A stretch of DNA of 64,000 bases, taken from contig NC_017167.1 of assembly GCF_000219875.1 (NCBI RefSeq), forward strand, positions 2,999,361 to 3,063,360, in the 5' to 3' direction. Under the pieces are notes generated by a model. It saw only the letters and a program-made list of their open reading frames with translations, searched no databases and was not told the origin of the DNA. Position 1 is the stretch's first letter. Every line of letters starts with the position of its first letter. Made by a program: the position numbers and the translations under genes. This DNA comes from Alicyclobacillus acidocaldarius subsp. acidocaldarius Tc-4-1. GTDB taxonomy: Bacteria > Bacillota > Bacilli > Alicyclobacillales > Alicyclobacillaceae. This document shows, piece after piece, positions 1 through 64,000 of this stretch.

Positions 1-850
1 TGCAAATCAGCGCCGCCGTCACCACGATTGCAATGAGGCAAGCGGATGCGACGAACAGCACCTGGATGGATAGCCACTTCAGGAGTGCCCCATCGACCGC
101 GTATGAAACGAGCCCGAGCACGATGGCTGCGGTCCATAAAATGGACATCACGGACGCGAGCGAAGACCCGCGAAACCAAATCTGGATGAGCGAGATGGAC
201 TGAATGTTGACCCAGACGAAGGCCGCCATGCTGAGGGCCATCAGGCAGGCACACCATGCGACGTGCGGATAGAGCGGGATGAGGAGCCAAAACAACGTGC
301 CCAAGTACAGGCCGCCCAACAACAGATGCACCGACACGCGAAATCGGCTTGTGAACGTCAGCAGCAACATGCCCGCGAGCGATCCGGCCGCAGCCTGACG
401 AGGCCGGGATGTGGGAAGAACCAGGCTCGTGAACAGATACAGTGCCGCGACGATGGGGCAGGATGCCCAATAGGCGACCTTGGTGACGACGGGCGCCAAC
501 ACAAAACTCGCGACCATGCGCCCCACCTGGCTTGTTCCCTGGATCAGCGCGTTGGCCTGCTGCCAGGACTCCTCAGGAAGAAGTTGAGGGACCGCCGTAC
601 CCACGGCGGGGAAATACACGCCCTCCGTGAACGCCATTACGATGATGAAAGGCATCACGATCCAAAGGTCCGTGCGTGGAAACGAGACGGCCAAGGCGAC
701 GCCGGCAGCCATGAGGGCAGCCACCGGAGAAGCGCGGCGCATCACGGCCACGGCAGGACTGCGCTTGTTCCACCACGCGGACGACGCTGAACCGACGACC
801 CGCGGGATGGAGGTCAACGTCATCAAGAAGCCCGCGCCCTTGCGCTCCAT
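1..850 (-). pseudogene. MFS transporter, 5'-truncated and cut by the window edge
   Basis: The minus strand is open from an ATG at 850 to the left edge, about 283 residues with no stop. It encodes repeated hydrophobic helices and a segment (TEGVYFPAVGTAVPQLLPEE, then ANALIQG) typical of the region after transmembrane helix 4 in drug-efflux-like major facilitator proteins. The first residues (FLMTLTSIPRVVG) align by eye with helix 2, so helix 1 and part of helix 2 appear to be missing. An in-frame TGA lies two codons before the ATG and no Shine-Dalgarno sequence precedes it; the putative folD promoter overlaps this start. I infer a 5'-truncated remnant. A short functional protein is possible but unlikely. 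The substrate is unknown. Confidence 0.6.
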
Positions 851-868
851 GTTTCAGCTTGCTATATT
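840..868 (+). promoter_or_regulatory. Candidate sigma-A promoter of folD
   Basis: TTGCGC at 840-845 and TATATT at 863-868 are separated by 17 bp, placing transcription start near 875 and just upstream of the ZTP aptamer. The -35 box matches the consensus only moderately. Confidence 0.5.
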
Positions 869-930
869 CTCAGTGGAACCTTTCGAAATGGTGGGTTCTG
901 TTTGCCATGCCTTCACAATCGAAGATGTTC

Positions 931-1001
931 CGCTGTGCGACTGGCGGCTTAGCGTGGAGCACCACGAGGGAGCACAGCGATATCTGCCGACCGCCTGGGC
1001 C
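931..1001 (+). promoter_or_regulatory. ZTP (pfl-motif) riboswitch aptamer upstream of folD
   Basis: The folD leader shows the pfl/ZTP architecture. Stem P1 pairs CGCTGTGC (931-938) with GCACAGCG (972-979). A small hairpin pairs CGTGG (953-957) with CCACG (962-966). The conserved CTGGCGG block (941-947) can form a pseudoknot between GGCGG (943-947) and CCGCC (991-995), inside the hallmark CCGCCTGGGC stretch. ZTP/ZMP aptamers sense low 10-formyl-tetrahydrofolate and commonly control folD, which matches the gene downstream. The pseudoknot strand is also the 5' arm of a terminator, so ligand binding would favour read-through. Confidence 0.85.
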
Positions 1002-1030
1002 CGACGCACCCAGGCGGTCGTTTGCATTTT
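989..1030 (+). terminator. Rho-independent terminator, expression platform of the ZTP riboswitch
   Basis: GACCGCCTGGG (989-999) pairs perfectly with CCCAGGCGGTC (1009-1019) around a 9-nt loop and is followed by the T-rich tract GTTTGCATTTT. The 5' arm contains the CCGCC needed for the aptamer pseudoknot, so the two structures exclude each other. Confidence 0.85.
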
Positions 1031-1097
1031 CGCGAGAGGCCAACGCCGGCTAACCGACCCGCTCGTTACCAATGCTAATCCCAGGAGGTTGTCCGCC

Positions 1098-1955
1098 ATG
1101 CCGAAACCGTTGCTTGGCCGTCCCGTCGCCAAAGCGTTGTCCCACGATGTCAGGAAGACCGTGGAGACCTGGAAGTCGCGCGGCGTGCAGCCGAAACTCG
1201 TGACCCTGCTCGCCAATGACGATCACGCCGCGAGCGTGTACGCCAACCAAAAGAAGCGCATCGCGGAGCGGCTCGGCATCCAGTGCGACGTGATCGAGCT
1301 GCCGCAACAGTGCGAGACGGAGGCGATTGTGCGCGAAATTCAGGCGCTGAACGACGATCCGTCCGTCCACGGCATCATGATTGAGATGCCGCTCGCGCCT
1401 TCGGTCGACGTGCAGCGCGTGGTGGGCGCGATTCACGCCTTGAAGGATGTGGACGGACTGTCGCCGTGCCACTCCTTCGCCAAGCCGACGCCGGAAGCCG
1501 CACTCTACCCCGCGACGCCGCTCGCGTGCATCCGCCTGCTCAAACACTATGGCTACGAGCTCAAAGGTGCCGACGTCACGCTCGTCGGCTGCGGTCAGAC
1601 CGTCGGCATGCCGCTCTTGCACCTGCTCATCGCCGAAGGCGCGACCGTGGCCGCGTGCCACGAGCACACGCGCGATGTCCGCGCCCATTTGCGCGACAGC
1701 GAAATTGCCATCGTTGCAGTGGGAAAAGGCGGCCTGCTCGGCCCTGACATGGTGCACGAGGGCCTGACCGTCGTCGATGTGGGTATCTCGCAAGGGGAAA
1801 ACGGAGACGTGCAGGGCGATCTCGCGCCGGAAGCCGCGGCGAAGACGAAGGCCTACACGCCAACGCCCGGCGGCGTGGGCGCCGTCACCACGGTGCAAAT
1901 CTTCGCCAACCTCATGCACGCCATGGAGCTCCAGGAAGCCGCAGGCATGGTGTAA
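1098..1955 (+). CDS. folD: FolD: methylenetetrahydrofolate dehydrogenase / cyclohydrolase
   Basis: Bifunctional cytoplasmic enzyme that interconverts 5,10-methylene-, methenyl- and 10-formyl-tetrahydrofolate with NADP and supplies one-carbon units for purine and formyl-Met synthesis. The 285-residue protein has the usual length. Visible features are the catalytic YxxxK (YANQK), the substrate loop with VDGLSP, a C-terminal TPGGVGAVT motif and a Rossmann segment with VGCGQTVGMP, where most homologues have GRSxxVGxP. The ATG at 1098 follows AGGAGG at 1083-1088; the longer in-frame extension upstream runs through the riboswitch and is not coding. Control by the ZTP riboswitch fits the product. 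Confidence 0.93.
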   Translation: MPKPLLGRPVAKALSHDVRKTVETWKSRGVQPKLVTLLANDDHAASVYANQKKRIAERLGIQCDVIELPQQCETEAIVREIQALNDDPSVHGIMIEMPLAPSVDVQRVVGAIHALKDVDGLSPCHSFAKPTPEAALYPATPLACIRLLKHYGYELKGADVTLVGCGQTVGMPLLHLLIAEGATVAACHEHTRDVRAHLRDSEIAIVAVGKGGLLGPDMVHEGLTVVDVGISQGENGDVQGDLAPEAAAKTKAYTPTPGGVGAVTTVQIFANLMHAMELQEAAGMV

Positions 1956-2036
1956 TCGCCTCGGTGCCAGGTGCAGGGCCAACGCGGCCCTGAGAGCGAC
2001 CTGCCGATCTCGCCTGACACTTGGAAGCCTGGAAGC

Positions 2037-3067
2037 TCAGCGCGGAAAGATAAACCACCTCGTCACGTTCATGTGCACCCACGCGCCCGGGGACCAGCGA
2101 TGGCGATCCGCGTTCGGGACGTGAACTTCCCACACTTCGCCATCGTTCGTGCGAATCCAGCACGCGCTGTACGAGCCTTTGAAGGCGGATCGCACCACCT
2201 GCGCGTGCGCTTCGCGTTCGCTCGCAGGCTGAAGCTCGACATCCTTGGGGCGCACCACCACGGCCACCTCCGAACCATCAGACACGGCGGGATCGACGGG
2301 CAGAGCCGCGCCCGCCACCTCGATTCGGCCGTTTTGCACGGCGCGCGTCAACACGTTGGACTCCCCGATAAAGGAGGCCACGAAAAGCGTCCCAGGCTTT
2401 TCATAAACCTCTTCCGGCGTCCCGAACTGTTCGACGTTCCCCTCGTGCAGGACGAGCACCCGGTCCGCCACTTCCAGCGCCTCCTCCTGATCGTGTGTGA
2501 CAAATACGCTCGTCACGCCCATTTCATCGTGGACCTGGCGGACAAACGTCCTCAGTTCACGCCGAATCTGGGTGTCAATGGCGGCGAACGGTTCGTCAAA
2601 GAGGAGCACCTGCGGGCGAGGAGCCAGTGCCCGCGCCAAGGCCACGCGCTGCTGCTGCCCTCCCGAAAGCTCGTGCGGAAAGCGATTCGCATACGACTCC
2701 AGCCGCATGAACCGAAGGAGTTCCCTTACGCGCGCGTCCATCTCGTCCTTCGGAACCGGTTTTCCCTGAGGCCAAAGGATACGTTGTCATAAACGGTCAT
2801 GTGCTGAAACAGCGCGTAGTTCTGAAACACGAGCCCCACATTTCGCTTTTGAGGGGGCAGATCCGTGACCCGCTTGCCCCCAATCCACACATCGCCCTTG
2901 GTTGGACGTTCGAGTCCCGCGATGATGCGCAGGATGGTGGTCTTTCCGCTTCCGCTCGGACCCAGCAGTCCCACCATCTCTCCCTCGCGAATTTGGAAGG
3001 AGACCCCTCGGACGGATCGCGCGCCGCCTGGGTAGATTTTTTCAACGCCGACGAACTCAATGGTCAC
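2037..3067 (-). pseudogene. CysA-like sulfate/molybdate ABC transporter ATPase, frameshifted
   Basis: Two overlapping frames together give one ABC ATPase. The N-terminal part has Walker A (GPSGSGKTT), the Q-loop (VFQNYALF) and ends in nonsense after NVSFGLRE. The C-terminal part resumes with [11 protein letters not shown] and has the signature LSGGQQQR, Walker B (VLLFDEP), the H-loop (VTHDQEEA) and a TOBE-like regulatory tail. The frames join at the T4/A4 run 2760-2763; one extra A would restore [12 protein letters not shown]. The GTG at 3067 with GGGGGGAGG seven bases upstream is the likely start. It overlaps the end of the permease gene. A sequencing error cannot be excluded; as read, no full-length ATPase is made. 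Confidence 0.8.
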
Positions 3068-3866
3068 GCAGGTTCCTCCCCCCTGCACGCTTCAGGAATT
3101 GCAACAACAGGATGAGTGCAAACGAGGCCAGCGCCAAAAGGGCGGACACCGCATAGGCAGCCTGCATTTCGTTGTTGACGGAGGCCTGATACACGAACAG
3201 CGTCGCGGTCTCGGTCACCATGACGATGCTGCCAGACACCACGAGCACCGCCCCAAATTGACCCAATGAACGGGCCGTGGTGAGGGCCAATCCGTACAAG
3301 ATGCTCCACTTCAATTGGGGCAGCCACACGCGCCACAACGTCCGCCACGGCGATGCGCCGAGCACGTACGCAGCCTGTTCTTGCGTATCACCGATGGCGC
3401 AAATGGCTGGCACGGTTTCATGCACGATGAAGGGAAGCGTCACGAAGATGGTCGCGAGCACCATACCCGGAAAGGCAAATGCAACCTTCACATGGATGTG
3501 CAACAGGAATGCCCCGACGAGCGCGTTCGGCCCATACACGACGATGAGTGCCAACCCCGCGACGACCGGAGATACGGACAGCGGTAGTTCCACCAGCCAC
3601 TGCACCATCCACCAACCTGGTGCGCGTCTGGCAATCCAAAACGCCATAGGAAGGCCGAGCACCAGGTTGGCAAGCAGAGTCACCCCGGTGATTTCACCCG
3701 TCATTCGAAGCGCGAAGAGCGCCTCCTGCGAGGTCACGCTCTGCCAAAATGGGCCCCAGCCTCCGGCCAAGGCGCCTACGAGGACCGCGGCGAACGGAAC
3801 CCCCACCAGGAGCAACAGCCACACATACGCTATCGAAGTCCCGACAACCGTCCAAACCTTAGACAT
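3057..3866 (-). CDS. CysW/ModB-like ABC transporter permease
   Basis: Integral membrane subunit of a sulfate/molybdate-type importer, 269 residues with about six hydrophobic segments and a cytoplasmic loop ([20 protein letters not shown]) equivalent to the EAA motif that docks the ATPase. It lies directly upstream of the frameshifted ATPase gene and overlaps its start. No second permease (CysT) or substrate-binding protein is adjacent, although sulfate importers normally need both. No Shine-Dalgarno sequence precedes the ATG at 3866. A ModB-type homodimer would need no CysT, but the missing binding protein and the broken ATPase suggest a non-functional or partial system. Confidence 0.75.
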
Positions 3867-3881
3867 GTCATTATGATGACA
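3866..3881. promoter_or_regulatory. Inverted repeat TGTCAT-N4-ATGACA at the cysW start
   Basis: A 16-bp inverted repeat (TGTCAT, TATG, ATGACA) overlaps the permease start codon; another ATGACA copy follows at 3884-3889. It lies between the divergent permease and merR genes, about 18 bp before the merR -35 box. It could be an operator, but nothing shows which protein would bind. Confidence 0.3.
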
Positions 3882-3898
3882 TCATGACAAGTTGCGCA

Positions 3899-3927
3899 TT
3901 GACGCTCACGTAATTTTTCAGTATATT
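3899..3927 (+). promoter_or_regulatory. Sigma-A promoter of the merR-acyl-CoA operon
   Basis: TTGACG (3899-3904) and TATATT (3922-3927) are separated by exactly 17 bp, close to consensus. Transcription would start near 3934, some 34 bp before the chosen merR start. Confidence 0.7.
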
Positions 3928-3967
3928 AAGCTCGAATTCGCGTCATCTCGCGGCGAGGTGCATGCTC

Positions 3968-4378
3968 ATGCGCCGCCAGTACTACACCATTCGCGATCTC
4001 GCCGACATGTTCGACATCACGCCGCGCACCCTGCGCCATTACGAGGACGTGGGCCTGCTGAATCCCGTGCGCCGAGGCGCAAAGCGCCTCTACAGCGAGC
4101 GGGATCGCGTCCGCCTGCAACTCATCCTGCGCGGGCGCCGCCTGGGATTTAGCCTGCCCGAGATCGCCGAGATGCTGGACCTGTACGACGCCGATCCGAC
4201 CGAAATCACGCAGCTGCGCGAAGTCATTCGGCGAGGCGACGAAAAACTGCGCCAAGTGGAACTCCAGATCTCCGAACTGGAGGCCCTTCGCGACGAGCTC
4301 GTCGCGATGCGGAGCCGCCTCCAACAAGCGCTGGACGAAAAGTTGAGACAGGCTCATCAGAAAGGGTGTGACGATTGA
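3968..4378 (+). CDS. MerR-family transcriptional regulator
   Basis: DNA-binding regulator of 136 residues. The N-terminal winged helix-turn-helix reads YYTIRDLADMFDITPRTLRH, then YEDVGLLNPVRR and the wing RLYSERDRVRLQLI; the C-terminal half (residues about 85-130) is a long dimerisation coiled coil ending without a metal-binding cysteine pair. It heads an operon with an acyl-CoA dehydrogenase and an acyl-CoA synthetase, the context of MerR-type regulators of fatty-acid or branched-chain acyl-CoA breakdown, so it probably regulates its own operon. GAGGTG at 3955-3960 is best placed for the ATG at 3968; an ATG at 3962 is also in frame. Its stop overlaps the next start (TGATG). Confidence 0.85.
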   Translation: MRRQYYTIRDLADMFDITPRTLRHYEDVGLLNPVRRGAKRLYSERDRVRLQLILRGRRLGFSLPEIAEMLDLYDADPTEITQLREVIRRGDEKLRQVELQISELEALRDELVAMRSRLQQALDEKLRQAHQKGCDD

Positions 4379-5970
4379 TGCGCGCGCTGTCGTACGCCTA
4401 CGGCACCAACCACTTCTCCCAGGATATTGTGCTCCAGGACATACTGCGCCACTTCTGGCCGCAATTCGAGGCGCACGAGGCCGATCTCACCCGTTTCGGC
4501 GCCATCGCCGGCCGCGAAGTGTACGAGACGGTGTACCACGTCGATCACGACGCCCCACCCGTCCTCGTCCAGCACAATCTCGACGGCAAGCGGATCGACC
4601 GCGCCCGCCTCTCCCCCTCCCACCTCGCCTTACTGAAAGCGCTTGCCTTCATCAACCGTCCGCCCTACGAAGGCGATTCCTGGCATCACCATTTCGCGTA
4701 CGGCTACCTCATCGGCGATCCCGGCCTGTATTGCGTCCTGACCATCACGAACCAGGTGGCGTATGCGATTCACAAGTATGCGCCGGAATTCGCGGAGTGG
4801 AAGGAAGCGCTCCTCTCCGGCCGGGCGTTTGGCGCCACGTGGATGACCGAAGTCCAGGGCGGGAGCGATCTCGGCGCCAATCAGACCACGGCCCGCTTCG
4901 ACGGCGAGGTGTGGCGGCTCTCGGGAGACAAGTACTTCGCGAGCGGGGCCGGCCTCACCGACTACGCCATCGCGACGGCGAGGCCCGAGGGCGCGCCGAG
5001 CGGCCCCAAAGGGCTCGCCCTTTTTCTCGTGCCGCGGCTGCGCAAGGATGGGAACCTCAATTTCCACGTGCGCCGACTCAAAGACAAGAGCGCAACGCGC
5101 GCCGTGCCCTCCGGCGAAGTGGAATTCGCCGACACCGAGGCCTTTCTCATCGGCGACAAACATCTCGGCATTTATTACACGCTCGAAAACCTGACCGTCT
5201 CCCGGCTGGCCAATGCCGCTGGTGCCATGGGCATCGTGCAGAAGGCCCTGCTCGAAGTCATGCAGCGCGTCCGCCACCGTCGCAGCTTCGGCCATGCCCT
5301 GCGCGATCACGCCCTCATCCGGCGCGATCTCACCGACTTTGCCGTCCGCCACGCCGGCGGGCTCGCGCTCACCTTTCAGGCCATTGACCTGTTTGATCAG
5401 GCGTGGCAGGAGCGCCCGCCGTACAGCCCGAAGTACCATCTTGCGCGGCTGTACACCCATCTGGCCAAAACGCGCACGGCGGATCACGCGGCTCACCTCA
5501 CCGCGATGGCCATGGAGCTGTTTGGCGGCCTCGGTTTTCTGGAGGAGTACGCCATCGCCCGCTGGCACCGCGAAGCCCTCATCACGCCGATTTGGGAAGG
5601 GCCGAGCAACATTCAGGCACTGGATTTCCTGGAGACTTTAATGAAACTCGGCAGTGTGGACGACGTGATCGACCGCATCGCGGCACCACTTTTGGGCCGC
5701 GGCGTACCGGGAGGGAACGATGCCGTGAAGCGCGTGCGCCAGGAGGTCGCGGCGTTGCGCGCGCTGCCCCGCCCTGAGGCGGAGTGGCAATCGAAGTCGG
5801 TTCTGCGCACCGTGGCAGATCTCGCGCAGGCGGCGAGCCTGTACCGGCTGGCCGAAACCGCAGGGGAACGGTACGAGAAGCTGGGACAGCTGTACCTGTC
5901 TCACTTCCTGGATGGCCAGGAGTATCCGTCCTGGGCGTTCTATGATTCGTCCGTTTGGGGGTGGATGTGA
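4378..5970 (+). CDS. Acyl-CoA dehydrogenase, AidB-like
   Basis: FAD-dependent oxidoreductase of 530 residues, longer than the usual 380-residue acyl-CoA dehydrogenases and in the size range of the AidB group. Visible are the flavin-contacting segment TWMTEVQGGSDLGANQT, the following SGDKYFAS, the helical C-terminal domain with RRSFG and the terminal motif ELFGGLGFLEEYAIARWHREA followed by TPIWEGPSNIQ. It probably oxidises a fatty or branched acyl-CoA; AidB itself binds DNA, so a dehydrogenase role is inference. Start and stop overlap merR (TGATG), implying translational coupling, and the acyl-CoA synthetase follows two bases later. Confidence 0.85.
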   Translation: MRALSYAYGTNHFSQDIVLQDILRHFWPQFEAHEADLTRFGAIAGREVYETVYHVDHDAPPVLVQHNLDGKRIDRARLSPSHLALLKALAFINRPPYEGDSWHHHFAYGYLIGDPGLYCVLTITNQVAYAIHKYAPEFAEWKEALLSGRAFGATWMTEVQGGSDLGANQTTARFDGEVWRLSGDKYFASGAGLTDYAIATARPEGAPSGPKGLALFLVPRLRKDGNLNFHVRRLKDKSATRAVPSGEVEFADTEAFLIGDKHLGIYYTLENLTVSRLANAAGAMGIVQKALLEVMQRVRHRRSFGHALRDHALIRRDLTDFAVRHAGGLALTFQAIDLFDQAWQERPPYSPKYHLARLYTHLAKTRTADHAAHLTAMAMELFGGLGFLEEYAIARWHREALITPIWEGPSNIQALDFLETLMKLGSVDDVIDRIAAPLLGRGVPGGNDAVKRVRQEVAALRALPRPEAEWQSKSVLRTVADLAQAASLYRLAETAGERYEKLGQLYLSHFLDGQEYPSWAFYDSSVWGWM

Positions 5971-5971
5971 G

Positions 5972-7552
5972 ATGCGCCGGGGTGTCATTCACGAAATCCT
6001 GTTCGACGCCGCGTGGCACCACGGCAACAAGGAGATCGTGAGCGGGGACGTGAGACTCACTTATGCAGAGTCCTGGGAGCGAGTGGTGAAGGCGGCACGC
6101 GCCTTGCGCCGAATGGGCATCAGGCGCGGAGAGGTATTGGGCATTCTTGATGTCAATTCGCATCAGGCGTTTGAACTGCAGTACGCAGCAAGCTTGCTGG
6201 GCGCCATCGCTCACCCGCTCAACTTTCGCTTGCCTCTCCATCACCTTGTGCACACAGTGCGGCAAGGACAAGACCGCATCCTCTTCGCCGGTCGCGCATT
6301 GCGTCCGACAGCCGAAGCGCTGCGACCACACGTATGTCATATCGTATGGCTTGGCACCGCCGATGCAAGCGATTCCACAGATTCGCACGCCGATTTCCAC
6401 TACGAAGATCTGTTATCTGGAGAGGAAGCAACTTCGACCCCTGATCCAGGCGTGACCGACGCAGATCCGTATTCGCTGCTTCACACCACGGGCACCACCG
6501 GCCGCCCGAAGGCCATGCGCTACCGCCACCGCGACATCGTTCAGGCGCCGTTGCAAATTGCGCACCATCTCGCCGTGCATGAGACGGGCGCGAAACTCAC
6601 GGCAGACGACGTGGTGATGCCTCTCATCCCATTCTTCCACATCCACGCCTGGGGCACGCCCATCTTCGCGCCCTACCTCGGCCTGAAACTGGTCCTGCCG
6701 GGCAAAGCGACGCCCGCAGAACAGATCCGACTCGTTCAATCGGAAGGCGTCACCTGGTCGAACATGGTGCCGACCCAACTCCTGATGTTGCTCGACGCCA
6801 TGCGCAATGAGGGCGAAAACGCGCTTCGGCTCAAGGTCTTGACCGGCGGATCGCAGTTGCCCATGGGCCTTGCCTCGCGGGCTTACGAAGCGGGCGTCCG
6901 CTACTCCGTGATCTACGGCGGATCGGACCAGCTCTGCGCAGCCATGACGGTGAGCGCGCACGTCCCGGGCTCACGGGAGAATCTCGAGGCGCTCTCGAGT
7001 CGGCTCGCCCCGATTCCCATGGTGCGGATGTCCATCCGCGGCCAAGACGGCGGCGCGCTGCCCGCGGACGGCCACTCGGTGGGCGAACTGTGGGTAGAAA
7101 GCCCCTGGCTTCCGGATGGCTATGTGGACGACGAGGCCGCGACACAACAGGCCTACGTGGATGGCTGGTTTCGCACGGGCGATCTCGCTGTCGCACACCC
7201 GGATTGCACCTTCTCGGTCGTCGATCGCGTCAAGGATGCCGTCAAGAGCGGCGGCGAATGGATCATTCCAAGCGTGATTGAATCGGTGATCTCAGAAATC
7301 CACGGCGTGCGGATGGCTGCCATGATCGGGCGCCCGGACGAGCGCTGGGGAGAGCGGCCCGTGGCCATCCTTGCCGCAGATGAGCAGCTCGACGCATCGG
7401 CGGTCGAGGCGCACCTGGCGAAGGCGGTGGAGGACGGGCGCCTAGCGCGCTTCTGGCTCCCGGACGCGATTCACATCGTGCAGGATCTCCCGCTCACGAG
7501 CGCGGGCAAGGTCGATAAAGTGGCGCTCCGCGCGATGTTCGCCCCCACCTGA
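5972..7552 (+). CDS. AMP-forming acyl-CoA synthetase
   Basis: Member of the ANL superfamily, 526 residues, which activates a carboxylic acid with ATP and CoA through an acyl-adenylate. The P-loop-like A3 motif reads LLHTTGTTGRPKAM; FFHIHAWG, the A5-type YGGSDQ, the A7 motif WFRTGDLA, the hinge VDRVKDAVKSGGEWI and the catalytic lysine context PLTSAGKVDK are all present. GTG-rich leader sequence GGGGGTGG precedes the ATG at 5972. With the upstream dehydrogenase and MerR regulator it forms a probable acid-degradation operon: activation, then oxidation. The chain length of the substrate cannot be read from the sequence. Confidence 0.88.
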   Translation: MRRGVIHEILFDAAWHHGNKEIVSGDVRLTYAESWERVVKAARALRRMGIRRGEVLGILDVNSHQAFELQYAASLLGAIAHPLNFRLPLHHLVHTVRQGQDRILFAGRALRPTAEALRPHVCHIVWLGTADASDSTDSHADFHYEDLLSGEEATSTPDPGVTDADPYSLLHTTGTTGRPKAMRYRHRDIVQAPLQIAHHLAVHETGAKLTADDVVMPLIPFFHIHAWGTPIFAPYLGLKLVLPGKATPAEQIRLVQSEGVTWSNMVPTQLLMLLDAMRNEGENALRLKVLTGGSQLPMGLASRAYEAGVRYSVIYGGSDQLCAAMTVSAHVPGSRENLEALSSRLAPIPMVRMSIRGQDGGALPADGHSVGELWVESPWLPDGYVDDEAATQQAYVDGWFRTGDLAVAHPDCTFSVVDRVKDAVKSGGEWIIPSVIESVISEIHGVRMAAMIGRPDERWGERPVAILAADEQLDASAVEAHLAKAVEDGRLARFWLPDAIHIVQDLPLTSAGKVDKVALRAMFAPT

Positions 7553-7560
7553 ACCCTTGC

Positions 7561-7593
7561 GGGTCCGGGCTTGCCGAGCGCTAGCCCGGGCCC
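7561..7593. terminator. Hairpin between convergent acs and bioB, possible bidirectional terminator
   Basis: GGGTCCGGGCT (7561-7571) pairs with AGCCCGGGCCC (7583-7593), allowing one G-T pair. There is no clear T tract on either side, so terminator function is uncertain. Confidence 0.4.
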
Positions 7594-7628
7594 CGTGTTC
7601 GCGTGGAACGCGCACAACGTCCTCCGAC

Positions 7629-8657
7629 CTACAACGCGCATTCTTCAATCTCAAACCCGAGGTCTTCAATCATCGCCCAGTCCTCCGTCGGCGCCTGCCC
7701 GGGCGTCGTCAGATAGTCCCCGACGAAGATGGAGTTGGCCGGGTACAGGCCAAGCACCTGCAGGCTGCGCAGGTTGCGTTCGCGCCCGCCCGCGATGCGG
7801 ATCTCCTTCGACGGATTCACGAAGCGCATCATGCAGAGAAGCTTCAGGCACCGCCGCGGATTCAGGGTCTCCATGCCTTCGAGCGGCGTGCCCGGGATGG
7901 GATTCAGGAAGTTGCACGGGATAGAGTCGGCGTCCAACTCCTTCAGCGCAAACGCCATGTCCACTGCCTCTTCATCCGATTCGCCCATGCCGAAGATGAC
8001 CCCCGAACACGGCGAGATGCCCGCCTCTTTCACGCGCTCCAGGGTCTGGACGCGATCGTCATAGGTGTGGGTGGTGCAGATGTCGGCATATCGATCTCGG
8101 CTCGTGTTCAAGTTGTGATTGTAGCGGTGCACCCCGGCCCGGGCGAGCCTCTCCGCCTGGCCGGGCGTCAGGAGCCCGAGGCAGCAGCAGATCTTGAGTC
8201 TCGTGGTGGCCCGGATTTCCTCCACGGCCTCGGCGATGCGCTCAACCTCCCGATCCGACGGCCGCCTGCCGCTGATGACAATGCAATAGGTGCCGGCCTT
8301 GCGGCGCTCGGCTTCGCGCGCGCCAGCGATGATGTCCTCTTTCGAGACCAGCGGATACTTGGCCACTGGGGCCTTGGAGATGGCGGACTGAGAGCAGTAC
8401 GCGCAGTCCTCGGGGCACATCTTCGACTTGGCGTTGATAATCATGTTGAGCTTGACCTTCCTGCCGAAGTAGCGCATGCGGATCAGGAAGGCGGCGGCGA
8501 GGAGATCCAGGAGTTCGTCGTCGCTCGAGCGCAGAATGTCGAGGGCTTCTTGGCGCGTCACGGCTCGACCGTCGAGGACGCGCTGGGCGAGAGACGCCCA
8601 TCGGCTGGGATACACGCGCAGATCGATCACGGCCATCGCTCCCATCGTCAACCTCAT
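7629..8657 (-). CDS. bioB: Biotin synthase BioB
   Basis: Radical-SAM enzyme that inserts sulfur into dethiobiotin to form biotin. The 342-residue protein carries the SAM-cluster motif CPEDCAYC (Cys81, Cys85, Cys88), then YCSQS and the conserved segments YNHNLNTS, CSGVIFGMGE, IPCNFLNPIPGTP and IRIAGGRE that bind SAM, substrate and the [2Fe-2S] cluster. No other bio gene is adjacent. The start is uncertain: ATGs at 8657, 8645 and 8636 are all in frame and none has an ideal ribosome site. GTTAACC just upstream resembles one half of a BirA-type operator, but I do not see the second half. Confidence 0.93.
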   Translation of the reverse strand: MRLTMGAMAVIDLRVYPSRWASLAQRVLDGRAVTRQEALDILRSSDDELLDLLAAAFLIRMRYFGRKVKLNMIINAKSKMCPEDCAYCSQSAISKAPVAKYPLVSKEDIIAGAREAERRKAGTYCIVISGRRPSDREVERIAEAVEEIRATTRLKICCCLGLLTPGQAERLARAGVHRYNHNLNTSRDRYADICTTHTYDDRVQTLERVKEAGISPCSGVIFGMGESDEEAVDMAFALKELDADSIPCNFLNPIPGTPLEGMETLNPRRCLKLLCMMRFVNPSKEIRIAGGRERNLRSLQVLGLYPANSIFVGDYLTTPGQAPTEDWAMIEDLGFEIEECAL

Positions 8658-8772
8658 GATGATACTAGGTTAACATAAAGCGCCGGCCGCGGATACCGTG
8701 ATGTGCGGACGGTGCTCCGAATCTACTTCGGCTGCCGCACAGCGGAGGCCCGGCCGCCGGGCCCTTGACGCG

Positions 8773-9906
8773 TCACCCACCCAACATCCACGTCCACACC
8801 AGCCTGTCGCCGAGCGGCGCCATCCAGCGAAACAGGGTGTCCCGCGCGTACGCGGCCTTCCCTTCCCACTGCATGACATCGCCGAGCCAGCGGGTGACCT
8901 GCGCCATCCGCGCTACGCGCCGTCTCCGCACTTCAGCGTAAGCCTGAAACGCCGCCGCCAGCGCGCCAGGCTCCTCCGCGACCCGGTGGGCGACAAGCGC
9001 CCGCATGAGCGCCGCGCCGTCCTCGAGTGCAAGCCCGCCCCCAAAGCCGAGGTTTGGCGTGATGGCGTGCGCGGTGTCCCCGAGAAGGGCAATCCGGCCC
9101 ACGGCGAGGGGCAGGCCGGGGACGAGATCGTCGATAGCGTGCGCGTAGACCCCCTCCGTCGGCGTAGCCGCCATCAACCTCGCCACCTCCGGCGGGCTTT
9201 GAGCGGCAAGAGCGGTGAGGATGCGCCACGCCTCGGGCGCACCGCCCGCGCGCCCCAGTTGTCTGCGATTGACGGTCGAAAACCAGTACACGTCCCCCGC
9301 GCCCATCGCGGCGTAACCAAACCGAAAGCCGCGCCCCCAGATCTCCCGCATCCTGCGCCCAACATCCACGCCATGCGCGATGCCGCGCCAGGCCACGTAG
9401 TGGGTCGCGCGCGTGCGCGCCTGCACGATCGAGTTCCGAGCGGTGCCCCGAATGCCATCCGCGAGAAGCAGGCCGTCGTAGGACCGGATCCCCGCATCCG
9501 TTTCCACGCCTACCCGCCCTTCGGCGGCCGCGACGCGGCGCACCTCGCACCGCTCGATGCGCGGGCTCCCCGCCGCACTGTGCATCTGCCGAAGCAGATC
9601 TGAGCGGCGCACGCACACGGGCAAAAAGCCAAACCGCGCCTCCATCCACGAGAGCGGCAGCCGATACAGCGCGCGCCCGCGCATGTCGGCAATGTCGCCC
9701 TCCTCGATTGCCGCCCACCCCGCGCCGCGCACGTCCACGCCGAGATCGCGCAGAGCCCGAAGCGCGTTCGGCCACAGCGTCAGCGCCACCCCGCCCTCGA
9801 GCGGCTGTGTGGCGCGATCGAGCAGGTCATACGCGACGCCCGCGCGGGTGCAAGCCAGAGCGGCGGCGAGCCCCGCAACCCCCGCGCCCACGATGCCGAG
9901 CTTCAC
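8773..9906 (-). CDS. FAD-dependent aromatic-type monooxygenase
   Basis: Flavoprotein monooxygenase of the p-hydroxybenzoate hydroxylase fold, 377 residues. It starts with the dinucleotide motif GIVGAGVAGLAAA, has the mid-chain LLLADGIRGTARNSI (the DG motif that contacts both FAD and NAD(P)H) and the second FAD motif ALLGDTAHAITPNLGFGGGLALEDG. Such enzymes hydroxylate aromatic or quinone-like substrates; related families include urate, salicylate and zeaxanthin enzymes, so the substrate is open. Its start overlaps the end of fetB by 4 bp, suggesting co-transcription downstream of fetAB, although no functional link is obvious. Confidence 0.82.
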   Translation of the reverse strand: MKLGIVGAGVAGLAAALACTRAGVAYDLLDRATQPLEGGVALTLWPNALRALRDLGVDVRGAGWAAIEEGDIADMRGRALYRLPLSWMEARFGFLPVCVRRSDLLRQMHSAAGSPRIERCEVRRVAAAEGRVGVETDAGIRSYDGLLLADGIRGTARNSIVQARTRATHYVAWRGIAHGVDVGRRMREIWGRGFRFGYAAMGAGDVYWFSTVNRRQLGRAGGAPEAWRILTALAAQSPPEVARLMAATPTEGVYAHAIDDLVPGLPLAVGRIALLGDTAHAITPNLGFGGGLALEDGAALMRALVAHRVAEEPGALAAAFQAYAEVRRRRVARMAQVTRWLGDVMQWEGKAAYARDTLFRWMAPLGDRLVWTWMLGG

Positions 9907-10661
9907 GTCAACACGTCCTCCCGCAGCTGCTGATACCGGTTGAACAGCGTCGGGTACGTCAGAAACCCAATCACAATGCTTGTCACGGCCGATCCCGCCA
10001 GGATGCAGAACAAAATCATGAGCTGGTACCTGACCGCCTGTACGGGATCCTGGCCCGCGATGATCTGGCCGGTCATCATGCCGGGCAGCTGCACGAGTCC
10101 CGTCGTCTTCGTGGAGTCGATGGTCGGGATCATGCCGGCGCGGATGGCCTGCACGAGCCGCGGGTACATCGCCTGCCGGGGCGTTCCGCCGAGCGCCAGA
10201 ATGGCCATGATCTCGCCGCGGCCGCTCTCCACCTCACGCCGCAGCCGATTCATCAAGAGGCCCGCCGCGACCATGGAGTTCCCGACAATCATCCCGGACG
10301 TCGTGATGACGTAGCGCGCCTGGAACGGGATCACGCCGAAGCCCACGAGCACCGCCTGGGTGAGGATCTCCGTGACGACGAGCCCGAGCGCAATTCGCCA
10401 GAAAGCGCCCGGGATGCCCTTGGCTCGCCCGCGCGCGTTCCAGGCGGCGACCGCGATGATGAGGGCTACCATGAGGAGGATGAAGATCAGCCGGTGGGAT
10501 GCAAACACGAGTTTTAGAATGTAGCCAATGACAATGAGTTGCACCGCGGCGCGCACCGCGGCTATCACGATGTCGCGCGCCACGCCGAGGCGAAGCCACA
10601 GCGACAGCGCGATGGAAAGCGCCACAAACAATACAGTGAACGAGAGCGATACGTAACTCAT
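9903..10661 (-). CDS. fetB: FetB-like ABC permease (UPF0014 family, putative iron export)
   Basis: Membrane subunit of 252 residues with about six or seven helices and the family motif AILALGGTPRQAMYPRL followed by TIDSTKTTGLVQLPGMMTGQIIAG, which I recognise from FetB/YbbM. In Escherichia coli FetAB exports iron and improves peroxide resistance. Stop and start overlap with fetA by 4 bp, so the pair is translated together. The assignment to iron rests on the family, not on any residue I can point to. Confidence 0.85.
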   Translation of the reverse strand: MSYVSLSFTVLFVALSIALSLWLRLGVARDIVIAAVRAAVQLIVIGYILKLVFASHRLIFILLMVALIIAVAAWNARGRAKGIPGAFWRIALGLVVTEILTQAVLVGFGVIPFQARYVITTSGMIVGNSMVAAGLLMNRLRREVESGRGEIMAILALGGTPRQAMYPRLVQAIRAGMIPTIDSTKTTGLVQLPGMMTGQIIAGQDPVQAVRYQLMILFCILAGSAVTSIVIGFLTYPTLFNRYQQLREDVLT

Positions 10662-11386
10662 GACCTCACCTCGCCGCCCTCTGCCAAAAACGACCTCAGC
10701 GCTTCGCTTTGCGGCTCACTGAAGAGCTGATCTGGCGATCCGCGCTCCACAAGCCTTCCGCCGGCGACGAACCACACCTCGTCCGCCACGCGGCGGGCCT
10801 GGTCGAGATCGTGCGTGACCCACAGCATGGTCTTGCCTAGCTCCCGCTTTAAGCGAAGGAGAGTCGATTCCACCTCGCGCTTCGCGTGGACGTCGAGCGC
10901 TGCGGTCACCTCATCGAGCAACAGGATGTCGGGCTGCATGGCGAGCGTGCGCGCAAGCGCGACGCGGCTCTTCTGGCCGCCCGAGAGGTCTTCCGCGGCG
11001 TGGTCCGCGAGATGGGCAGGAAGATCCACCATGTGGAGGAGTTCCGCAACATCCCGGGGAGGGCGGCGATGGAGCTCAAGCCCGAACAGCACGTTGTCCC
11101 GCACGCTGCCTGGAAAGATGACGGGTGACTGAAACACCATGCCCACCCGCTGCCGGAGTTCGCGCACCGGCCACGCGCGCACTTCCCGCCCGAGCACCCA
11201 AATTTCGCCCTCGGTCGGCGTGCGCATTAGATTGATCAGCGAAATGAGCGTGCTCTTCCCAGCGCCCGACGGACCGATGATGGCGACGGTTTTTCCGGCG
11301 TCCACCTCGGCCGATACCTCGCGAAGCAGCCACAGGCCGCCTGTTTCGAAGCCGACGTTCTTCAGTTCGACTGCGGGCGATGCCAC
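10658..11386 (-). CDS. fetA: FetA-like ABC transporter ATPase
   Basis: ATP-binding subunit paired with FetB, 242 residues from the GTG at 11386. Walker A is GPSGAGKST, the Q-loop MVFQSPVIFPG, the signature LSGGQKSRVALART, Walker B ILLLDEVTAALD and the H-loop WVTHDLDQ. A GGAGG lies 8-10 bases upstream of this GTG; a longer reading from 11434 adds 16 residues with no homology that I recognise. The gene diverges from the oxidoreductase at 11485, and the 98-bp gap between them should contain both promoters. Confidence 0.87.
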   Translation of the reverse strand: MASPAVELKNVGFETGGLWLLREVSAEVDAGKTVAIIGPSGAGKSTLISLINLMRTPTEGEIWVLGREVRAWPVRELRQRVGMVFQSPVIFPGSVRDNVLFGLELHRRPPRDVAELLHMVDLPAHLADHAAEDLSGGQKSRVALARTLAMQPDILLLDEVTAALDVHAKREVESTLLRLKRELGKTMLWVTHDLDQARRVADEVWFVAGGRLVERGSPDQLFSEPQSEALRSFLAEGGEVRS

Positions 11387-11484
11387 CAGCTTTCGCCTCC
11401 GCTCTGTGCATGGTGTATACTGAGGTCCGGGCATGCGTATTGTGCCCCAATGGTTGGTGTGTCGAATTGGACGGAGGTGCTCCC

Positions 11485-12489
11485 ATGACTGTCACCGCCA
11501 AGCGCATCGTGCTCGCCAAGCGGCCTCAGGGCACGCCTACGCTCGACTGTTTTCGATTTGAGACGGTCGAACTCCCGCCGCTAGATGAGGGCCAAGTGCT
11601 TGTCAAAACGTTGTATTTGTCGGTGGATCCGTACATGCGCGGGCGCATGAACGACGTGAAGTCGTACGTGCCTCCCTATCGCCTCAATGAGCCCATCACG
11701 GGCGGCGCCGTGTGCGAAATCGTCGAATCCAAGACCGAACATCTCCACCCGGGGGACGTCGTTCTCACCCAGACGGGCTGGCAGACGCACGCCGTCGTGC
11801 CTGGCGCCAAGGTTCAGAAGCTCGATCCGCCGCCCGAACCCCTGACGCTGGCGCTCGGACTCCTGGGCATGACCGGTCTGACCGCCTACTTTGGCCTCAT
11901 TGACGTGTGTGACCCGAAGCCGGGTGAAACCGTCGTCGTGTCCGGAGCTGCTGGCGCGGTCGGCATGGTGGTAGGCCAAATCGCGAAGATCCTGGGATGT
12001 CGCGCGGTCGGAATTGCCGGGTCCGACGAGAAAGCCCGCTTTTTGACCGAGGAACTCGGCTTCGACGCGGCGGTCAATTACAAGTCGCCCACGTTCGCAG
12101 AGGATCTGAAACAGGCTTGTCCAGACGGCGTTGACGTGTATTTTGACAACGTCGGGGGCACAGTCTCGGACGAGGTGCTCAAACGCATCAACGACTTCGC
12201 GCGCATTTCCTTGTGCGGACAGATTGCGCTCTACAACCTCGACAAACCGGACGTGGGTCCGCGCCCAGGGCCACTGCTCCTCACGCGAAAGGCGAAGATG
12301 CAGGGGTTCATTGTCGGCGACTACGCCCCTCGCTTCCCGGAAGGACTCCAAAAGCTCCAGACCTGGTTCAACGAAGGCCGGTTGAAATCCCGCGAAACCG
12401 TGATCGAGGGCTTCGACCGGACCATCGAGGCATTCCTCGGCCTGTTCACAGGCATCAATACGGGCAAGCTCGTGGTCAAGGTATCGTGA
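11485..12489 (+). CDS. NADP-dependent medium-chain oxidoreductase (YfmJ/CurA-like)
   Basis: Zinc-free member of the medium-chain dehydrogenase/reductase family, 334 residues, close to leukotriene-B4 dehydrogenase and 2-alkenal reductase types that reduce activated C=C bonds with NADPH. Key segments are LYLSVDPYMRGRMND, the nucleotide-binding motif VVSGAAGAVGMVVGQIAK, VGIAGSDEKARFL and VDVYFDNVGG. GGAGG at 11473-11477 supports the ATG at 11485. It is followed by a strong bidirectional terminator and appears monocistronic. The physiological substrate is unknown; detoxification of reactive aldehydes is the usual proposal for the family. Confidence 0.87.
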   Translation: MTVTAKRIVLAKRPQGTPTLDCFRFETVELPPLDEGQVLVKTLYLSVDPYMRGRMNDVKSYVPPYRLNEPITGGAVCEIVESKTEHLHPGDVVLTQTGWQTHAVVPGAKVQKLDPPPEPLTLALGLLGMTGLTAYFGLIDVCDPKPGETVVVSGAAGAVGMVVGQIAKILGCRAVGIAGSDEKARFLTEELGFDAAVNYKSPTFAEDLKQACPDGVDVYFDNVGGTVSDEVLKRINDFARISLCGQIALYNLDKPDVGPRPGPLLLTRKAKMQGFIVGDYAPRFPEGLQKLQTWFNEGRLKSRETVIEGFDRTIEAFLGLFTGINTGKLVVKVS

Positions 12490-12501
12490 AACCGCCTGAA
12501 A

Positions 12502-12529
12502 AAGGGGCAAGCCTCGCGGCTTGCCCCTT
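12502..12529. terminator. Bidirectional terminator
   Basis: AAGGGGCAAGCC (12502-12513) pairs perfectly with GGCTTGCCCCTT (12518-12529) around a TCGC tetraloop. It lies between the converging oxidoreductase and small membrane protein genes and has an A-run before it and TTC-TTA after it. Confidence 0.8.
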
Positions 12530-12530
12530 C

Positions 12531-12785
12531 TTATGCGCGCCAAAGATGGTCGTGGAAAAATTGACGGTACATCCAAGCGGCCAGCACAGCGGACAAAAGC
12601 ACATGAAGAACAAGCGCGATGTCATGTCCCATGGCGCCGTGCGGGATATACAGATAGCGGAACGCCACGATGCCGACCAATTCGAAACTGAACGCGAACA
12701 AGATCCCTGTGGTCACGATGGTCAACACGCTTCTCGCGAACGTCGTGAATGCGCGCAACACACTAGGCCCCCGCATTCCGCACAA
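12531..12785 (-). CDS. Small two-helix membrane protein of unknown function
   Basis: Open frame of 84 codons. Two hydrophobic stretches (about residues 14-40, VLTIVTTGILFAFSFELVGIV, and 53-72, DIALVLHVLLSAVLAAWMY) suggest a double-spanning protein, with a His-rich end (FFHDH). It ends right at a strong bidirectional terminator, and a TATAAT box (12802-12807 read on the minus strand) lies just upstream of the TTG at 12785; an ATG at 12776 is the alternative start. No Shine-Dalgarno is clear. I do not recognise a family. Flanking terminator and promoter favour a real gene. Confidence 0.5.
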   Translation of the reverse strand: MCGMRGPSVLRAFTTFARSVLTIVTTGILFAFSFELVGIVAFRYLYIPHGAMGHDIALVLHVLLSAVLAAWMYRQFFHDHLWRA

Positions 12786-13013
12786 ACTTGGTATTCCCGA
12801 TTATACCATGGAACAGAAGTGATCAACATCAAACATTCGGCCGATGAAAGGCACCTGGTCCGCGTCACCGGAACTGGTCCTCGATCGTCTTCTCGTTGGA
12901 GCGCATGACAAGGCGCGATCGCGTGAAGATTTCGTGAAGGCTGCGTGTAAAAGGCATGTTGCCGGTTGAGCCGCATACACCATGATCGCAGTCCGATTAC
13001 AGCGTTCGACAGC

Positions 13014-13043
13014 TTGTGACGCTGGCAATCGGTAGAGTATATA
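13014..13043 (+). promoter_or_regulatory. Candidate sigma-A promoter of the L,D-transpeptidase gene
   Basis: TTGTGA (13014-13019) and TATATA (13038-13043) with an 18-bp spacer, 75 bp before the coding start. The remaining 12786-13013 stretch between the divergent genes shows no other gene. Confidence 0.5.
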
Positions 13044-13117
13044 TGGATGGAAGAAGATTCTGTCGACGACAGTGGGTTGTGCCCAGGTGTTCGCCGGAAG
13101 AAGACGGAGAGATGGTC

Positions 13118-14137
13118 ATGCGCACACGGTGGATTCGTTGGATCGCTTGGGTGTTGGCGTTTTGCGTGTGGCTGAGTCCACTGCCCTTTTCGCTCGGTGC
13201 GACGAGCGTTGAAACCACACTCCCATCGCCGAACGTCCCGCCGTCCTCGTGGAGTTCGCTGCAGCAGGATTGGAAGAGCCTTCAGAACCTCGCGCAGAAG
13301 GACGTTTTGTCCCCCTCCAACGCTAAGCACGGACCCGCCACATCTGGACATGGGGCCAAGCTATCGACCCCAACGAAACAGGGCGTAGTCATTGGCGTAG
13401 GCGATGTCGGCCCGAGGGCCATGTGGCTCAACGAATCTCTCGCGATGTTAGGGTACCTGCCTGCGACGTTCTCGCCGTCCTCGCCAAAGTCCGCTCAGGC
13501 CGCGCGGCTCGCCCTGTCCGCCAGCGCTCGCGCGCAAACCTTCAAACCCTTACAAGGAAATTGGAAACTTTGGTATCACCAGCCGAACGCGTGGGTCTCC
13601 CTCTGGTCGTCCGACGAAGACACGCCCATCACCGAAGGCGCGGTGATGGCCTTTGAAGCCGAGCATCACCTCGGGGTCGATGGAATTGCAGGGCCGGATG
13701 TCATCCACGCATTATCCCAAGCTCTGGCCATTGGCGAACTGGCCCCTGCGGAGCCCTACAGCTATATCCTCGTCTCCACCTCATTGCCTGAGAAGCTGGA
13801 ACTCTGGGTCAACGGCAAACTCGTCCTGACATCGCTGTGCAACACGGGCATTCCCCAGGCGCCTACGCCATACGGGACCTATGGGGTGTACGTGCAGTAC
13901 GCTTCTCAGGAGATGAAGGGCAAAGATCCGAACGGCAAGCCGTACGACGATCCCGGCGTGCCCTACGTGAGTTACTTTGACCAGGGATGCGCGATACACG
14001 GGTTCATCCGCCAGAAGTACGGCTTCCCGCAGAGCCTTGGCTGCGTGGAACTTCCCTACGCGGCTGCCGCGAAGGTGTTTGCGTATACGCACATCGGCAC
14101 GCTCGTCACCATCACCTCCGCGCCCCTGTCCACGTGA
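13118..14137 (+). CDS. Secreted L,D-transpeptidase (YkuD) with peptidoglycan-binding domain
   Basis: Cell-wall enzyme that makes or attaches to 3-3 peptidoglycan cross-links. The 339-residue protein has a signal peptide (RWIAWVLAFCVWLSPLPFSLGA), a Ser/Pro-rich linker, a peptidoglycan-binding repeat (residues about 105-220, with AMWLNESLAMLGYLP and AVMAFEAEHHLGVDGIAGP) and a C-terminal YkuD domain. The catalytic motif is present: the histidine in CAIHGF and SLGCVEL with the nucleophilic cysteine. GGAGAG at 13106-13111 favours the ATG at 13118 over the in-frame ATG at 13112. The next small membrane gene follows on the same strand after a 106-bp gap. Confidence 0.87.
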   Translation: MRTRWIRWIAWVLAFCVWLSPLPFSLGATSVETTLPSPNVPPSSWSSLQQDWKSLQNLAQKDVLSPSNAKHGPATSGHGAKLSTPTKQGVVIGVGDVGPRAMWLNESLAMLGYLPATFSPSSPKSAQAARLALSASARAQTFKPLQGNWKLWYHQPNAWVSLWSSDEDTPITEGAVMAFEAEHHLGVDGIAGPDVIHALSQALAIGELAPAEPYSYILVSTSLPEKLELWVNGKLVLTSLCNTGIPQAPTPYGTYGVYVQYASQEMKGKDPNGKPYDDPGVPYVSYFDQGCAIHGFIRQKYGFPQSLGCVELPYAAAAKVFAYTHIGTLVTITSAPLST

Positions 14138-14243
14138 CTGTGTCGGTTGTGCGAACTTCCCGCCTGGGCGGGATCGCACGACGTGAGACGAGGTAAACTT
14201 ATTGAAGAGAGCGTGATGTCGTGCGTTCAGGAGGCGTGTAACG

Positions 14244-14528
14244 ATGAAGTTCGTGTACTGGCTGATCTCCGCCGTCATTGTGCTCGGCGGATGTTACTTC
14301 TTGTACCTTTACATCCGCAAGCAGGACTCCGCGGAAACCAGATACTATCGTCTATTGAAACAATTGCCGAATCACCCGGATGACGAGGCATTGCGCCAGG
14401 AGATCTACGCCGTCGGCCGGAAGTTTTACCGCAACCGCATGTCCGGGATCGATGATGCCATCCGAATGGATATCGAGCAGGCACTCGACGGCACGCTGAA
14501 GACGCCGGAGGACTACCAACTCCGGTGA
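14244..14528 (+). CDS. Small membrane-anchored protein of unknown function
   Basis: Protein of 94 residues with one N-terminal membrane helix (FVYWLISAVIVLGGCYFLYLYI) and a charged cytoplasmic tail (RKQDSAETRYYRLLKQLPNHPDDEAL and KFYRNRMSGIDDAIRMDIEQAL). A strong AGGAGG lies 10 bases before the ATG, so translation is credible. I do not recognise the family. It might be co-expressed with the preceding L,D-transpeptidase gene, but no residue points to a wall function. Confidence 0.7.
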   Translation: MKFVYWLISAVIVLGGCYFLYLYIRKQDSAETRYYRLLKQLPNHPDDEALRQEIYAVGRKFYRNRMSGIDDAIRMDIEQALDGTLKTPEDYQLR

Positions 14529-14586
14529 CAAGCGGATTTTCGGCGCGGATGCTCGGCGGTGACGCCTGTAGCATCCGACGCCATCC

Positions 14587-15522
14587 CTAGACACTTACGG
14601 GACGCATGGTCTCGTGTGGCGCGAGGGTGCGGATGGCGTGATACAACAGGCGGTTGATGGGCGTCGGCACGCCCAGTTGCTCGCCGAGACGGATTACCAT
14701 GCCCGCGAACTGCTCCACCTCAGTCGGGCGACCGGCTTCGACGTCCTGAAGCATGGACGTCTTGCCGCTTGGCGACATGGCGTTCAGAATCTCGTCGAAG
14801 CCCCGCACATCGTCTTCCGTGAGTGAGATGCCTCGCTTCTGCGCAATCGCCACGACTTCGCGCATCGCCATGCGCATCACCTCGCGCGCGTCCTCCGACT
14901 GCTGAAACACCCCGTACGGCGCGCGCAGCACCGCGGACGCCTGGTTTACCCCCACGTTGATCATAAATTTCCACCAGACCGTGCGAAGAATATCATCGGG
15001 CGTCTCACAGGCGATTCCAGCGCGATTGAACACGTCGCAGACCGCGCGCACGGCGTCGGCATGGCGCCCCGTAGCGTCTCCAAAGGAGATGTAGCCCAGT
15101 GTCGAATATGTGACGTCGCGCCCCTCGCGCACCGCGTCGATGGCGACGCTGATGGCGTGGAGGACGACGTGGTGAGGGAACGCCGCCTGGATATCCTCCT
15201 CGCTCGCAATTCCGTTCAACAGCGACATGAAAATCGTGTTGGGGCCTACGTGGCCTCGCACCGCCTCGATGGCCCCGGCGAGATCGTCATATTTGACGCA
15301 AAAGAGCACCAGATCTGCCGGTTCTACGGCATGCGCGGGCACGTAAAGCGGAAAGTCGATCCGCCGCCCGTTCACGCGAACGCCCACTTGTTCATAACGG
15401 CGCTTGCGCGCCTCGTCCACGAGCACCCTCAGATCCACACCCGGCGCCGCGAGCAGCCGCTCTCCATAACTCGCTCCGATGGCGCCGAGCCCCACCAGCG
15501 TGACGCGTTGCACGCTTGTCAT
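14587..15522 (-). CDS. panE: 2-dehydropantoate 2-reductase (ketopantoate reductase)
   Basis: NADPH-dependent enzyme of pantothenate (vitamin B5) synthesis, 311 residues. The N-terminal Rossmann motif is VGLGAIGASYGERL, followed by VLFCVKYDDLAGAIE and the conserved LLNGI. The C-terminal helical domain has KFMINVGVNQASAVL with the catalytic lysine and the asparagine, and SMLQDVEAGRPTEVEQFAG, both typical of PanE. It converges on the small membrane gene and diverges from the asparaginase gene. PanE-like paralogues of other function exist, so the exact substrate is likely but not proven. Confidence 0.88.
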   Translation of the reverse strand: MTSVQRVTLVGLGAIGASYGERLLAAPGVDLRVLVDEARKRRYEQVGVRVNGRRIDFPLYVPAHAVEPADLVLFCVKYDDLAGAIEAVRGHVGPNTIFMSLLNGIASEEDIQAAFPHHVVLHAISVAIDAVREGRDVTYSTLGYISFGDATGRHADAVRAVCDVFNRAGIACETPDDILRTVWWKFMINVGVNQASAVLRAPYGVFQQSEDAREVMRMAMREVVAIAQKRGISLTEDDVRGFDEILNAMSPSGKTSMLQDVEAGRPTEVEQFAGMVIRLGEQLGVPTPINRLLYHAIRTLAPHETMRPVSV

Positions 15523-15661
15523 CTCCCATTCCCCCTCATATGCCGGAGCTCGCAGCTACTCTCATCTTGATGGAATCCGCCGCGACCGTAAAGACCATCT
15601 CCGTCGCGTGTGATACACTCTTGCTGCACACCGGCGTCAACGCGAGAAAGGAAGACCGTAC

Positions 15662-16660
15662 ATGAAACCATTTGTCCGTGTCACCCGCGGCCCGGTCGAC
15701 GAAAGCTGGCACGCGGGCGCGATAGCCATCGCGAATGCGGAGGGCGAGATCGCCTTTCATTACGGCGATCTCGACTTCTTCACGTTCGCCCGCAGTTCCT
15801 GCAAGCCGATTCAAGCCATCCCGGTGGTCGAGTCAGGTGCGCTCGAGGCGTTTGGGCTTGACGACCGCCACCTGGCCTTGATGTGTGCCTCGCATAGCTC
15901 AGAGCCCATGCACATCGAAAAGGCGAGCGAAATCCTTCAAAGCATCGGTCTTGGGCCTGAGCACCTCGTCTGCGGGATCCACGTCCCGCACAGCCGAGAG
16001 GCGTACGAAGAGATAGTGCGTCGCGGAGAAGCGCTGTCCGCCATTCACAACAACTGCTCCGGCAAGCACGCGGGCATGCTCGCGTACTGCAGGGCCACGG
16101 GAGCCGATCCATCGACGTACGCCGAACTTGCTCACCCGCTGCAACAGGCCATCCTTCGCACGCTGAGCGAACTCGCGGACGTGCCGCTGGAGGACATCCG
16201 CGTCGGCGTGGACGGATGCGGCGTTCCGGTGCATGCGGTGCCGCTCAGGGCCTGGGCGCGCGCGTTTGCCTCGTTCGTCAGCGATCACGCCCCGCACGCC
16301 GCCGCAATGCAGCGCATTCTAGCCGCCATGGGCCATCACCCCGAGCTCGTGGGCGGAAGCCGGGATCGATTCGACACGGACCTTATGCGCGCGACCAACG
16401 GCCGCATCGTGGCCAAGGGCGGCGCGGAAGGATTTTTGGCCGTGATCGACACGGGACTCCGCCTCGCGATGGTGATCAAGGTGCTAGACGGAAACGCGCG
16501 CGCGATTCCCCCCGTGGCCGTGAAGGCGCTGACCGATCTCGGTGCCATCTCAGCCGCGGAGCGCGAATTGCTGGGTGCGTACATCGAACCTGCGGTAGTC
16601 AACACGCAGGGGCGTGAGGTGGGCCGCATCATCGCAGAATTCACCCTCAGCCGAGCTTGA
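15662..16660 (+). CDS. Asparaginase of the thermolabile/rhizobial type (Asparaginase_II family)
   Basis: Cytoplasmic enzyme hydrolysing L-asparagine to aspartate and ammonia, 332 residues. It belongs to the family typified by the Rhizobium etli enzymes, unrelated to the classical bacterial AnsA/AnsB fold. Family segments seen are the N-terminal ARSSCKPIQAIPVVESGAL with the SxxK pair, HNNCSGKHAGML with the second SxxK and a conserved cysteine, DGCGVP and AKGGAEG. A GAAAGGAAG ribosome site lies upstream of the ATG. Its stop overlaps a possible early start of the diguanylate cyclase gene. Confidence 0.85.
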   Translation: MKPFVRVTRGPVDESWHAGAIAIANAEGEIAFHYGDLDFFTFARSSCKPIQAIPVVESGALEAFGLDDRHLALMCASHSSEPMHIEKASEILQSIGLGPEHLVCGIHVPHSREAYEEIVRRGEALSAIHNNCSGKHAGMLAYCRATGADPSTYAELAHPLQQAILRTLSELADVPLEDIRVGVDGCGVPVHAVPLRAWARAFASFVSDHAPHAAAMQRILAAMGHHPELVGGSRDRFDTDLMRATNGRIVAKGGAEGFLAVIDTGLRLAMVIKVLDGNARAIPPVAVKALTDLGAISAAERELLGAYIEPAVVNTQGREVGRIIAEFTLSRA

Positions 16661-16734
16661 TGCGCACGCGGCACGAACAGCAGGAAGGCGGGAAGCAGGA
16701 TCTTGGAGGCGCTTGTCGAACATGGACAGTGGTG

Positions 16735-17865
16735 ATGGCCGTGGCTTTACCGGAAGATGTTCGCGAGTTCCGCAACGGTGCACAGCGCGCCATTCAAATT
16801 CATCGGCTGTTTGTCGCGCTCTTCCTCGTCGGAGACCTGCTGTCTGTGCCTGGCGAGTGGTGGCTCCATCGCGCCCATCTGCTGCCACTCGCCGTGCGGG
16901 CTTGGCTGTTTGCGCCGCTTGCCATGGTCTGCATCCAGGGGGCTGCGGAATGGGCGGTGCGCAAGTATCCTAAGTCCAGGGAAAACACGCTGATTGCGTC
17001 CGGCACCTTGCTCGCGCTCGTGGCCATCGCCGCGTATCCAGGCGCCGAGTCCTTGTGCGCCTCGCTCCTGTTGCCCATTGTGACGTCCATTCTCCACCTT
17101 CGGGTTGAGAAAGTTTGGCTCGCCGGCGCCGCGGCGTTCGCAGCCGAATTGGCGCTGACGTTGATGCAGGTGTCCAGCAGTGCAAGTGCCCAGGCCATTC
17201 TCCAGTCTCTGGGCCAGCTGACACTTTGGAGCCTGGTTCTGCTGTGGACGACGGCAGCATCACACGTTGTGTTGCGCTTTGGCCTCCGCATCTGGGACGA
17301 ACTGCGCGTGCAGACGCGCACGCAAACGGAACTTTGGGTTCGGCAAATTTTGTCTGAGAAAGAGGCGAAGACCGACGCACTGACTGGCCTGTACAACCGC
17401 AAATCCTTCGATGAATATCTCGACTTCGCGCTTCAGATCAGCGATGGCACGAATACCCCGCTGCACCTCGCCGTGATCGACATCGACAACTTCAAACAAA
17501 TCAACGATCAATACGGCCACCTGGTCGGCGACGAGATCCTTCGCCGCACAGCGCAGGCCATCCAGCAGCACCTCGCAGCCGGCGACTTCCTTGCGCGCTA
17601 CGGCGGGGAGGAGTTCGCGGTCATCATTCCTGAGGTGACCCATGAGCAGGCTGTTCAGAATATGGAGAAGATCCGGGAGTACATTGCCAACGTGCATCAC
17701 GTGGAACTCGACGGTAATCGTGCCACGGTGAGCATCGGCTTGTCGACGCATCGCCCAGGAGAAACGCGGGACGAACTGTTTGAGCGAGCGGATCAATGCC
17801 TCTACCGCGCCAAACAGACGGGCAAGAACAAGATTGTGGCCTGGGAATCGGCGGTGTCGGGGTGA
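16735..17865 (+). CDS. Membrane-bound diguanylate cyclase (GGDEF)
   Basis: Enzyme that makes cyclic di-GMP from two GTP. The N-terminal half (about 190 residues) has five or six hydrophobic helices, a MASE-like sensory membrane module. After a linker comes the GGDEF domain: DALTGLYNRKSFDEYL, VIDIDNFKQINDQYGH, the signature RYGGEEFAVI and RADQCLYRAKQTGKN. The active-site GGEEF is intact. The inhibitory I-site RxxD that normally stands five residues before it is replaced by AAGD, so product inhibition may be lost. Start uncertain: an ATG at 16660 overlapping the asparaginase stop is in frame, but 16735 or the GTGs at 16729/16732 fit better with GGAGG at 16705-16709. Confidence 0.85.
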   Translation: MAVALPEDVREFRNGAQRAIQIHRLFVALFLVGDLLSVPGEWWLHRAHLLPLAVRAWLFAPLAMVCIQGAAEWAVRKYPKSRENTLIASGTLLALVAIAAYPGAESLCASLLLPIVTSILHLRVEKVWLAGAAAFAAELALTLMQVSSSASAQAILQSLGQLTLWSLVLLWTTAASHVVLRFGLRIWDELRVQTRTQTELWVRQILSEKEAKTDALTGLYNRKSFDEYLDFALQISDGTNTPLHLAVIDIDNFKQINDQYGHLVGDEILRRTAQAIQQHLAAGDFLARYGGEEFAVIIPEVTHEQAVQNMEKIREYIANVHHVELDGNRATVSIGLSTHRPGETRDELFERADQCLYRAKQTGKNKIVAWESAVSG

Positions 17866-17880
17866 ATGCACCCAAATTGA

Positions 17881-17916
17881 AAGGGCTGGAAAGGAGTACT
17901 CTCGAATCCAGCCCTT
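17881..17916. terminator. Bidirectional terminator
   Basis: AAGGGCTGGA (17881-17890) pairs perfectly with TCCAGCCCTT (17907-17916), between the converging diguanylate cyclase and glcA genes. Confidence 0.7.
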
Positions 17917-17923
17917 GAGTCCA

Positions 17924-20263
17924 TCAAACTTGAATAGAAAACGATATCCCCTGCGCACGAGCCTCACGAACGTTATCTGGTGTGAATACACGAACAACGC
18001 TCTCGAGACTTCCACCATCTCCTGATCCTTGAACAAGATGACACTCGATAAGTGTTCCTTCTGAGGTGGTGAGGGCCTGTAACACGCGATCGCAATAGGC
18101 ACCGTCTTCATAGCTGAACGTCTCCCCGTCGTCCTCATAGCATCGGCCCGAGGCTCGACCGTTGGCGTCCACGAAGACCTCCCATCCAAGATGAGTCTCG
18201 CCTGACCGCTCCAAGAGGTTCACGGGGATAGCGCTCCCCGCGCGCACGTACAGAGGGATACGATCGAGAGGCGCATTCGTCAAGATGTACTGACGCCCGC
18301 GGTATCGCTCACGCGTCTCATAATCAATCCATTCTCCATCGGGCAAATAGACCATTCGATGGGTCATGCCCGGCTTGAGGATGGGTGCCACGAGAAGATC
18401 GGAACCGACGAGGAACTGATCATCGACGTGGTGCGTGTTTGGATCGTCGGGATACTCTAACACCAAGGGCCGCATCATGGGTAAACCTGTCTCATGGGCT
18501 TCCCGTGCGAGCGTGTAAAGATAAGGCAGGAAACGATAACGGAGCCGGATGGCACGTCGAATGATGGCTTCGAACGTAGGGCCGAATGCCCAAGGTTCCT
18601 GTCGATGCGTTCCCATGGCACTGTGATTTCGAAAGAACGGAAAGAACGCCCCCATTTGCGTCCATCGTGCAAGCAATTCACCTGAAGCGTGATGAGCGAA
18701 ACCGCCCACATCTGGGCCCCCGAGCGGAATACCGGACATCCCCATGTTGAGCACCATCGGGATGGCCATGGCCATATGTTCCCAAAAGCTTCGGTTGTCG
18801 CCCGTCCACACCGCCGCATACCGTTGAATTCCGCTGTAGCCAGCGCGCGTGAGCACAAAAGGCCGCTTGCCAGCCAACTGCGCTTTCAGTCCGCGATACG
18901 TGGCTTCAGCCATCCAGAATCCATAGAGGTTGTGGACCTCTCCGTGCGTGTACAATCGTCCGTTGCCTCGGTGGACCACGTTCACGTCCATGGTCTTCGT
19001 CTCATTGAACACAGCCGGCTCGTTCATATCATTCCATATGCCCTCAATTCCCATCTGGGAGTACACCCGATGCCACTTGCCCCACCACGCCCTCACTTCC
19101 TCCGACGCGAAATCAGGAAAGGCACTCAATCCGGGCCATACCTCACCAAGATACACTTGACCCTCGGCGGTTTGGCAGAAGTGGTTGTGGGCCAGCCCAT
19201 CCATGTAAACTGGATATTCAGGATCCTGCTTCACCCCCGGATCCACGATGGGGACAACGCGCACCCCAAGCTTCCGCAACTCGTCGCACATGCGTGCCGG
19301 ATCGGGAAATCGCTTCTCATCAAAGGTGAACACCCGATATCCATCCATGTAGTGAATATCCAGATACAAGGCATCCACGGGAATGTCGCGTTCGACAAAC
19401 GTTTGCGCGACTGACAGGACCTCGCCCTGGGTCTCGTACGAATACCGAGACTGATGATAGCCGAGCGCCCACTTGGGAGGCATCGGCATTCGCCCCGTGA
19501 GCTTTGTGTAACGTCGAATGACATCTTTGAGCGAAGCCCCGAAGATGAAATAAACATCCAATCCGCCTCGTTCTGTCGATATTTCCACGTCAGGGTATCT
19601 GCTCCTGAAGTCAAAGCGGGATCGCCCTGGATTATCCACGAAGATGCCAAGGGCCGTTTGGTCTTGCAGTCGCAAAAAGAACGGGATTGACAGATAGAGG
19701 GCCTCCATCTCTGGCACATGAGGCGCGTAAACGTCCGAATTCCACATGGTGTACGCCTCGTGCCGCTTGTCAAGGGGCCCCGGCTTTTCGCCAAGTCCAT
19801 AGAACCGGGCATTCTCGAGCGAAGTAAACGTCAATGCGCCGCCTTTTTTGCGCTTGTACCACGTGATGGCCTCGACGGCTGTCCCAAAGCCGGGATGGCG
19901 TATACTCCATGTTCCGTCGTCCCGGTTGATTTGAATCTGCCATCCAGTAACACATTCCAGTTGCACGCGTCGCTCTTCCTCAACGAGCCGCCAGGAGTGC
20001 CGCTGCGACATCTGTTCCATAATGGCAGGCGTGCTCGTCGGCCACTCCCCAGAAGACCTGCAGTAGGCTACGCGTAGCACGGTGTCGTCGAGTGCGGCGA
20101 CACCGACCATGACTCCAGCGTCATACTGAACCGCCGCCCAGCCATCGTGATCCACATCAAACCGGCTGGGTCGCCCGAGAAAAGTCCAGTCGTCTGGCGG
20201 CGAGATCAGCGTATCCGGTCGAATCGCCTCACTGGTTGAGAAATCCGTCTGCTCGTGAATCAT
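17924..20263 (-). CDS. glcA: Alpha-glucosidase, glycoside hydrolase family 31
   Basis: Cytoplasmic exo-enzyme that releases glucose from imported maltose and maltodextrins. The roughly 779-residue protein has the family 31 N-terminal beta-domain, then the (beta/alpha)8 barrel with the nucleophile aspartate in GIWNDMNEPAVF and the acid/base aspartate in VWTGDNRSFWEH; GIPLGGPDVGGF and the C-terminal beta-domains follow. It is the last gene of the mal cluster and overlaps the end of cdaA by 35 bp. The ATG at 20263 is preceded by GAGGGG; a GTG six bases earlier is possible. The symbol follows the gene order known from A. acidocaldarius. Confidence 0.9.
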   Translation of the reverse strand: MIHEQTDFSTSEAIRPDTLISPPDDWTFLGRPSRFDVDHDGWAAVQYDAGVMVGVAALDDTVLRVAYCRSSGEWPTSTPAIMEQMSQRHSWRLVEEERRVQLECVTGWQIQINRDDGTWSIRHPGFGTAVEAITWYKRKKGGALTFTSLENARFYGLGEKPGPLDKRHEAYTMWNSDVYAPHVPEMEALYLSIPFFLRLQDQTALGIFVDNPGRSRFDFRSRYPDVEISTERGGLDVYFIFGASLKDVIRRYTKLTGRMPMPPKWALGYHQSRYSYETQGEVLSVAQTFVERDIPVDALYLDIHYMDGYRVFTFDEKRFPDPARMCDELRKLGVRVVPIVDPGVKQDPEYPVYMDGLAHNHFCQTAEGQVYLGEVWPGLSAFPDFASEEVRAWWGKWHRVYSQMGIEGIWNDMNEPAVFNETKTMDVNVVHRGNGRLYTHGEVHNLYGFWMAEATYRGLKAQLAGKRPFVLTRAGYSGIQRYAAVWTGDNRSFWEHMAMAIPMVLNMGMSGIPLGGPDVGGFAHHASGELLARWTQMGAFFPFFRNHSAMGTHRQEPWAFGPTFEAIIRRAIRLRYRFLPYLYTLAREAHETGLPMMRPLVLEYPDDPNTHHVDDQFLVGSDLLVAPILKPGMTHRMVYLPDGEWIDYETRERYRGRQYILTNAPLDRIPLYVRAGSAIPVNLLERSGETHLGWEVFVDANGRASGRCYEDDGETFSYEDGAYCDRVLQALTTSEGTLIECHLVQGSGDGGSLESVVRVFTPDNVREARAQGISFSIQV
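19396..19405. promoter_or_regulatory. Intragenic CAAACGTTTG operator-like site in glcA
   Basis: The 10-bp palindrome CAAACGTTTG followed by CGCG lies inside the glcA coding sequence. It shares its core with the two promoter-proximal operator candidates of the mal locus. It may bind the LacI-type regulator or CcpA, or be a chance codon run. Confidence 0.35.
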
Positions 20264-21966
20264 GTCCACACCCCTCAGTTGAATCGCATTCCCATATCAG
20301 GATCTTCCGTTCCTCGCCCGATGTGCGAGATGGCACATCCCACGCGAATAGTGGGGAGTCCACTTCCGCGCCGAAGTCTCGACGTTTGCAAACAGCAATG
20401 TGAAGATGTGGACCTGTGCCGTTTAGCCGTACATAATGCAGCATGCCAGGCTTCGCATCGCGAATCTCCATGGTATCTCCTGCAAGCGCAGGATGGGTTC
20501 GTTTGAGCCATGCGAGTTGCCGCACGGCTTCGCGAAGATCGAGCTGCCATAAGTTCGCGTCCCAGATCATGCCCCGACGGCAATCCGGATCGGTTCCACC
20601 TTCCATGCCGATCTCGTCCCCGTAATACACCATGGGAATTCCGGGTAGCGTGAAAAGCATTGCAAACGCCAGCACAACATAGGGAACATGACCGCGTGCG
20701 CGCGTAAGCGCGCGTTCAGTATCATGGCTGCCCAACAGATTCCACATCGCGCGCCATGCCGGACGCGGATACTGCAGATACAGGCGTACCCACGCTTCTG
20801 CGAAAGCAGGTTCATCTATGGATTCGTCCATGGCATAGCGCATGACAAGCTCTCGAAGCGGATAATTCATCACGCCATCGAAGGCATCGCCCATCAGCCA
20901 AGGGAGGCTGTCATGCCATATTTCTCCTATCAACAGGATATCAGGTTTCAAGGCGCGCAGTTCGGACCGCAACCGTGGCCAAAATTGGGGATCGATTTCG
21001 TTGGCGACGTCAAAACGCCATCCGTCGATATCGCACTCGAGAACATAGTGTTTGGCCACATGCAGAAAGTATTCTTCGGCAGCAGGCTCTGCCAAGTTCA
21101 GTTTTGGCATATGTCGAAGGCGCGTCGCGAAAGTCTCATAATTCACGGATTCGACGTCAACGCGGTCCCCATGCACGAAGAACCAAGACCAATAGGGAGA
21201 CGCCGTACCGCGCGCAATGACGTCCTGAAAGGGGGCAAATTGAAAGCCCGAGTGGTTGAAAACTGCGTCGAGAACCACGCGAATCCCGAGGCGATGAGCT
21301 TCTCGTACGAGCATTTGCAGATCGGCCAAGGTACCGAATGCGGGATCTACGGCAAAATAGTCTTGCGTGTCGTATTTGTGGTTCGATGGAGCCTGGAAGA
21401 TGGGCGTGAGGTAGATCAGATTCACGCCGAGATCGCTCAGGTATGGAAGTTTTGTCCACAATACCTCGCATATTCCCACCAAATACACTATCAGGGTTTG
21501 GGCGCCCGTTCCAAGGAGCCGTTGGACGTGCCAATGGATGTCCACCCACTGCAAACCGGTCGGGAAATATTTGATAAGCCACCGCATGCCCCACCCAATC
21601 TGGGACAGCGAGAACCCGAGATGGATGAATGTACGGATATTGAAAGGGCTGGACAGCATCCAAGGTATCCGCGAGCCCGCCCTCACCCAGGTACACAACC
21701 CGTCCAGTTGAGGATAACACTTCAAATGCATACTTCAGTCTTCGCGTTGGTGTGGCAACTTGACACGTAAACCAGTCAAATGTTCCGTCTGATCCGTATC
21801 TTCGAGCCTCACTTGAATCCTGATAGTCAGGTTCGTAACGATCTCCGAAGTGTACCCGCACCCGCTGTGCGGGTGTGCATCGCGCAACGCGCAACACAAG
21901 AACCATGGTTGACAAGTCAAGCGGGTAAGCGTCTGCCGCCCAACGATGCTGCCACACAAGTTCCAT
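20229..21966 (-). pseudogene. cdaA: Cyclomaltodextrinase/neopullulanase (GH13), frameshifted as read
   Basis: Cytoplasmic GH13 enzyme that opens cyclodextrins and cuts maltodextrins or pullulan. The N-terminal frame from the ATG at 21966 encodes the CBM34-like domain and YQIFPDRF, PWNGRPNPDSVFGGNMRGIVDK, then turns to nonsense. The other frame carries LPYLSDLGVNLIYLTPIF, SNHKYDTQDY, the nucleophile in DGWRFDVAN, the acid/base in LIGEIWHDS and LGSHDTERA. Deleting one A from the A4 run (T4 at 21450-21453 on the plus strand) joins them to give about 578 residues, the normal size. All catalytic residues are otherwise intact, so this is either a recent mutation, slippage or a sequence error. It overlaps glcA. 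Confidence 0.85.
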
Positions 21967-21991
21967 GGACAACCCCCGGGACCGCCATTCT

Positions 21992-23020
21992 TCAGGTCGT
22001 CAACGTGCCGATGGGTTTTGCACCACAGGAATATCGAATCACCAGTTCATGCTTGACAATGACATGCCGTTGCAGAGGTTTGCCTTGGTCAATCTCCTCA
22101 AGCAAAAGTTCGGCAGATCGGACACCCAGCTCATGCATGTGAACCCGCACACTTGTCAGCGCCGGATGGGCGAGCTCTGCCAAGCGAATATCGTTAAATC
22201 CGACGATGGCGAGATCGCCAGGTACCTCGAATCCTAGTTCATGAGCCGCACGCATGCCGCCAAACGCCAGCACATCGTCTGCACACAGGACCGCGGTGGG
22301 CCTATCGGGGATCGCAAGCAAGCGCATCATGCCGAGATAGCCTCCTTGCTCAAGAAAGAAACTTGAAACCTCGAGCCGAGAATCAGGTTCCACACCGTGG
22401 TCCATTAGGGCTTGTCGATAGCCGGCGACGCGATCCATCGTCACAACCAAGTCGGAAGCGCCTCCTAAAAATCCAATGCGGCGGTGCCCCAGGTTCAACA
22501 AGTGAACTGTCGCATCGTAAGCAGCTCGCTGATTGTCGTTATTCACCCAACTGATGGGTGCTGGATCAGCGGGTCGGCCGAGAAGAACAGCGGGACAGTG
22601 CAACTTCGCGACCTCCTGCAGGACGGGATCGCCTTGGCGCGCGCCGATGAGGAGAACGCCGTCCACACGCCTCCCCCGTATCATGTGATCCAGGGTCTCG
22701 ATCTCGCCCCGAGCCGAGGTGGAAAGCACGGTGTCAACCCCATGCTGCCGGGCCACCTCGGCCACGCCCGCCATCCACTCGGCGAAGAATGGATTCACAA
22801 AGAACTCCTGCGCCGAGGGAGGGATCAGAATGCCGATGGCCCCGGTCGAATTCGTCACCAGGCCGCGCGCAAAGGCGTTCGGGTGGTAGTTCAGTTGTTC
22901 AAGCGCGGCCCGAACCCTTCGCTTGGTCTCCTCCGAAATGCGGGGCGAGTTGGCCAGCACCCGTGACACGGTGGACGGCGACACATTGGCAAGGCGCGCA
23001 ACGTCTTTGATTGTGGCCAC
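21992..23020 (-). CDS. malR: LacI-family regulator of the maltose locus
   Basis: Repressor-type protein of 342 residues. The N-terminal helix-turn-helix and hinge read TIKDVARLANVSPSTVSRVL and then YHPNAFARGL; the rest is a periplasmic-binding-protein-like sensor domain with VDGVLLIGAR, GHRRIGFLGG and IVGFNDIRLAELAHPALTSV. It lies between malG and cdaA in the operon, as in the known A. acidocaldarius order. The likely operators are the CAAACGTTTG palindromes at 26288 and 30291, of the symmetric form with a central CG that LacI-family proteins bind. The effector is probably maltose or a maltodextrin (inference). Confidence 0.87.
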   Translation of the reverse strand: MATIKDVARLANVSPSTVSRVLANSPRISEETKRRVRAALEQLNYHPNAFARGLVTNSTGAIGILIPPSAQEFFVNPFFAEWMAGVAEVARQHGVDTVLSTSARGEIETLDHMIRGRRVDGVLLIGARQGDPVLQEVAKLHCPAVLLGRPADPAPISWVNNDNQRAAYDATVHLLNLGHRRIGFLGGASDLVVTMDRVAGYRQALMDHGVEPDSRLEVSSFFLEQGGYLGMMRLLAIPDRPTAVLCADDVLAFGGMRAAHELGFEVPGDLAIVGFNDIRLAELAHPALTSVRVHMHELGVRSAELLLEEIDQGKPLQRHVIVKHELVIRYSCGAKPIGTLTT

Positions 23021-23045
23021 GGTGTACCCTCCTTAACAGCCAGCA

Positions 23046-23954
23046 TCATCCCTTCACCGAGCCTGCCACCAACCCTTTCGTCAGATATCGTTGCGCAACG
23101 GCAAATACGATGGCAAGCGGCACGGCCGACAAGAGCGCAGCTGCGGCGAATTCTCCCCAGTTCTTGGCGAACTGCCCGCTAATCAGATTGTACATTCCAA
23201 CACCGAGTGTGTAATTCCAAGGCGATTGAAGAATCGTACCGGCGAACATGTACTCGCTGAAGATGCCAACAAGGGTCAGAAAGAAAATCACGACCATCAT
23301 CGGAGTGGACAAGGGCAATGTAACATGCATGAATCTTTGCCAGGTTGTTGCACCATCAATGACGGCTGCCTCGTCCAATTCTCGCGGAATCGAGTCCATG
23401 TATCCCTTCAAAAGCCAGATGTTGAAGGCGCTTGTTCCAAGCATAACAAGGATGTAAGAACCCAGCATGTCTATCATGTTCAACTTCGCAAGTGCAGTGT
23501 AGAATGCTGCGATTGCCAAGATATTGGGAAACATCTGAAGAAGTAATAGGGTCATTAAACCGTACTTCCGCCCGTAAAACCTCAGCTTGGAAAAGGCGAA
23601 AGCGGACATCGCTGTGATGAACGATTGCGCCACCGCGACGACAACGCCGACCACTAAACTGTTGCGAACCCACGTCCAAAACTGGCCACCTTGAAACAGG
23701 GCTTTGTAGTTCGCCAAGGAGGCATTCGACGGGAACAACGAAAACGAAATGTACGAGTTCGACGGATTGAATGACGCAATCACGACAAACCACATGGGGA
23801 GCAGAACCATGACGATGACGCACCAAATGACGATGCGCGACACCCAGAGGGCGACTCGCTCTCCTGGTCGCATGGAACGACGCCGGCGCGAACGAGATGC
23901 GATCGGGTGCTGGGACTTTAGCGTTGAGAAACTCTGACTCGAGATGGCCATCAC
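23046..23954 (-). CDS. malG: Maltose/maltodextrin ABC permease MalG
   Basis: Inner-membrane permease of 302 residues with six predicted helices and the EAA loop ELDEAAVIDGATTWQRFMHV that contacts the ATPase. It overlaps malF by 4 bp and has AAGGAGGT six bases before the GTG at 23954. The cluster has no malK; the ATPase must come from elsewhere, as with the shared MsmX-type ATPase of other Firmicutes (known for that group, inferred here). Confidence 0.9.
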   Translation of the reverse strand: MMAISSQSFSTLKSQHPIASRSRRRRSMRPGERVALWVSRIVIWCVIVMVLLPMWFVVIASFNPSNSYISFSLFPSNASLANYKALFQGGQFWTWVRNSLVVGVVVAVAQSFITAMSAFAFSKLRFYGRKYGLMTLLLLQMFPNILAIAAFYTALAKLNMIDMLGSYILVMLGTSAFNIWLLKGYMDSIPRELDEAAVIDGATTWQRFMHVTLPLSTPMMVVIFFLTLVGIFSEYMFAGTILQSPWNYTLGVGMYNLISGQFAKNWGEFAAAALLSAVPLAIVFAVAQRYLTKGLVAGSVKG

Positions 23955-24916
23955 GCGTCGACCTCCTTAAAGGCTCCGGTATAGCGCATCTGTACCCAGC
24001 TGATCAGAGCCACGAGAATGAACAATAACACAGAAATGGTCGCTCCTAGGTCATAGCGGTTGAACGTGAGTGTCATTTTGTAGGCTGCTGTTGCCAAAAT
24101 ATCCGTTTGACCCAGAAATGGGTTGTTCGAATTGGGCGGTCCTCCGCCAGTCAATAGATATGATGCGTTAAAGTTATTGAAGTTGTAGGAAAAAGACGGT
24201 ATCAAAAGCGGCAAGGAGATCCTCCATACCGATGGCATGGTCACGTACCGGAACACTTGCCACCAGTTGGCTCCGTCAATTTCCGCGGCCTCATATTGGT
24301 CGGTCGGGATCGACTGCAGAGCACCTAAACAAACGGTCATCATGTAAGGGAAACCGGCCCAAACATTCACCATGATCACCGCAATCCGAGCCCATAGAGC
24401 GCTCGTGAGCCAGGGAATACGCGGCAGGCCAAACACGCCATGCAAAAGTGCATTGATTTGCCCGTACTGATCGTTTAACAGGCCCTGCCATGCGAGCATT
24501 GAAATGAGGTTCGGAACCGCCCAAGGCACGATGAGCAGCATTCGATAGAGAGTGCGCTCCCGCATGTGCTTGTTATTAAGTAGAACGGCGAGGAACAATC
24601 CGACAAGATACGCGAGCGCTGTGGTACATAGCGCATACACCAAGGTCCAGATGAACGTCGGTAAAAATAGATTCGACAATGGATCATGCGGATTTAAGAG
24701 TTCCTCATAGTTCTTCAAACCTACGAATTGGTAAGAAAGAAAATGCATTTGATTAAAATCGGTAAATGAGATGTAGATGGTGTAAAAGATAGGAAGAATA
24801 CTGAGAACACAGATCGTGACGAGCGCTGGAGAAAGGTACCCATAGGCAATCCAATCCACGCGCCGCTTTGCGCGCTCCCGGCCGTGAGACCTTCTCATCT
24901 CCATGACGGTGGCCAT
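23951..24916 (-). CDS. malF: Maltose/maltodextrin ABC permease MalF
   Basis: Inner-membrane permease of 321 residues. A charged N-terminus (RRSHGRERAKRR) precedes about six helices, and the EAA loop reads QYEAAEIDGANWWQVFRYVTMP. It is shorter than the enterobacterial MalF, which has an extra large periplasmic loop, as is usual in Gram-positive bacteria. It lies 66 bp after malE and overlaps malG, so transcription as one operon is very likely. Confidence 0.9.
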   Translation of the reverse strand: MATVMEMRRSHGRERAKRRVDWIAYGYLSPALVTICVLSILPIFYTIYISFTDFNQMHFLSYQFVGLKNYEELLNPHDPLSNLFLPTFIWTLVYALCTTALAYLVGLFLAVLLNNKHMRERTLYRMLLIVPWAVPNLISMLAWQGLLNDQYGQINALLHGVFGLPRIPWLTSALWARIAVIMVNVWAGFPYMMTVCLGALQSIPTDQYEAAEIDGANWWQVFRYVTMPSVWRISLPLLIPSFSYNFNNFNASYLLTGGGPPNSNNPFLGQTDILATAAYKMTLTFNRYDLGATISVLLFILVALISWVQMRYTGAFKEVDA

Positions 24917-24982
24917 AGGCTTACCCCCTCGTAAGGAAAGGAGCCAGCCACAGGCCGGCTCCCACCTGCGTAGCCGATGATA

Positions 24983-26266
24983 TCAGGATCCTTGTGCCAT
25001 GATGCCCTTTTGAATATTTTGCACAAAGTCCTTGGCGCCTTGCGCTGGCGACACCTTGCCCGCAATGATATTCTGCAAGATGCTCATAGCCTGCCACACT
25101 GCTTGCATTTGCGGAATATTAGGCATCGGCACCGCATAGCGCAACTGCTCGACAAACGCCTTGAATGTCGGGCTCGACTGGACGGCACTCGACCGCTGCA
25201 CAGACAAGAGCGCAGGAATCTGTTGCGAATCTCGGAAATACATTTGCTGCGCCTGCGCACTGGTCAACGCTTGAACAAGGCTCCAGTCAGCTGCCTGGGT
25301 CTTGGACTCCTTGTTCACAAATGCCGTGATAACGCCTAAGAAGGGCGTGGCATGCTTGCCGTTTGGCAAGGTTGGCCATGGTGTGACACCAAAGTCAATT
25401 TTGGCCTTCTCAATATCCGCCGTGTCCCACGGACCACTCACGTACATGCCAATCTTGCCTGCTAAGAACTCAGCCTTCGCGATAGAGCCATTCGTGCTTG
25501 GGGTCATCCAATGATACTTGGAGACCATGTCCCGCATGAGGGTGTAGGCCTGAACGGCTCCCGGTGTATCAAGGCCAATGTTATTCGGATCGAGCGTCCC
25601 GTTGTTATCTTTGAACACGTACCCGCCGTATCCGCCTATGATTGCATAATCGAAGTAAAGATTTGCTTGGTCATACATGAAGCCATGTGCATTTGCGTCT
25701 TTCACGAACTCAGCCCATGTCTTCGGCGGCTGCGGCACGAGCTTTTTGTTGTAGTAGACTGCTGCAGTCTGAACGGACACTGGCACCGAATACATCGTGC
25801 CGTTGACCTTGACGGCATCAATCGTGTTGGGGGCGTAGAGACTCGTGTTGATCACGCCCGCCGGAACCGGCGCCATCAGTCCTTCTTCTGCGAAAACACC
25901 ATTGTTGTCGTGCGGCATTCCAAACACGACATCAGGCCCCTTGCCTGTACGAGCCGCCGTGGCGTAAAACTGAAATCCCTTCGGATTGGAGCTTTGGTCG
26001 ACAACGACGACCTTGTCGCCATGCGCCTCTGCCCACTGCGCGGCAATTTGCTTCACGTCTTGCAACTCGGGACCGGTCTGCCACGACCAAACCGTGATGG
26101 TCTGGCCCTTTGGGAGAGCACTCGCTTCACCTTTGGCGCTCGACGAACCCGTCGCAGGAGATGCGTTTTGCCCACTGCTCGAGGTTCCACAGCCAGCAAT
26201 CGCTCCGCCTGCCAACACCAACGCGGCCACACCTGTCGATACGACTCTCCATCTTCTCACCGCCAT
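24983..26266 (-). CDS. malE: Maltose/maltodextrin-binding lipoprotein MalE
   Basis: Extracellular substrate-binding protein of 427 residues. It has a lipoprotein signal peptide ending in the lipobox AIAGC (about Cys26), then a Ser/Gly-rich linker and the family 1 binding fold with ITVWSWQTG near the N-terminus, PDVVFGMPHDN, AGKIGMYVSGPW and a helical C-lobe. It captures maltodextrins released by AmyA at acid pH and feeds MalFG. The ATG at 26266 has AGAGGGGG upstream; the in-frame TTG at 26293 lies inside the operator and is rejected. It has its own promoter and operator. Confidence 0.92.
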   Translation of the reverse strand: MAVRRWRVVSTGVAALVLAGGAIAGCGTSSSGQNASPATGSSSAKGEASALPKGQTITVWSWQTGPELQDVKQIAAQWAEAHGDKVVVVDQSSNPKGFQFYATAARTGKGPDVVFGMPHDNNGVFAEEGLMAPVPAGVINTSLYAPNTIDAVKVNGTMYSVPVSVQTAAVYYNKKLVPQPPKTWAEFVKDANAHGFMYDQANLYFDYAIIGGYGGYVFKDNNGTLDPNNIGLDTPGAVQAYTLMRDMVSKYHWMTPSTNGSIAKAEFLAGKIGMYVSGPWDTADIEKAKIDFGVTPWPTLPNGKHATPFLGVITAFVNKESKTQAADWSLVQALTSAQAQQMYFRDSQQIPALLSVQRSSAVQSSPTFKAFVEQLRYAVPMPNIPQMQAVWQAMSILQNIIAGKVSPAQGAKDFVQNIQKGIMAQGS

Positions 26267-26287
26267 AACCCCCTCTGTGCCCAAATT

Positions 26288-26303
26288 GCGCAAACGTTTG
26301 CGC
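26288..26303. promoter_or_regulatory. Operator palindrome at the malE start of transcription
   Basis: GCGCAAACGTTTGCGC is a perfect 16-bp palindrome placed directly downstream of the malE -10 box, overlapping the expected transcription start. It fits a LacI-family operator (MalR) and also resembles a CcpA cre site. Confidence 0.75.
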
Positions 26304-26306
26304 GTC

Positions 26307-26336
26307 AGTATAACGCTTTCACCCCGGCGCGATCAA
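26307..26336 (-). promoter_or_regulatory. Promoter of the malEFG-malR operon
   Basis: On the minus strand TTGATC (26336-26331) and TATACT (26312-26307) are 18 bp apart, with the operator immediately downstream. Confidence 0.7.
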
Positions 26337-26373
26337 GGCCTAATCTCGAAATTCAGGTAGTTCTTTTGCAACC

Positions 26374-29300
26374 TCACTTCGTCGAGATTGATAGGGTCAA
26401 CGGATCTGTCACAGCTTGCCCATCTTCGTTCTGCGCAGCCACGCGGTAGGTCACCGACGAGAAACCTGCAGGTACGGGTACTGTCACGCGAATCGTCGCG
26501 TGAGGCGAGGTGGCCGGACCTTGCGCAGGAACTTCCCCTACAGCTGCGGAACCGCCACTTGTGGAGACCGTTGCGACCGGAGCATACGATCCGTCCCCCT
26601 GTCTCTGGTAGATCACATACTGCGTCGCGCCTGAAACCGGCGCGATCGAGAGCATCGCACGATCTCCGGCAACACGACCACTAACGATCGGCTGACTCAG
26701 GCGTACCGCGGGCACATCGACGGGAAGCGATACCGTGTTGGGTGCCGACACCGGAGACTGGGCGTGATCAGCCGGCGAAAACAGTGCCTGCACAGCAAAC
26801 GTTTGCGCATATGCATTGCGTTCCACTGTGACACTCAAATCCGTGGCAGGAAGCATCGGTCCGAAGGGCACCCATTGTCCATCCGGATTCTTCCTCCAGA
26901 CGCGATAACCGATAGCCCCTTGCACAGGCGTCCACGCAATCTCGTTCTGAGAATCCTCCTCTTGCAGATAAGCCACCGGCGCGTCGCTCGGCGTCACCAA
27001 AATGGCACCTTGATACGGCTGCAGCGTGAGTGTAATGCCACCATTCTGCACCTTGTACCACTGGTTGTTCAGTTCATCGAGCATCGTGGTCCCGTCCGCA
27101 ACCGTCCCATCCGTCGGAATGGTCACGGTGATAGCTTGGTTCTGATTGTTGATCGCCACAATGGCCGTGGCATCCTCCGCTGGCACACCGAAGACATCTC
27201 GCCCATTCCGAATGGTCCTTGCAAATGCGTACACCATGCCCTGTGCGTACAACGGCGTGAAATCCCCCGTCTGAAGCACAGGATTGGCGTTTCGAATGGC
27301 CCCGAGCTTGCGGTAGTGGTTCAGGAGATCGATATTCTGGTTGTCCCACGAATAGGTCCGACGATTGAGGGGATCCGAGTAGCCGGTGAGCCCTGCCTCG
27401 TCGCCGTAGAAGATCGTCGGATCGCCCGGGAAGCTGAATTGAAGGTCCGATACAAGCTTCAGCCTCTCGATCCCCAACTGTTCATCCGCAGGAGACGGCT
27501 TGTACTCATCCTGCTGGAGCGCGGATAGATCGCTGGGCTGCGGCGCGTTCTCCAGGATGGTCAGGATCCGCATCGTATCCTGCGAATCGACAAGGTTCAT
27601 CATCGCGTAGAACGACTGCAGTGGATATTCGCTGTAGAGCCTCATCAACTCTTGGTTAAAACCTTCAGCGTCGACGGCGTGGTGCTGCACGTTTCCGTCG
27701 TTGTACGTGCCGCGGAAGAAGTCGATCACGGCATTCCGGAACTGGTAGTTCATCACACTGTCGAAGGTCGATCCTGTCAACCAATCCGTTCCATTGTCGT
27801 TCGTCGCGTTGTTCCAGATCTCTCCGATGATCGCTGCGTTCGGATCGATCGATTTCACCGCGTCGCGAAAGCCACTCCACCATGAGGTGTTAAAGTTGCC
27901 GTTGTCCGCCGAGTCCAAACGCCATCCGTCCGCCCCTTCGCGGATCCAATGACGCGCGACTGAGTTGGCGCCCCCGTAGACGAATTGCTGATAGGCCGGG
28001 TTCGACGTGTCCGTAAGGGGCAGCGTGTCGATCTGAAACCACGAATTGTATGGGTTCGAAGCGTTCCCTGTCCACTCGTACCACGAGTAGTAGGGCGACA
28101 GTGATGGCTGATTCTTCAGGTACGCCTGCCACGCACCGTTGGAGTTGAAATTCCCGAACTTGTTGAAGTAGACGCTGTCACTTCCGGTATCTTCGAACAC
28201 CCCATCGAGGATGATGTGAAAGCCCTTTGCATGCGCGGCCCTTACGAGATTCAGCCAGTCCTGCTGCGTTCCAAATCCAGGATCGATCTTGAAGTAGTCG
28301 GCTGTATCGTATTTGTGATTGGACTCCGCCTCGAACACCGGCATTAGGTAGAGCGTGTTAACCCCCAAGCTCTTCAAGTAGTCCAACTTGTCCTCGATGC
28401 CCTGCAAATCACCTCCGAAAAAGTCAATGTTCCATTGGCCATTGCCTCGGAGACTGGAAATTTTGGGATCAGATGACGGAGGAATATTCGGATCATAGGG
28501 CGGCGAGTCCCAGTTCTCGTGGAACTGGATGGGGCCTAATGACTCCGTGCCGTCTGCCCCTACATAAATCCCCTTTTGAGTATTCGGATTCTCTTCCGTA
28601 GCAATATTTCCGTTGTAGAACCGATCCGGCATAATCTCGTAGATCACCGCATGCTTCAACCAATCCGGCGTTTGAAATCCCCGTTCGTACACTGTGATCT
28701 GGTAGCTCGGTCCGTCGGAAGACAACCCAACCTGGCCAAGCCCTTCAAGCTGAGCCCCATTGTCATCGTAGTAGACCACCTGGCCAGTGTCCGTCTCCGT
28801 CATGAACTGATACCACATCGTGCCGGGTGTGGTCACATCCGCCGCAGGGATGGTCACTGTCCACCACGTGTAGTTGTTGATGTCCTGCACGCCGGTTTGT
28901 TGCGCCAACTCGTCTCCAGGCATTTGGAGCTTCTGCATCGGCAGGTCGATCTCGCCTGACTGACCCGCTGCCCCCCAGAGGCGAAGCGTCGCACTCTTCA
29001 CGCTGAGCGGAGCCCGCAGGCGAAGCGTGATGGGGGTTCCTGTGGGCACGGCTCCGAAAGGCGATCGGTAGAACGCCTGAAACGAATCATGTGCATACGC
29101 TTGCATCCACGCGGGCAGAGGCCCTACAATGAGCTCCGCACTCCTGTCCCATTCGACATTGACCGCCCCATCCGCGTCCTTTGCGACCGTGTCGATCTCG
29201 ACGCGATACAAGCCGTTTGGAAGGCTCTGTGGGACCGTGAACTGCACGCTGTTCCAGCTCGCGTTCGTCCCATCGACTGTGGCGGCCGTTTCGCCCGACG

Positions 29301-30282
29301 AGTTGACAAACCGTATAACCGTCTGATTGGGTTGGTCCTGGCTTCCGGCGAAGTCACCTACTGGGTCCGAGACCGTCACGGTATCACCGGGATTCGCCTG
29401 AAGTGTCGAAAGCGTGACCGTCCCCACGGGCAATGGGAAATTGTTGTTGATGTCGTCAGACGTGTGCAGTCCGTCACCCGAGAGACACGCAAAACTGGTG
29501 CCATCGTAGATGTCAAAGCGATAATAGATCGTTCCGCCGTTTGAAGCGGGGATCGTGGCAGACCAGAGCTGATACGGTCCAAACGTTCTGCCTGGAGACA
29601 TCTCGACCTGGAAACCCTTGTTTTGTGCGGTGTCCCAGCAATTCAGGATTACCTTCGTCAGGTTCCCGCTGTACGCCCGAAGGCTGATAGTCACCTCTTG
29701 TCCAGGGGAGGGATTCGGGTTTGACACGTACATCGGGTCGTCCGATGTATAGATTCCATCCCACTGTACGGTATCGGCCGTGGTATAGGGCATGACCTGA
29801 AGCCCTTGTCCCGCAGGCGTCGAGACCGAAAGACCGCCGCTTTCGACCGTCACCGTGTACGTGCCGGCCCCCAGCCCATCATCACCGCCAGGAAGGCGCA
29901 ACGTGATGGAATTCAGCCCAGTCAGCGCAGCATCATTTGTTACATCGATCACGCCGTTGGTACTGTTCGATACCTCGACCTTGAAATTTGAGGCATCCAA
30001 GGTCAGACCGTTCACAGCCAGAACCACAGTGGCCGCACTCCCGGCGCGAAAGCCGTTACCGCTCACAATCTGCACGGCATTCGAGTAGGTCTCTGCTGCT
30101 GTGCCGCCCCCTCCGGCCGCCCCCGCGGCGGACGAGGAGTTGGAACTGTCCATGGCGGTGACCGATAGCGAGCGTTGCGTGCTAGCAAATCGAGCGTCTC
30201 CAAACGCCACAAACGGAAGCGCTGCGGACATGACGATGGTCGTCGCAAGACTCACGGTGCCCTTCCACTTCACGCGTATCAA
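26374..30282 (-). CDS. amyA: Secreted acid alpha-amylase (multidomain GH13)
   Basis: Large exported enzyme, 1302 residues, that breaks starch and related glucans outside the cell. It begins with a signal peptide (KGTVSLATTIVMSAALPFVAFG). Several beta-rich immunoglobulin/carbohydrate-binding-like domains fill residues about 60-540. The GH13 barrel follows (about 540-1060): YEIMPDRFYNG, SLGVNTLYLMPVFEAESNHKY, the nucleophile in DGWRLDSADN, the acid/base in IIGEIWNN and LVDSQDTMRI. Two fibronectin-III-like domains close the chain. The length matches the acid-stable A. acidocaldarius AmyA as I remember it. It has its own promoter and operator. Pullulan-cutting activity is possible from the family. 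Confidence 0.9.
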   Translation of the reverse strand: MIRVKWKGTVSLATTIVMSAALPFVAFGDARFASTQRSLSVTAMDSSNSSSAAGAAGGGGTAAETYSNAVQIVSGNGFRAGSAATVVLAVNGLTLDASNFKVEVSNSTNGVIDVTNDAALTGLNSITLRLPGGDDGLGAGTYTVTVESGGLSVSTPAGQGLQVMPYTTADTVQWDGIYTSDDPMYVSNPNPSPGQEVTISLRAYSGNLTKVILNCWDTAQNKGFQVEMSPGRTFGPYQLWSATIPASNGGTIYYRFDIYDGTSFACLSGDGLHTSDDINNNFPLPVGTVTLSTLQANPGDTVTVSDPVGDFAGSQDQPNQTVIRFVNSSGETAATVDGTNASWNSVQFTVPQSLPNGLYRVEIDTVAKDADGAVNVEWDRSAELIVGPLPAWMQAYAHDSFQAFYRSPFGAVPTGTPITLRLRAPLSVKSATLRLWGAAGQSGEIDLPMQKLQMPGDELAQQTGVQDINNYTWWTVTIPAADVTTPGTMWYQFMTETDTGQVVYYDDNGAQLEGLGQVGLSSDGPSYQITVYERGFQTPDWLKHAVIYEIMPDRFYNGNIATEENPNTQKGIYVGADGTESLGPIQFHENWDSPPYDPNIPPSSDPKISSLRGNGQWNIDFFGGDLQGIEDKLDYLKSLGVNTLYLMPVFEAESNHKYDTADYFKIDPGFGTQQDWLNLVRAAHAKGFHIILDGVFEDTGSDSVYFNKFGNFNSNGAWQAYLKNQPSLSPYYSWYEWTGNASNPYNSWFQIDTLPLTDTSNPAYQQFVYGGANSVARHWIREGADGWRLDSADNGNFNTSWWSGFRDAVKSIDPNAAIIGEIWNNATNDNGTDWLTGSTFDSVMNYQFRNAVIDFFRGTYNDGNVQHHAVDAEGFNQELMRLYSEYPLQSFYAMMNLVDSQDTMRILTILENAPQPSDLSALQQDEYKPSPADEQLGIERLKLVSDLQFSFPGDPTIFYGDEAGLTGYSDPLNRRTYSWDNQNIDLLNHYRKLGAIRNANPVLQTGDFTPLYAQGMVYAFARTIRNGRDVFGVPAEDATAIVAINNQNQAITVTIPTDGTVADGTTMLDELNNQWYKVQNGGITLTLQPYQGAILVTPSDAPVAYLQEEDSQNEIAWTPVQGAIGYRVWRKNPDGQWVPFGPMLPATDLSVTVERNAYAQTFAVQALFSPADHAQSPVSAPNTVSLPVDVPAVRLSQPIVSGRVAGDRAMLSIAPVSGATQYVIYQRQGDGSYAPVATVSTSGGSAAVGEVPAQGPATSPHATIRVTVPVPAGFSSVTYRVAAQNEDGQAVTDPLTLSISTK
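26795..26806. promoter_or_regulatory. Intragenic GCAAACGTTTGC operator-like site near the amyA 3' end
   Basis: A 12-bp perfect palindrome, identical in core to the malE and amyA operators, lies within the last third of amyA, about 500 bp upstream of the malE operator. Spacing would allow DNA looping. Confidence 0.45.
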
Positions 30283-30290
30283 CCCCCTTG

Positions 30291-30304
30291 TGCAAACGTT
30301 TGCA
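30291..30304. promoter_or_regulatory. Operator palindrome downstream of the amyA promoter
   Basis: TGCAAACGTTTGCA is a perfect 14-bp palindrome some 20 bases after the -10 box and just before the amyA start codon. It fits MalR and, read on the minus strand with its flanking A, also the CcpA cre consensus. Confidence 0.75.
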
Positions 30305-30322
30305 TAACCGCGGTCATTTCGG

Positions 30323-30350
30323 ATTATACGCGCCGCTTACCCGCCGTCAA
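30323..30350 (-). promoter_or_regulatory. Strong sigma-A promoter of amyA
   Basis: On the minus strand TTGACG (30350-30345) and a perfect TATAAT (30328-30323) are 16 bp apart, giving a start near 30316, with the operator at about +12 to +25. Confidence 0.8.
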
Positions 30351-30442
30351 TGGTCCTCCACGGCTGTTCGTTGTCCGAATTTCCCTTGTTTTCTCACGAC
30401 AATCCTCGCTTCCTCCCCCGCCGTCACACTGTTAAAATGTAA

Positions 30443-31411
<969 letters not shown>

Positions 31412-31444
31412 TCGAGATGGAGGCACCCGAGAGGAGGCTCTCAC

Positions 31445-32197
31445 GTGGCATGGATGAAGTTCCCGGGCGCGCATCGCGCGCCCCTCATGTTCTATGAGCA
31501 CGCGCGGATTTTCCCTTCGCGCACAACGCCGTACATCGACCCGTTTCTCCTGCTGGATCACTTCTCTATCCAGCACCCGGATGGCTTTCCGGATCACCCG
31601 CACCGGGGCTTTGAGATCATCACGTACGTGCTGAAAGGCGCCGTCGCGCACGCGGACAGCGCGGGCCACCAGAGCGTCATTCCGGAGGGCGGGGCCCAGC
31701 ACGTGACGGCGGGGCGCGGGATTGTGCACTCCGAAATGCCAGGCACGGACGGGATCGACAGCGGGCTGCAGCTCTGGATCAACATCCCGAGGAGCGACAA
31801 GGGCATGGACCCGGGCTACGAGGATATCCCGCCCGACGCCCTGCCCGTGGATGAACCTGCCCAGGGCGTGCGGCGGAAGTGGATTGTGGGCGGTGGATCC
31901 CCGCTTAGGACGCACCGGCCCATGACGTACCAGGACGTCGAAATGGCCGCGGGCGCGTCGTACACCCTCGAGGCGCCAGCGCATCATCAAGGCTTCATCT
32001 TTGTGCTCGACGGCGCGGGTCACCTTGGCGAGGAAGAAATTCCGATGCAAAAGGGCGATCTCTTCATCTGGCACCGAGCCGACGGCGAGGCATTCATGCC
32101 CACGCCCGTGCGGGCGGAGGAGTCGCTTCGCGCCGTGATGGTGTTCGGCGAGCCCGTGGGAGAGCGCCCCATCTTCAACGGCCCGTTCGTGGACTGA
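31445..32197 (+). CDS. Pirin-family bicupin protein
   Basis: Iron-binding cupin protein of 250 residues. The N-terminal cupin has the metal ligands in FPDHPHRGFEIITYVLKG, followed by HADSAGH and GIVHSE; the C-terminal cupin is weaker, with HHQGFIFVLDGAG. Some pirins act as quercetinases, others as redox-sensing co-regulators, so the function is open. The GTG at 31445 has GAGAGGAGG seven bases upstream. It lies close behind est2 on the same strand and is followed three bases later by the converging Nudix gene. Confidence 0.85.
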   Translation: MAWMKFPGAHRAPLMFYEHARIFPSRTTPYIDPFLLLDHFSIQHPDGFPDHPHRGFEIITYVLKGAVAHADSAGHQSVIPEGGAQHVTAGRGIVHSEMPGTDGIDSGLQLWINIPRSDKGMDPGYEDIPPDALPVDEPAQGVRRKWIVGGGSPLRTHRPMTYQDVEMAAGASYTLEAPAHHQGFIFVLDGAGHLGEEEIPMQKGDLFIWHRADGEAFMPTPVRAEESLRAVMVFGEPVGERPIFNGPFVD

Positions 32198-32199
32198 GA

Positions 32200-32832
32200 T
32201 CAACCTTTGCCCAAAAAGAAATCCTGCAGCAGCTCAAGGTAGGCGCGCGATCGCGGCACAAAGTCCGTCCACCGCGCGGTGCGCGCGTCTTTCTGCAAAT
32301 GGCCAGGAAGCACGCGATAACCGGTGAGCACGGCTTCCTCCCGGCGGCCGAAGGCGAGATCGAGGAAGTCGCGGACGGAGAGTTCGTAAATCCCTGCGAC
32401 CTCGTCCACCGCTGGGCGCAGCGCCTCGAGCGACAGTTCCGGGACGATGGCGACATACACGTGGTTGAATTCGCGGTCCCACACTGACCCGAGCCGCGCC
32501 TCGTGCGCCACCACCCCGAGCTTGTGCAGGCTTCCCGGAGCGGCGTGAAGCCCAAGCTCCTCCTCAATCTCCCTCACGCCCTCTTCAGGTGATTCGCCGG
32601 CCTCGAGGTGCCCCGCGGCGCTCACGTCGAAGCGAAGCGGATTCGTGTCCTTGCGGGCGCCGCGCAGTTGGATGACGAGGCGCCCTGCGGGCCCTTTTCC
32701 CGTCGCGATCCACGCGTGAAACGTCTGGTGCCACAACCCGCGCTCATGTACCATGGACCTGGGCGCTTTGCCGCAGGGAATCATTTCGTGTGTAAAAATA
32801 TCAAGCCACTCTTCGCGTTCGTCCTTGCCCAT
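32200..32832 (-). CDS. Nudix hydrolase
   Basis: Pyrophosphohydrolase-type protein of 210 residues. The Nudix box GHLEAGESPEEGVREIEEEL matches the G-x5-E-x7-REUXEEXGU pattern with all key acids. The N-terminal region (WLDIFTHEMIPCG, VHERGLWHQTFHAWI) resembles the subgroup related to isopentenyl-diphosphate isomerase (YfcD-like), so the substrate could be a nucleotide or an isoprenoid diphosphate. GAGGTGGGG lies before the ATG at 32832. It diverges from the MFS gene at 32899, leaving a short 66-bp shared promoter region. Confidence 0.82.
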   Translation of the reverse strand: MGKDEREEWLDIFTHEMIPCGKAPRSMVHERGLWHQTFHAWIATGKGPAGRLVIQLRGARKDTNPLRFDVSAAGHLEAGESPEEGVREIEEELGLHAAPGSLHKLGVVAHEARLGSVWDREFNHVYVAIVPELSLEALRPAVDEVAGIYELSVRDFLDLAFGRREEAVLTGYRVLPGHLQKDARTARWTDFVPRSRAYLELLQDFFLGKG

Positions 32833-32898
32833 TGGCCCCACCTCGGGTTCACCGTACCACAATCACGGCCTGCGCGGAACGGCCGAAGGAGGATGCCC

Positions 32899-34095
32899 GT
32901 GCCGATGTACGTCTGGCTCGCATGCGGCTTGTATTGGATGAACGGGATGGCGACTGTCGCCCTCGGCAGCGTGATGCCGCTCGCCATACAACACCTGCAC
33001 GCCACCTACGTGTTCGGGAGCGATCTCGTCCTGCTCCAGTTTGTCGGCTACTGGATTGGCGTCCCCCTCTCTTCCCTCGCGGTGCGCCGCGTGGGGTATC
33101 GGGGCACCATCGTCGGATCGAGCCTGATCACCGCCGCCGCATCGGCGGGCTTCACGGCGTGGCCGGAGCCCCTGGCATACCTCGTGTGCTCGCTCGCCAA
33201 CGGAATTGGGATGGCGCTGATGCAAGCGACAGTCTCCACCTCGCTCATCGAATGGTTCCCGGCCCGCCGAGCGGTCATCATGAGCCGAACGGAGGCTGCG
33301 TTTGGCCTGGGCTGCGTGCTCGGCCCCGCCTTTGCCAGCGCATGCATGGCCGCAGGCGAGTGGCGGATCGCCTTCGTCCTCGTGGCCGCCGCGGCTACGG
33401 CGCTCGCAATAGGGGCCATCTTCACGCCGATGGCAGTCCAGGACAGCGGCGAGGGCCCGCGCGATGCCCACACCGATGCCATTCACCTCGCCAACCGGCG
33501 GGATCGCGCCCTCGTACTTGCGCTCTTCATGCTCTGCGTCCTCGTCTACGTCGGGGTGGAGTCGTGCGTGAACAACTTCCTTCCGGCCATGTTCGTCGAG
33601 CACTTCGGCCTGCCCGCTACCACCGCGTCCGTCGCCGTGAGCACGTTCTGGGCGGCGATGGTCGCTGGGCGCATGGCGACAGGATGGATTGCGAGGAAGC
33701 TGCCGTATCGGCCGTACTTGATCCTTGCGGCCTTGGGAACGCTGAGCACGACAGCGGCCATGGCCGCGACGGGAGATGCCATCTTGGGTTATGTCGAATG
33801 TGTGTTTCTCGGCCTCTTCATGTCGGGCATTTACGTCGTGACGCTGGTGTTTGCGAATCACGCGTTTCCGGATCTCACCGGGTTCGTGACGCGGTTCGTG
33901 ACGTTCTTCGCGGGGTTGGGCGGCGCGACGCTCCCGTACGCGTTTGGATGGACACTGGCGAAGACGGGATCGCAGTGGGCGAACGTGGTCTTGGCTCTAT
34001 TTGCAGCGATGCTGTTCGGCGTGGTGGCCTGGACCGGTTGGGTCACGAAGCGAAAGTCGAGATCGCGCGCCGAGCGGGTGCACGCGGCGGGGTGA
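32899..34095 (+). CDS. Major facilitator superfamily transporter
   Basis: Membrane protein of about 398 residues with twelve predicted helices. It has a motif A-like loop after helix 2 (VRRVGYRGTIVG), an RTEAAFGLGCVLGP helix 5 motif C-like segment and a second-half motif after helix 8 (GRMATGWIARKLPYR). The substrate is unknown; the arrangement resembles sugar or drug efflux carriers. Start choice is open: GAAGGAGG touches the ATG at 32893, so the GTG at 32899 or the ATG at 32905 are better spaced. Confidence 0.8.
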   Translation: MPMYVWLACGLYWMNGMATVALGSVMPLAIQHLHATYVFGSDLVLLQFVGYWIGVPLSSLAVRRVGYRGTIVGSSLITAAASAGFTAWPEPLAYLVCSLANGIGMALMQATVSTSLIEWFPARRAVIMSRTEAAFGLGCVLGPAFASACMAAGEWRIAFVLVAAAATALAIGAIFTPMAVQDSGEGPRDAHTDAIHLANRRDRALVLALFMLCVLVYVGVESCVNNFLPAMFVEHFGLPATTASVAVSTFWAAMVAGRMATGWIARKLPYRPYLILAALGTLSTTAAMAATGDAILGYVECVFLGLFMSGIYVVTLVFANHAFPDLTGFVTRFVTFFAGLGGATLPYAFGWTLAKTGSQWANVVLALFAAMLFGVVAWTGWVTKRKSRSRAERVHAAG

Positions 34096-34118
34096 ACGGC
34101 TCCTTGTAACGACAGCGA

Positions 34119-34144
34119 GGCCGCCGTCACGAGGAACGGCGGCC
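34119..34144. terminator. Hairpin between converging MFS and arsR genes
   Basis: GGCCGCCGT (34119-34127) pairs with ACGGCGGCC (34136-34144) around an 8-nt loop and overlaps the end of arsR. There is no T tract, so this is only a possible terminator. Confidence 0.4.
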
Positions 34145-34465
34145 CGAAACATCCTGCTCTGCTTCGGCGCGGGCGGCCCAATCCGTCAGCACAGCGGAGA
34201 GGGCCCGCAGTCGGCGCCCGTTGAGTCGATAGAATGTATATCGCTCGTCGTGCGGATGGCGGCGGACCTCCACCAGCCCGTGCTCGCGAAGCTGCCTCAT
34301 GTGATGGGAAAGGGTGTTTTGGCGCACGCCGAGGCGCTCGCTCAGCGCGCCCGCGGTCTGCTCCCCCTCAGCCAACGCCCGGAGAATGCGCAGCCGCTGG
34401 GGCTCGCCGAGCATCGCCAAGCACCGCATGCAGAGGTCTTCTGGCATATCCGGTCCGTGCGTCAT
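34127..34465 (-). CDS. ArsR-family winged-helix regulator
   Basis: Small transcriptional repressor of 112 residues. The helix-turn-helix reads QTAGALSERLGVRQNTLSHH, then MRQLREHGLVEVRRHPHDERYTFY forms the wing. A CMRC pair at residues 12-15, in front of the DNA-binding domain, could bind metal or sense redox state, but the usual ArsR ELCVCDL metal motif is absent. It lies 42 bp downstream of the MFS gene at 34508 on the same strand and may be transcribed from it, or it may regulate one of the two neighbouring MFS genes. Confidence 0.83.
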   Translation of the reverse strand: MTHGPDMPEDLCMRCLAMLGEPQRLRILRALAEGEQTAGALSERLGVRQNTLSHHMRQLREHGLVEVRRHPHDERYTFYRLNGRRLRALSAVLTDWAARAEAEQDVSGRRSS

Positions 34466-34507
34466 TGGTTTTTCTCCTCGCTTCGCGACAGACGCCTCAC
34501 GCCGACA

Positions 34508-35905
34508 TCAGCCGACAATGCTGTGATGCGCCGTGGCCTGCGGCGACACCTGGATCTCCTCGGTGTCCTCGAGCGACTTCTGCTTCATCTCAGGCACTGC
34601 AAGGAGGGTGAGGAGTGCACCAAGCAGCGCCACGCCCGCCAGCAGACCCATGGTGACGCTCAAGCCCGCGGCTTTGAGGATACCCGGCAGCACGAATGCG
34701 CCGAGGAACGCGCCAATCTTGCCAGCCGCCGCCGAGATCCCATGCGCCGTGCCGCGCAGATTCGTCGGGAACGCTTCCGACGGCACGAGGAACGTCGTCG
34801 TATTCGGGCCGAATTCGATGAAGAAGTAGCTCACCGCGTACAGCAGCAGGAACAGAATGGGCATCTTCGCGATGCTCGGCACCAGGAACAGCGCCGCATA
34901 TGCGGCCGCCATCACCACGAAGCCGAGGCTCTGGATGAATTTGCGCCCCCACTTGTCCATCAGGTTGGCCGCCACGAAATAGCCCGGCAGCGCAGCCACC
35001 ATGAAAATGGCGGTGGCGACGAGCGTCGTGGTGACGAGCTGCGCGTGCGGCAGCAGCGCCTTCAGAATGAGCTGCGACGAGACGCTGTTCCCATAGAACG
35101 CCACGTCAATCAGGAACCAGCTGCCCGCGGTACCGAGCAGGCGGAACAGGTGCTTCGGCGTCCACAGCGACTGTTTGGCGATCACGGCGCGCGAAGCGGA
35201 CTCCTCCAAGGCTCGCACGGCCTGGCCCGTCAGTTGCTGCGCCGCGCTCGCCGCCGCATCTGCGTCCTGCTTCACGGCCATGAGGTAGCGCGGCGACTCG
35301 GGCATCCTGCGGCGCAGGTAGATGACAGATGCCGCCGGAATGGCACCGAGCGCGAGCATGATGCGCCACGCGATGTCATGCGGGATACCCACCGAGAGCA
35401 GGATAGACGCCACGAGCGGCCCCGCCAAAAGTCCGAGCCCCTGCATGGCAAAGACCATCGTGACCATAAACCCGCGGTTTTTGCGGTTGGAATACTCCGT
35501 CATGATGACCGAACTCGTGGGGTAATCTCCACCCACGCCCAGTCCCACGATGAAGCGGAAGATGACGAGCCAGATGAAGGACGGTGCACATGCGGACAGA
35601 ATGGCGCCTACGGCGAGCATGATGACTTCGAATCCGTACATGGCCTTGCGCCCGAGCTTATCCATTAGTTTGCCAAAGAACAGGGCGCCGAGGGCCGCCG
35701 CCGCGAGAGAAGTGCTGTTCAAGATGGACAGTTGCGCGGTGGAAAGATGCCAGAGGGGTGTGAGGATGGCGGTCACCGTGCCGATGATGAAGAGATCATA
35801 CGCGTCGGTGAAAAAGCCCATGCCAGCTGTGAACATGGTCTTCCAGTGGAAGCCGCTCAGCCGACTTTCGTCCATAGCCTCGAGAACTTTCGGATTGACG
35901 GACAC
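34508..35905 (-). CDS. MFS transporter of the phosphate/organic-acid symporter type
   Basis: Twelve-helix carrier of 465 residues. MGFFTDAYDLFIIGTV in helix 1, FFGKLMDKLGRKAMYGFEV (motif A), FIVGLGVGGDYPTSSVIMTEY and ANLMDKWGRKF in the second half resemble proton-coupled phosphate (Pho84-like) and aromatic-acid carriers. The GTG at 35905 follows AAAGGGG; the longer frame to 36139 lacks hydrophobic or conserved sequence and is rejected. The 36-kb side holds 240 bp of apparently non-coding DNA up to the broken DUF979 gene. Confidence 0.82.
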   Translation of the reverse strand: MSVNPKVLEAMDESRLSGFHWKTMFTAGMGFFTDAYDLFIIGTVTAILTPLWHLSTAQLSILNSTSLAAAALGALFFGKLMDKLGRKAMYGFEVIMLAVGAILSACAPSFIWLVIFRFIVGLGVGGDYPTSSVIMTEYSNRKNRGFMVTMVFAMQGLGLLAGPLVASILLSVGIPHDIAWRIMLALGAIPAASVIYLRRRMPESPRYLMAVKQDADAAASAAQQLTGQAVRALEESASRAVIAKQSLWTPKHLFRLLGTAGSWFLIDVAFYGNSVSSQLILKALLPHAQLVTTTLVATAIFMVAALPGYFVAANLMDKWGRKFIQSLGFVVMAAAYAALFLVPSIAKMPILFLLLYAVSYFFIEFGPNTTTFLVPSEAFPTNLRGTAHGISAAAGKIGAFLGAFVLPGILKAAGLSVTMGLLAGVALLGALLTLLAVPEMKQKSLEDTEEIQVSPQATAHHSIVG

Positions 35906-36143
35906 GCGAGTCGCCCCTTTGTGGCTAGGTTTGAGCTGCGACGGGTCAGTGCACACGCCGCGATCGCGATGAATCCATACCCATTGATTCAATGGATATC
36001 GATCCTTTCCGTCACCACATGCTACGCGCCATTTGTGAAATCCACGTGTTCGGATTGTGAAGAGTGTGTAAAGAGAGAGGAAAATCGTGGAGTGGCTTAT
36101 GCGATCCCGGCGCTCTGAAATCGGCCGGGATCGCGCCATTTTG

Positions 36144-36550
36144 TCACCACTTGGCGACGGCGTACATGAGCAGAATGTTCACGGCGAGAATGATGACGGC
36201 TGTCGGCCATTGCGCGCGGATGACCGCATACTGGCTTCGCAACCCGAGCAGCGCAGCGGGCACGATATTGAAGTTGGCCGCCATCGGGGTGAGCAACGTG
36301 CCGCAGTAGCCGGCGAACATGCCGATGGCCGCGACGCGATCCGCATCGACGCCGAAGTGCCCAATAATGAGCGGGATGGCAATCCCGGCTGTCATCACAG
36401 GAAACGCGGCGAACGCGTTGCCCATGATCATGGTGAACACGGCCATGCCCACGCAGTACGCGAAAACCGCCCAGAAGAGCGAGTGATGTGGAATCACGTG
36501 GTTGGCCAGCCGCGCCACGACGGTGCCCACACCGGCGGACGCGAACAGGG
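36144..36550 (-). pseudogene. DUF979 membrane protein, 3' part, split by IS607-type insertion
   Basis: Carries the C-terminal 135 or so residues of a DUF979 permease (LFASAGVGTVVARL, AYCVGMAVFTMIMGNAFAAFPV, FAGYCGTLLTPMAANFNIVPA). The N-terminal part is at 38381-38927. Deleting 36551-38380 joins the two in frame through a Thr codon and gives a 317-residue protein of normal family length. No own start site is seen, so this part is probably not translated by itself. The function of DUF979 is unknown; with DUF969 it is presumed to be a transporter. Confidence 0.85.
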
Positions 36551-36607
36551 TCAAGAACTGCTCACTGAATGATGGACAATCATGTACATTTAGTGTATTT
36601 TATTTCT

Positions 36608-37195
36608 ATGAAACTCAGTGATTGGGCAAGAAAGAACGGAATTACGTACAAGACCGCCTGGCGTTGGGTCAAAGAAGGCCGGATGCCCGTGCCTTTTGAG
36701 CAAACTCCTTCGGGCACCATCCTTGTTCGCGAACCCGAGTCTTCCACGGCGAATGCCGTGGCCTTGTATGCGCGCGTGTCAAGCGCCGACCAAAAAGACG
36801 ATTTGGATCGCCAAATCGCACGGCTCATGGAATTTGCAACGGAACAGAAGCTTGTCGTGTTCAAGGCGGTTACGGAAATTGGTTCGGGACTCAACGGACA
36901 TCGACCTAAGCTCATGAAACTACTGTCCAATCCAAATGCCCATACGATTGTGGTGGAGCATCGAGATCGGCTCATGCGGTTCGGGTTTGAATACGTCGAG
37001 GCGGCTTTGGCGGCTCAAGGCCGACGAATCCTCGTCGTGGAGCCAGGCGAGGTCAAGGACGACTTGGTGCAAGACATGATCGAAGTCCTCACGTCGTTTT
37101 GCGCGCGGTTGTACGGGCGACGTTCCGCTCGTCACCGCGCCAAGCGCGCTTTGGAGGTTTTCAAACGTGAAGATTCATCGGGCGTATCGGTATGA
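36608..37195 (+). CDS. tnpA: IS607-family serine recombinase TnpA
   Basis: Site-specific serine recombinase of 195 residues that moves the element. Unlike most serine recombinases, the DNA-binding domain comes first: a MerR-like helix-turn-helix (ARKNGITYKTAWRWVKEGRM, residues 7-26). The catalytic domain follows with YARVSSADQKDDLDRQI, Ser58 being the probable nucleophile, and VVEHRDRLMRFGFEYVEAAL. Length and order are typical of the family, and the frame is intact. An in-frame TTG at 36569 would add 13 residues without a ribosome site. It overlaps tnpB by 29 bp. Confidence 0.9.
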   Translation: MKLSDWARKNGITYKTAWRWVKEGRMPVPFEQTPSGTILVREPESSTANAVALYARVSSADQKDDLDRQIARLMEFATEQKLVVFKAVTEIGSGLNGHRPKLMKLLSNPNAHTIVVEHRDRLMRFGFEYVEAALAAQGRRILVVEPGEVKDDLVQDMIEVLTSFCARLYGRRSARHRAKRALEVFKREDSSGVSV

Positions 37196-38321
37196 GTTGG
37201 CGCCGAATCGGATGCAACGGAGCCTGCTTGCCAAGCACGCAGGTGCGGCCCGATTTGCGTACAATTGGGGGCTTGCCAGACGCATCGCGCTCTATGAAGA
37301 GACGGGGCAAAGCACGAACGCCATCGAACAGCATCGGGAACTCAACCGCCTGAAGAAAACCGACTTCCCGTGGATGTACGAGGTCTCCAAATGCGCCCCG
37401 CAGGAAGCGCTGCGGGACTTGGATCGCGCGTTTCAACACTTTTTTCGCGGGTTGAAGGAGGGACGCAGGGTCGGATTCCCTCGCTTCAAGAAAAAAGGGC
37501 GCGACGATTCATTTCGCCTGACGGGTTCGATTCGCGTCTTGGACAACGCCATACAACTGCCTCGGCTCGGGCGGATTCGGCTGAAAGAAAAACCGCATGT
37601 CGAAGGCCGAATCCTGTCGGCGACGGTCAAGCGGGAGGCGGACCGATGGTATGTGAGTTTGTCGGCAGAAACGGAGATTCCGGACCCTGTTCCACCTTCG
37701 GGCGAGCCGGTGGATGTGGATCTGGGGGTCTCGTGGTTTTTGACGTTGTCTGACGGGACGAAAATCGAGGCGCCAAAGCCGCTCGCCCGATACCTTCGCC
37801 GCTTAAGGCGGTTATCGAAGCGGCATAGCCGAAAGAAACCAGGCTCGCGAAATCGGCGGAAGTCGGCGCTGGCGCTTGCTCGGCTGCACCGGAAGATCCG
37901 CAACATACGTCAGGACTTTTTGCACAAAGTGACGACGGAGCTCGCGAAAACCAAGCGAGTGATCGTCATCGAAGACCTGCATGTGCGAGGCATGGTGCAG
38001 AATCGAGCGTTGGCGCGAGCCATTTCGGACGTGGGTTTTGGCGAGTTTCGGCGAATGTTGACGTACAAGTGTGCGTGGTATGGCTCCCGGGAACTCATCG
38101 TGGCACCCCGGTTTTACGCGAGCAGCAAGACGTGCTCGGCGTGCGGGTACGTGATAAGCGAGCTGCCATTGTCGGCACGGGAGTGGACGTGCCCGGCGTG
38201 CAGCACGCGGCATGACCGCGACATCAACGCAGCGAAAAATCTTTTGAGAATCAGTACCGCGAGTTCCGCGGGAAGTGACGCCTGTGGAGATCCCTCTGAC
38301 GGGGCGGCCTTGGGCTGCTAG
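37167..38321 (+). CDS. tnpB: TnpB, RNA-guided RuvC nuclease of the IS607-type element
   Basis: Ancestor-type relative of Cas12, 384 residues. The RuvC triad looks intact: Asp185 in VDVDLGVSW, Glu269 in VIVIEDLHVRGM and Asp352 in HDRDINAAKN. The zinc ribbon has Cys323, Cys326, Cys342 and Cys345 (CSACGY, CPAC). A GIDLG is more common than the VDLG here. TnpB cuts DNA with a guide from the element's own right end and helps keep the element after excision (known for ISDra2 and others, inferred here). It overlaps tnpA and ends next to the element's right end. Confidence 0.92.
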   Translation: MKIHRAYRYELAPNRMQRSLLAKHAGAARFAYNWGLARRIALYEETGQSTNAIEQHRELNRLKKTDFPWMYEVSKCAPQEALRDLDRAFQHFFRGLKEGRRVGFPRFKKKGRDDSFRLTGSIRVLDNAIQLPRLGRIRLKEKPHVEGRILSATVKREADRWYVSLSAETEIPDPVPPSGEPVDVDLGVSWFLTLSDGTKIEAPKPLARYLRRLRRLSKRHSRKKPGSRNRRKSALALARLHRKIRNIRQDFLHKVTTELAKTKRVIVIEDLHVRGMVQNRALARAISDVGFGEFRRMLTYKCAWYGSRELIVAPRFYASSKTCSACGYVISELPLSAREWTCPACSTRHDRDINAAKNLLRISTASSAGSDACGDPSDGAALGC

Positions 38322-38380
38322 TCATGGGTCGTGGAAGCAGGAAGCGAGAAGTGGACATTTGTCCATGAATTGCAGAACGG
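38230..38380 (+). ncRNA. Putative omega RNA (reRNA) at the right end of the IS607-type element
   Basis: TnpB guide RNAs are known to come from the 3' end of tnpB plus the right end, with the guide being the DNA just beyond it. Here that guide would start at 38381 (TACCGAGGACCGCGAGCATC), part of the DUF979 gene. The 5' limit given is arbitrary; no structure was computed. Confidence 0.4.
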
Positions 38381-38927
38381 TACCGAGGACCGCGAGCATC
38401 TGTGGAAGCACGGCCGCCCAGCCGATGGCCTCAATCAGGCGCCTGGCTTCGCGCAGCGATGCGACAGGCGTGCTCGCGGTGAGCAGCCAGCCCACGACGA
38501 GCGCGACCACTGCCGCAATGCCGAGGGCGACGAGCGTCACGTTGGCCGGATCGAGCAGCGGCTCTGCCCCGAGGTGAATCCGGCCGAGTCCTTCCACGCC
38601 CGCGACGGTGAGGAGCGGGATGAGGACGGCCGGGATGAAGAACCGGTTGCCAAGCCGCGATCGGCTCGCCTCGCGCGCCTCCGCGCTCGCCTCCCCGTAG
38701 CTCCCGGTGCGGACGCCGCCGAAGCCGGCGAGGACGACGATGGCGATCACAACGATGCCGAGCACAAAAGGCGGGAGATAGTCCGCCAGGATGAACGCGA
38801 GGCCGTACAGCGCGTAGAAGAGCCCCGTGGTGACCCGGCGCGGGTTGGCGCGATCGCGAAAGGTGTACAGGCTCGAGAGAAACAGGATGAGACCGACGAG
38901 ATCGTAGGCGTATTGGACGCGAATCAC
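38381..38927 (-). pseudogene. DUF979 membrane protein, 5' part, split by IS607-type insertion
   Basis: Encodes the first 182 residues of a DUF979 permease with about five hydrophobic helices (YDLVGLILFLSSLYTF, GLAFILADYLPPFVLGIVVIAIVVLAGFGG, VTLVALGIAAVVALVVGWLL). Read on into the element, it gains 19 foreign residues and stops at 38322. The GTG at 38927 overlaps the DUF969 stop by 4 bp, so the two were co-translated. The missing C-terminus is at 36144-36550. Confidence 0.85.
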
Positions 38928-39631
38928 GGGTTGACCCCCTCTCCGGCGGATGGAGCGGCGTTCACGCCGCCGGACAGCCAGCGGCGAAGCCTGCGATCGA
39001 GCAGGTACAGCCGGACGCTGTGCACGATGAAGACCGCAGTCGCGGTGGGCAGGGCCCAGAGGCCCATGAGGATGGGGGTGGAATGGATGTGGAACTGATC
39101 AAAGACGCCCTTCATCAGGAGCACGGCGCCGACCGCGACGAACACGTCCTCGCCGAAGAAGAGGCCGACGTTGTCGACCGCGGCCGCGTGCGCGCGGATG
39201 TGATCGCGAACGTGATGGGGCAGCTCGCCGTATGCGGCTTCCGCAGCGCCCTCCGCCATGGGGGCGACGACAGGCCGGACCATCTGCGCCGGTCCGCCGA
39301 TGGACGTGAGGCCGAGGGCAGCGGCGACCTCGCGGATGAAGAGGTACGCATTCAGGATGCGGCCCGTGGTGGCCGCGCGGATCTTGGCAACGAGCCGCTG
39401 GGCCTGCTCCCGCAGCCCGTGGCGCTCCAGCAGGCCGATGACGGGCAGCGTGGCGACGAACACGGCCATGTAGCGATCTTTGGCGAACGCCGCGCCGAAC
39501 TGCGACAGGATGGCGTAAGGCGACTCGTGCGCCAGAAGCCCGGTCACGATCCCGGCCACGGTCACAACGAGCAGCGGATTGATGCGGAGCGCAAAACCCA
39601 CGATGACCAGAAGTACGCCCATGACGACCAT
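38924..39631 (-). CDS. DUF969 membrane protein
   Basis: Integral membrane protein of 235 residues with about six helices. Family-like segments include FALRINPLLVVTVAGIVTGLL, LPVIGLLERHGLREQAQ, AALGLTSIGGPAQMVRPVVAPMA and VDNVGLFFGEDVFVAVGAVLLM. DUF969 and DUF979 proteins occur together and are presumed to form one permease; the cargo is unknown. GAGGAG lies seven bases before the ATG at 39631. With its partner split by an insertion, this protein probably lacks its functional complex. Confidence 0.82.
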   Translation of the reverse strand: MVVMGVLLVIVGFALRINPLLVVTVAGIVTGLLAHESPYAILSQFGAAFAKDRYMAVFVATLPVIGLLERHGLREQAQRLVAKIRAATTGRILNAYLFIREVAAALGLTSIGGPAQMVRPVVAPMAEGAAEAAYGELPHHVRDHIRAHAAAVDNVGLFFGEDVFVAVGAVLLMKGVFDQFHIHSTPILMGLWALPTATAVFIVHSVRLYLLDRRLRRWLSGGVNAAPSAGEGVNP

Positions 39632-40006
39632 TGGACAACTCCTCGAAACAGAGCTGCGAATCGCCGATGCGCGATGGCGAACCCTCAGATATAAAAAGGT
39701 CAGTTCGTCCCGAAGAGCGGAAATCCTGCAGGAATTCTGCATGAAGCGGCGGGATGACAAGAGGGAATTTGTGATATGGATGCACCGGCACAGCCATGGG
39801 GCGTGCGATGGCGGCTTGCGCGAACCTCAATCGATGGCGAAAGCCCTGGGGGTTCGCGGACAGACGAAATTCCGCGCCAGGCCTGGATTTAGGACGGCTG
39901 AGATGGTAAAATGAGCGAGTGATGAGGTGCCGGATGGAGCGCCTTTATGAGAGGTTCGCGTTTTTCGCCCGGGAAGCCGCGCCAGAAGCGGGCTCGGGAG
40001 GATGGA
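39632..40006 (+). promoter_or_regulatory. CRISPR leader region
   Basis: 375 bp without a credible gene between DUF969 and the first repeat. Repeat degeneration, the repeat 3' end and the swept base all put the leader on this side. TAAAAT at 39907-39912, about 95 bp before the first repeat, is a possible -10 box; I see no matching -35. The divergent DUF969 promoter must also lie here. Confidence 0.6.
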
Positions 40007-41359
40007 GTTGATCCGCCGAGATCGTCGGCGGCCCCATTGAAGGCTTTTCGCCCAAAGGTCAGCACCTAACCTTCGTCCGTTGATCCGCCGAGATCGTCGG
40101 CGGCCCCATTGAAGGTTTATTCACCTGGCCCCGGCTCGTTTGAGAATGAGAGTTGATCCGCCGAGATCGTCGGCGGCCCCATTGAAGGCCGAGAATGGCG
40201 CGCGTGTGATGAAGGCCGTCTTCACGGGTTGATCCGCCGAGATCGTCGGCGGCCCCATTGAAGGCTCCTTCGCATCCAAAGACAAGATTGATGGCTGGCA
40301 GTTGATCCGCCGAGATCGTCGGCGGCCCCATTGAAGGACCCGACAATGCGAAATGTGTGCGATGGTATGGCACGTTGATCCGCCGAGATCGTCGGCGGCC
40401 CCATTGAAGGGCCAAGATCGTGCACAAGAGCGGCAAACCGTATCATGTTGATCCGCCGAGATCGTCGGCGGCCCCATTGAAGGAATGTGCACGTCGCGCT
40501 CGTCGTCACCAGCGAGTTCGGTTGATCCGCCGAGATCGTCGGCGGCCCCATTGAAGGGGCGCCGCGGCCATGGGGCTTGCCATGGGCTCGAAGTTGATCC
40601 GCCGAGATCGTCGGCGGCCCCATTGAAGGACATCGGATGCAAGCAGGCCCTCAAGGCCGCCGTGTTGATCCGCCGAGATCGTCGGCGGCCCCATTGAAGG
40701 AGATAGAAGGCCTTCGAGTTCCCCCCCCTGGATGTCGTTGATCCGCCGAGATCGTCGGCGGCCCCATTGAAGGACATAGAGTGCTGGACGATCTGGATGA
40801 TGCACTTGAGTTGATCCGCCGAGATCGTCGGCGGCCCCATTGAAGCTCCTCCCCGGTGGCCGCGAAAACCGCACGACAGCCGTTGATCCGCCGAGATCGT
40901 CGGCGGCCCCATTGAAGCAGGCATTCGTGCCATAACAGTACCCGTTCCTCACGCAGTTGATCCGCCGACATCGTCGGCGGCCCCATTGAAGCTACGGATC
41001 GTCCTGCTCCGGCATCACACCGTACTTGGTTGATCCGCCGAGATCGTCGGCGGCCCCATTGAAGCGGGAATTGCTCCAGGAGAGCCCGGATCTCCTGTGC
41101 GCAGGTTGATCCGCCGAGATCGTCGGCGGCCCCATTGAAGCCGAGTGATGGGGGCGAAGTCGAACTCTCCGTTTTCCAGTTGATCCGCCGAGATCGTCGG
41201 CGGCCCCATTGAAGCAGTACCTCCTGCGCCTCCAGCACCACCATTTCCACGTTGATCCGCCGAGATCGTCGTTGGCCTCATTGAAGCCCGAAACCTACTT
41301 CCGATGTTTGTGCCGCCTGGCGCGTTGATCCGCCAAGACAGTCGCCGCCCGGGCTAGAC
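40007..41359 (+). CRISPR. CRISPR array, 19 repeats and 18 spacers, type I-G associated
   Basis: Repeats of 36 nt start at 40007, 40079, 40152, 40228, 40301, 40374, 40447, 40521, 40593, 40664, 40737, 40810, 40882, 40956, 41029, 41105, 41179, 41251 and 41324. They begin GTTGATCCGCCGAGATCG and end CCCCATTGAAG, with a 7-bp stem (CCGCCGA/TCGGCGG). Spacers are 35-40 nt. Repeat 14 has CATCG in the loop, repeat 18 has GTTGGCCTC and repeat 19 is strongly degenerate, so the array ends at the high-coordinate side. The 37th base is G after repeats 1-11 and C after 12-18. The 3' ATTGAAG(G/C) resembles the usual ATTGAAAS crRNA handle and supports plus-strand transcription. Confidence 0.97.
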
Positions 41360-41506
41360 GCCCCCCTCTGAGCGTCCTCCGTCCCAAATAGAAAGGCCAC
41401 CGCCAGTCTTCCGCGCCTTCACGGACAAACCGCCGATGGCCTTCGTAGTATTTGGAGATCTGACTCAACCCACTCGTCCCAGCTGATTTCCCGCCGTTAT
41501 CGCTCG

Positions 41507-42520
41507 TCAGGTCGCTTCTACGAAGCGAGGCTGGGCTCGCGTAAAACTAAAGTACTTTTCGATTTGAATCCGCCGCGAAACCATCACCTGTTCCACGCCC
41601 ATGTGGCGCAGGCCGCCGTCGCGCAATCCGGGATGAGCAAGCATAAAGCGAATCGCCGCGAGAGTCGCGGGAGCCCTCCAGATAGGCCACGCGAGCGTAA
41701 ACCCATCTTTGTCGTAATGACCTCCGACGATCGTCAACCAAGTGCGATCTGCCCGATTTCTCGGTGCTCCACTGAGCACGGATATGCCGATGGCCGCAAG
41801 CCGATTGGCCCCGTACTGCGTCCCCAGCTTGTACTTGGGGTCCGTCGGGTTTCCTGGCATGAGCGCATATCGTGCGATTTCGTTGGGATCCCAGCGAAAC
41901 GAAGACAACATCGTGTCGTCTCTCCGCCAAGGGCGAAAGATGGTTTCCTGAACGTACTGTTCAGGTTCTTCCCCCGCACCGACGCGCCCTTTGTCTTCCA
42001 GCTCGTCCGGCGTCCGTGATCGCGGCACATCTCGTAGGCGCTTCAGAAAGTGTTGATGACCTTGCCCGAACAATAGGCACACGGGTGTGGGCGCAATCCG
42101 CGGGGATTCCGATTTCTTGCTTCGCTTGCCCTCCACCGCCCCGTCACTCATGAGTGCGGCTAGGAGATCCGCCCGATAGCGTTGATGCGGACCGGCCTTC
42201 GCGATTGCCTCACTCAGTATTTCGCGAGCCTCTTGTTGTGTGTAATTTAAATCCGCGTGATCGCCGAAGTCGTGATGGTTGGCCAGCTGCGCGATCCCGT
42301 CCACGGCCCGTTTTGCGATTTCGTCTTCCGTAGCACTGCGTCGGACCACAAGAACCGGGCGCAGAGGCGCCGGCGCCCACTGGACGCGAGGATACAGCCG
42401 TTCGCTTGGCTCGCAGTCGAGATCGACAGCTTCCAAGGCGCGCAAGAGGCCGAGGAGCGCGAAGAACGCAAGCGGATTGTCGGGTTCGAGGCCCTCAAGT
42501 CGAAATTCGTGAGCTGTCAC
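41507..42520 (-). CDS. Cas8-like protein of a type I-G (I-U) system
   Basis: Last gene of the cas operon, 337 residues, probably the large-subunit homologue (cas8u2/csb3 group). The start FRLEGLEPDNPLAFFALLGLLRALE resembles the family's N-terminal motif; WPIWRAPATLAAIRFML and QIEKYFSFTRAQPRFVEA near the end also look family-like. Known Cas8 proteins recognise the PAM and start R-loop formation. At 337 residues it is short compared with Cas8 of other subtypes. GAGGGGGG lies six bases before the GTG at 42520, which overlaps cas3 by 26 bp. The array lies 147 bp beyond its end. Confidence 0.65.
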   Translation of the reverse strand: MTAHEFRLEGLEPDNPLAFFALLGLLRALEAVDLDCEPSERLYPRVQWAPAPLRPVLVVRRSATEDEIAKRAVDGIAQLANHHDFGDHADLNYTQQEAREILSEAIAKAGPHQRYRADLLAALMSDGAVEGKRSKKSESPRIAPTPVCLLFGQGHQHFLKRLRDVPRSRTPDELEDKGRVGAGEEPEQYVQETIFRPWRRDDTMLSSFRWDPNEIARYALMPGNPTDPKYKLGTQYGANRLAAIGISVLSGAPRNRADRTWLTIVGGHYDKDGFTLAWPIWRAPATLAAIRFMLAHPGLRDGGLRHMGVEQVMVSRRIQIEKYFSFTRAQPRFVEAT

Positions 42521-45500
42521 GCGTGACCCCCCTCATCCTCTGCTCTTCCTCCGATACCCTGTGGTCGGCAAGCCGCAATACCGCTTCCAGATACGCGAGT
42601 CCCCAGACGCCGTAGCGCGCCTTCAGCAATTCGTACAACCCAGCCCAATCGACGCCGTGCCAGTCATACGCGAGCGACTGCGGCCCGTCCGAAGGTGCCA
42701 TCTCCACGGCATATCCGAAAAGCGTGCGGGAATACGGCTCGCCTGAGGACGAAGCCGGATCGTCGTGTGGAAAGAACGGGCGACCGTATCCGTGGTGTGT
42801 GCCAACTAACCACAGGACAAGTTCTGGATCTCCCACTTCTTGGAACCGCGGGTGCCGCGGAGCAAGCGCCACAGACAGCGCCTCGTGTCGCCAGCGATCC
42901 GGCAGCCCGACATCCGCACGCACATGATAGGGCAGCGGTCTGCCAGACTTGGCGAGGAGCGGGGCGTCCATGTCCGGGCCGAGCGGATCGCCAAAGGCCA
43001 AATACGATTGAAACCGACGATCCGCCTTCCCGAAATCGTGAAAGAGACCGGCAAGCTCGAGATCGCGTTGGATGGACTCGGGCAGGCCCACGGCCCGCGC
43101 GAAACGCAGAGCCGCCTCTGCCACGCCCTGGCAGTGAGCCTCGAGCTCGACCGGCACGCCGGTGATGGACCCAAACAGATCATCTTCCGTCGCAGGAACA
43201 GCCGAAAGCGCGTCGACGCCATCCGCTGCCACACCCCGGCGCGCTTCCAGCACCACGCCGATGGGGCGACCTTGTGCATCGCGGCCGTAGATGTCGAAGA
43301 ACGCCTGAACGCGCCCGCGCGCCGCGTCGAGCCTCTTTAGGCTAGCTCTCAGGTCGTCGTCGAGCTTGAACTCAAGGAGCCCATCCCGCACGTCTCGCCA
43401 ATCACCAGCCTCCGCCTCAGCGAGGATGGCGGCAAGCCGCGCTTCGTCCTCCTGGGCAACAAGCCCAGGAGCCACGCGCACGGTGAAATAGCTTCCTTGG
43501 AACGGCAGGTTCGCCTGCAAGCCGAGATCGCGCACCGGCGCTGTCTCCTCTGGGTTCCAACCGTACGCGTCCAACCCGCCGTAGCTCGCAGGCAACACGA
43601 TGGTATCACCCGGGCGAATGTCGTTTGCGGAAATCCATGCCGAGGTATCTTCGTCGCCCGTCCAACGGAAGACTTCGCGCGAAGATGCGCGATCGGCATC
43701 CAAGTCCTCGTCCTCCATCTGGGATGCGACATCCGCGAGGTCGGCGTCAGCGTTCGATCCCCGTCGGAGCCACATCTTGACCGCCCAAACGGGCAACTCG
43801 ACGGCTTCCGTCGATCTCGGCAGCACCAACTGAAGCAGCGCGAACACGGCGCGATGGCCGAGCGCCCTATGAATATCCGCTCGCCAGATGACGCTGACGG
43901 CGTCCGGCTGCCGCTTCGGGCCGTGCAAGTACAGTGAGACTTCCGGATCCGCAGCTGGCACAGGACTCGTGCATGCGAGCAGGTCCACATGCGCCGGCAT
44001 GAGCACGGGCGCGTCCTCTGTGGGAGAGAGCGCCTCGTCAGGAACCGGATCGGCTTTGACAAAGCTCTCAAACGCCGCGAGGCCAAAGTCGACTGTAGGC
44101 GCCTCCCCCCGGCGGCCCGCCTGCGCATGGCGCTTCAGATACGCCCACGCTTCTGCAATCGCACCGCCGTAGACTGGATCGTCCGTCCTCGAAGACAGGT
44201 CCGTGGGCGTCGCCACGATGGCGCCGAGGCACGGCGTGGGTCGGCCAGCCCGGTTCAAGCGCCCGAACCGCTGCCTCAGTGCGTCGATGGGCGCAGCGTC
44301 CGTGATGACGGCGTCGAGATCGATGTCGATGCCGACTTCGATGCACTGCGTGGCGACAATCGCTATTGGGTGCTCGAGATCTCGCCGCTCAGGCCATGGG
44401 CGCGTGCGGATGGGCGCTAGTTGGCCCGTCAACCATGCATCCCGATCCAGAGGGCGCGCGGGACCCATCAGGAGCATCGGCGTCCAGCCATCCGAGGCGA
44501 GCTCTGCGCGAAGCGCGTCAAAGACAGCGCGGGCCCGGCCCACGCGATTCACGACAATGGCGATAGCCGGACGGAGGACACCGTTTGCCTGCAAATACTG
44601 CGCCGCCGTGCGAAATTCGTCGATCAGCGCCTCCACGCGCCGGTTCTCCTCCGCCTCGTCCGCCTCCTGCAAAGATTCTTCCGGCGCGGACTTGTCCCTG
44701 GCCGTCTTCTTCTTGAGCTCTATCAATCGCACGGGCTTTGTCGCCGACCATCGGGCGCTTAAAATCGGGTGTTCGAAATTTTCGTCGTCCAACTCGAAGG
44801 CCTGATTCACACCCGGTTGCGGCGTCGCCGTCATGATGGTGTACCCCCATGGCAACTTGATGGTGGTATCCGTCCGCCACAGCGGCCCGTTGTACATGGC
44901 GACCCAAGACAGCGTCTGCCGAAGCGGCTCCACCAAATGCGCCTCATCGACGAACAAGTGACAGTCGGCGCCAAGGAGGCCTGCGTGCACGGGCTTCATC
45001 GCATCCGAAACACCGTATCCGCGAAATAAGAGGCGCGAACCCACCTGATCCACCGTGGAACAAAGCACCGTCGGCTGGATGGGCGTGCGCGCCCAGTCGT
45101 CCTCGCGGGGCACACCTCCACGCAACCGTCGAACCACGAGAGGATGCGAACTGCCACTCAGCTCCCGAAGCCTCGCCGCCACGCGCGCGGACACGGAGTC
45201 GGGCTCCGCCGCTTCCAGCTTCTCCGCCAAGCGTTTCGCATGTTGATAGGCATCGTCGACCACGAGCCTTCGGTCGACAATGAACGCCAGACGCACGGGT
45301 GCCCGCCGGTTCGCCCCCGCATCGGCCTCCAGAGCGAGGTAAAACACCGCGATGTCGATCACGGTCGTCTTTCCGGACGACGTCGGCAGTTTCAGGAGTT
45401 CCGGCCACGCTCCGGTCTCAACGAGACGGTCCAACAGGCGAACTTGCCAAGGAAACGGCTGATACCCATGGACCTCCTGCAGAAACGCAGCGAACTCAGA

Positions 45501-45521
45501 GCGATCCAAGGGCGTGCACAC
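42495..45521 (-). CDS. cas3: Cas3 helicase-nuclease with C-terminal HD domain (type I-G)
   Basis: Interference nuclease-helicase of about 1008 residues that unwinds and shreds target DNA after Cascade binding. The superfamily 2 helicase is first: Walker A KLPTSSGKTT, DExH motif LFVDEAHLVEP and motif VI QRFGRLNRAGRP. The HD nuclease is at the C-terminus (from about residue 820): GLFHDFGKADRRF, DRWRHEALS, GTHHGYGRPFF and LRLADHRVSEEE. Most type I Cas3 proteins have HD in front; this reverse order is typical of I-G/I-U. A full GGAGGTGA precedes the GTG at 45521; an in-frame ATG at 45536 is possible. It overlaps csb2. Confidence 0.92.
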   Translation of the reverse strand: MCTPLDRSEFAAFLQEVHGYQPFPWQVRLLDRLVETGAWPELLKLPTSSGKTTVIDIAVFYLALEADAGANRRAPVRLAFIVDRRLVVDDAYQHAKRLAEKLEAAEPDSVSARVAARLRELSGSSHPLVVRRLRGGVPREDDWARTPIQPTVLCSTVDQVGSRLLFRGYGVSDAMKPVHAGLLGADCHLFVDEAHLVEPLRQTLSWVAMYNGPLWRTDTTIKLPWGYTIMTATPQPGVNQAFELDDENFEHPILSARWSATKPVRLIELKKKTARDKSAPEESLQEADEAEENRRVEALIDEFRTAAQYLQANGVLRPAIAIVVNRVGRARAVFDALRAELASDGWTPMLLMGPARPLDRDAWLTGQLAPIRTRPWPERRDLEHPIAIVATQCIEVGIDIDLDAVITDAAPIDALRQRFGRLNRAGRPTPCLGAIVATPTDLSSRTDDPVYGGAIAEAWAYLKRHAQAGRRGEAPTVDFGLAAFESFVKADPVPDEALSPTEDAPVLMPAHVDLLACTSPVPAADPEVSLYLHGPKRQPDAVSVIWRADIHRALGHRAVFALLQLVLPRSTEAVELPVWAVKMWLRRGSNADADLADVASQMEDEDLDADRASSREVFRWTGDEDTSAWISANDIRPGDTIVLPASYGGLDAYGWNPEETAPVRDLGLQANLPFQGSYFTVRVAPGLVAQEDEARLAAILAEAEAGDWRDVRDGLLEFKLDDDLRASLKRLDAARGRVQAFFDIYGRDAQGRPIGVVLEARRGVAADGVDALSAVPATEDDLFGSITGVPVELEAHCQGVAEAALRFARAVGLPESIQRDLELAGLFHDFGKADRRFQSYLAFGDPLGPDMDAPLLAKSGRPLPYHVRADVGLPDRWRHEALSVALAPRHPRFQEVGDPELVLWLVGTHHGYGRPFFPHDDPASSSGEPYSRTLFGYAVEMAPSDGPQSLAYDWHGVDWAGLYELLKARYGVWGLAYLEAVLRLADHRVSEEEQRMRGVTRDSSRIST

Positions 45522-47013
45522 TCGACTCACCTCCATCCGGCAAGGGTCGGCAGAGTCCGAGCCCGAGGTACCGGCCCGCGCCGAGGATCACAGGGCCCGA
45601 AACGGGCTCCGCGAATTGGATGACGGCGTGCGTGATTGGCCGCCCTTGAAGATAAGGCGGGACTTGCCATCGGAGCCAAGCTGGCCGCTTGCGGGAGCGG
45701 AGAACCGAAGGCACGCCTTCGAAGGCCGAGTGGTCGGTTGCCAGAACGGCCGGCACCGGGCGATCCAGCCCCTCGACGCGTATCTCCTCCAGGCGCGGCA
45801 AGCCGACATGCGCACACGCGCGGGCCACTTCGTCCATGACCTCTAGCACGCTTGGGGCTCGTCCCGACTTCACATGGCGATTCAACACCATGGGCGTCAC
45901 CGTTGCGAAGATGCGGCTCGGCGAAGCGACGTAGACGGCCGGATCGAGCGAGCGCTTTGTCGGCTGTAAGGTCGGCGAGAGCTCCATCTCTCCCATGTCG
46001 AGCTTGACGCGCAACACACGCCGCCCTCGCCTTTCATCGACGGGACAAATGGCCCGGAGCGCTCGAAGCCAAGTTTCGTTCCGCAAAAGATCCACCTGCC
46101 TTGGCGGCACAAGCGCAAACCCCAACACGCGGCCATCCGCATGCGAAAACCCGGCGAACGGCAGAGGCACGATGGCGAGGTGAGCGTCGTGGGCGGGCTC
46201 GCCGTGGACCGTTCGGCCGCTCACCACTTCCGAGACCGGCGCACCTATCGCGCGATAGCCCTCGACGACGCGATCCCGAATGGCCTGGGAGACTAACGCA
46301 GCAGCACGGATATCCGGCATCAGCCCCCCGACGTGCTCGAGAACAAGCCAAGTGGTCGAAAACAAGGAGGCGGGCTCACCGCGCGTCGCAGTCTTCGCTC
46401 TGGGAAGGACCCACTCCCCCACCCGGGGACGGCGGCCGGCCTCAAACGACCGAATCAGCTCCGCCATGCGCCCGGGATACACCCGGCGCAGAGGCTCCTG
46501 CGCGTGATCGGGCACGTGCTCATCCGTCAAATACACCCGGCAACGCGTCAAACTCGAAGAATGGCCCACGTACGCCGTGTCCCGCGCGAGCGCATCAAGC
46601 GCCGACACCCATCTCTCCGTCTCTCCATCCGCGCCCACACCATGCCACAGCAGCCTGACCGTGGGAGAGACGGGCCTCACGGTGATGAACCGGCGCGGCT
46701 GGCGACTCCTGTAGTCGGAGATGTTGTCAGAAGCACGGCGCGTTTTGACCGCCGACCTATCGTTGGGCGGCACATAGGTCACATAGGAGGTGCGTTGAAA
46801 TGCGCTCGTCGCCTCAATCCGCGGAGGCTCCAGCGCCTCCAGCCATTCAAGCGCCATCCGCTCCTCAGGCCGCTGCCCCCGATACGCCCAGGTCGCCACG
46901 AGGGCGGAAAACACTCGGTCTGGTTGCGGCGGCCAGTCGGGCGCCTCGCTGTCTGGATGCAGCGCCGCAACCGAGCTGCCCGACAGAAATTCGATCTCCA
47001 AGACGAGCGTCAC
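45496..47013 (-). CDS. csb2: Csb2, Cas5-Cas6 fusion of a type I-G system
   Basis: Protein of 505 residues that I assign to the GSU0054/Csb2 family, in which a Cas5-type and a Cas6-type RAMP domain are fused. The N-terminus has the Cas5-like WPPQPDRVFSALVATWA; the C-terminus has the glycine-rich RAMP loop VILGAGRYLGLGLCRPL. The Cas6 half would cut the array transcript at the base of the CCGCCGA/TCGGCGG stem, and the Cas5 half would hold the 5' handle. I cannot assign the catalytic histidine with certainty. Start GTGA overlaps the csb1 stop by 4 bp. Confidence 0.85.
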   Translation of the reverse strand: MTLVLEIEFLSGSSVAALHPDSEAPDWPPQPDRVFSALVATWAYRGQRPEERMALEWLEALEPPRIEATSAFQRTSYVTYVPPNDRSAVKTRRASDNISDYRSRQPRRFITVRPVSPTVRLLWHGVGADGETERWVSALDALARDTAYVGHSSSLTRCRVYLTDEHVPDHAQEPLRRVYPGRMAELIRSFEAGRRPRVGEWVLPRAKTATRGEPASLFSTTWLVLEHVGGLMPDIRAAALVSQAIRDRVVEGYRAIGAPVSEVVSGRTVHGEPAHDAHLAIVPLPFAGFSHADGRVLGFALVPPRQVDLLRNETWLRALRAICPVDERRGRRVLRVKLDMGEMELSPTLQPTKRSLDPAVYVASPSRIFATVTPMVLNRHVKSGRAPSVLEVMDEVARACAHVGLPRLEEIRVEGLDRPVPAVLATDHSAFEGVPSVLRSRKRPAWLRWQVPPYLQGRPITHAVIQFAEPVSGPVILGAGRYLGLGLCRPLPDGGESSVHALGSL

Positions 47014-48230
47014 TTCTCTTCCTCCGCCTCTCCACCTTGGCCGGACAGCGCCAACTTCTGGCTCTCCATCACGATGGCGACTAACTTGTCCTGCGGTATG
47101 AGGCGAATGGGCTCTCGCCTGAGCCGGAACCCTGCGGCCTCCGCCCGCGCGAACGCTTCCTCGTAGAGCGCACGAGCCCCTTGCAGATCCAGCTTCAGAG
47201 TGTCCGTCGATCCGTCCGGGTGGACCACCTCCAGAGGAGCTGGTTGTTCGGGGACGAGATCGCAGCGCGACCGAAGCGCGTACCCGTGGCGGTCCTGTTC
47301 CAGCATCGCCAAGAGCCCCAGTGCCGCGAGCAGGACTCGTCCAGCGCGATCCCGTTCGTCCCCTCCAAAGCGCAGGCGGCGCAGCCCTGCGAAGCTCAGC
47401 ACGAAGGTGTGTTCGAGATGATCGCAGGTGATGCCCAACGGATCGACCGACGGGGTGATATTGCCGTGGTTGATCTCCGACGGCCGGACCTTCTTTGCAC
47501 CCTTGCCCGCTCGATCCGGCACGACATCCCAGTTCGTATCGCTCTTGTACACCTCGACCTTTCGCAAAATGCCCAGGGGATCGATGCGGCTGCCCGTGCG
47601 GCGGCCGGCCGTGCGAACGACGAGCGTTCCGTCTCTTCTTGGGATCTCATCCACAGGAACGCCAATGGCGACGATTTCCGAAGTGAGACAGCGGGCAAAC
47701 TTCGCGCCTAGCCCTCCGCCGCTCCCGGTCGAATGCCACGCGCCGAAGATGAGAGCCGTCGGAGCGATCTCGAGAATGGCCGTCGCGTTCCCCGGGCTTG
47801 CCTGCGCTAGACTCAGCCCCACCTCGCTCTCCATGAACGGCCTCCCGTCCAGAAGGCTGTCTCGCATGATGGCGTCGTAAATCCGGTGGGGCGCGTCGAG
47901 CGACGTGATCTCCGAGAGGCCCAAGAGGCCCTTGTCCCGAAAATCCACGACCACGTGCGGGATCCGAAGCCCGTCTTTGCGAATCGCCCGAAGGAGCGCA
48001 TCCTCCATCCGGTTCGCCTGGGACTGGACGCTATCCACCAACGCGCACCACACTTCTTCGCCGTTCACCATCCTGCGTTCGAACACGTGGCGGGGCGGGT
48101 CGTTCTGATACTCGCCAGGATAGGTCGGCGGGAAGATCTTGTCCCCCGGCCCCCCTGCGGGTTGCAGACGTTGCCGGCGGCGAATCGCGGCATCTGACGT
48201 CACCATTTGCGCAAGCGTTTCAACATTCAC
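47010..48230 (-). CDS. csb1: Csb1, Cas7-type backbone subunit (type I-G)
   Basis: First gene of the cas operon, 406 residues, the GSU0053/Csb1 group of Cas7 proteins that coat the crRNA spacer in Cascade. Segments that I associate with the family are LQPAGGPGDKIFPPTYP, DSVQSQANRMEDALL, IYDAIMRDSLLDGRPF, ALIFGAWHSTGSGGGLGAKFAR and FVLSFAGLRRLRFG. The GTG at 48230 follows GGAAGGGG at 8 bases. The frame runs on to 48515, but that stretch overlaps the IS1380 element and is not conserved. The IS ends 122 bp upstream of this start. Confidence 0.9.
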   Translation of the reverse strand: MNVETLAQMVTSDAAIRRRQRLQPAGGPGDKIFPPTYPGEYQNDPPRHVFERRMVNGEEVWCALVDSVQSQANRMEDALLRAIRKDGLRIPHVVVDFRDKGLLGLSEITSLDAPHRIYDAIMRDSLLDGRPFMESEVGLSLAQASPGNATAILEIAPTALIFGAWHSTGSGGGLGAKFARCLTSEIVAIGVPVDEIPRRDGTLVVRTAGRRTGSRIDPLGILRKVEVYKSDTNWDVVPDRAGKGAKKVRPSEINHGNITPSVDPLGITCDHLEHTFVLSFAGLRRLRFGGDERDRAGRVLLAALGLLAMLEQDRHGYALRSRCDLVPEQPAPLEVVHPDGSTDTLKLDLQGARALYEEAFARAEAAGFRLRREPIRLIPQDKLVAIVMESQKLALSGQGGEAEEEK

Positions 48231-48346
48231 GATGAATACCCCTTCCCTCTGCCCATCCCGGCCACCCGCTGGATGCCACGGCTGGGCTGCAAAACTCTGG
48301 TGATCTTCATCCACTTGCATCCATTTGACGCACACAGAAAAATTCC

Positions 48347-48351
48347 TTCTT
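48347..48351. repeat. Target site duplication TTCTT, left copy
   Basis: TTCTT directly abuts the left end of the IS1380-family element; the same five bases follow its right end at 50034-50038. The length fits the family. Confidence 0.85.
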
Positions 48352-48461
48352 CCTGAATCCGTGACGAGTAGGTGCGAAAATTGCTGAAGCGCTCGTGGTT
48401 GGTCCTGTAGAATTGAGATAGTTCGGATATCGGCTGTATTCAATCCCTCTTCACCATCGGG

Positions 48462-49814
48462 GTGAACCACTTGCGTTTCATCATTGAAGAATCCGATGAA
48501 GTCATCGTCACGCATTCGGGAATGACCCTTGTCGGCGTGTTGCTTGATAAAACCAGAATCGGCGAGCGGTTGAATCAGACCCGCCTGCCTGGTATGGGCA
48601 AACCGGATATTTCAAACCGGGACGTGGCATACTCATACATCGGGCTGCTTTGCCAAGGCAAGACCGACTTCGACCACATCGAAGCGTTTCGAGATGACGA
48701 GTTTTTCATGATCGCACTGCAAGTAGACAACGTGCCTTCGAGCCCGACGCTGCGCCAGCGTTTGGACATGGTTGCCGGAAAATCCGGCTGGGAGTCCATT
48801 CTCCGGGAAGAGTCCGCAAGGCTCCTGAGAGCCCTCGATGTAACTCTGCATCCGATTGAACTGGGCGTGCCTGCAGAGCGTCGAACTTACATCCCGCTGG
48901 ATATCGACGTCAGTCCCTTTGATAATTCCGGCACGAAGAAGGAAGGCGTGTCCCGTACATACAAGGGGCACGACGGATATGCTCCCATCTTTGCTTACCT
49001 TGGCCAAGAGGGCTACGTGGTCAATGTCCAGTTGCGTGAAGGCAGTACCCACGTACAAAAGGGCACGTCGACTTTCCTGCGGGAGAGTATTCAGTATGCA
49101 AGGCAGGTGACGGACCTCCCGCTTCTGGTTCGTCTGGATGCCGGCAATGACAGTGCAGAAAACATCGCCGTGTGTCGCTCCCAGGACAGCAGGGCCGAGT
49201 TCATCATCAAGCGCAACTTGCGAAAGGAGAGCCCCGAGGCCTGGCTTGTGATTGCCCAGCGACACGGGACATGTCATGAACCTCGTCCCGGCAAGAAGGT
49301 ATATCATGGTTCGCTGATGTGTCCCGTCAAGGGTGTATCCGAACCAGTTCGCATGGTGTTCGAAGTTATCGAACGGACCATGACGGCCGACGGCCAAATC
49401 TTATTGGTACCGGACATTGAGGTCAGCGCCTACTGGACCTCACTGCCGGATGACCCGGCTGTGATCATTCGCCTGTATCACGACCACGCCGTGATGGAAC
49501 AGTTCCACAGCGAAATCAAGACGGATCTGGACGCCGAGCGGCTGCCCTCGGGTAAATTCGCCACGAACAACTTGGTATTGCACTTTGTATGCGTGGCGTA
49601 CAATCTGCTGCGAGTGATCGGCCAGGAGAGTCTGAAGCGAAATGATGCGCCGCTACGAAAAAAGGCAGAACGTCGCCGGATCCGGACTGTGATTCAGAAC
49701 CTGATGACACTGGCTGCGAAGATGGTGCGACACGCCAGACAGACCAAGCTGAAATTGGGGTACGGGAATCGATGGCTCCCGGCATTTCGGCGATTGTACT
49801 TGGCCTTTGCGTAA
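48462..49814 (+). CDS. IS1380-family transposase
   Basis: DDE transposase of 450 residues. The acidic triad is likely in YIPLDIDVSPFDNSG (Asp), LLVRLDAGNDSAEN (Asp) and YHDHAVMEQFHSEIKTDLDAE with the conserved Glu of the HSE(I/L)KTD motif; GHDGYAPIFAYLG and LPSGKFATNN are also typical. The frame is full length and uninterrupted, so the element may still be active. It starts with a GTG at 48462 and has no strong ribosome site, as is common for transposases. Confidence 0.93.
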   Translation: MNHLRFIIEESDEVIVTHSGMTLVGVLLDKTRIGERLNQTRLPGMGKPDISNRDVAYSYIGLLCQGKTDFDHIEAFRDDEFFMIALQVDNVPSSPTLRQRLDMVAGKSGWESILREESARLLRALDVTLHPIELGVPAERRTYIPLDIDVSPFDNSGTKKEGVSRTYKGHDGYAPIFAYLGQEGYVVNVQLREGSTHVQKGTSTFLRESIQYARQVTDLPLLVRLDAGNDSAENIAVCRSQDSRAEFIIKRNLRKESPEAWLVIAQRHGTCHEPRPGKKVYHGSLMCPVKGVSEPVRMVFEVIERTMTADGQILLVPDIEVSAYWTSLPDDPAVIIRLYHDHAVMEQFHSEIKTDLDAERLPSGKFATNNLVLHFVCVAYNLLRVIGQESLKRNDAPLRKKAERRRIRTVIQNLMTLAAKMVRHARQTKLKLGYGNRWLPAFRRLYLAFA

Positions 49815-50019
49815 CGTGAACTGTGTCGAGCAAAGACACTGCATATGACCTGACATGGAAACCGAACCCAACCATTCACGAGTCCAGGGGGGACATCTGC
49901 CTTTTCGCCGCACTGGCTCCAACCGATATTCACAATCCCTAAGAAAATTGAATGTACATCCGTGAAATCGCAGTGAAGGGGCTTGCGAGAACACACATCA
50001 GCCTCTTTCCATCGGCCCT

Positions 50020-50033
50020 GTCACGGATTCAGG
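50020..50033. repeat. Right terminal inverted repeat of the IS1380-family element
   Basis: GTCACGGATTCAGG, the exact complement of the left end at 48352-48365, followed by TTCTT (50034-50038), the right copy of the target duplication. Confidence 0.9.
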
Positions 50034-50080
50034 TTCTTATCCTACTCCCAGGAATGTTCAAACGCCTCTCGACATGCGAA

Positions 50081-50112
50081 GGGCCCTGGGCGTTCGACTT
50101 CACCCAGGGCCC
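50081..50112. terminator. Hairpin downstream of the YjcZ-like gene
   Basis: GGGCCCTGGG (50081-50090) pairs with CCCAGGGCCC (50103-50112). On the plus strand ATTTGCGT follows, on the minus strand TTCGC; a moderately good bidirectional terminator. Confidence 0.6.
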
Positions 50113-50138
50113 ATTTGCGTAAACCGCATTCCGCGCGA

Positions 50139-50285
50139 TCAATACACTCCGTACGCGCCCGCGCCCGGTGCGCATCCGCAGCTCGGCGCCGGTGCAGCGC
50201 CCACTGCCGGGACCAGCAGGAAGAACAGCACAAAGATGATGAGAAACACCACAGCCCAACGCGTGTAGCCGCCAAACGTACCCAT
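50139..50285 (-). CDS. Small YjcZ-like membrane protein, possibly sporulation related
   Basis: Protein of 48 residues with a single hydrophobic helix (AVVFLIIFVLFFLLVPAVGA) and a Gly/Cys/Tyr-rich tail (SCGCAPGAGAYGVY). It resembles the many tiny YjcZ-type proteins of Bacillales, some tied to spore formation; the similarity is by composition only. AAAGGGG stands before the ATG at 50285, and a terminator hairpin lies downstream, which supports a real gene. The longer open frame upstream has no such features. Confidence 0.6.
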   Translation of the reverse strand: MGTFGGYTRWAVVFLIIFVLFFLLVPAVGAAPAPSCGCAPGAGAYGVY

Positions 50286-50450
50286 GACCCTACCCCTTTC
50301 GAGCAAGATGGTCCATCGTACGCAGCGGCCACGCGGGCTAGCGATGGCACGCGCCCCGTCTCGGCCTCCGCTCCGGCCGTGCCGCGAATTGGCCGGCACG
50401 CCACGGGTACGCACGAGCCCGATTCGAAGCGCCGCGAGCATCGCTTTCCT

Positions 50451-51737
50451 CTATTCCCGCACCTGCCCGTGTCCGTACACCACGTACTTGTAGCTCGTCA
50501 GCTCGCGCAGGCCCATCGGCCCGCGGGCGTGCATCTTCTGCGTCGAGATGCCGATCTCGGCCCCAAACCCGAACTCAAAGCCGTCCGTGAACCGGCTGGA
50601 CGCGTTGTGGTACACGGCCGCCGCGTCGATAGACGCAAGAAACACCCGCGCCGCATCCTCGTCGTCCGTGACAATGACCTCCGAGTGTTGCGTGCCATAC
50701 CGCTCGATGTGCGCGATGGCATCCTCGAGTGTTTCCACCACGCGCACCGCGAGGATGAGATCCAGATATTCCGTTTCCCAGTCCGCCTCCTGCGCGGCCT
50801 CCGCAGGAATACCCGCGCCGCGCAGAATCTCAAGCGCTCGCGGACACGCGCGCAACGCCACGCCCCGGTCCACGAGAGCACGCGCTGCGTTCGGGAGCCA
50901 CGCATCCGCAATTTCCGCGTGCACGAGGAGCGTCTCTGCCGCGTTGCACACGGACGGGCGCTGCGTCTTCGCGTTCACCACGATGCGCGTGGCCATCTCG
51001 AAGTTCGCGGCGCGGTCCACGTACACGTGGCAGTTGCCCACGCCGGTCTCAATGACCGGAACCGACGCGTTTTCCACCACCCGGCGAATCAGCCCCGCGC
51101 CCCCGCGAGGAATGGCGAGATCGACATACCCCCGCGCCCGGATGAGCACATCCACCACATCCCGGTCCACATGGGCGACGAGCGACACCGCGGCTTCCGG
51201 CAGCCCCGCCTGTCGCAGCCCGTCGTGGATGGCTGCCACGAGCGCCTGGTTTGACCGTAACGCCTCGCTCCCGCCGCGCAGCACCGCCACGTTGCCCGTC
51301 TTCACCGCGAGCGCCGCCGCATCCACCGTCACGTTCGGCCGTGCCTCGTAGATCATGGCGATCACGCCCATCGGCACGCGCACCTTGCGGATGTCGAGGC
51401 CGTTCGGGCGCAGGATGCGCTCTACCTCTTCGCCCACTGGATCTGGCAGCGCCTCGACCTCGCGCACGCCCTCGATGATCTGCTGCAGCCGCGCCTCGTC
51501 GAGCATCAGCCGGTCCACGCGGGCCGCAGGCTGCCCTTCCCGCCGCGCCGCGTCCACGTCCGCCGCGTTCGCGGCCAAGATCTCGCTCCTGCGCGCCCAG
51601 ATGGCGTCCGCCATGTGCGAAAGTGCCTCATTCTTGACGCGCGTCGGTGCCGTGGCCATGCGCCGCTTCGCCCCCTGCGCGCCGCGCAAGATGGCCCGCA
51701 CCGATTCCACCAGTTCCGTCGTCGTGTCGACACTCAT
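50451..51737 (-). CDS. proA: Gamma-glutamyl phosphate reductase ProA
   Basis: Second enzyme of proline synthesis: reduces gamma-glutamyl phosphate to glutamate semialdehyde with NADPH. The 428-residue protein has MGVIAMIYEARPNVTVDAAAL, the GGSEALRSNQALV segment, the active-site cysteine in KTQRPSVCNAAETLLVH and the C-terminal FTDGFEFGFGAEIGISTQKMHARGP. Its start overlaps the proB stop (ATGA), so the two are translationally coupled. Confidence 0.95.
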   Translation of the reverse strand: MSVDTTTELVESVRAILRGAQGAKRRMATAPTRVKNEALSHMADAIWARRSEILAANAADVDAARREGQPAARVDRLMLDEARLQQIIEGVREVEALPDPVGEEVERILRPNGLDIRKVRVPMGVIAMIYEARPNVTVDAAALAVKTGNVAVLRGGSEALRSNQALVAAIHDGLRQAGLPEAAVSLVAHVDRDVVDVLIRARGYVDLAIPRGGAGLIRRVVENASVPVIETGVGNCHVYVDRAANFEMATRIVVNAKTQRPSVCNAAETLLVHAEIADAWLPNAARALVDRGVALRACPRALEILRGAGIPAEAAQEADWETEYLDLILAVRVVETLEDAIAHIERYGTQHSEVIVTDDEDAARVFLASIDAAAVYHNASSRFTDGFEFGFGAEIGISTQKMHARGPMGLRELTSYKYVVYGHGQVRE

Positions 51738-52861
51738 CCCGCCGTCGCCTCCGTCCAGATCACCATGTCATTTCGGTGCACGACTTCGTGCAGCGCGTGC
51801 ACGTCCTCGCCTGCGCGCTTTTTCTCGAGCCACTCGGCGAGATCGCGCGAGGAGAAGTTCGAGATGCCCTTGCCGAATGCCGCGCCGGTGGGCCCGACGA
51901 GTTCCACCACGGCGCCCTCCTGAAACTCGCCATGCACCTGCACGAGGCCGGGCAAGAGCAGGCTCTTGCCGCCCGCGATGAGCGCGCGCATGGCGCCGTG
52001 ATCCACCTGCAGGGCGCCTTCCGGCTTCGGCGCGTGCAAGAGCCAAGACTTGCGCAGGCTGACCGGCTCCCGCGACGCCAGAAACCGCGTGCCCACCGGC
52101 TCCCCGGCGAGCACCCGCTCGAGCACCCGCGGCTCGTCCCGGTGCGCAATGACGACCTCGACGCCCGACTGCGTGGCAATCTTCGCCGCCGCAATCTTCG
52201 TCCGCATCCCGCCCGTGCCCGCGCTCGATCCCGCCCCACCCGCGATGCGCTCGATCTCGTCTGTGATGACCTCCACCTCCGCAATCCGGGTTGCGCTAGG
52301 ATCCTGGCGCGGGTTGGCCGTGTACAGCCCGTCGATGTCGGTGAGCAGCACCAACGTGTCCGCCTCCGCGACGAGCGCGACGAGCGCCGCCAGCGTGTCG
52401 TTGTCGCCGAAGCGGATTTCCTCCACCGCCACGGTGTCGTTCTCGTTGATGATGGGCATCACGCCGCGCTGGAGCAGAGCCATGACCGTGTTGCGGATGT
52501 TCACAAACCGCTTCCGATCCTCCACGTCCGCGCGCGTCATGAGGATCTGCCCCACCGCGATGCCGTGCTCGGCAAACAGCCGCTCGTAGTGCTCCATGAG
52601 GAGGACCTGGCCCACCGCCGCAGCCGCCTGCTTCTCCGGCATCGAGATGTGCGCGCGCTGCCAGCCGAGCCGCCCGAGCCCCGCCGCGATGGCGCCCGAA
52701 GAGACCAGCACGAACTGGCACCCCGTCTCCCGCCCGAGCCGCGCCACGTCAGACACCATCTGCCGCATCCGCGACAGTGCGAGCGATCCGTCCGCCTCGG
52801 TGAGTGAGCTCGACCCAATCTTCACCACCACGCGCCTGCGCCCACGTCCATCCCTCGACAT
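51734..52861 (-). CDS. proB: Glutamate 5-kinase ProB
   Basis: First, usually feedback-inhibited enzyme of proline synthesis: phosphorylates glutamate with ATP. It has an amino-acid kinase domain (VVVKIGSSSLT, FVLVSSGAIAAGLGRL, VMPIINENDTVAVEEIRFGDND, LLTDIDGLYTANPR, GTGGMRTKIAAAKIA) and a C-terminal PUA domain (ALIAGGKSLLLPGLVQVHGEF). GGGAG eight bases before the ATG at 52861 supports this start over the GTG at 52876; the protein then has 375 residues. It follows the fumarylacetoacetase-family gene by 35 bp and forms an operon with proA. Confidence 0.95.
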   Translation of the reverse strand: MSRDGRGRRRVVVKIGSSSLTEADGSLALSRMRQMVSDVARLGRETGCQFVLVSSGAIAAGLGRLGWQRAHISMPEKQAAAAVGQVLLMEHYERLFAEHGIAVGQILMTRADVEDRKRFVNIRNTVMALLQRGVMPIINENDTVAVEEIRFGDNDTLAALVALVAEADTLVLLTDIDGLYTANPRQDPSATRIAEVEVITDEIERIAGGAGSSAGTGGMRTKIAAAKIATQSGVEVVIAHRDEPRVLERVLAGEPVGTRFLASREPVSLRKSWLLHAPKPEGALQVDHGAMRALIAGGKSLLLPGLVQVHGEFQEGAVVELVGPTGAAFGKGISNFSSRDLAEWLEKKRAGEDVHALHEVVHRNDMVIWTEATAG

Positions 52862-52896
52862 GCTTTCATCTCCCACGTGTCATCCGTTGCCCAGGT

Positions 52897-53763
52897 TCAT
52901 CCCGCCACAAGCCGGTTCTCGAGCCGCCCGAGCCCGTCAATTTCGCACGCCATCTCGTCCCCCGGCTTGAGCCACACTTTCTCCTCCCGGCCCAGGATCA
53001 CGCCCTCCGGCGTGCCGGTGTAGACGAGATCACCCGGCTCAAGCGTCATAATGCGGGACAAGTCGGCAATCACCTGCGCCACCGAGAAGATCATGTCCGC
53101 GGTCGACGAGTTCTGGCGCAACTCGCCGTTCAAGTAGAGCCGCAAGCCGAGACGCTGCGGATCCCCCACCTCGTCCGCCGTCGCGATGTACGGGCCGAGC
53201 GGCGCGAAGCCGTCGATGGCCTTGCCGTACAGCCACTGCGACGCGCGCATCTGGAGATCCCGGGCGCTCAAGTCGTTCCCCACGGCGTAGCCAAACACCG
53301 CGCCGAGCGCCTGCTCCTCCGCGACGTCGCGGCACCTGCAGCCGATGACCGCCACCAGCTCCACCTCGTAATCCACCTCTCGCGCTACCGGAGGAATGGC
53401 GATCTCATCTCCGTGCGCGGCCAGACTGTTCGCAAATTTGGCGAAATACACCGGCGACGACGGAATCGGCATCTTGGACTCCTCAGCATGCTTGCGGTAG
53501 TTGAGCCCTACACACACGATTTTCTGCGGGCGCGTCACCGGAGGCGCCAGCCGCAGGTCCGACAGCTTCCCGGCGGCGACGCCCTTTTCCGCGATGGCTT
53601 CGAGCGCGCTTTGGTATTCCGCATACTGCGCGATCACGGCCTCCATCGTGTCCGGCACCGACACTCCAAGCTGTGCCGCGCTCGCCGCGACGTCCACCAC
53701 CTCGTCGCCGCGCACGAGCCCCAATCGCAGCGCACCGCCTTCCCGGTAGGTGCAGAGCTTCAT
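52897..53763 (-). CDS. Fumarylacetoacetate hydrolase family protein
   Basis: Metal-dependent hydrolase or decarboxylase of 288 residues. The FAH fold is seen from KIVCVGLNYRKHAEE; the metal ligands are in the glutamates of VDYEVELVAVIG and the aspartate of GYAVGNDLSARDLQ, and VYTGTPEGV is the usual C-terminal motif. Family members act on fumarylpyruvate, acylpyruvates, 2-keto-3-deoxy sugar acids or oxaloacetate, so the substrate is open. GGGAGAGG six bases before the ATG at 53763 favours it over the ATG at 53769. It may be the first gene of the proBA transcript. Confidence 0.87.
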   Translation of the reverse strand: MKLCTYREGGALRLGLVRGDEVVDVAASAAQLGVSVPDTMEAVIAQYAEYQSALEAIAEKGVAAGKLSDLRLAPPVTRPQKIVCVGLNYRKHAEESKMPIPSSPVYFAKFANSLAAHGDEIAIPPVAREVDYEVELVAVIGCRCRDVAEEQALGAVFGYAVGNDLSARDLQMRASQWLYGKAIDGFAPLGPYIATADEVGDPQRLGLRLYLNGELRQNSSTADMIFSVAQVIADLSRIMTLEPGDLVYTGTPEGVILGREEKVWLKPGDEMACEIDGLGRLENRLVAG

Positions 53764-54049
53764 GGCCATCCTCTCCCTTGCCACCGTGGCTTCACACTGC
53801 CGCCATTGTAACAAATTCGAGCGCCCGGCGGCGACGCCCCCCATGCAGGCAGGCAGCCCCGCCATCCGTCCACGCAAGAGCGGCACAGGAGCTCGTCTTA
53901 CACATTTCCACACCAAGTCAACATCGCGAGTCAAAATCTTACCGTTCCTATCGAACAGAGGCCGCAAGATATTGCCGTAACGGGACAACTTCATCTGATA
54001 CAATGCTGGCACTACGTGAACGGTCGGCGTTCTGCGAGGAGTGACACCC

Positions 54050-56389
54050 ATGAAGTTCACCGACGGCAACTGGCTTGTCCGCGAAGGCGTCTCCATTCAC
54101 CCCGGCCTCGCCGTGCAGGAATGGCGACAAGAGGAAGACGGCGTTCTGTTCTTCGTCGCGTGCCGCCCCGTGGCGCACCGCGGCCACATGCTCGATGGCC
54201 CCATGCTCACCTGCCGCATCTCCTTCCCCCGCCCTGGCATGGTGCGGGTGGAGCAGCACCACTTTCTCGGACGGATGCATCGCGGGCCCCATTTCCCACT
54301 TGAGCTCAACCCTCAGCCGTTTGACGCAGTGGAGACGGAGGACTCCGTCGTGCTTCGCGCTGGCGAGATGGAGGTCCGCGTGCGGCTCGCCCCGTGGTCC
54401 ATCGCGTTTTACGAGAACGGCCGCTTTCTCACCGAGAGTGGCCCTCGTTCCACCGCGTACGTCGTCGATCACGGCCGACCTTACATGCGCGGCCAACTGC
54501 ATCTCTCCGTCGGCGAAAACGTGTATGGCCTCGGAGAGCGGTTCACGGCTTTCGTCAAAAACGGCCAATCTATCGACATCTGGAACCGAGACGGCGGGAC
54601 GGGATCGGATCAGGCGTACAAAAACGTGCCGTTCTACCTCACCAACCGCGGTTACGGCGTGTTCGTCAACCACCCCGAGCGCGTGTGGTTTGAAATTGGG
54701 ACGGAGTTCGTGTCCAAGGTGCAATTCAGCGTGGAGGGAGAGGCGCTCGATTACGTGGTCATCGGGGGCGGCGAACCGAAGGGCGTGATCGAGCGGTACA
54801 CGGCCCTCACCGGGCGGCCAGCGCTGCCGCCGATGTGGTCATTTGGGCTGTGGCTGTCGACGTCGTTCACCACCGACTACGACGAGGAGACGGTCAGCCA
54901 GTTCGTCGATGGCATGGCGTCGCGCGGCATTCCGCTGAGCGTCTTCCACTTCGACTGTTTCTGGATGAAGCCGTTTGAGTGGTGCAACTTCGCGTGGGAC
55001 ACCGCTTGCTTCCCCGATCCGGCGGGCATGCTCGCACGCCTCAAATCGCGCGGTCTGAAAATCTGCGTTTGGATCAACCCCTACATCGCGCAGAAGTCGC
55101 CGCTTTTCCGCGAGGCGATGGAGCGCGGCTACCTGCTCAAGCGCCAAAACGGCGACGTGTGGCAGTGGGACCTGTGGCAGCCGGGCATGGGCATCGTCGA
55201 TTTCACCAACCCGGAGGCCCGCCGCTGGTACCAGTCCCACCTGCGCCGGCTGCTCGACATGGGCGTCGATGCGTTCAAGACAGACTTCGGCGAGCGGATT
55301 CCGACGGATGTGGTGTACCACGACGGATCGGACCCGCAAAAAATGCACAACTTCTACTGCTACCTGTACAACGAGGCTGTGTGGGAAGTCCTCCGCGAGC
55401 GGCGAGGCGATGACGCCGTGGTCTTTGCGCGATCCGCCACGGCAGGCGGCCAGCGCTTCCCGGTGCACTGGGGCGGCGACTGCCGCGCGACGTACGAATC
55501 CATGGCGGAGACGCTTCGCGGCGGCCTGAGCCTCGCCTTGTGCGGCTTCGGGTTCTGGAGCCACGACATCGGCGGGTTTGAGGACACAGCCCCCGCCCAC
55601 CTGTACAAGCGCTGGATTGCGTTCGGCCTCTTCTCGAGCCACAGCCGCCTGCACGGAAGCGGATCGTACCGCGTGCCGTGGCTGTTCGACGAGGAGTCGG
55701 TGGACGTCTTGCGCCACTTCACGCGCTTTAAGCTTCGGCTCATGCCATATCTATGGTCATGCGCCGTCGAGGCGCACCGCACGGGTGTGCCCATGCTGCG
55801 CCCCATGATCCTCGAATTTCCGGACGATCCGACCTGCGACACCTTGGACCGCCAATACATGCTCGGCCCGTCGCTCCTCGTCGCGCCGGTGTTCTCGGAG
55901 ACGGGTGAGGTCGTGTACTATCTCCCGGAAGGGCGCTGGACGCACCTGTTCACCGGAGAGACGAGGCAAGGCGGCAGATGGTACCGCGAACGGTACGATT
56001 TCATGAGCCTGCCTGTGTTCGTGCGCGAAGGCAGCATCCTGGCCATGGGCGCGGAAAGCGAGCAGTCTGACCAGCCATACCACCGCGAGGTGGCCATCCA
56101 CGTCTATCCCATCCGGCCGGATCGCCGCAGTTCCTACACCCTGTTTGACCAACGAGGCAACGAGGCCGGCACATGGCATGCGTTCTGGGACGGAGACGAC
56201 CTGGTCCTCGCCCCACAAGGTCGGAGCGAGGCACGGTGCGCCATCTTGCACGGTATCGACGATCCGGCATATCTCGCCGCGCAGGGCGCGGATTGCCGTA
56301 TCTCTCCAGAAGGCGTCGTGATCCTCCCGCGCCATCCGCAGGAGGCGGTGCGGGTGGCAGGCTGCCGGACGCGATGGTGGGCGGAATGA
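54050..56389 (+). CDS. GH31 alpha-xylosidase-like glycosidase
   Basis: Cytoplasmic glycosidase of 779 residues, closest by eye to YicI-type alpha-xylosidases. It has an N-terminal beta-sandwich, YGLGERFTAFVKNGQSIDIWN, the barrel segments VFHFDCFWMKPFEWCNFAWD and WINPYIAQKSPLF, the nucleophile aspartate in AFKTDFGERIPTD and the acid/base aspartate in HWGGDCRATYESM, then FWSHDIGGFE. The FxWxxxxFPDP loop is characteristic of alpha-xylosidases acting on isoprimeverose or xyloglucan pieces. GCGAGGAG at 54035 supports the ATG at 54050, and TACAAT at 53999-54004 is a possible -10 box. The gap before it (53764-54049) has no gene. Confidence 0.87.
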   Translation: MKFTDGNWLVREGVSIHPGLAVQEWRQEEDGVLFFVACRPVAHRGHMLDGPMLTCRISFPRPGMVRVEQHHFLGRMHRGPHFPLELNPQPFDAVETEDSVVLRAGEMEVRVRLAPWSIAFYENGRFLTESGPRSTAYVVDHGRPYMRGQLHLSVGENVYGLGERFTAFVKNGQSIDIWNRDGGTGSDQAYKNVPFYLTNRGYGVFVNHPERVWFEIGTEFVSKVQFSVEGEALDYVVIGGGEPKGVIERYTALTGRPALPPMWSFGLWLSTSFTTDYDEETVSQFVDGMASRGIPLSVFHFDCFWMKPFEWCNFAWDTACFPDPAGMLARLKSRGLKICVWINPYIAQKSPLFREAMERGYLLKRQNGDVWQWDLWQPGMGIVDFTNPEARRWYQSHLRRLLDMGVDAFKTDFGERIPTDVVYHDGSDPQKMHNFYCYLYNEAVWEVLRERRGDDAVVFARSATAGGQRFPVHWGGDCRATYESMAETLRGGLSLALCGFGFWSHDIGGFEDTAPAHLYKRWIAFGLFSSHSRLHGSGSYRVPWLFDEESVDVLRHFTRFKLRLMPYLWSCAVEAHRTGVPMLRPMILEFPDDPTCDTLDRQYMLGPSLLVAPVFSETGEVVYYLPEGRWTHLFTGETRQGGRWYRERYDFMSLPVFVREGSILAMGAESEQSDQPYHREVAIHVYPIRPDRRSSYTLFDQRGNEAGTWHAFWDGDDLVLAPQGRSEARCAILHGIDDPAYLAAQGADCRISPEGVVILPRHPQEAVRVAGCRTRWWAE

Positions 56390-56478
56390 CGAAGGTACAG
56401 GTTGGCACTCCGCCCGCCCGCGCGCTCCAAACGCGAGGCCGAGTGCGGCGTCTCCTCACCGAATGGCGCCCATCACAC

Positions 56479-56528
56479 GACGAGCCCGTGCTGCGGGCCG
56501 TTGCCAGGTCCCCGCAGCACGGGCTCGT
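56479..56528. terminator. Strong bidirectional terminator
   Basis: GACGAGCCCGTGCTGCGGG (56479-56497) pairs over about 17 bp with CCCGCAGCACGGGCTCG (56511-56527), followed by TTCCCTTT. It separates the converging alpha-xylosidase and usp genes. Confidence 0.8.
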
Positions 56529-56544
56529 TCCCTTTCTGCTCGCT

Positions 56545-56970
56545 TCACCGCACCACTAGGACCGCCTGCTTCGCCCGGTGCAGCACGGCCGTGCTCACGC
56601 TGCCCATGAGCAGCCGGTCCACGGTGCTTTTGCCGTGGCTGCCGAGGACGATGAGATCGGCCCCCAACTCGTCTGCGGCGCGCACAATGCGCTCAGCAGG
56701 CGCCCCGTGTTCGACGCGGAACGCCACTCGCGGGCCAAACGCCGCGAATCGCCGCTCGATCTCGCCGCGCAACTCGCCGGCCAGCTTCTCCGCCTCCCGC
56801 TCCATCTGCACCGCGTACTCCGCGGTCCACTCCGACGTCGGCACCGCAGGCACGTGCACAAACACAGCGGTCAGCCTGGCTTCCGGCCACTTTTCTAAAA
56901 AATCCCTTGCAAAATCACCAGCCCGCCAAGCGCAATCCGATCCGTCTACAGCCCACACGATGTGTTTCAC
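56545..56970 (-). CDS. Universal stress protein (UspA family)
   Basis: Single-domain nucleotide-binding stress protein of 141 residues. It starts with HIVWAVDGSDCA and carries the ATP-binding signature GSHGKSTVDRLLMGSVS (G-2x-G-9x-G-S type) near the C-terminus, so it is probably the ATP-binding kind. The gene seems to stand alone, with a strong terminator downstream. Its role in stress cannot be specified from sequence. Confidence 0.9.
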   Translation of the reverse strand: MKHIVWAVDGSDCAWRAGDFARDFLEKWPEARLTAVFVHVPAVPTSEWTAEYAVQMEREAEKLAGELRGEIERRFAAFGPRVAFRVEHGAPAERIVRAADELGADLIVLGSHGKSTVDRLLMGSVSTAVLHRAKQAVLVVR

Positions 56971-57075
56971 GGCCGCGCCTCCCCTCCGTGTGAGGCGCCG
57001 GGACGGCCCACGGCGCCTCGTTCACCCACTTTCAGTCTATCACCAAATCGCAGGCGCGGACGCGCGAATCGCCGA

Positions 57076-59175
57076 TCAGCGCACAGACAGATACTGCATT
57101 TGATAGAATCCGCCCCAGGACCACGGGTTCGGCTGCGCGCCCGTGATGCCCGTGCGCTCGAGGTAATAGGTTTCAGCGTAGTAGAGCGGAATGGTGTATC
57201 CCTGCTGAATGAGCTGAGTCATGAGCTTCGCAGCCGTGGCCGCGGACGAGAACATATCCGGGCTGTTCTGATACTCGGCCTGCCACATCCGCCAGTTGCG
57301 GACATCGTTCGACTCGTGCTGATCCCAATAGACTTGCACGTCCAGGCTGCCCGTGTTGATACCGCCCCCGCCGGATCCCTCGGAGTAGGGTGCCACAAAC
57401 TTCCACGCCTGCACCCATGCCGCATGCTTGGCCGCGGGCGTCTTGGCCTGCTTAAACTGCGCCACAATCTGGTTCCACTGCTGGGTCAGCGTCGGCGATC
57501 CCGGCGGGTTCATGATCTTCCTCCACGTTGCGGGCTGCTCGGCTGTCCACTTGTTCAGGTAGGCGATGTCCGCCTGTGCGGCTTTGACGAGCGGCGCCCA
57601 CTGGCTCCACGTCACGCCCATGTTGGGGTTGTTCGGATCGCCGTACTTCTGGATGGAGGCGGGATCGTACGGCGTGTTATACCAAGGCAAGACGTGTTGC
57701 ACGAACGCGATGGAATACCCGTACGTGCCGGGCCAGTAGATCCCCTGATCGCCGCCCAGGTTGAGCGAGGCGGGGTCCAAGTCGTTCGTCCCGCCCACCG
57801 CCACGTTGTAGCCGGGCTGGATGCCTTTCTGGGGGCCGCCGTAAGTCAGGTTGCCCCATTCCGTGCTGTTGAGCTGCACAATCTTGGTGTGGATCCCAAG
57901 GTTCTGTTGCAACTCTTGGGCCACCGCCTCCGCCACCGGTACGAGCTGTGGATTGGAGGAAGGCACCTCTGCGTACAGATAGAGCGTCGGGAAGCCCTTG
58001 CCGCCGGGATATCCAGCTTTGGCGAGCAGTGCGCGCGCCTGGGCGACGTTCTCGGGCAGGCCGTGCTCGTACTTGGCCGTCGGCCACCCCGGCACTGAGA
58101 ACGTCGTGGTGGTCCCCGCCATGCCGCCGAGCACATCCTGCACGATGGGGGCCCGCTCAATGGCCTCCCCGATGGCCTGCCGCACCAGCGGATTGGTGAG
58201 CGGCGATGGAACAGCTGAATTATCGTACTGGAGATACGTCACGGCATAATCCGGCGCCTTGTGCAACTGGGCGAGGAGGGCCGGATGCGTCTTCACGTAC
58301 TGAAGATCCGACGGCGTGCCTACTTCCACCACGTCCACCTTGTTCGCCATGAAGTCCTCCACGGGCACGCTGGTGCCCGGCACCACGTCAATCTCCTGTG
58401 CGTTGCCCTCGTTCACCTCGCCCGGATGACCCACGTATTTCGGGTTGCGCACCAGGACCAGCGTCCCGTTCGGCGTGAACGACTTCACCGTGAACGGCGC
58501 ATCGCTCACGAAATACGGCGGCATGAACCAGTCGGTGGGATGCGCCTTTGCCACCTGCTCGTTGATGGGCATCGATCCGGCCTCGGCGAGATCGCCCAGG
58601 ATGTAGTGAGGTACCGTTGTGGTGATCTGGAGCGTGTACGGGCCGAGCACCTTGAGGCCCAGTTGGCTGAGCGGCACGGTGCCTGCGTGATACGCGTACG
58701 CGTTTTTCACGACGTTCAGCACACTCAGCCACAGCTGGCCGTTGGGATTCGAGGGGGCCAGTTGCCGCATGTAGGCGTAGTAGAAGTCATAGGCCGTGAC
58801 CGGCTGACCGTTCGACCAGCGCGCGTCGCGGCGGATCTGGAACGTCCACGTGAGCCCGTCCTTGGATAGCGTGTACCCCGCGCAGAGCTTGGGCACAATC
58901 TGATTCTGCTGATTGTATCCAAACAGCCCCTCCATGATGGTCCCCTGATCCACGAGAATCTGCGGCCCCCACTGCGACGGATCGAGCGTCGTCAGGTTGC
59001 TTCCCGTCGGCGCCGTGATCCGAACCACCCCTTGCGAAGTCGTCGCAGCGCTCGCCGCCATGGCAGCCGCGTTTGTACCCTTCTCCGCGGGCGTTCCACA
59101 CCCCGCCAGTCCTCCTGCGGCGCCCAGCACGCACATGACTGTCGCCCCTGCGATCCACTTCACTCGTCTGCGCAC
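57076..59175 (-). CDS. Family 5 (peptide/oligosaccharide) ABC substrate-binding lipoprotein
   Basis: Extracellular solute-binding protein of 699 residues. The signal peptide ends in the lipobox GLAGC (about Cys25). The OppA/DppA fold is marked by TTLDPSQWGPQILVDQGTIMEGLFGY, YTLSKDGLTWTFQIRRDARWSNGQPVTAYDF and VRQAIGEAIERAPIV. GGGGAGG precedes the GTG at 59175. No permease or ATPase gene is adjacent, so it is an orphan or works with a distant transporter. The family binds peptides, but in thermophiles also cello- and xylo-oligosaccharides; the neighbouring glycosidases make a sugar ligand plausible (inference). Confidence 0.87.
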   Translation of the reverse strand: MRRRVKWIAGATVMCVLGAAGGLAGCGTPAEKGTNAAAMAASAATTSQGVVRITAPTGSNLTTLDPSQWGPQILVDQGTIMEGLFGYNQQNQIVPKLCAGYTLSKDGLTWTFQIRRDARWSNGQPVTAYDFYYAYMRQLAPSNPNGQLWLSVLNVVKNAYAYHAGTVPLSQLGLKVLGPYTLQITTTVPHYILGDLAEAGSMPINEQVAKAHPTDWFMPPYFVSDAPFTVKSFTPNGTLVLVRNPKYVGHPGEVNEGNAQEIDVVPGTSVPVEDFMANKVDVVEVGTPSDLQYVKTHPALLAQLHKAPDYAVTYLQYDNSAVPSPLTNPLVRQAIGEAIERAPIVQDVLGGMAGTTTTFSVPGWPTAKYEHGLPENVAQARALLAKAGYPGGKGFPTLYLYAEVPSSNPQLVPVAEAVAQELQQNLGIHTKIVQLNSTEWGNLTYGGPQKGIQPGYNVAVGGTNDLDPASLNLGGDQGIYWPGTYGYSIAFVQHVLPWYNTPYDPASIQKYGDPNNPNMGVTWSQWAPLVKAAQADIAYLNKWTAEQPATWRKIMNPPGSPTLTQQWNQIVAQFKQAKTPAAKHAAWVQAWKFVAPYSEGSGGGGINTGSLDVQVYWDQHESNDVRNWRMWQAEYQNSPDMFSSAATAAKLMTQLIQQGYTIPLYYAETYYLERTGITGAQPNPWSWGGFYQMQYLSVR

Positions 59176-59364
59176 AGCGACCTCCCCTTTCTCTTCGATA
59201 CCGGGTTCCTGGCAGCGCTTTCACCGACGCCGCGGGATTCGCGGGTCGGCAGGATCTGCCTGTGCACCGTATTGTAGTCGCGCTGCACAGACGCGAATGA
59301 GAAGATCGTGACTGAAAATCGAACAATTTTGACATCCGCTGTCCTCTTCAATCTCGCCACCGTC

Positions 59365-59393
59365 TTGACAGATTGCGTTGCGTGGCGCATGCT
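59365..59393 (+). promoter_or_regulatory. Candidate promoter of the AraC-type gene
   Basis: TTGACA (59365-59370), N17, CATGCT (59388-59393). A second TTGACA at 59329-59334 has no matching -10. The rest of the 286-bp gap shows no gene; ATTGTA at 59271-59276 may be the -10 box of the divergent lipoprotein gene. Confidence 0.45.
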
Positions 59394-59461
59394 GACACTG
59401 GAGTGCACGATTCGGGTGCCAACACGCTCCTCTGAAATCGCTTGCATGCGAGGGACTTCGG

Positions 59462-60364
59462 GTGGAAGCCGTACATCTCCTTGAACACCGGCAGCACGGC
59501 GACGCGAGCTTTCACATCCAGGCCTATCACGTCGTTCTGACGCCCGGGCCATACCAGCAGACGGTCAACCTGCACTGGCACAGCGAGGCCGAGTTCATCG
59601 TCGTCACGCGCGGCAGCGTGTGTCTGCAGGCGGGCAGCCAGCTCCACGTCCTCGGGGATGGCGGCGTCGCGCTTCTCAGCGGTGGGGAACTTCACAGCAT
59701 GGCCGCCCCCGGCAAAGGTCCTTCCGAGTGCAAGGCCATTGTCTTTGGGCTCGACCTTCTAGAGAGCCCTTCGGGCGATCGCGTCCAGCAGTCCTACCTT
59801 GCGCCGCTCGCGTCGGGAAAGCTGCGGTTGCCCGGCGCCATCGCGCAGGACCACCCGATTCGGCCACATCTTGCGGCGAGGCTTTGCGAGATCGCCGAAG
59901 CCCTGGAAGAACAACCTGTCGGCTACGAGCTCACGGTCAAGGGCTGTCTGTACGACGTGCTCGCGCAACTGTTTCGAGCCAAACTGCTGGTTGAAGACAG
60001 CCCCAGGCGGGAGCTGGACGACCGGCGTGCGGACACGCTCAAGGCCGTCCTCACGTACATTGACGCGCATCTCAGCGACAAACTCCGCCTGTCTGATCTG
60101 GCGCGCGTCGCCAACATGAGCGAAGGACACTTTTGCCGATTTTTCAAGAAGATGACCCACCGCAAGCCCATGCAGTATGTGAATGAGCGGCGCGTGGCGC
60201 GGGCTGCGGACCTGCTGAAAGACCCGAATCGAAGCATCACGGCCATCGGCATGGACCTCGGTTTTCACGACGTGAGCTATTTCATTAAGGTGTTTCGAAG
60301 CTACAAGCACTGCACTCCCCTCGCCTACCGCAAGGCGCTGCTGAAAAAGCCGCTGCGCAGTTGA
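59462..60364 (+). CDS. AraC-family transcriptional regulator
   Basis: Regulator of 300 residues. The N-terminal cupin-like sensing domain contains NLHWHSEAEFIVVTRGSVCL and GGVALLSGGELHSM. The C-terminal double helix-turn-helix has LRLSDLARVANMSEGHFCRFFKKMT and RSITAIGMDLGFHDVSYFIKVFRSY, a good match to the AraC signature. It lies 77 bp before the beta-galactosidase gene on the same strand and diverges from the orphan binding-protein gene, so it probably controls one or both in response to a sugar (inference). The GTG at 59462 has GAGGG upstream. Confidence 0.87.
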   Translation: MEAVHLLEHRQHGDASFHIQAYHVVLTPGPYQQTVNLHWHSEAEFIVVTRGSVCLQAGSQLHVLGDGGVALLSGGELHSMAAPGKGPSECKAIVFGLDLLESPSGDRVQQSYLAPLASGKLRLPGAIAQDHPIRPHLAARLCEIAEALEEQPVGYELTVKGCLYDVLAQLFRAKLLVEDSPRRELDDRRADTLKAVLTYIDAHLSDKLRLSDLARVANMSEGHFCRFFKKMTHRKPMQYVNERRVARAADLLKDPNRSITAIGMDLGFHDVSYFIKVFRSYKHCTPLAYRKALLKKPLRS

Positions 60365-60392
60365 GCGCGTCTACAGAGGCTTGCGGCTTGTG

Positions 60393-60410
60393 CATGGACT
60401 CGAGTCCATG
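60393..60410. promoter_or_regulatory. 18-bp perfect palindrome upstream of the beta-galactosidase gene
   Basis: CATGGACTCGAGTCCATG lies 31 bp before the GTG of the beta-galactosidase gene and 28 bp after the araC stop. It could be an operator or, as RNA, a short hairpin; no T tract follows. Confidence 0.5.
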
Positions 60411-60441
60411 GCGAATTCAACGCGGAAGGGAAGGTTGACCT

Positions 60442-62508
60442 GTGGCGAAGCACGCACCCATTTTCCCGAACGTTCAAGGTTTTTTGCACGGTGGCGATTA
60501 CAACCCGGATCAGTGGCTGGCGTATCCCGACGTCCTCGAGCAGGACGTCCAACTGATGCGCGAAGCGAAGTGGAACGTCGTCTCCCTCGGCATCTTCTCC
60601 TGGGTGAGCCTGGAGCCCGAAGAAGGGGTGTTCACGTTTGACTGGCTCGATGAGACCATCGAGCGGCTGACGCATGCGGGCGTGCGCATCCTGCTCGCTA
60701 CGCCGAGCGGCGCGCGGCCGGCCTGGCTGTCCGCCAAATACCCCGAAGTCCTTCGTGTCGGTCCCGACGGGCGGCGCAACCGGCACGGCGGCCGCCACAA
60801 CCATTGCTACACATCGCCCATCTACCGCGAAAAGGTGCGGATCATCAACCGAAAGCTGGCGGAGCGCTACGCCCATCACCCGGGCGTGATTGGCTGGCAC
60901 GTGTCCAATGAGTACGGCGGCGAATGCCACTGCCCGCTGTGCCAGGAGGCGTTTCGCGACTGGCTGAAGCGGAAATACAAGACGCTCGATGCGCTCAACC
61001 ACGCGTGGTGGACGCCGTTTTGGAGCCACACGTACACGGAATGGTCCCAGATTGAGTCGCCCATGCCGCACGGCGAGATGTCGATACACGGACTCAACCT
61101 CGATTGGAAGCGGTTTGTGACGGATCAGACGGTCGACTTCTGCCGCCATGAAATCATGCCGCTCAAGGAAGTCAACCCGAACCTTCCGGTCACCACCAAC
61201 TTCATGGGCACGTATCCGGGCCTCAACTACTGGCGCTTCCGCGACGCGCTCGATGTCATCTCGTGGGACAGCTACCCCCGCTGGCACACGCACGAGACGC
61301 TCGTCCCGGAGGCCGTTCACACCGCCATGGTGCACGATCTCAACCGCGCCATCCTCAAGAAGCCGTTTCTGCTCATGGAGTCCACGCCGAGCGTCACCAA
61401 CTGGCAGGCGGTGAGCAAGCAGAAGCGGCCTGGCGTGCACGTGCTCGTCTCGCTCCAGGCCATCGCGCACGGCGCCGATTCGGTGCAGTACTTCCAGTGG
61501 CGCAAGAGCCGCGGTTCCTGCGAGAAGTTTCACGGCGCTGTGGTCGATCACGTCGGCCACGCCAACACCCGCGTCTTCCGCGATGTCCAAGCCGTCGGCG
61601 AGATGCTGGAGCGACTTGCGCCGATGGCCGGCGCGGAGGTGAAGGCGGACGCGGCCGTCATCTTCGACTGGGAGAACCGCTGGGCACTCGAGGACGCCAA
61701 GGGCCCGCGGAACATCGGCATGCACTACGAGGAGACGGTGGAGAACCACTACGCGGCGCTTTGGCGGATGGGCGTGCCGATGGACGTGATCGACGAGGAA
61801 CAACCGCTGGACGGGTACAAACTGGTCGTCGCGCCGATGCTCTACATGGTGCGTCCAGGCGTGGCCGCGCGCATGAAGGCGTTCGTGGAGCGGGGCGGAT
61901 CGCTCGTCCTCACCTACTGGTCCGGCATCGTGGACGAGAACGATCTCGTCTTTTTGGGCGGATTCCCGGGCCCGTTGCGCGAACTTGCGGGCGTGTGGGC
62001 GGAGGAGATCGACGCCCTGTACGACGGCGAGCGCGTGCCGGTTCGGGCCGTCGACGGCAATCCGCTTGGCCTCGCGGGCCATTACCAGGCGCGCGAACTG
62101 TGCGAGGTAATCCACCTCGAAGGCGCGGAGCCCATCGCGGTGTACGACGGCGAGTACTACGCGGGCATGCCAGCGGCGACGGTTCACCGCGTGGGACAGG
62201 GCAAGGTCTACTACATCGCGGCGCGGCTCGACGACGCGTTTCTGCGGAATATCAGCGCACGCATCGCTGCCGATGCCGGCGTGACGCGTGCCCTCGAGCG
62301 GGAGTTGCCCGATGGCGTGAGCGCCATGGTGCGCGCGGGGGATGGCGTGGAGTACGTCGTGCTCATGAACTTCACGCCCGAGGCGCGCGAGGTGGCGCTC
62401 GATGAAGCGGAGTACAAGCTACTCTATGGCGAGTCGCCGACAGGCGGCGCGGTCCGGCTCCCGGCCTACGGGGTGAGCGTGCTCGAGCGCCCGGCGCGAA
62501 ATGGGTGA
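60442..62508 (+). CDS. Beta-galactosidase, glycoside hydrolase family 42
   Basis: Cytoplasmic enzyme of 688 residues that cleaves terminal beta-galactosides. The barrel begins with HGGDYNPDQW; the acid/base glutamate stands in WHVSNEYGGEC and the nucleophile glutamate in FLLMESTPSVTNWQ. The cysteine set NHCYTSP and CHCPLC matches the structural zinc cluster of thermophilic family 42 enzymes. A trimerisation domain and a C-terminal beta-domain follow (EVALDEAEYKLLYG, AYGVSVLE). GGAAGGGAAGG lies upstream of the GTG at 60442. A. acidocaldarius is known to have such an enzyme. It could also act on arabinosides. Confidence 0.93.
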   Translation: MAKHAPIFPNVQGFLHGGDYNPDQWLAYPDVLEQDVQLMREAKWNVVSLGIFSWVSLEPEEGVFTFDWLDETIERLTHAGVRILLATPSGARPAWLSAKYPEVLRVGPDGRRNRHGGRHNHCYTSPIYREKVRIINRKLAERYAHHPGVIGWHVSNEYGGECHCPLCQEAFRDWLKRKYKTLDALNHAWWTPFWSHTYTEWSQIESPMPHGEMSIHGLNLDWKRFVTDQTVDFCRHEIMPLKEVNPNLPVTTNFMGTYPGLNYWRFRDALDVISWDSYPRWHTHETLVPEAVHTAMVHDLNRAILKKPFLLMESTPSVTNWQAVSKQKRPGVHVLVSLQAIAHGADSVQYFQWRKSRGSCEKFHGAVVDHVGHANTRVFRDVQAVGEMLERLAPMAGAEVKADAAVIFDWENRWALEDAKGPRNIGMHYEETVENHYAALWRMGVPMDVIDEEQPLDGYKLVVAPMLYMVRPGVAARMKAFVERGGSLVLTYWSGIVDENDLVFLGGFPGPLRELAGVWAEEIDALYDGERVPVRAVDGNPLGLAGHYQARELCEVIHLEGAEPIAVYDGEYYAGMPAATVHRVGQGKVYYIAARLDDAFLRNISARIAADAGVTRALERELPDGVSAMVRAGDGVEYVVLMNFTPEAREVALDEAEYKLLYGESPTGGAVRLPAYGVSVLERPARNG

Positions 62509-62538
62509 ACGCCGGCGCGGCTTAGCCGTGAGGTCCCG

Positions 62539-62588
62539 AAGCGACGAATGGCGATCCGGCTGTAACGGCCGGACCGCCAGCGTCGCTT
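62539..62588. terminator. Compound hairpin between converging bgal and amt genes
   Basis: AAGCGACG (62539-62546) pairs with CGTCGCTT (62581-62588); an inner stem pairs TGGCG and CCGGC with GCCGG and CGCCA. A bidirectional terminator is likely, although there is no long T tract. Confidence 0.5.
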
Positions 62589-62604
62589 GAGGAGATGCGC
62601 GACT

Positions 62605-63819
62605 TCAAAGGTCGGTGAATCGCTCGAGCTCGTTGTACGCAGGAATGCCGTGGGCGACGACGTCGATACCCTCCTCTTCCGTCTCGGCGGACACGCGCAG
62701 GCCAAGGACGCGATTCAGCACCCACCCTATGCCAATCGATGTGAGCAATCCCCACAGCGGGTACACGACGCAGGCCAAAAGCTGGACCAGGGCCAGGTGA
62801 ACGTGACCGGTGGTGAAAAGGCCGCGCGTGGTGTCGAACAGGCCCACCGCGAGCGTCCCCCATACGCCGCCTGCCCCGTGGACCGCGAAGGCGCCGACGG
62901 GATCGTCCACTTTCCAGGCGTCGAGCCAACCGGTAACGAAAACCACCAAAATGCCTGCCACGACGCCGATGACTACGGCCGCCCAATGGGAGACGAACGC
63001 GCACCCGGCCGTGATGGCCACCAGCCCTGAGAGCACGCCGTTCATCATCATGCTGGGATCCGCCACTTTGAAGCGGATCATGGTGACCATCACCGCGGCG
63101 GCACCGCCAGCCGCAGCCGCGATGACCGTGTTCAGCGCGACGCTCGACAGACGCGGATCGTAGGCGTTGAGCGTACTGCCCGCGTTGAAGCCAATCCAGC
63201 CGAACGCGAGGATGAACGCCCCGGCCGAGGCGAGCGGGATGTTGCTCGGCGCAAACACGTTCACGCTCCCATCAGCGTTGAATCGCTGCGCGCGCGGGCC
63301 GACGCTCTTGGCGAAGCCGAGCGCCATGAATCCGCCCATCGCGTGGATGACGGCCGATCCGGCGAAGTCCTCCATACCGAGATTGCCGAGCCACCCATTT
63401 GGCCCCCACGCCCAGTGCGCGCCGAGCGGATAGACTAATGCACAGACCAGGATGACGATGATGACATACGCGGAAAACTTCATCCGCTCCGCCACGGCGC
63501 CCGAAATGATGGACGCCGCCGCGATGGCAAACCCGATTTGAAAGAGAACGAAGGCGGCCTGCGGCACGTTCGCCGGGGCGACGGCAGGCCCGAACCCCCA
63601 CAGGTGCGCGACGTCCAGTCCAAACGCCAGGTGCACGCCCACGAGGTAGAACGCCAGTACCCCGAAGGTGAGGTCCACAAACACCTTCATCGTGACGTTC
63701 ACCGCGTTTTTCGTGCGCACGAGCCCTGCTTCCAACAGGCTGAACCCGCCTTCCATGAACAGGACGAGGGCGGCCGCGAGGACCACCCAGACGGCGTTCA
63801 GCGCGGTCTGTGAAGACAT
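62605..63819 (-). CDS. amtB: Ammonium transporter AmtB
   Basis: Trimeric ammonium/ammonia channel of 404 residues with eleven predicted helices. The N-terminal ALVLFMEGGFSLLEAGLVRTKN, the pore histidines in DFAGSAVIHAMGGF and FAVHGAGGVWGTL, and GSTLNAYDPRLSS are typical. The C-terminal tail (GIDVVAHGIPAYNE) is the element that contacts PII. It follows glnB by three bases (TAGTTCATG) and uses GGGAGG inside glnB as ribosome site, the classic glnB-amtB operon for nitrogen control. Confidence 0.95.
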   Translation of the reverse strand: MSSQTALNAVWVVLAAALVLFMEGGFSLLEAGLVRTKNAVNVTMKVFVDLTFGVLAFYLVGVHLAFGLDVAHLWGFGPAVAPANVPQAAFVLFQIGFAIAAASIISGAVAERMKFSAYVIIVILVCALVYPLGAHWAWGPNGWLGNLGMEDFAGSAVIHAMGGFMALGFAKSVGPRAQRFNADGSVNVFAPSNIPLASAGAFILAFGWIGFNAGSTLNAYDPRLSSVALNTVIAAAAGGAAAVMVTMIRFKVADPSMMMNGVLSGLVAITAGCAFVSHWAAVVIGVVAGILVVFVTGWLDAWKVDDPVGAFAVHGAGGVWGTLAVGLFDTTRGLFTTGHVHLALVQLLACVVYPLWGLLTSIGIGWVLNRVLGLRVSAETEEEGIDVVAHGIPAYNELERFTDL

Positions 63820-63822
63820 GAA

Positions 63823-64000
63823 CTAGGTGTCCTCCCTCTTCTGATTCAACTCGTCGATGGTCTCGTCGATCTCGCCGGTGCGAATGTTGTACGCCTCGAG
63901 GATGTCGTACACAAAGATTTTCCCATCGCCCATCTTGCCCGTCTGCGCGGCCCCGATGATGGCCTGTACCGTCGCCGGCACGTAGTTGTCCGAGACCACA
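63823..64000 (-). CDS. glnB: PII nitrogen regulatory protein, C-terminal part (cut by window edge)
   Basis: The last 58 residues of a PII signalling protein, ending with TAG at 63823-63825. The visible part, [20 protein letters not shown] followed by [13 protein letters not shown], contains the conserved TGxxGDGKIFV ATP-binding B/C-loop region. PII senses ATP/ADP and 2-oxoglutarate and blocks AmtB when nitrogen is plentiful. The T-loop and N-terminus lie outside the window, so GlnB and GlnK cannot be told apart. Confidence 0.92.

What the first reader, a model, noticed from the sequence alone, without database searches (positions are those of the whole stretch)
40007..41359. A single swept base in the CRISPR repeats records the direction of array growth
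The base right after the 36-nt repeat core is G in each of repeats 1-11 and C in each of repeats 12-18, with no mixing. If it were spacer sequence, this split would be very unlikely. The simplest reading is a 37-nt repeat in which a C-to-G change arose in the leader-proximal copy and was then inherited by the next ten acquisitions. It places the leader at the low-coordinate end, agrees with degenerate repeats 18 and 19 at the other end, and shows that at least about ten spacers were added after the mutation. The base is the last one of the crRNA 5' handle (ATTGAAGG versus ATTGAAGC), so old and new crRNAs would differ in their handle.
Basis: partly seen in the sequence, partly recalled or inferred. 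Interest (0 to 1): 0.7.

Follow-up and report, generated by a model that had tools for sequence, protein, structure and literature searches.

The report
CRISPR repeat letter marks array age
One letter at the end of a bacterial CRISPR repeat changed and was then copied into the newer units, so the array shows which end is young; such inheritance is already known, but in this bacterial family that same letter seems to change more often than the rest of the repeat.

Summary
Confirmed. The array at 40007-41360 has 19 repeats; base 37 is G in units 1-11 and C in units 12-18, and unit 19 is decayed. Base 37 belongs to the repeat: the genome's two other arrays carry C in 28 of 28 intact units; for 22 C-type units with a protospacer the matching base is C in only 9, and a TTN PAM abuts base 38; in a relative one spacer sits beside G in one array and beside A in another. 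The low-coordinate end is young: it has a leader shared with the genome's other arrays, and the far-end trailer and oldest spacer are shared with another species. The general phenomenon, stretches of inherited repeat variants, is in print (PMC2886076). What I add: in 35 arrays of the order, base 37 has the most two-sided block changes of any column (7 of 20 without the window array), often C<->G. Whether it is unconstrained, hypermutable or sometimes captured from the PAM is open. Main rival for this one boundary: recombination, since the adjacent cas module was horizontally exchanged.

The parts
39817..40006 (+). leader-like block directly before repeat 1
   Evidence: about 190 bp aligned with the upstream blocks of the two other arrays of this genome (76% and 74%) and of relatives
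40007..41360 (+). type I-G CRISPR array, 19 repeats
40007..40809 (+). units 1-11, base 37 = G (first at 40043, last at 40773)
40810..41323 (+). units 12-18, base 37 = C (first at 40846, last at 41287); unit 18 degenerate
41324..41360 (+). decayed terminal repeat (unit 19)
   Evidence: 12 core mismatches; from the repeat of unit 18 onward the sequence is shared with G014
41507..42520 (-). type I-G Cas3-extension family / Cas8g-like protein
   Evidence: NCBIfam NF049934, 138.8 bits; PADLOC Cas8g, 304.4 bits
42495..45536 (-). cas3g
   Evidence: TIGR02621, 828.5 bits
45496..47013 (-). csb2 (Cas5-Cas6 fusion)
   Evidence: TIGR02165, 273.9 bits
47010..48515 (-). csb1 (cas7g)
   Evidence: TIGR02570, 75.8 bits

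Best explanation
The array belongs to a type I-G system with a 37-nt repeat whose usual last base is C. The repeat copy next to the leader came to carry G. Each acquisition copies the leader-adjacent repeat, so every later unit (at least ten acquisitions) inherited G while older units kept C. Shown: base 37 is repeat and not spacer, the polarity, C in the sister arrays, and similar blocks in other arrays of the family. Inferred: that one change in the leader-adjacent repeat and not recombination made this boundary, the count of acquisitions (units may also be lost), and the 8-nt handles ATTGAAGG and ATTGAAGC.
For: Clean single boundary, 18 distinct spacers. Sister arrays all C at base 37. Base 37 does not follow the protospacer in C-type units, 9 of 22; the same spacer beside G and beside A. 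Leader at the low end, shared trailer and oldest spacer at the far end. Similar blocks elsewhere: G002 at the same site G9 A1 C4, G030 G5 C55, G038 A13 C11 T2 C1. One cas1 match in the genome, 230 kb away, so a change of integrase would not by itself explain G in only one of three arrays.
Against: Both G-type units with a protospacer have G there (2 of 2), too few to exclude a link. Order is not always clean in relatives: lone G units in G014 and G026, and variants returning in blocks in G002 array A. The cas module beside the array was horizontally exchanged and the 187 bp before the leader have no match in the relatives aligned, so recombination has been at work here.
Confidence: 0.83

Rival explanations
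1. Recombination breakpoint: a crossover within repeats joined a leader-side G-type array to a trailer-side C-type array that came with the exchanged cas module.
For: Trailer and cas module 95-97% identical to G014 while most flanking blocks are 77-85%; module 67-71% against G010 and G008 whose flanks are 79-93%; module absent from the 19 kb of G002 around its array. Mixed blocks in G002 array A show that arrays do recombine.
Against: The 36-base core is the same on both sides, while the two other arrays of this genome differ at position 5, so they were not the partner. Boundaries that change base 37 alone recur in other species. No array holding either half was found among the relatives searched.
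Confidence: 0.12
2. Base 37 is spacer: the repeat is 36 nt, the base is the kept last PAM base, and the split records a change in PAM choice.
For: The first three protospacers found all matched base 37; both G-type ones carry G. In type I-E the last repeat base is PAM-derived (PMC8482600 section 9; PMC3890593 passages).
Against: C-type units: C9 G9 T2 A2 of 22, and of seven perfect matches three have G. The same spacer beside G and A in two arrays of G038. Base 37 stays fixed in 26 of 35 arrays.
Confidence: 0.03

Closest known systems
Stretches of conserved repeat variants in Escherichia/Salmonella arrays (Touchon and Rocha 2010, PMC2886076; passages read)
   Same: Runs of one repeat variant, read as proof that a new repeat is copied from the adjacent one.
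   Different: Other subtypes; no emphasis on the last base in the passages seen (their Table S6 was not read).
Terminal repeat polymorphism and array collapse-and-repopulate (reviewed in PMC8047081; passages read)
   Same: Repeat polymorphism used to read array history.
   Different: There the variants mark the old end; here the derived base marks the young end.
PAM-derived last repeat base of type I-E (PMC8482600 section 9)
   Same: Concerns the same position, the last base before the spacer.
   Different: Here the base is copied with the repeat, not taken from each protospacer.
Type I-G of Thioalkalivibrio sulfidiphilus (PMC9638904; passages read)
   Same: csb2/csb1/cas3 genes, TTN PAM; a cut 4 nt past the stem would give an 8-nt handle here too.
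   Different: 36-nt repeat there, 37 nt here.

Membership tests
Type I-G CRISPR-Cas | csb2, csb1 and cas3g effector genes | tested here: met
   All three over the curated NCBIfam cut-offs
Type I-G CRISPR-Cas | Cas8g large subunit | tested here: inconclusive
   337-aa ORF matches PADLOC Cas8g but NCBIfam calls it a Cas3-extension family
Type I-G CRISPR-Cas | Cas4-Cas1 fusion (frequent, recalled not to be strict) | tested here: not met
   The single cas1 of the genome is a separate ORF beside cas4 and cas2; it passes the I-C Cas1 cut-off and not the Cas4g/Cas1g one
Type I-G CRISPR-Cas | TTN PAM | tested here: met
   TT at -3/-2 in 20 of 24 protospacers, pooled over arrays of the genus
Type I-G CRISPR-Cas | Csb2 cut 4 nt past the stem, 8-nt handle | not testable with these tools
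   Predicted stem at bases 7-25 fits a cut after base 29
Inherited repeat-variant stretch | Variant forms one contiguous block on the leader side | tested here: met
Inherited repeat-variant stretch | Other state present in related arrays and older units | tested here: met
   C in 28 of 28 intact units of the two sister arrays and in units 12-18
Inherited repeat-variant stretch | Strains share old units with C and differ in new units with G | tested here: inconclusive
   No strain of the species was available; only the oldest spacer is shared, with C beside it, in G014
PAM-derived repeat end (as in type I-E) | Last repeat base equals the protospacer base of each unit | tested here: not met
   9 of 22 C-type units match; same spacer beside G and A

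The most novel reading that the evidence does not exclude
Base 37 of these I-G repeats is renewed by occasional capture. When a repeat is duplicated one base short, the first base of the incoming DNA (the N of the TTN PAM) becomes base 37 of the new leader-adjacent repeat, and later precise duplications inherit it. This would explain why the last base has the most block changes, why they run mostly among C and G, and why A and T blocks also occur. It predicts that in the oldest unit of each new block, base 37 equals the protospacer's -1 base.
Probability: 0.2. Interest if true: 0.6.

Novelty: new member of a known kind. Interest (0 to 1): 0.4.

Why it matters
It is a one-letter time mark inside an array: it orients the array, splits spacers into older and younger sets, and can expose recombined arrays. 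If the last base changes through imprecise repeat duplication, natural arrays would hold a readable record of integration errors.

Tried and rejected
Spacer or PAM origin of base 37 was my leading idea after (3 of 3 matches) and was dropped. An early idea that T never occurs at base 37 was dropped when a T2 block turned up in G038.

Protospacers of block-boundary or lone-variant spacers: 12 were (G000_C u11; G002_C u9, u10; G008 C61 u15, C73 u16; G014_C3 u7, u8; G026 u32, u33; G030 u5; G038 u9, u12); patterns for four boundary spacers found nothing in viral contigs. Outside arrays, only G026 u32 had hits: 11 places at 78-92% identity in what looks like a dispersed element, base -1 C in 5 and A in 6, none with TTN, so uninformative. 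The window array had no match in the phage and plasmid collections. Two further C-type protospacers outside the 315-spacer set: G028 u24 with TTG and G030 u7 with TGC; they would make the C-type tally 10 of 24.

Substitution spectrum: counted by hand changes from old to new (C>G 6, C>A 2, C>T 1, G>C 3, G>A 1, A>G 2, T>C 2). Decayed terminal units were left out; counting the last unit of G028 makes 18. C<->G is 9 of 17, but lone units count twice in this list, and in the strict set it is 4 of 8, so the argument is only suggestive; the rates compared were assumed, not measured.

Block count: rule is both runs at least 2 units, terminal unit dropped. 8 of 21 changes fall on base 37; 7 of 20 without the window array; 7 of 14 also without the mixed array G002 A; 5 of 12 also without G038 C148, which I found only through a shared spacer. 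L217 (G033, 3 units) was dropped before the counts. G008 C61 and C73 were counted as two arrays although they look like one split by contig ends. Further arrays listed (a capped list) were not added.

Full report
Observation. The array at window 40007-41360 has 19 repeats. The base after the 36-nt core is G in units 1-11 and C in units 12-18. All 18 spacers are distinct. Unit 14 has one private core change, unit 18 three, and unit 19 is decayed.

Setting. The window is part of a 3.12-Mb single-contig genome (G000). Beside the array lie type I-G effector genes. The genome has two more arrays with the same core except position 5: array A has C there, array B has T, and the window array has A. 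At base 37 array A has C in 20 of 20 and array B in 8 of 8 intact units. Cas1 had one match in the genome, beside array B, 230 kb from the window array, with separate cas4 and cas2 ORFs.

Related arrays. Genomes of the genus carrying this repeat were found by pattern (6 of 15 genomes, own included), and further arrays next to csb2 across the order (csb2 in 19 of 59 genomes; arrays). Species names come from matching contig lengths with the records: G008 is Alicyclobacillus fructus, G010 A. mali, G012 A. sendaiensis. The final set is 35 arrays and 625 units. Bases 31-36 of the majority repeat agree in all 35; the majority at base 37 is C in 27, G in 7 and A in 1. Base 37 has one state in 26 arrays and more than one in 9.

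Repeat or spacer? The first three protospacers all matched base 37, which raised a PAM-derived origin. I then compared 315 spacers of the genus arrays with prophage stretches of G012, G008 and G013 and 89 viral-contig loci. 24 of 315 had a protospacer at 80% identity or more; TT stands at -3/-2 in 20 of 24, so the TTN PAM abuts base 38. For 22 C-type units the -1 base is C9 G9 T2 A2; for two G-type units it is G in both. So base 37 does not follow the protospacer in C-type units, and the G-type cases are too few to judge. A natural test came from G038: one spacer occurs in two arrays, 35 nt long beside G and 37 nt long beside A. The base goes with the array.

Direction. About 190 bp just before repeat 1 align with the upstream blocks of arrays A (76%) and B (74%) and of relatives, while the regions downstream of the three own arrays gave no match to each other. 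At the far end the sequence from the repeat of unit 18 onward is 97% identical to G014 over 489 bp, with C beside the shared oldest spacer. G is therefore on the young side, and at least ten acquisitions followed if no unit arose otherwise.

Relatives in detail. At the same site, with flanks 83-92% identical, G002 reads G9 A1 C4. In G008 contigs C61 (C15 G6) and C73 (G16 C6, then a decayed G) look like one array: the end of C73 holds the tail of a C61 spacer. G012 C16 is G in all 9 units. In other genera G030 has G5 C55 without its last unit, and G038 has G9 A3 G9 C1 T1 and A13 C11 T2 C1. Against clean order, G014 and G026 have lone G units and in G002 array A several core variants return in blocks.

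A hot column. Counting only changes with at least two units on both sides, base 37 has 8 of 21, or 7 of 20 without the window array, and no other column has more than 3; after removing also the mixed G002 array and the array found through a shared spacer it is 5 of 12. Against a uniform spread over 37 positions the last figure has a chance of 1e-5, and about 0.002 if only 12 positions were free. The arrays are related and the rule is mine, so these figures are guides.

Why this base? By analogy with Thioalkalivibrio, where Csb2 cuts 4 nt past the stem and leaves an 8-nt handle (PMC9638904, passages), the stem at bases 7-25 puts base 37 at the end of the handle, opposite the N of the PAM. It may simply be free to vary, and in a type II system changes at the repeat-spacer junction are reported as tolerated (PMC6895254, passages). 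But positions 4 and 5 also differ between arrays and show fewer clean blocks within arrays, and C<->G, usually a rare mutation (recalled), makes 9 of 17 hand-counted changes, 4 of 8 in the strict set. That leaves room for capture of the PAM N by a duplication one base short, followed by inheritance. The deciding test on block-boundary spacers could not be made: no usable protospacer was found.

Rival. The trailer and cas module (41.3-48.2 kb) are 95-97% identical to G014, while most flanking blocks are 77-85%; against G010 and G008 the module is 67-71% and the flanks 79-93%; it is absent from the 19 kb of G002 around its array. Recombination has therefore touched this locus and could have made the boundary. 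The identical core on both sides, unlike arrays A and B, and the recurrence of boundaries at base 37 alone make this less likely.

Literature. Touchon and Rocha 2010 concluded from stretches of conserved repeat variants that a new repeat is copied from the adjacent one (PMC2886076, passages). Vink 2021 found PAM matches at -1 frequent only in I-C and I-E (PMC8482600, section 9 read). In searches, mostly seen as listings, I noticed no report on the last base of I-G repeats; many journals are not in the library.

Verdict. Observation confirmed, interpretation supported, general phenomenon known. The base-37 hot column in type I-G arrays of this order is the part that may be new.

Noticed in passing
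window 36569-38321: An IS607 element (tnpA and tnpB) lies 1.7 kb before the array. The genome has 9 full-length copies, and each of its three CRISPR arrays has one within 2 kb; the window site is empty in G002, G014, G010 and G008.
   Followed up: partly
window 41287-50155: The trailer and cas module are 95-97% identical to G014 against 77-85% in most flanking blocks and absent around the G002 array: horizontal exchange of a type I-G module at a fixed site.
   Followed up: partly
window 48230-49814: An IS1380 transposase ORF overlaps the start of csb1; similarity to three relatives ends at 48229-48230, so about the first 95 codons of the csb1 ORF have no match there. The insertion may have altered the csb1 start.
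   Followed up: no
G000:C1 2791669-2808883 (L229, L010): The genome has three csb2 matches but one cas1 match; two csb2 copies lie near cas4-cas1-cas2 and array B.
   Followed up: no
L060 (G002 array, 38911-40568): Core variants 1C4A, 19C and the plain form return in blocks, which suggests recombination between arrays.
   Followed up: no
L110, L200, L201 (G012 contig C15): One prophage contig of A. sendaiensis, with its viral-contig relatives, accounts for 23 of the 24 protospacers at 80% identity or more.
   Followed up: partly
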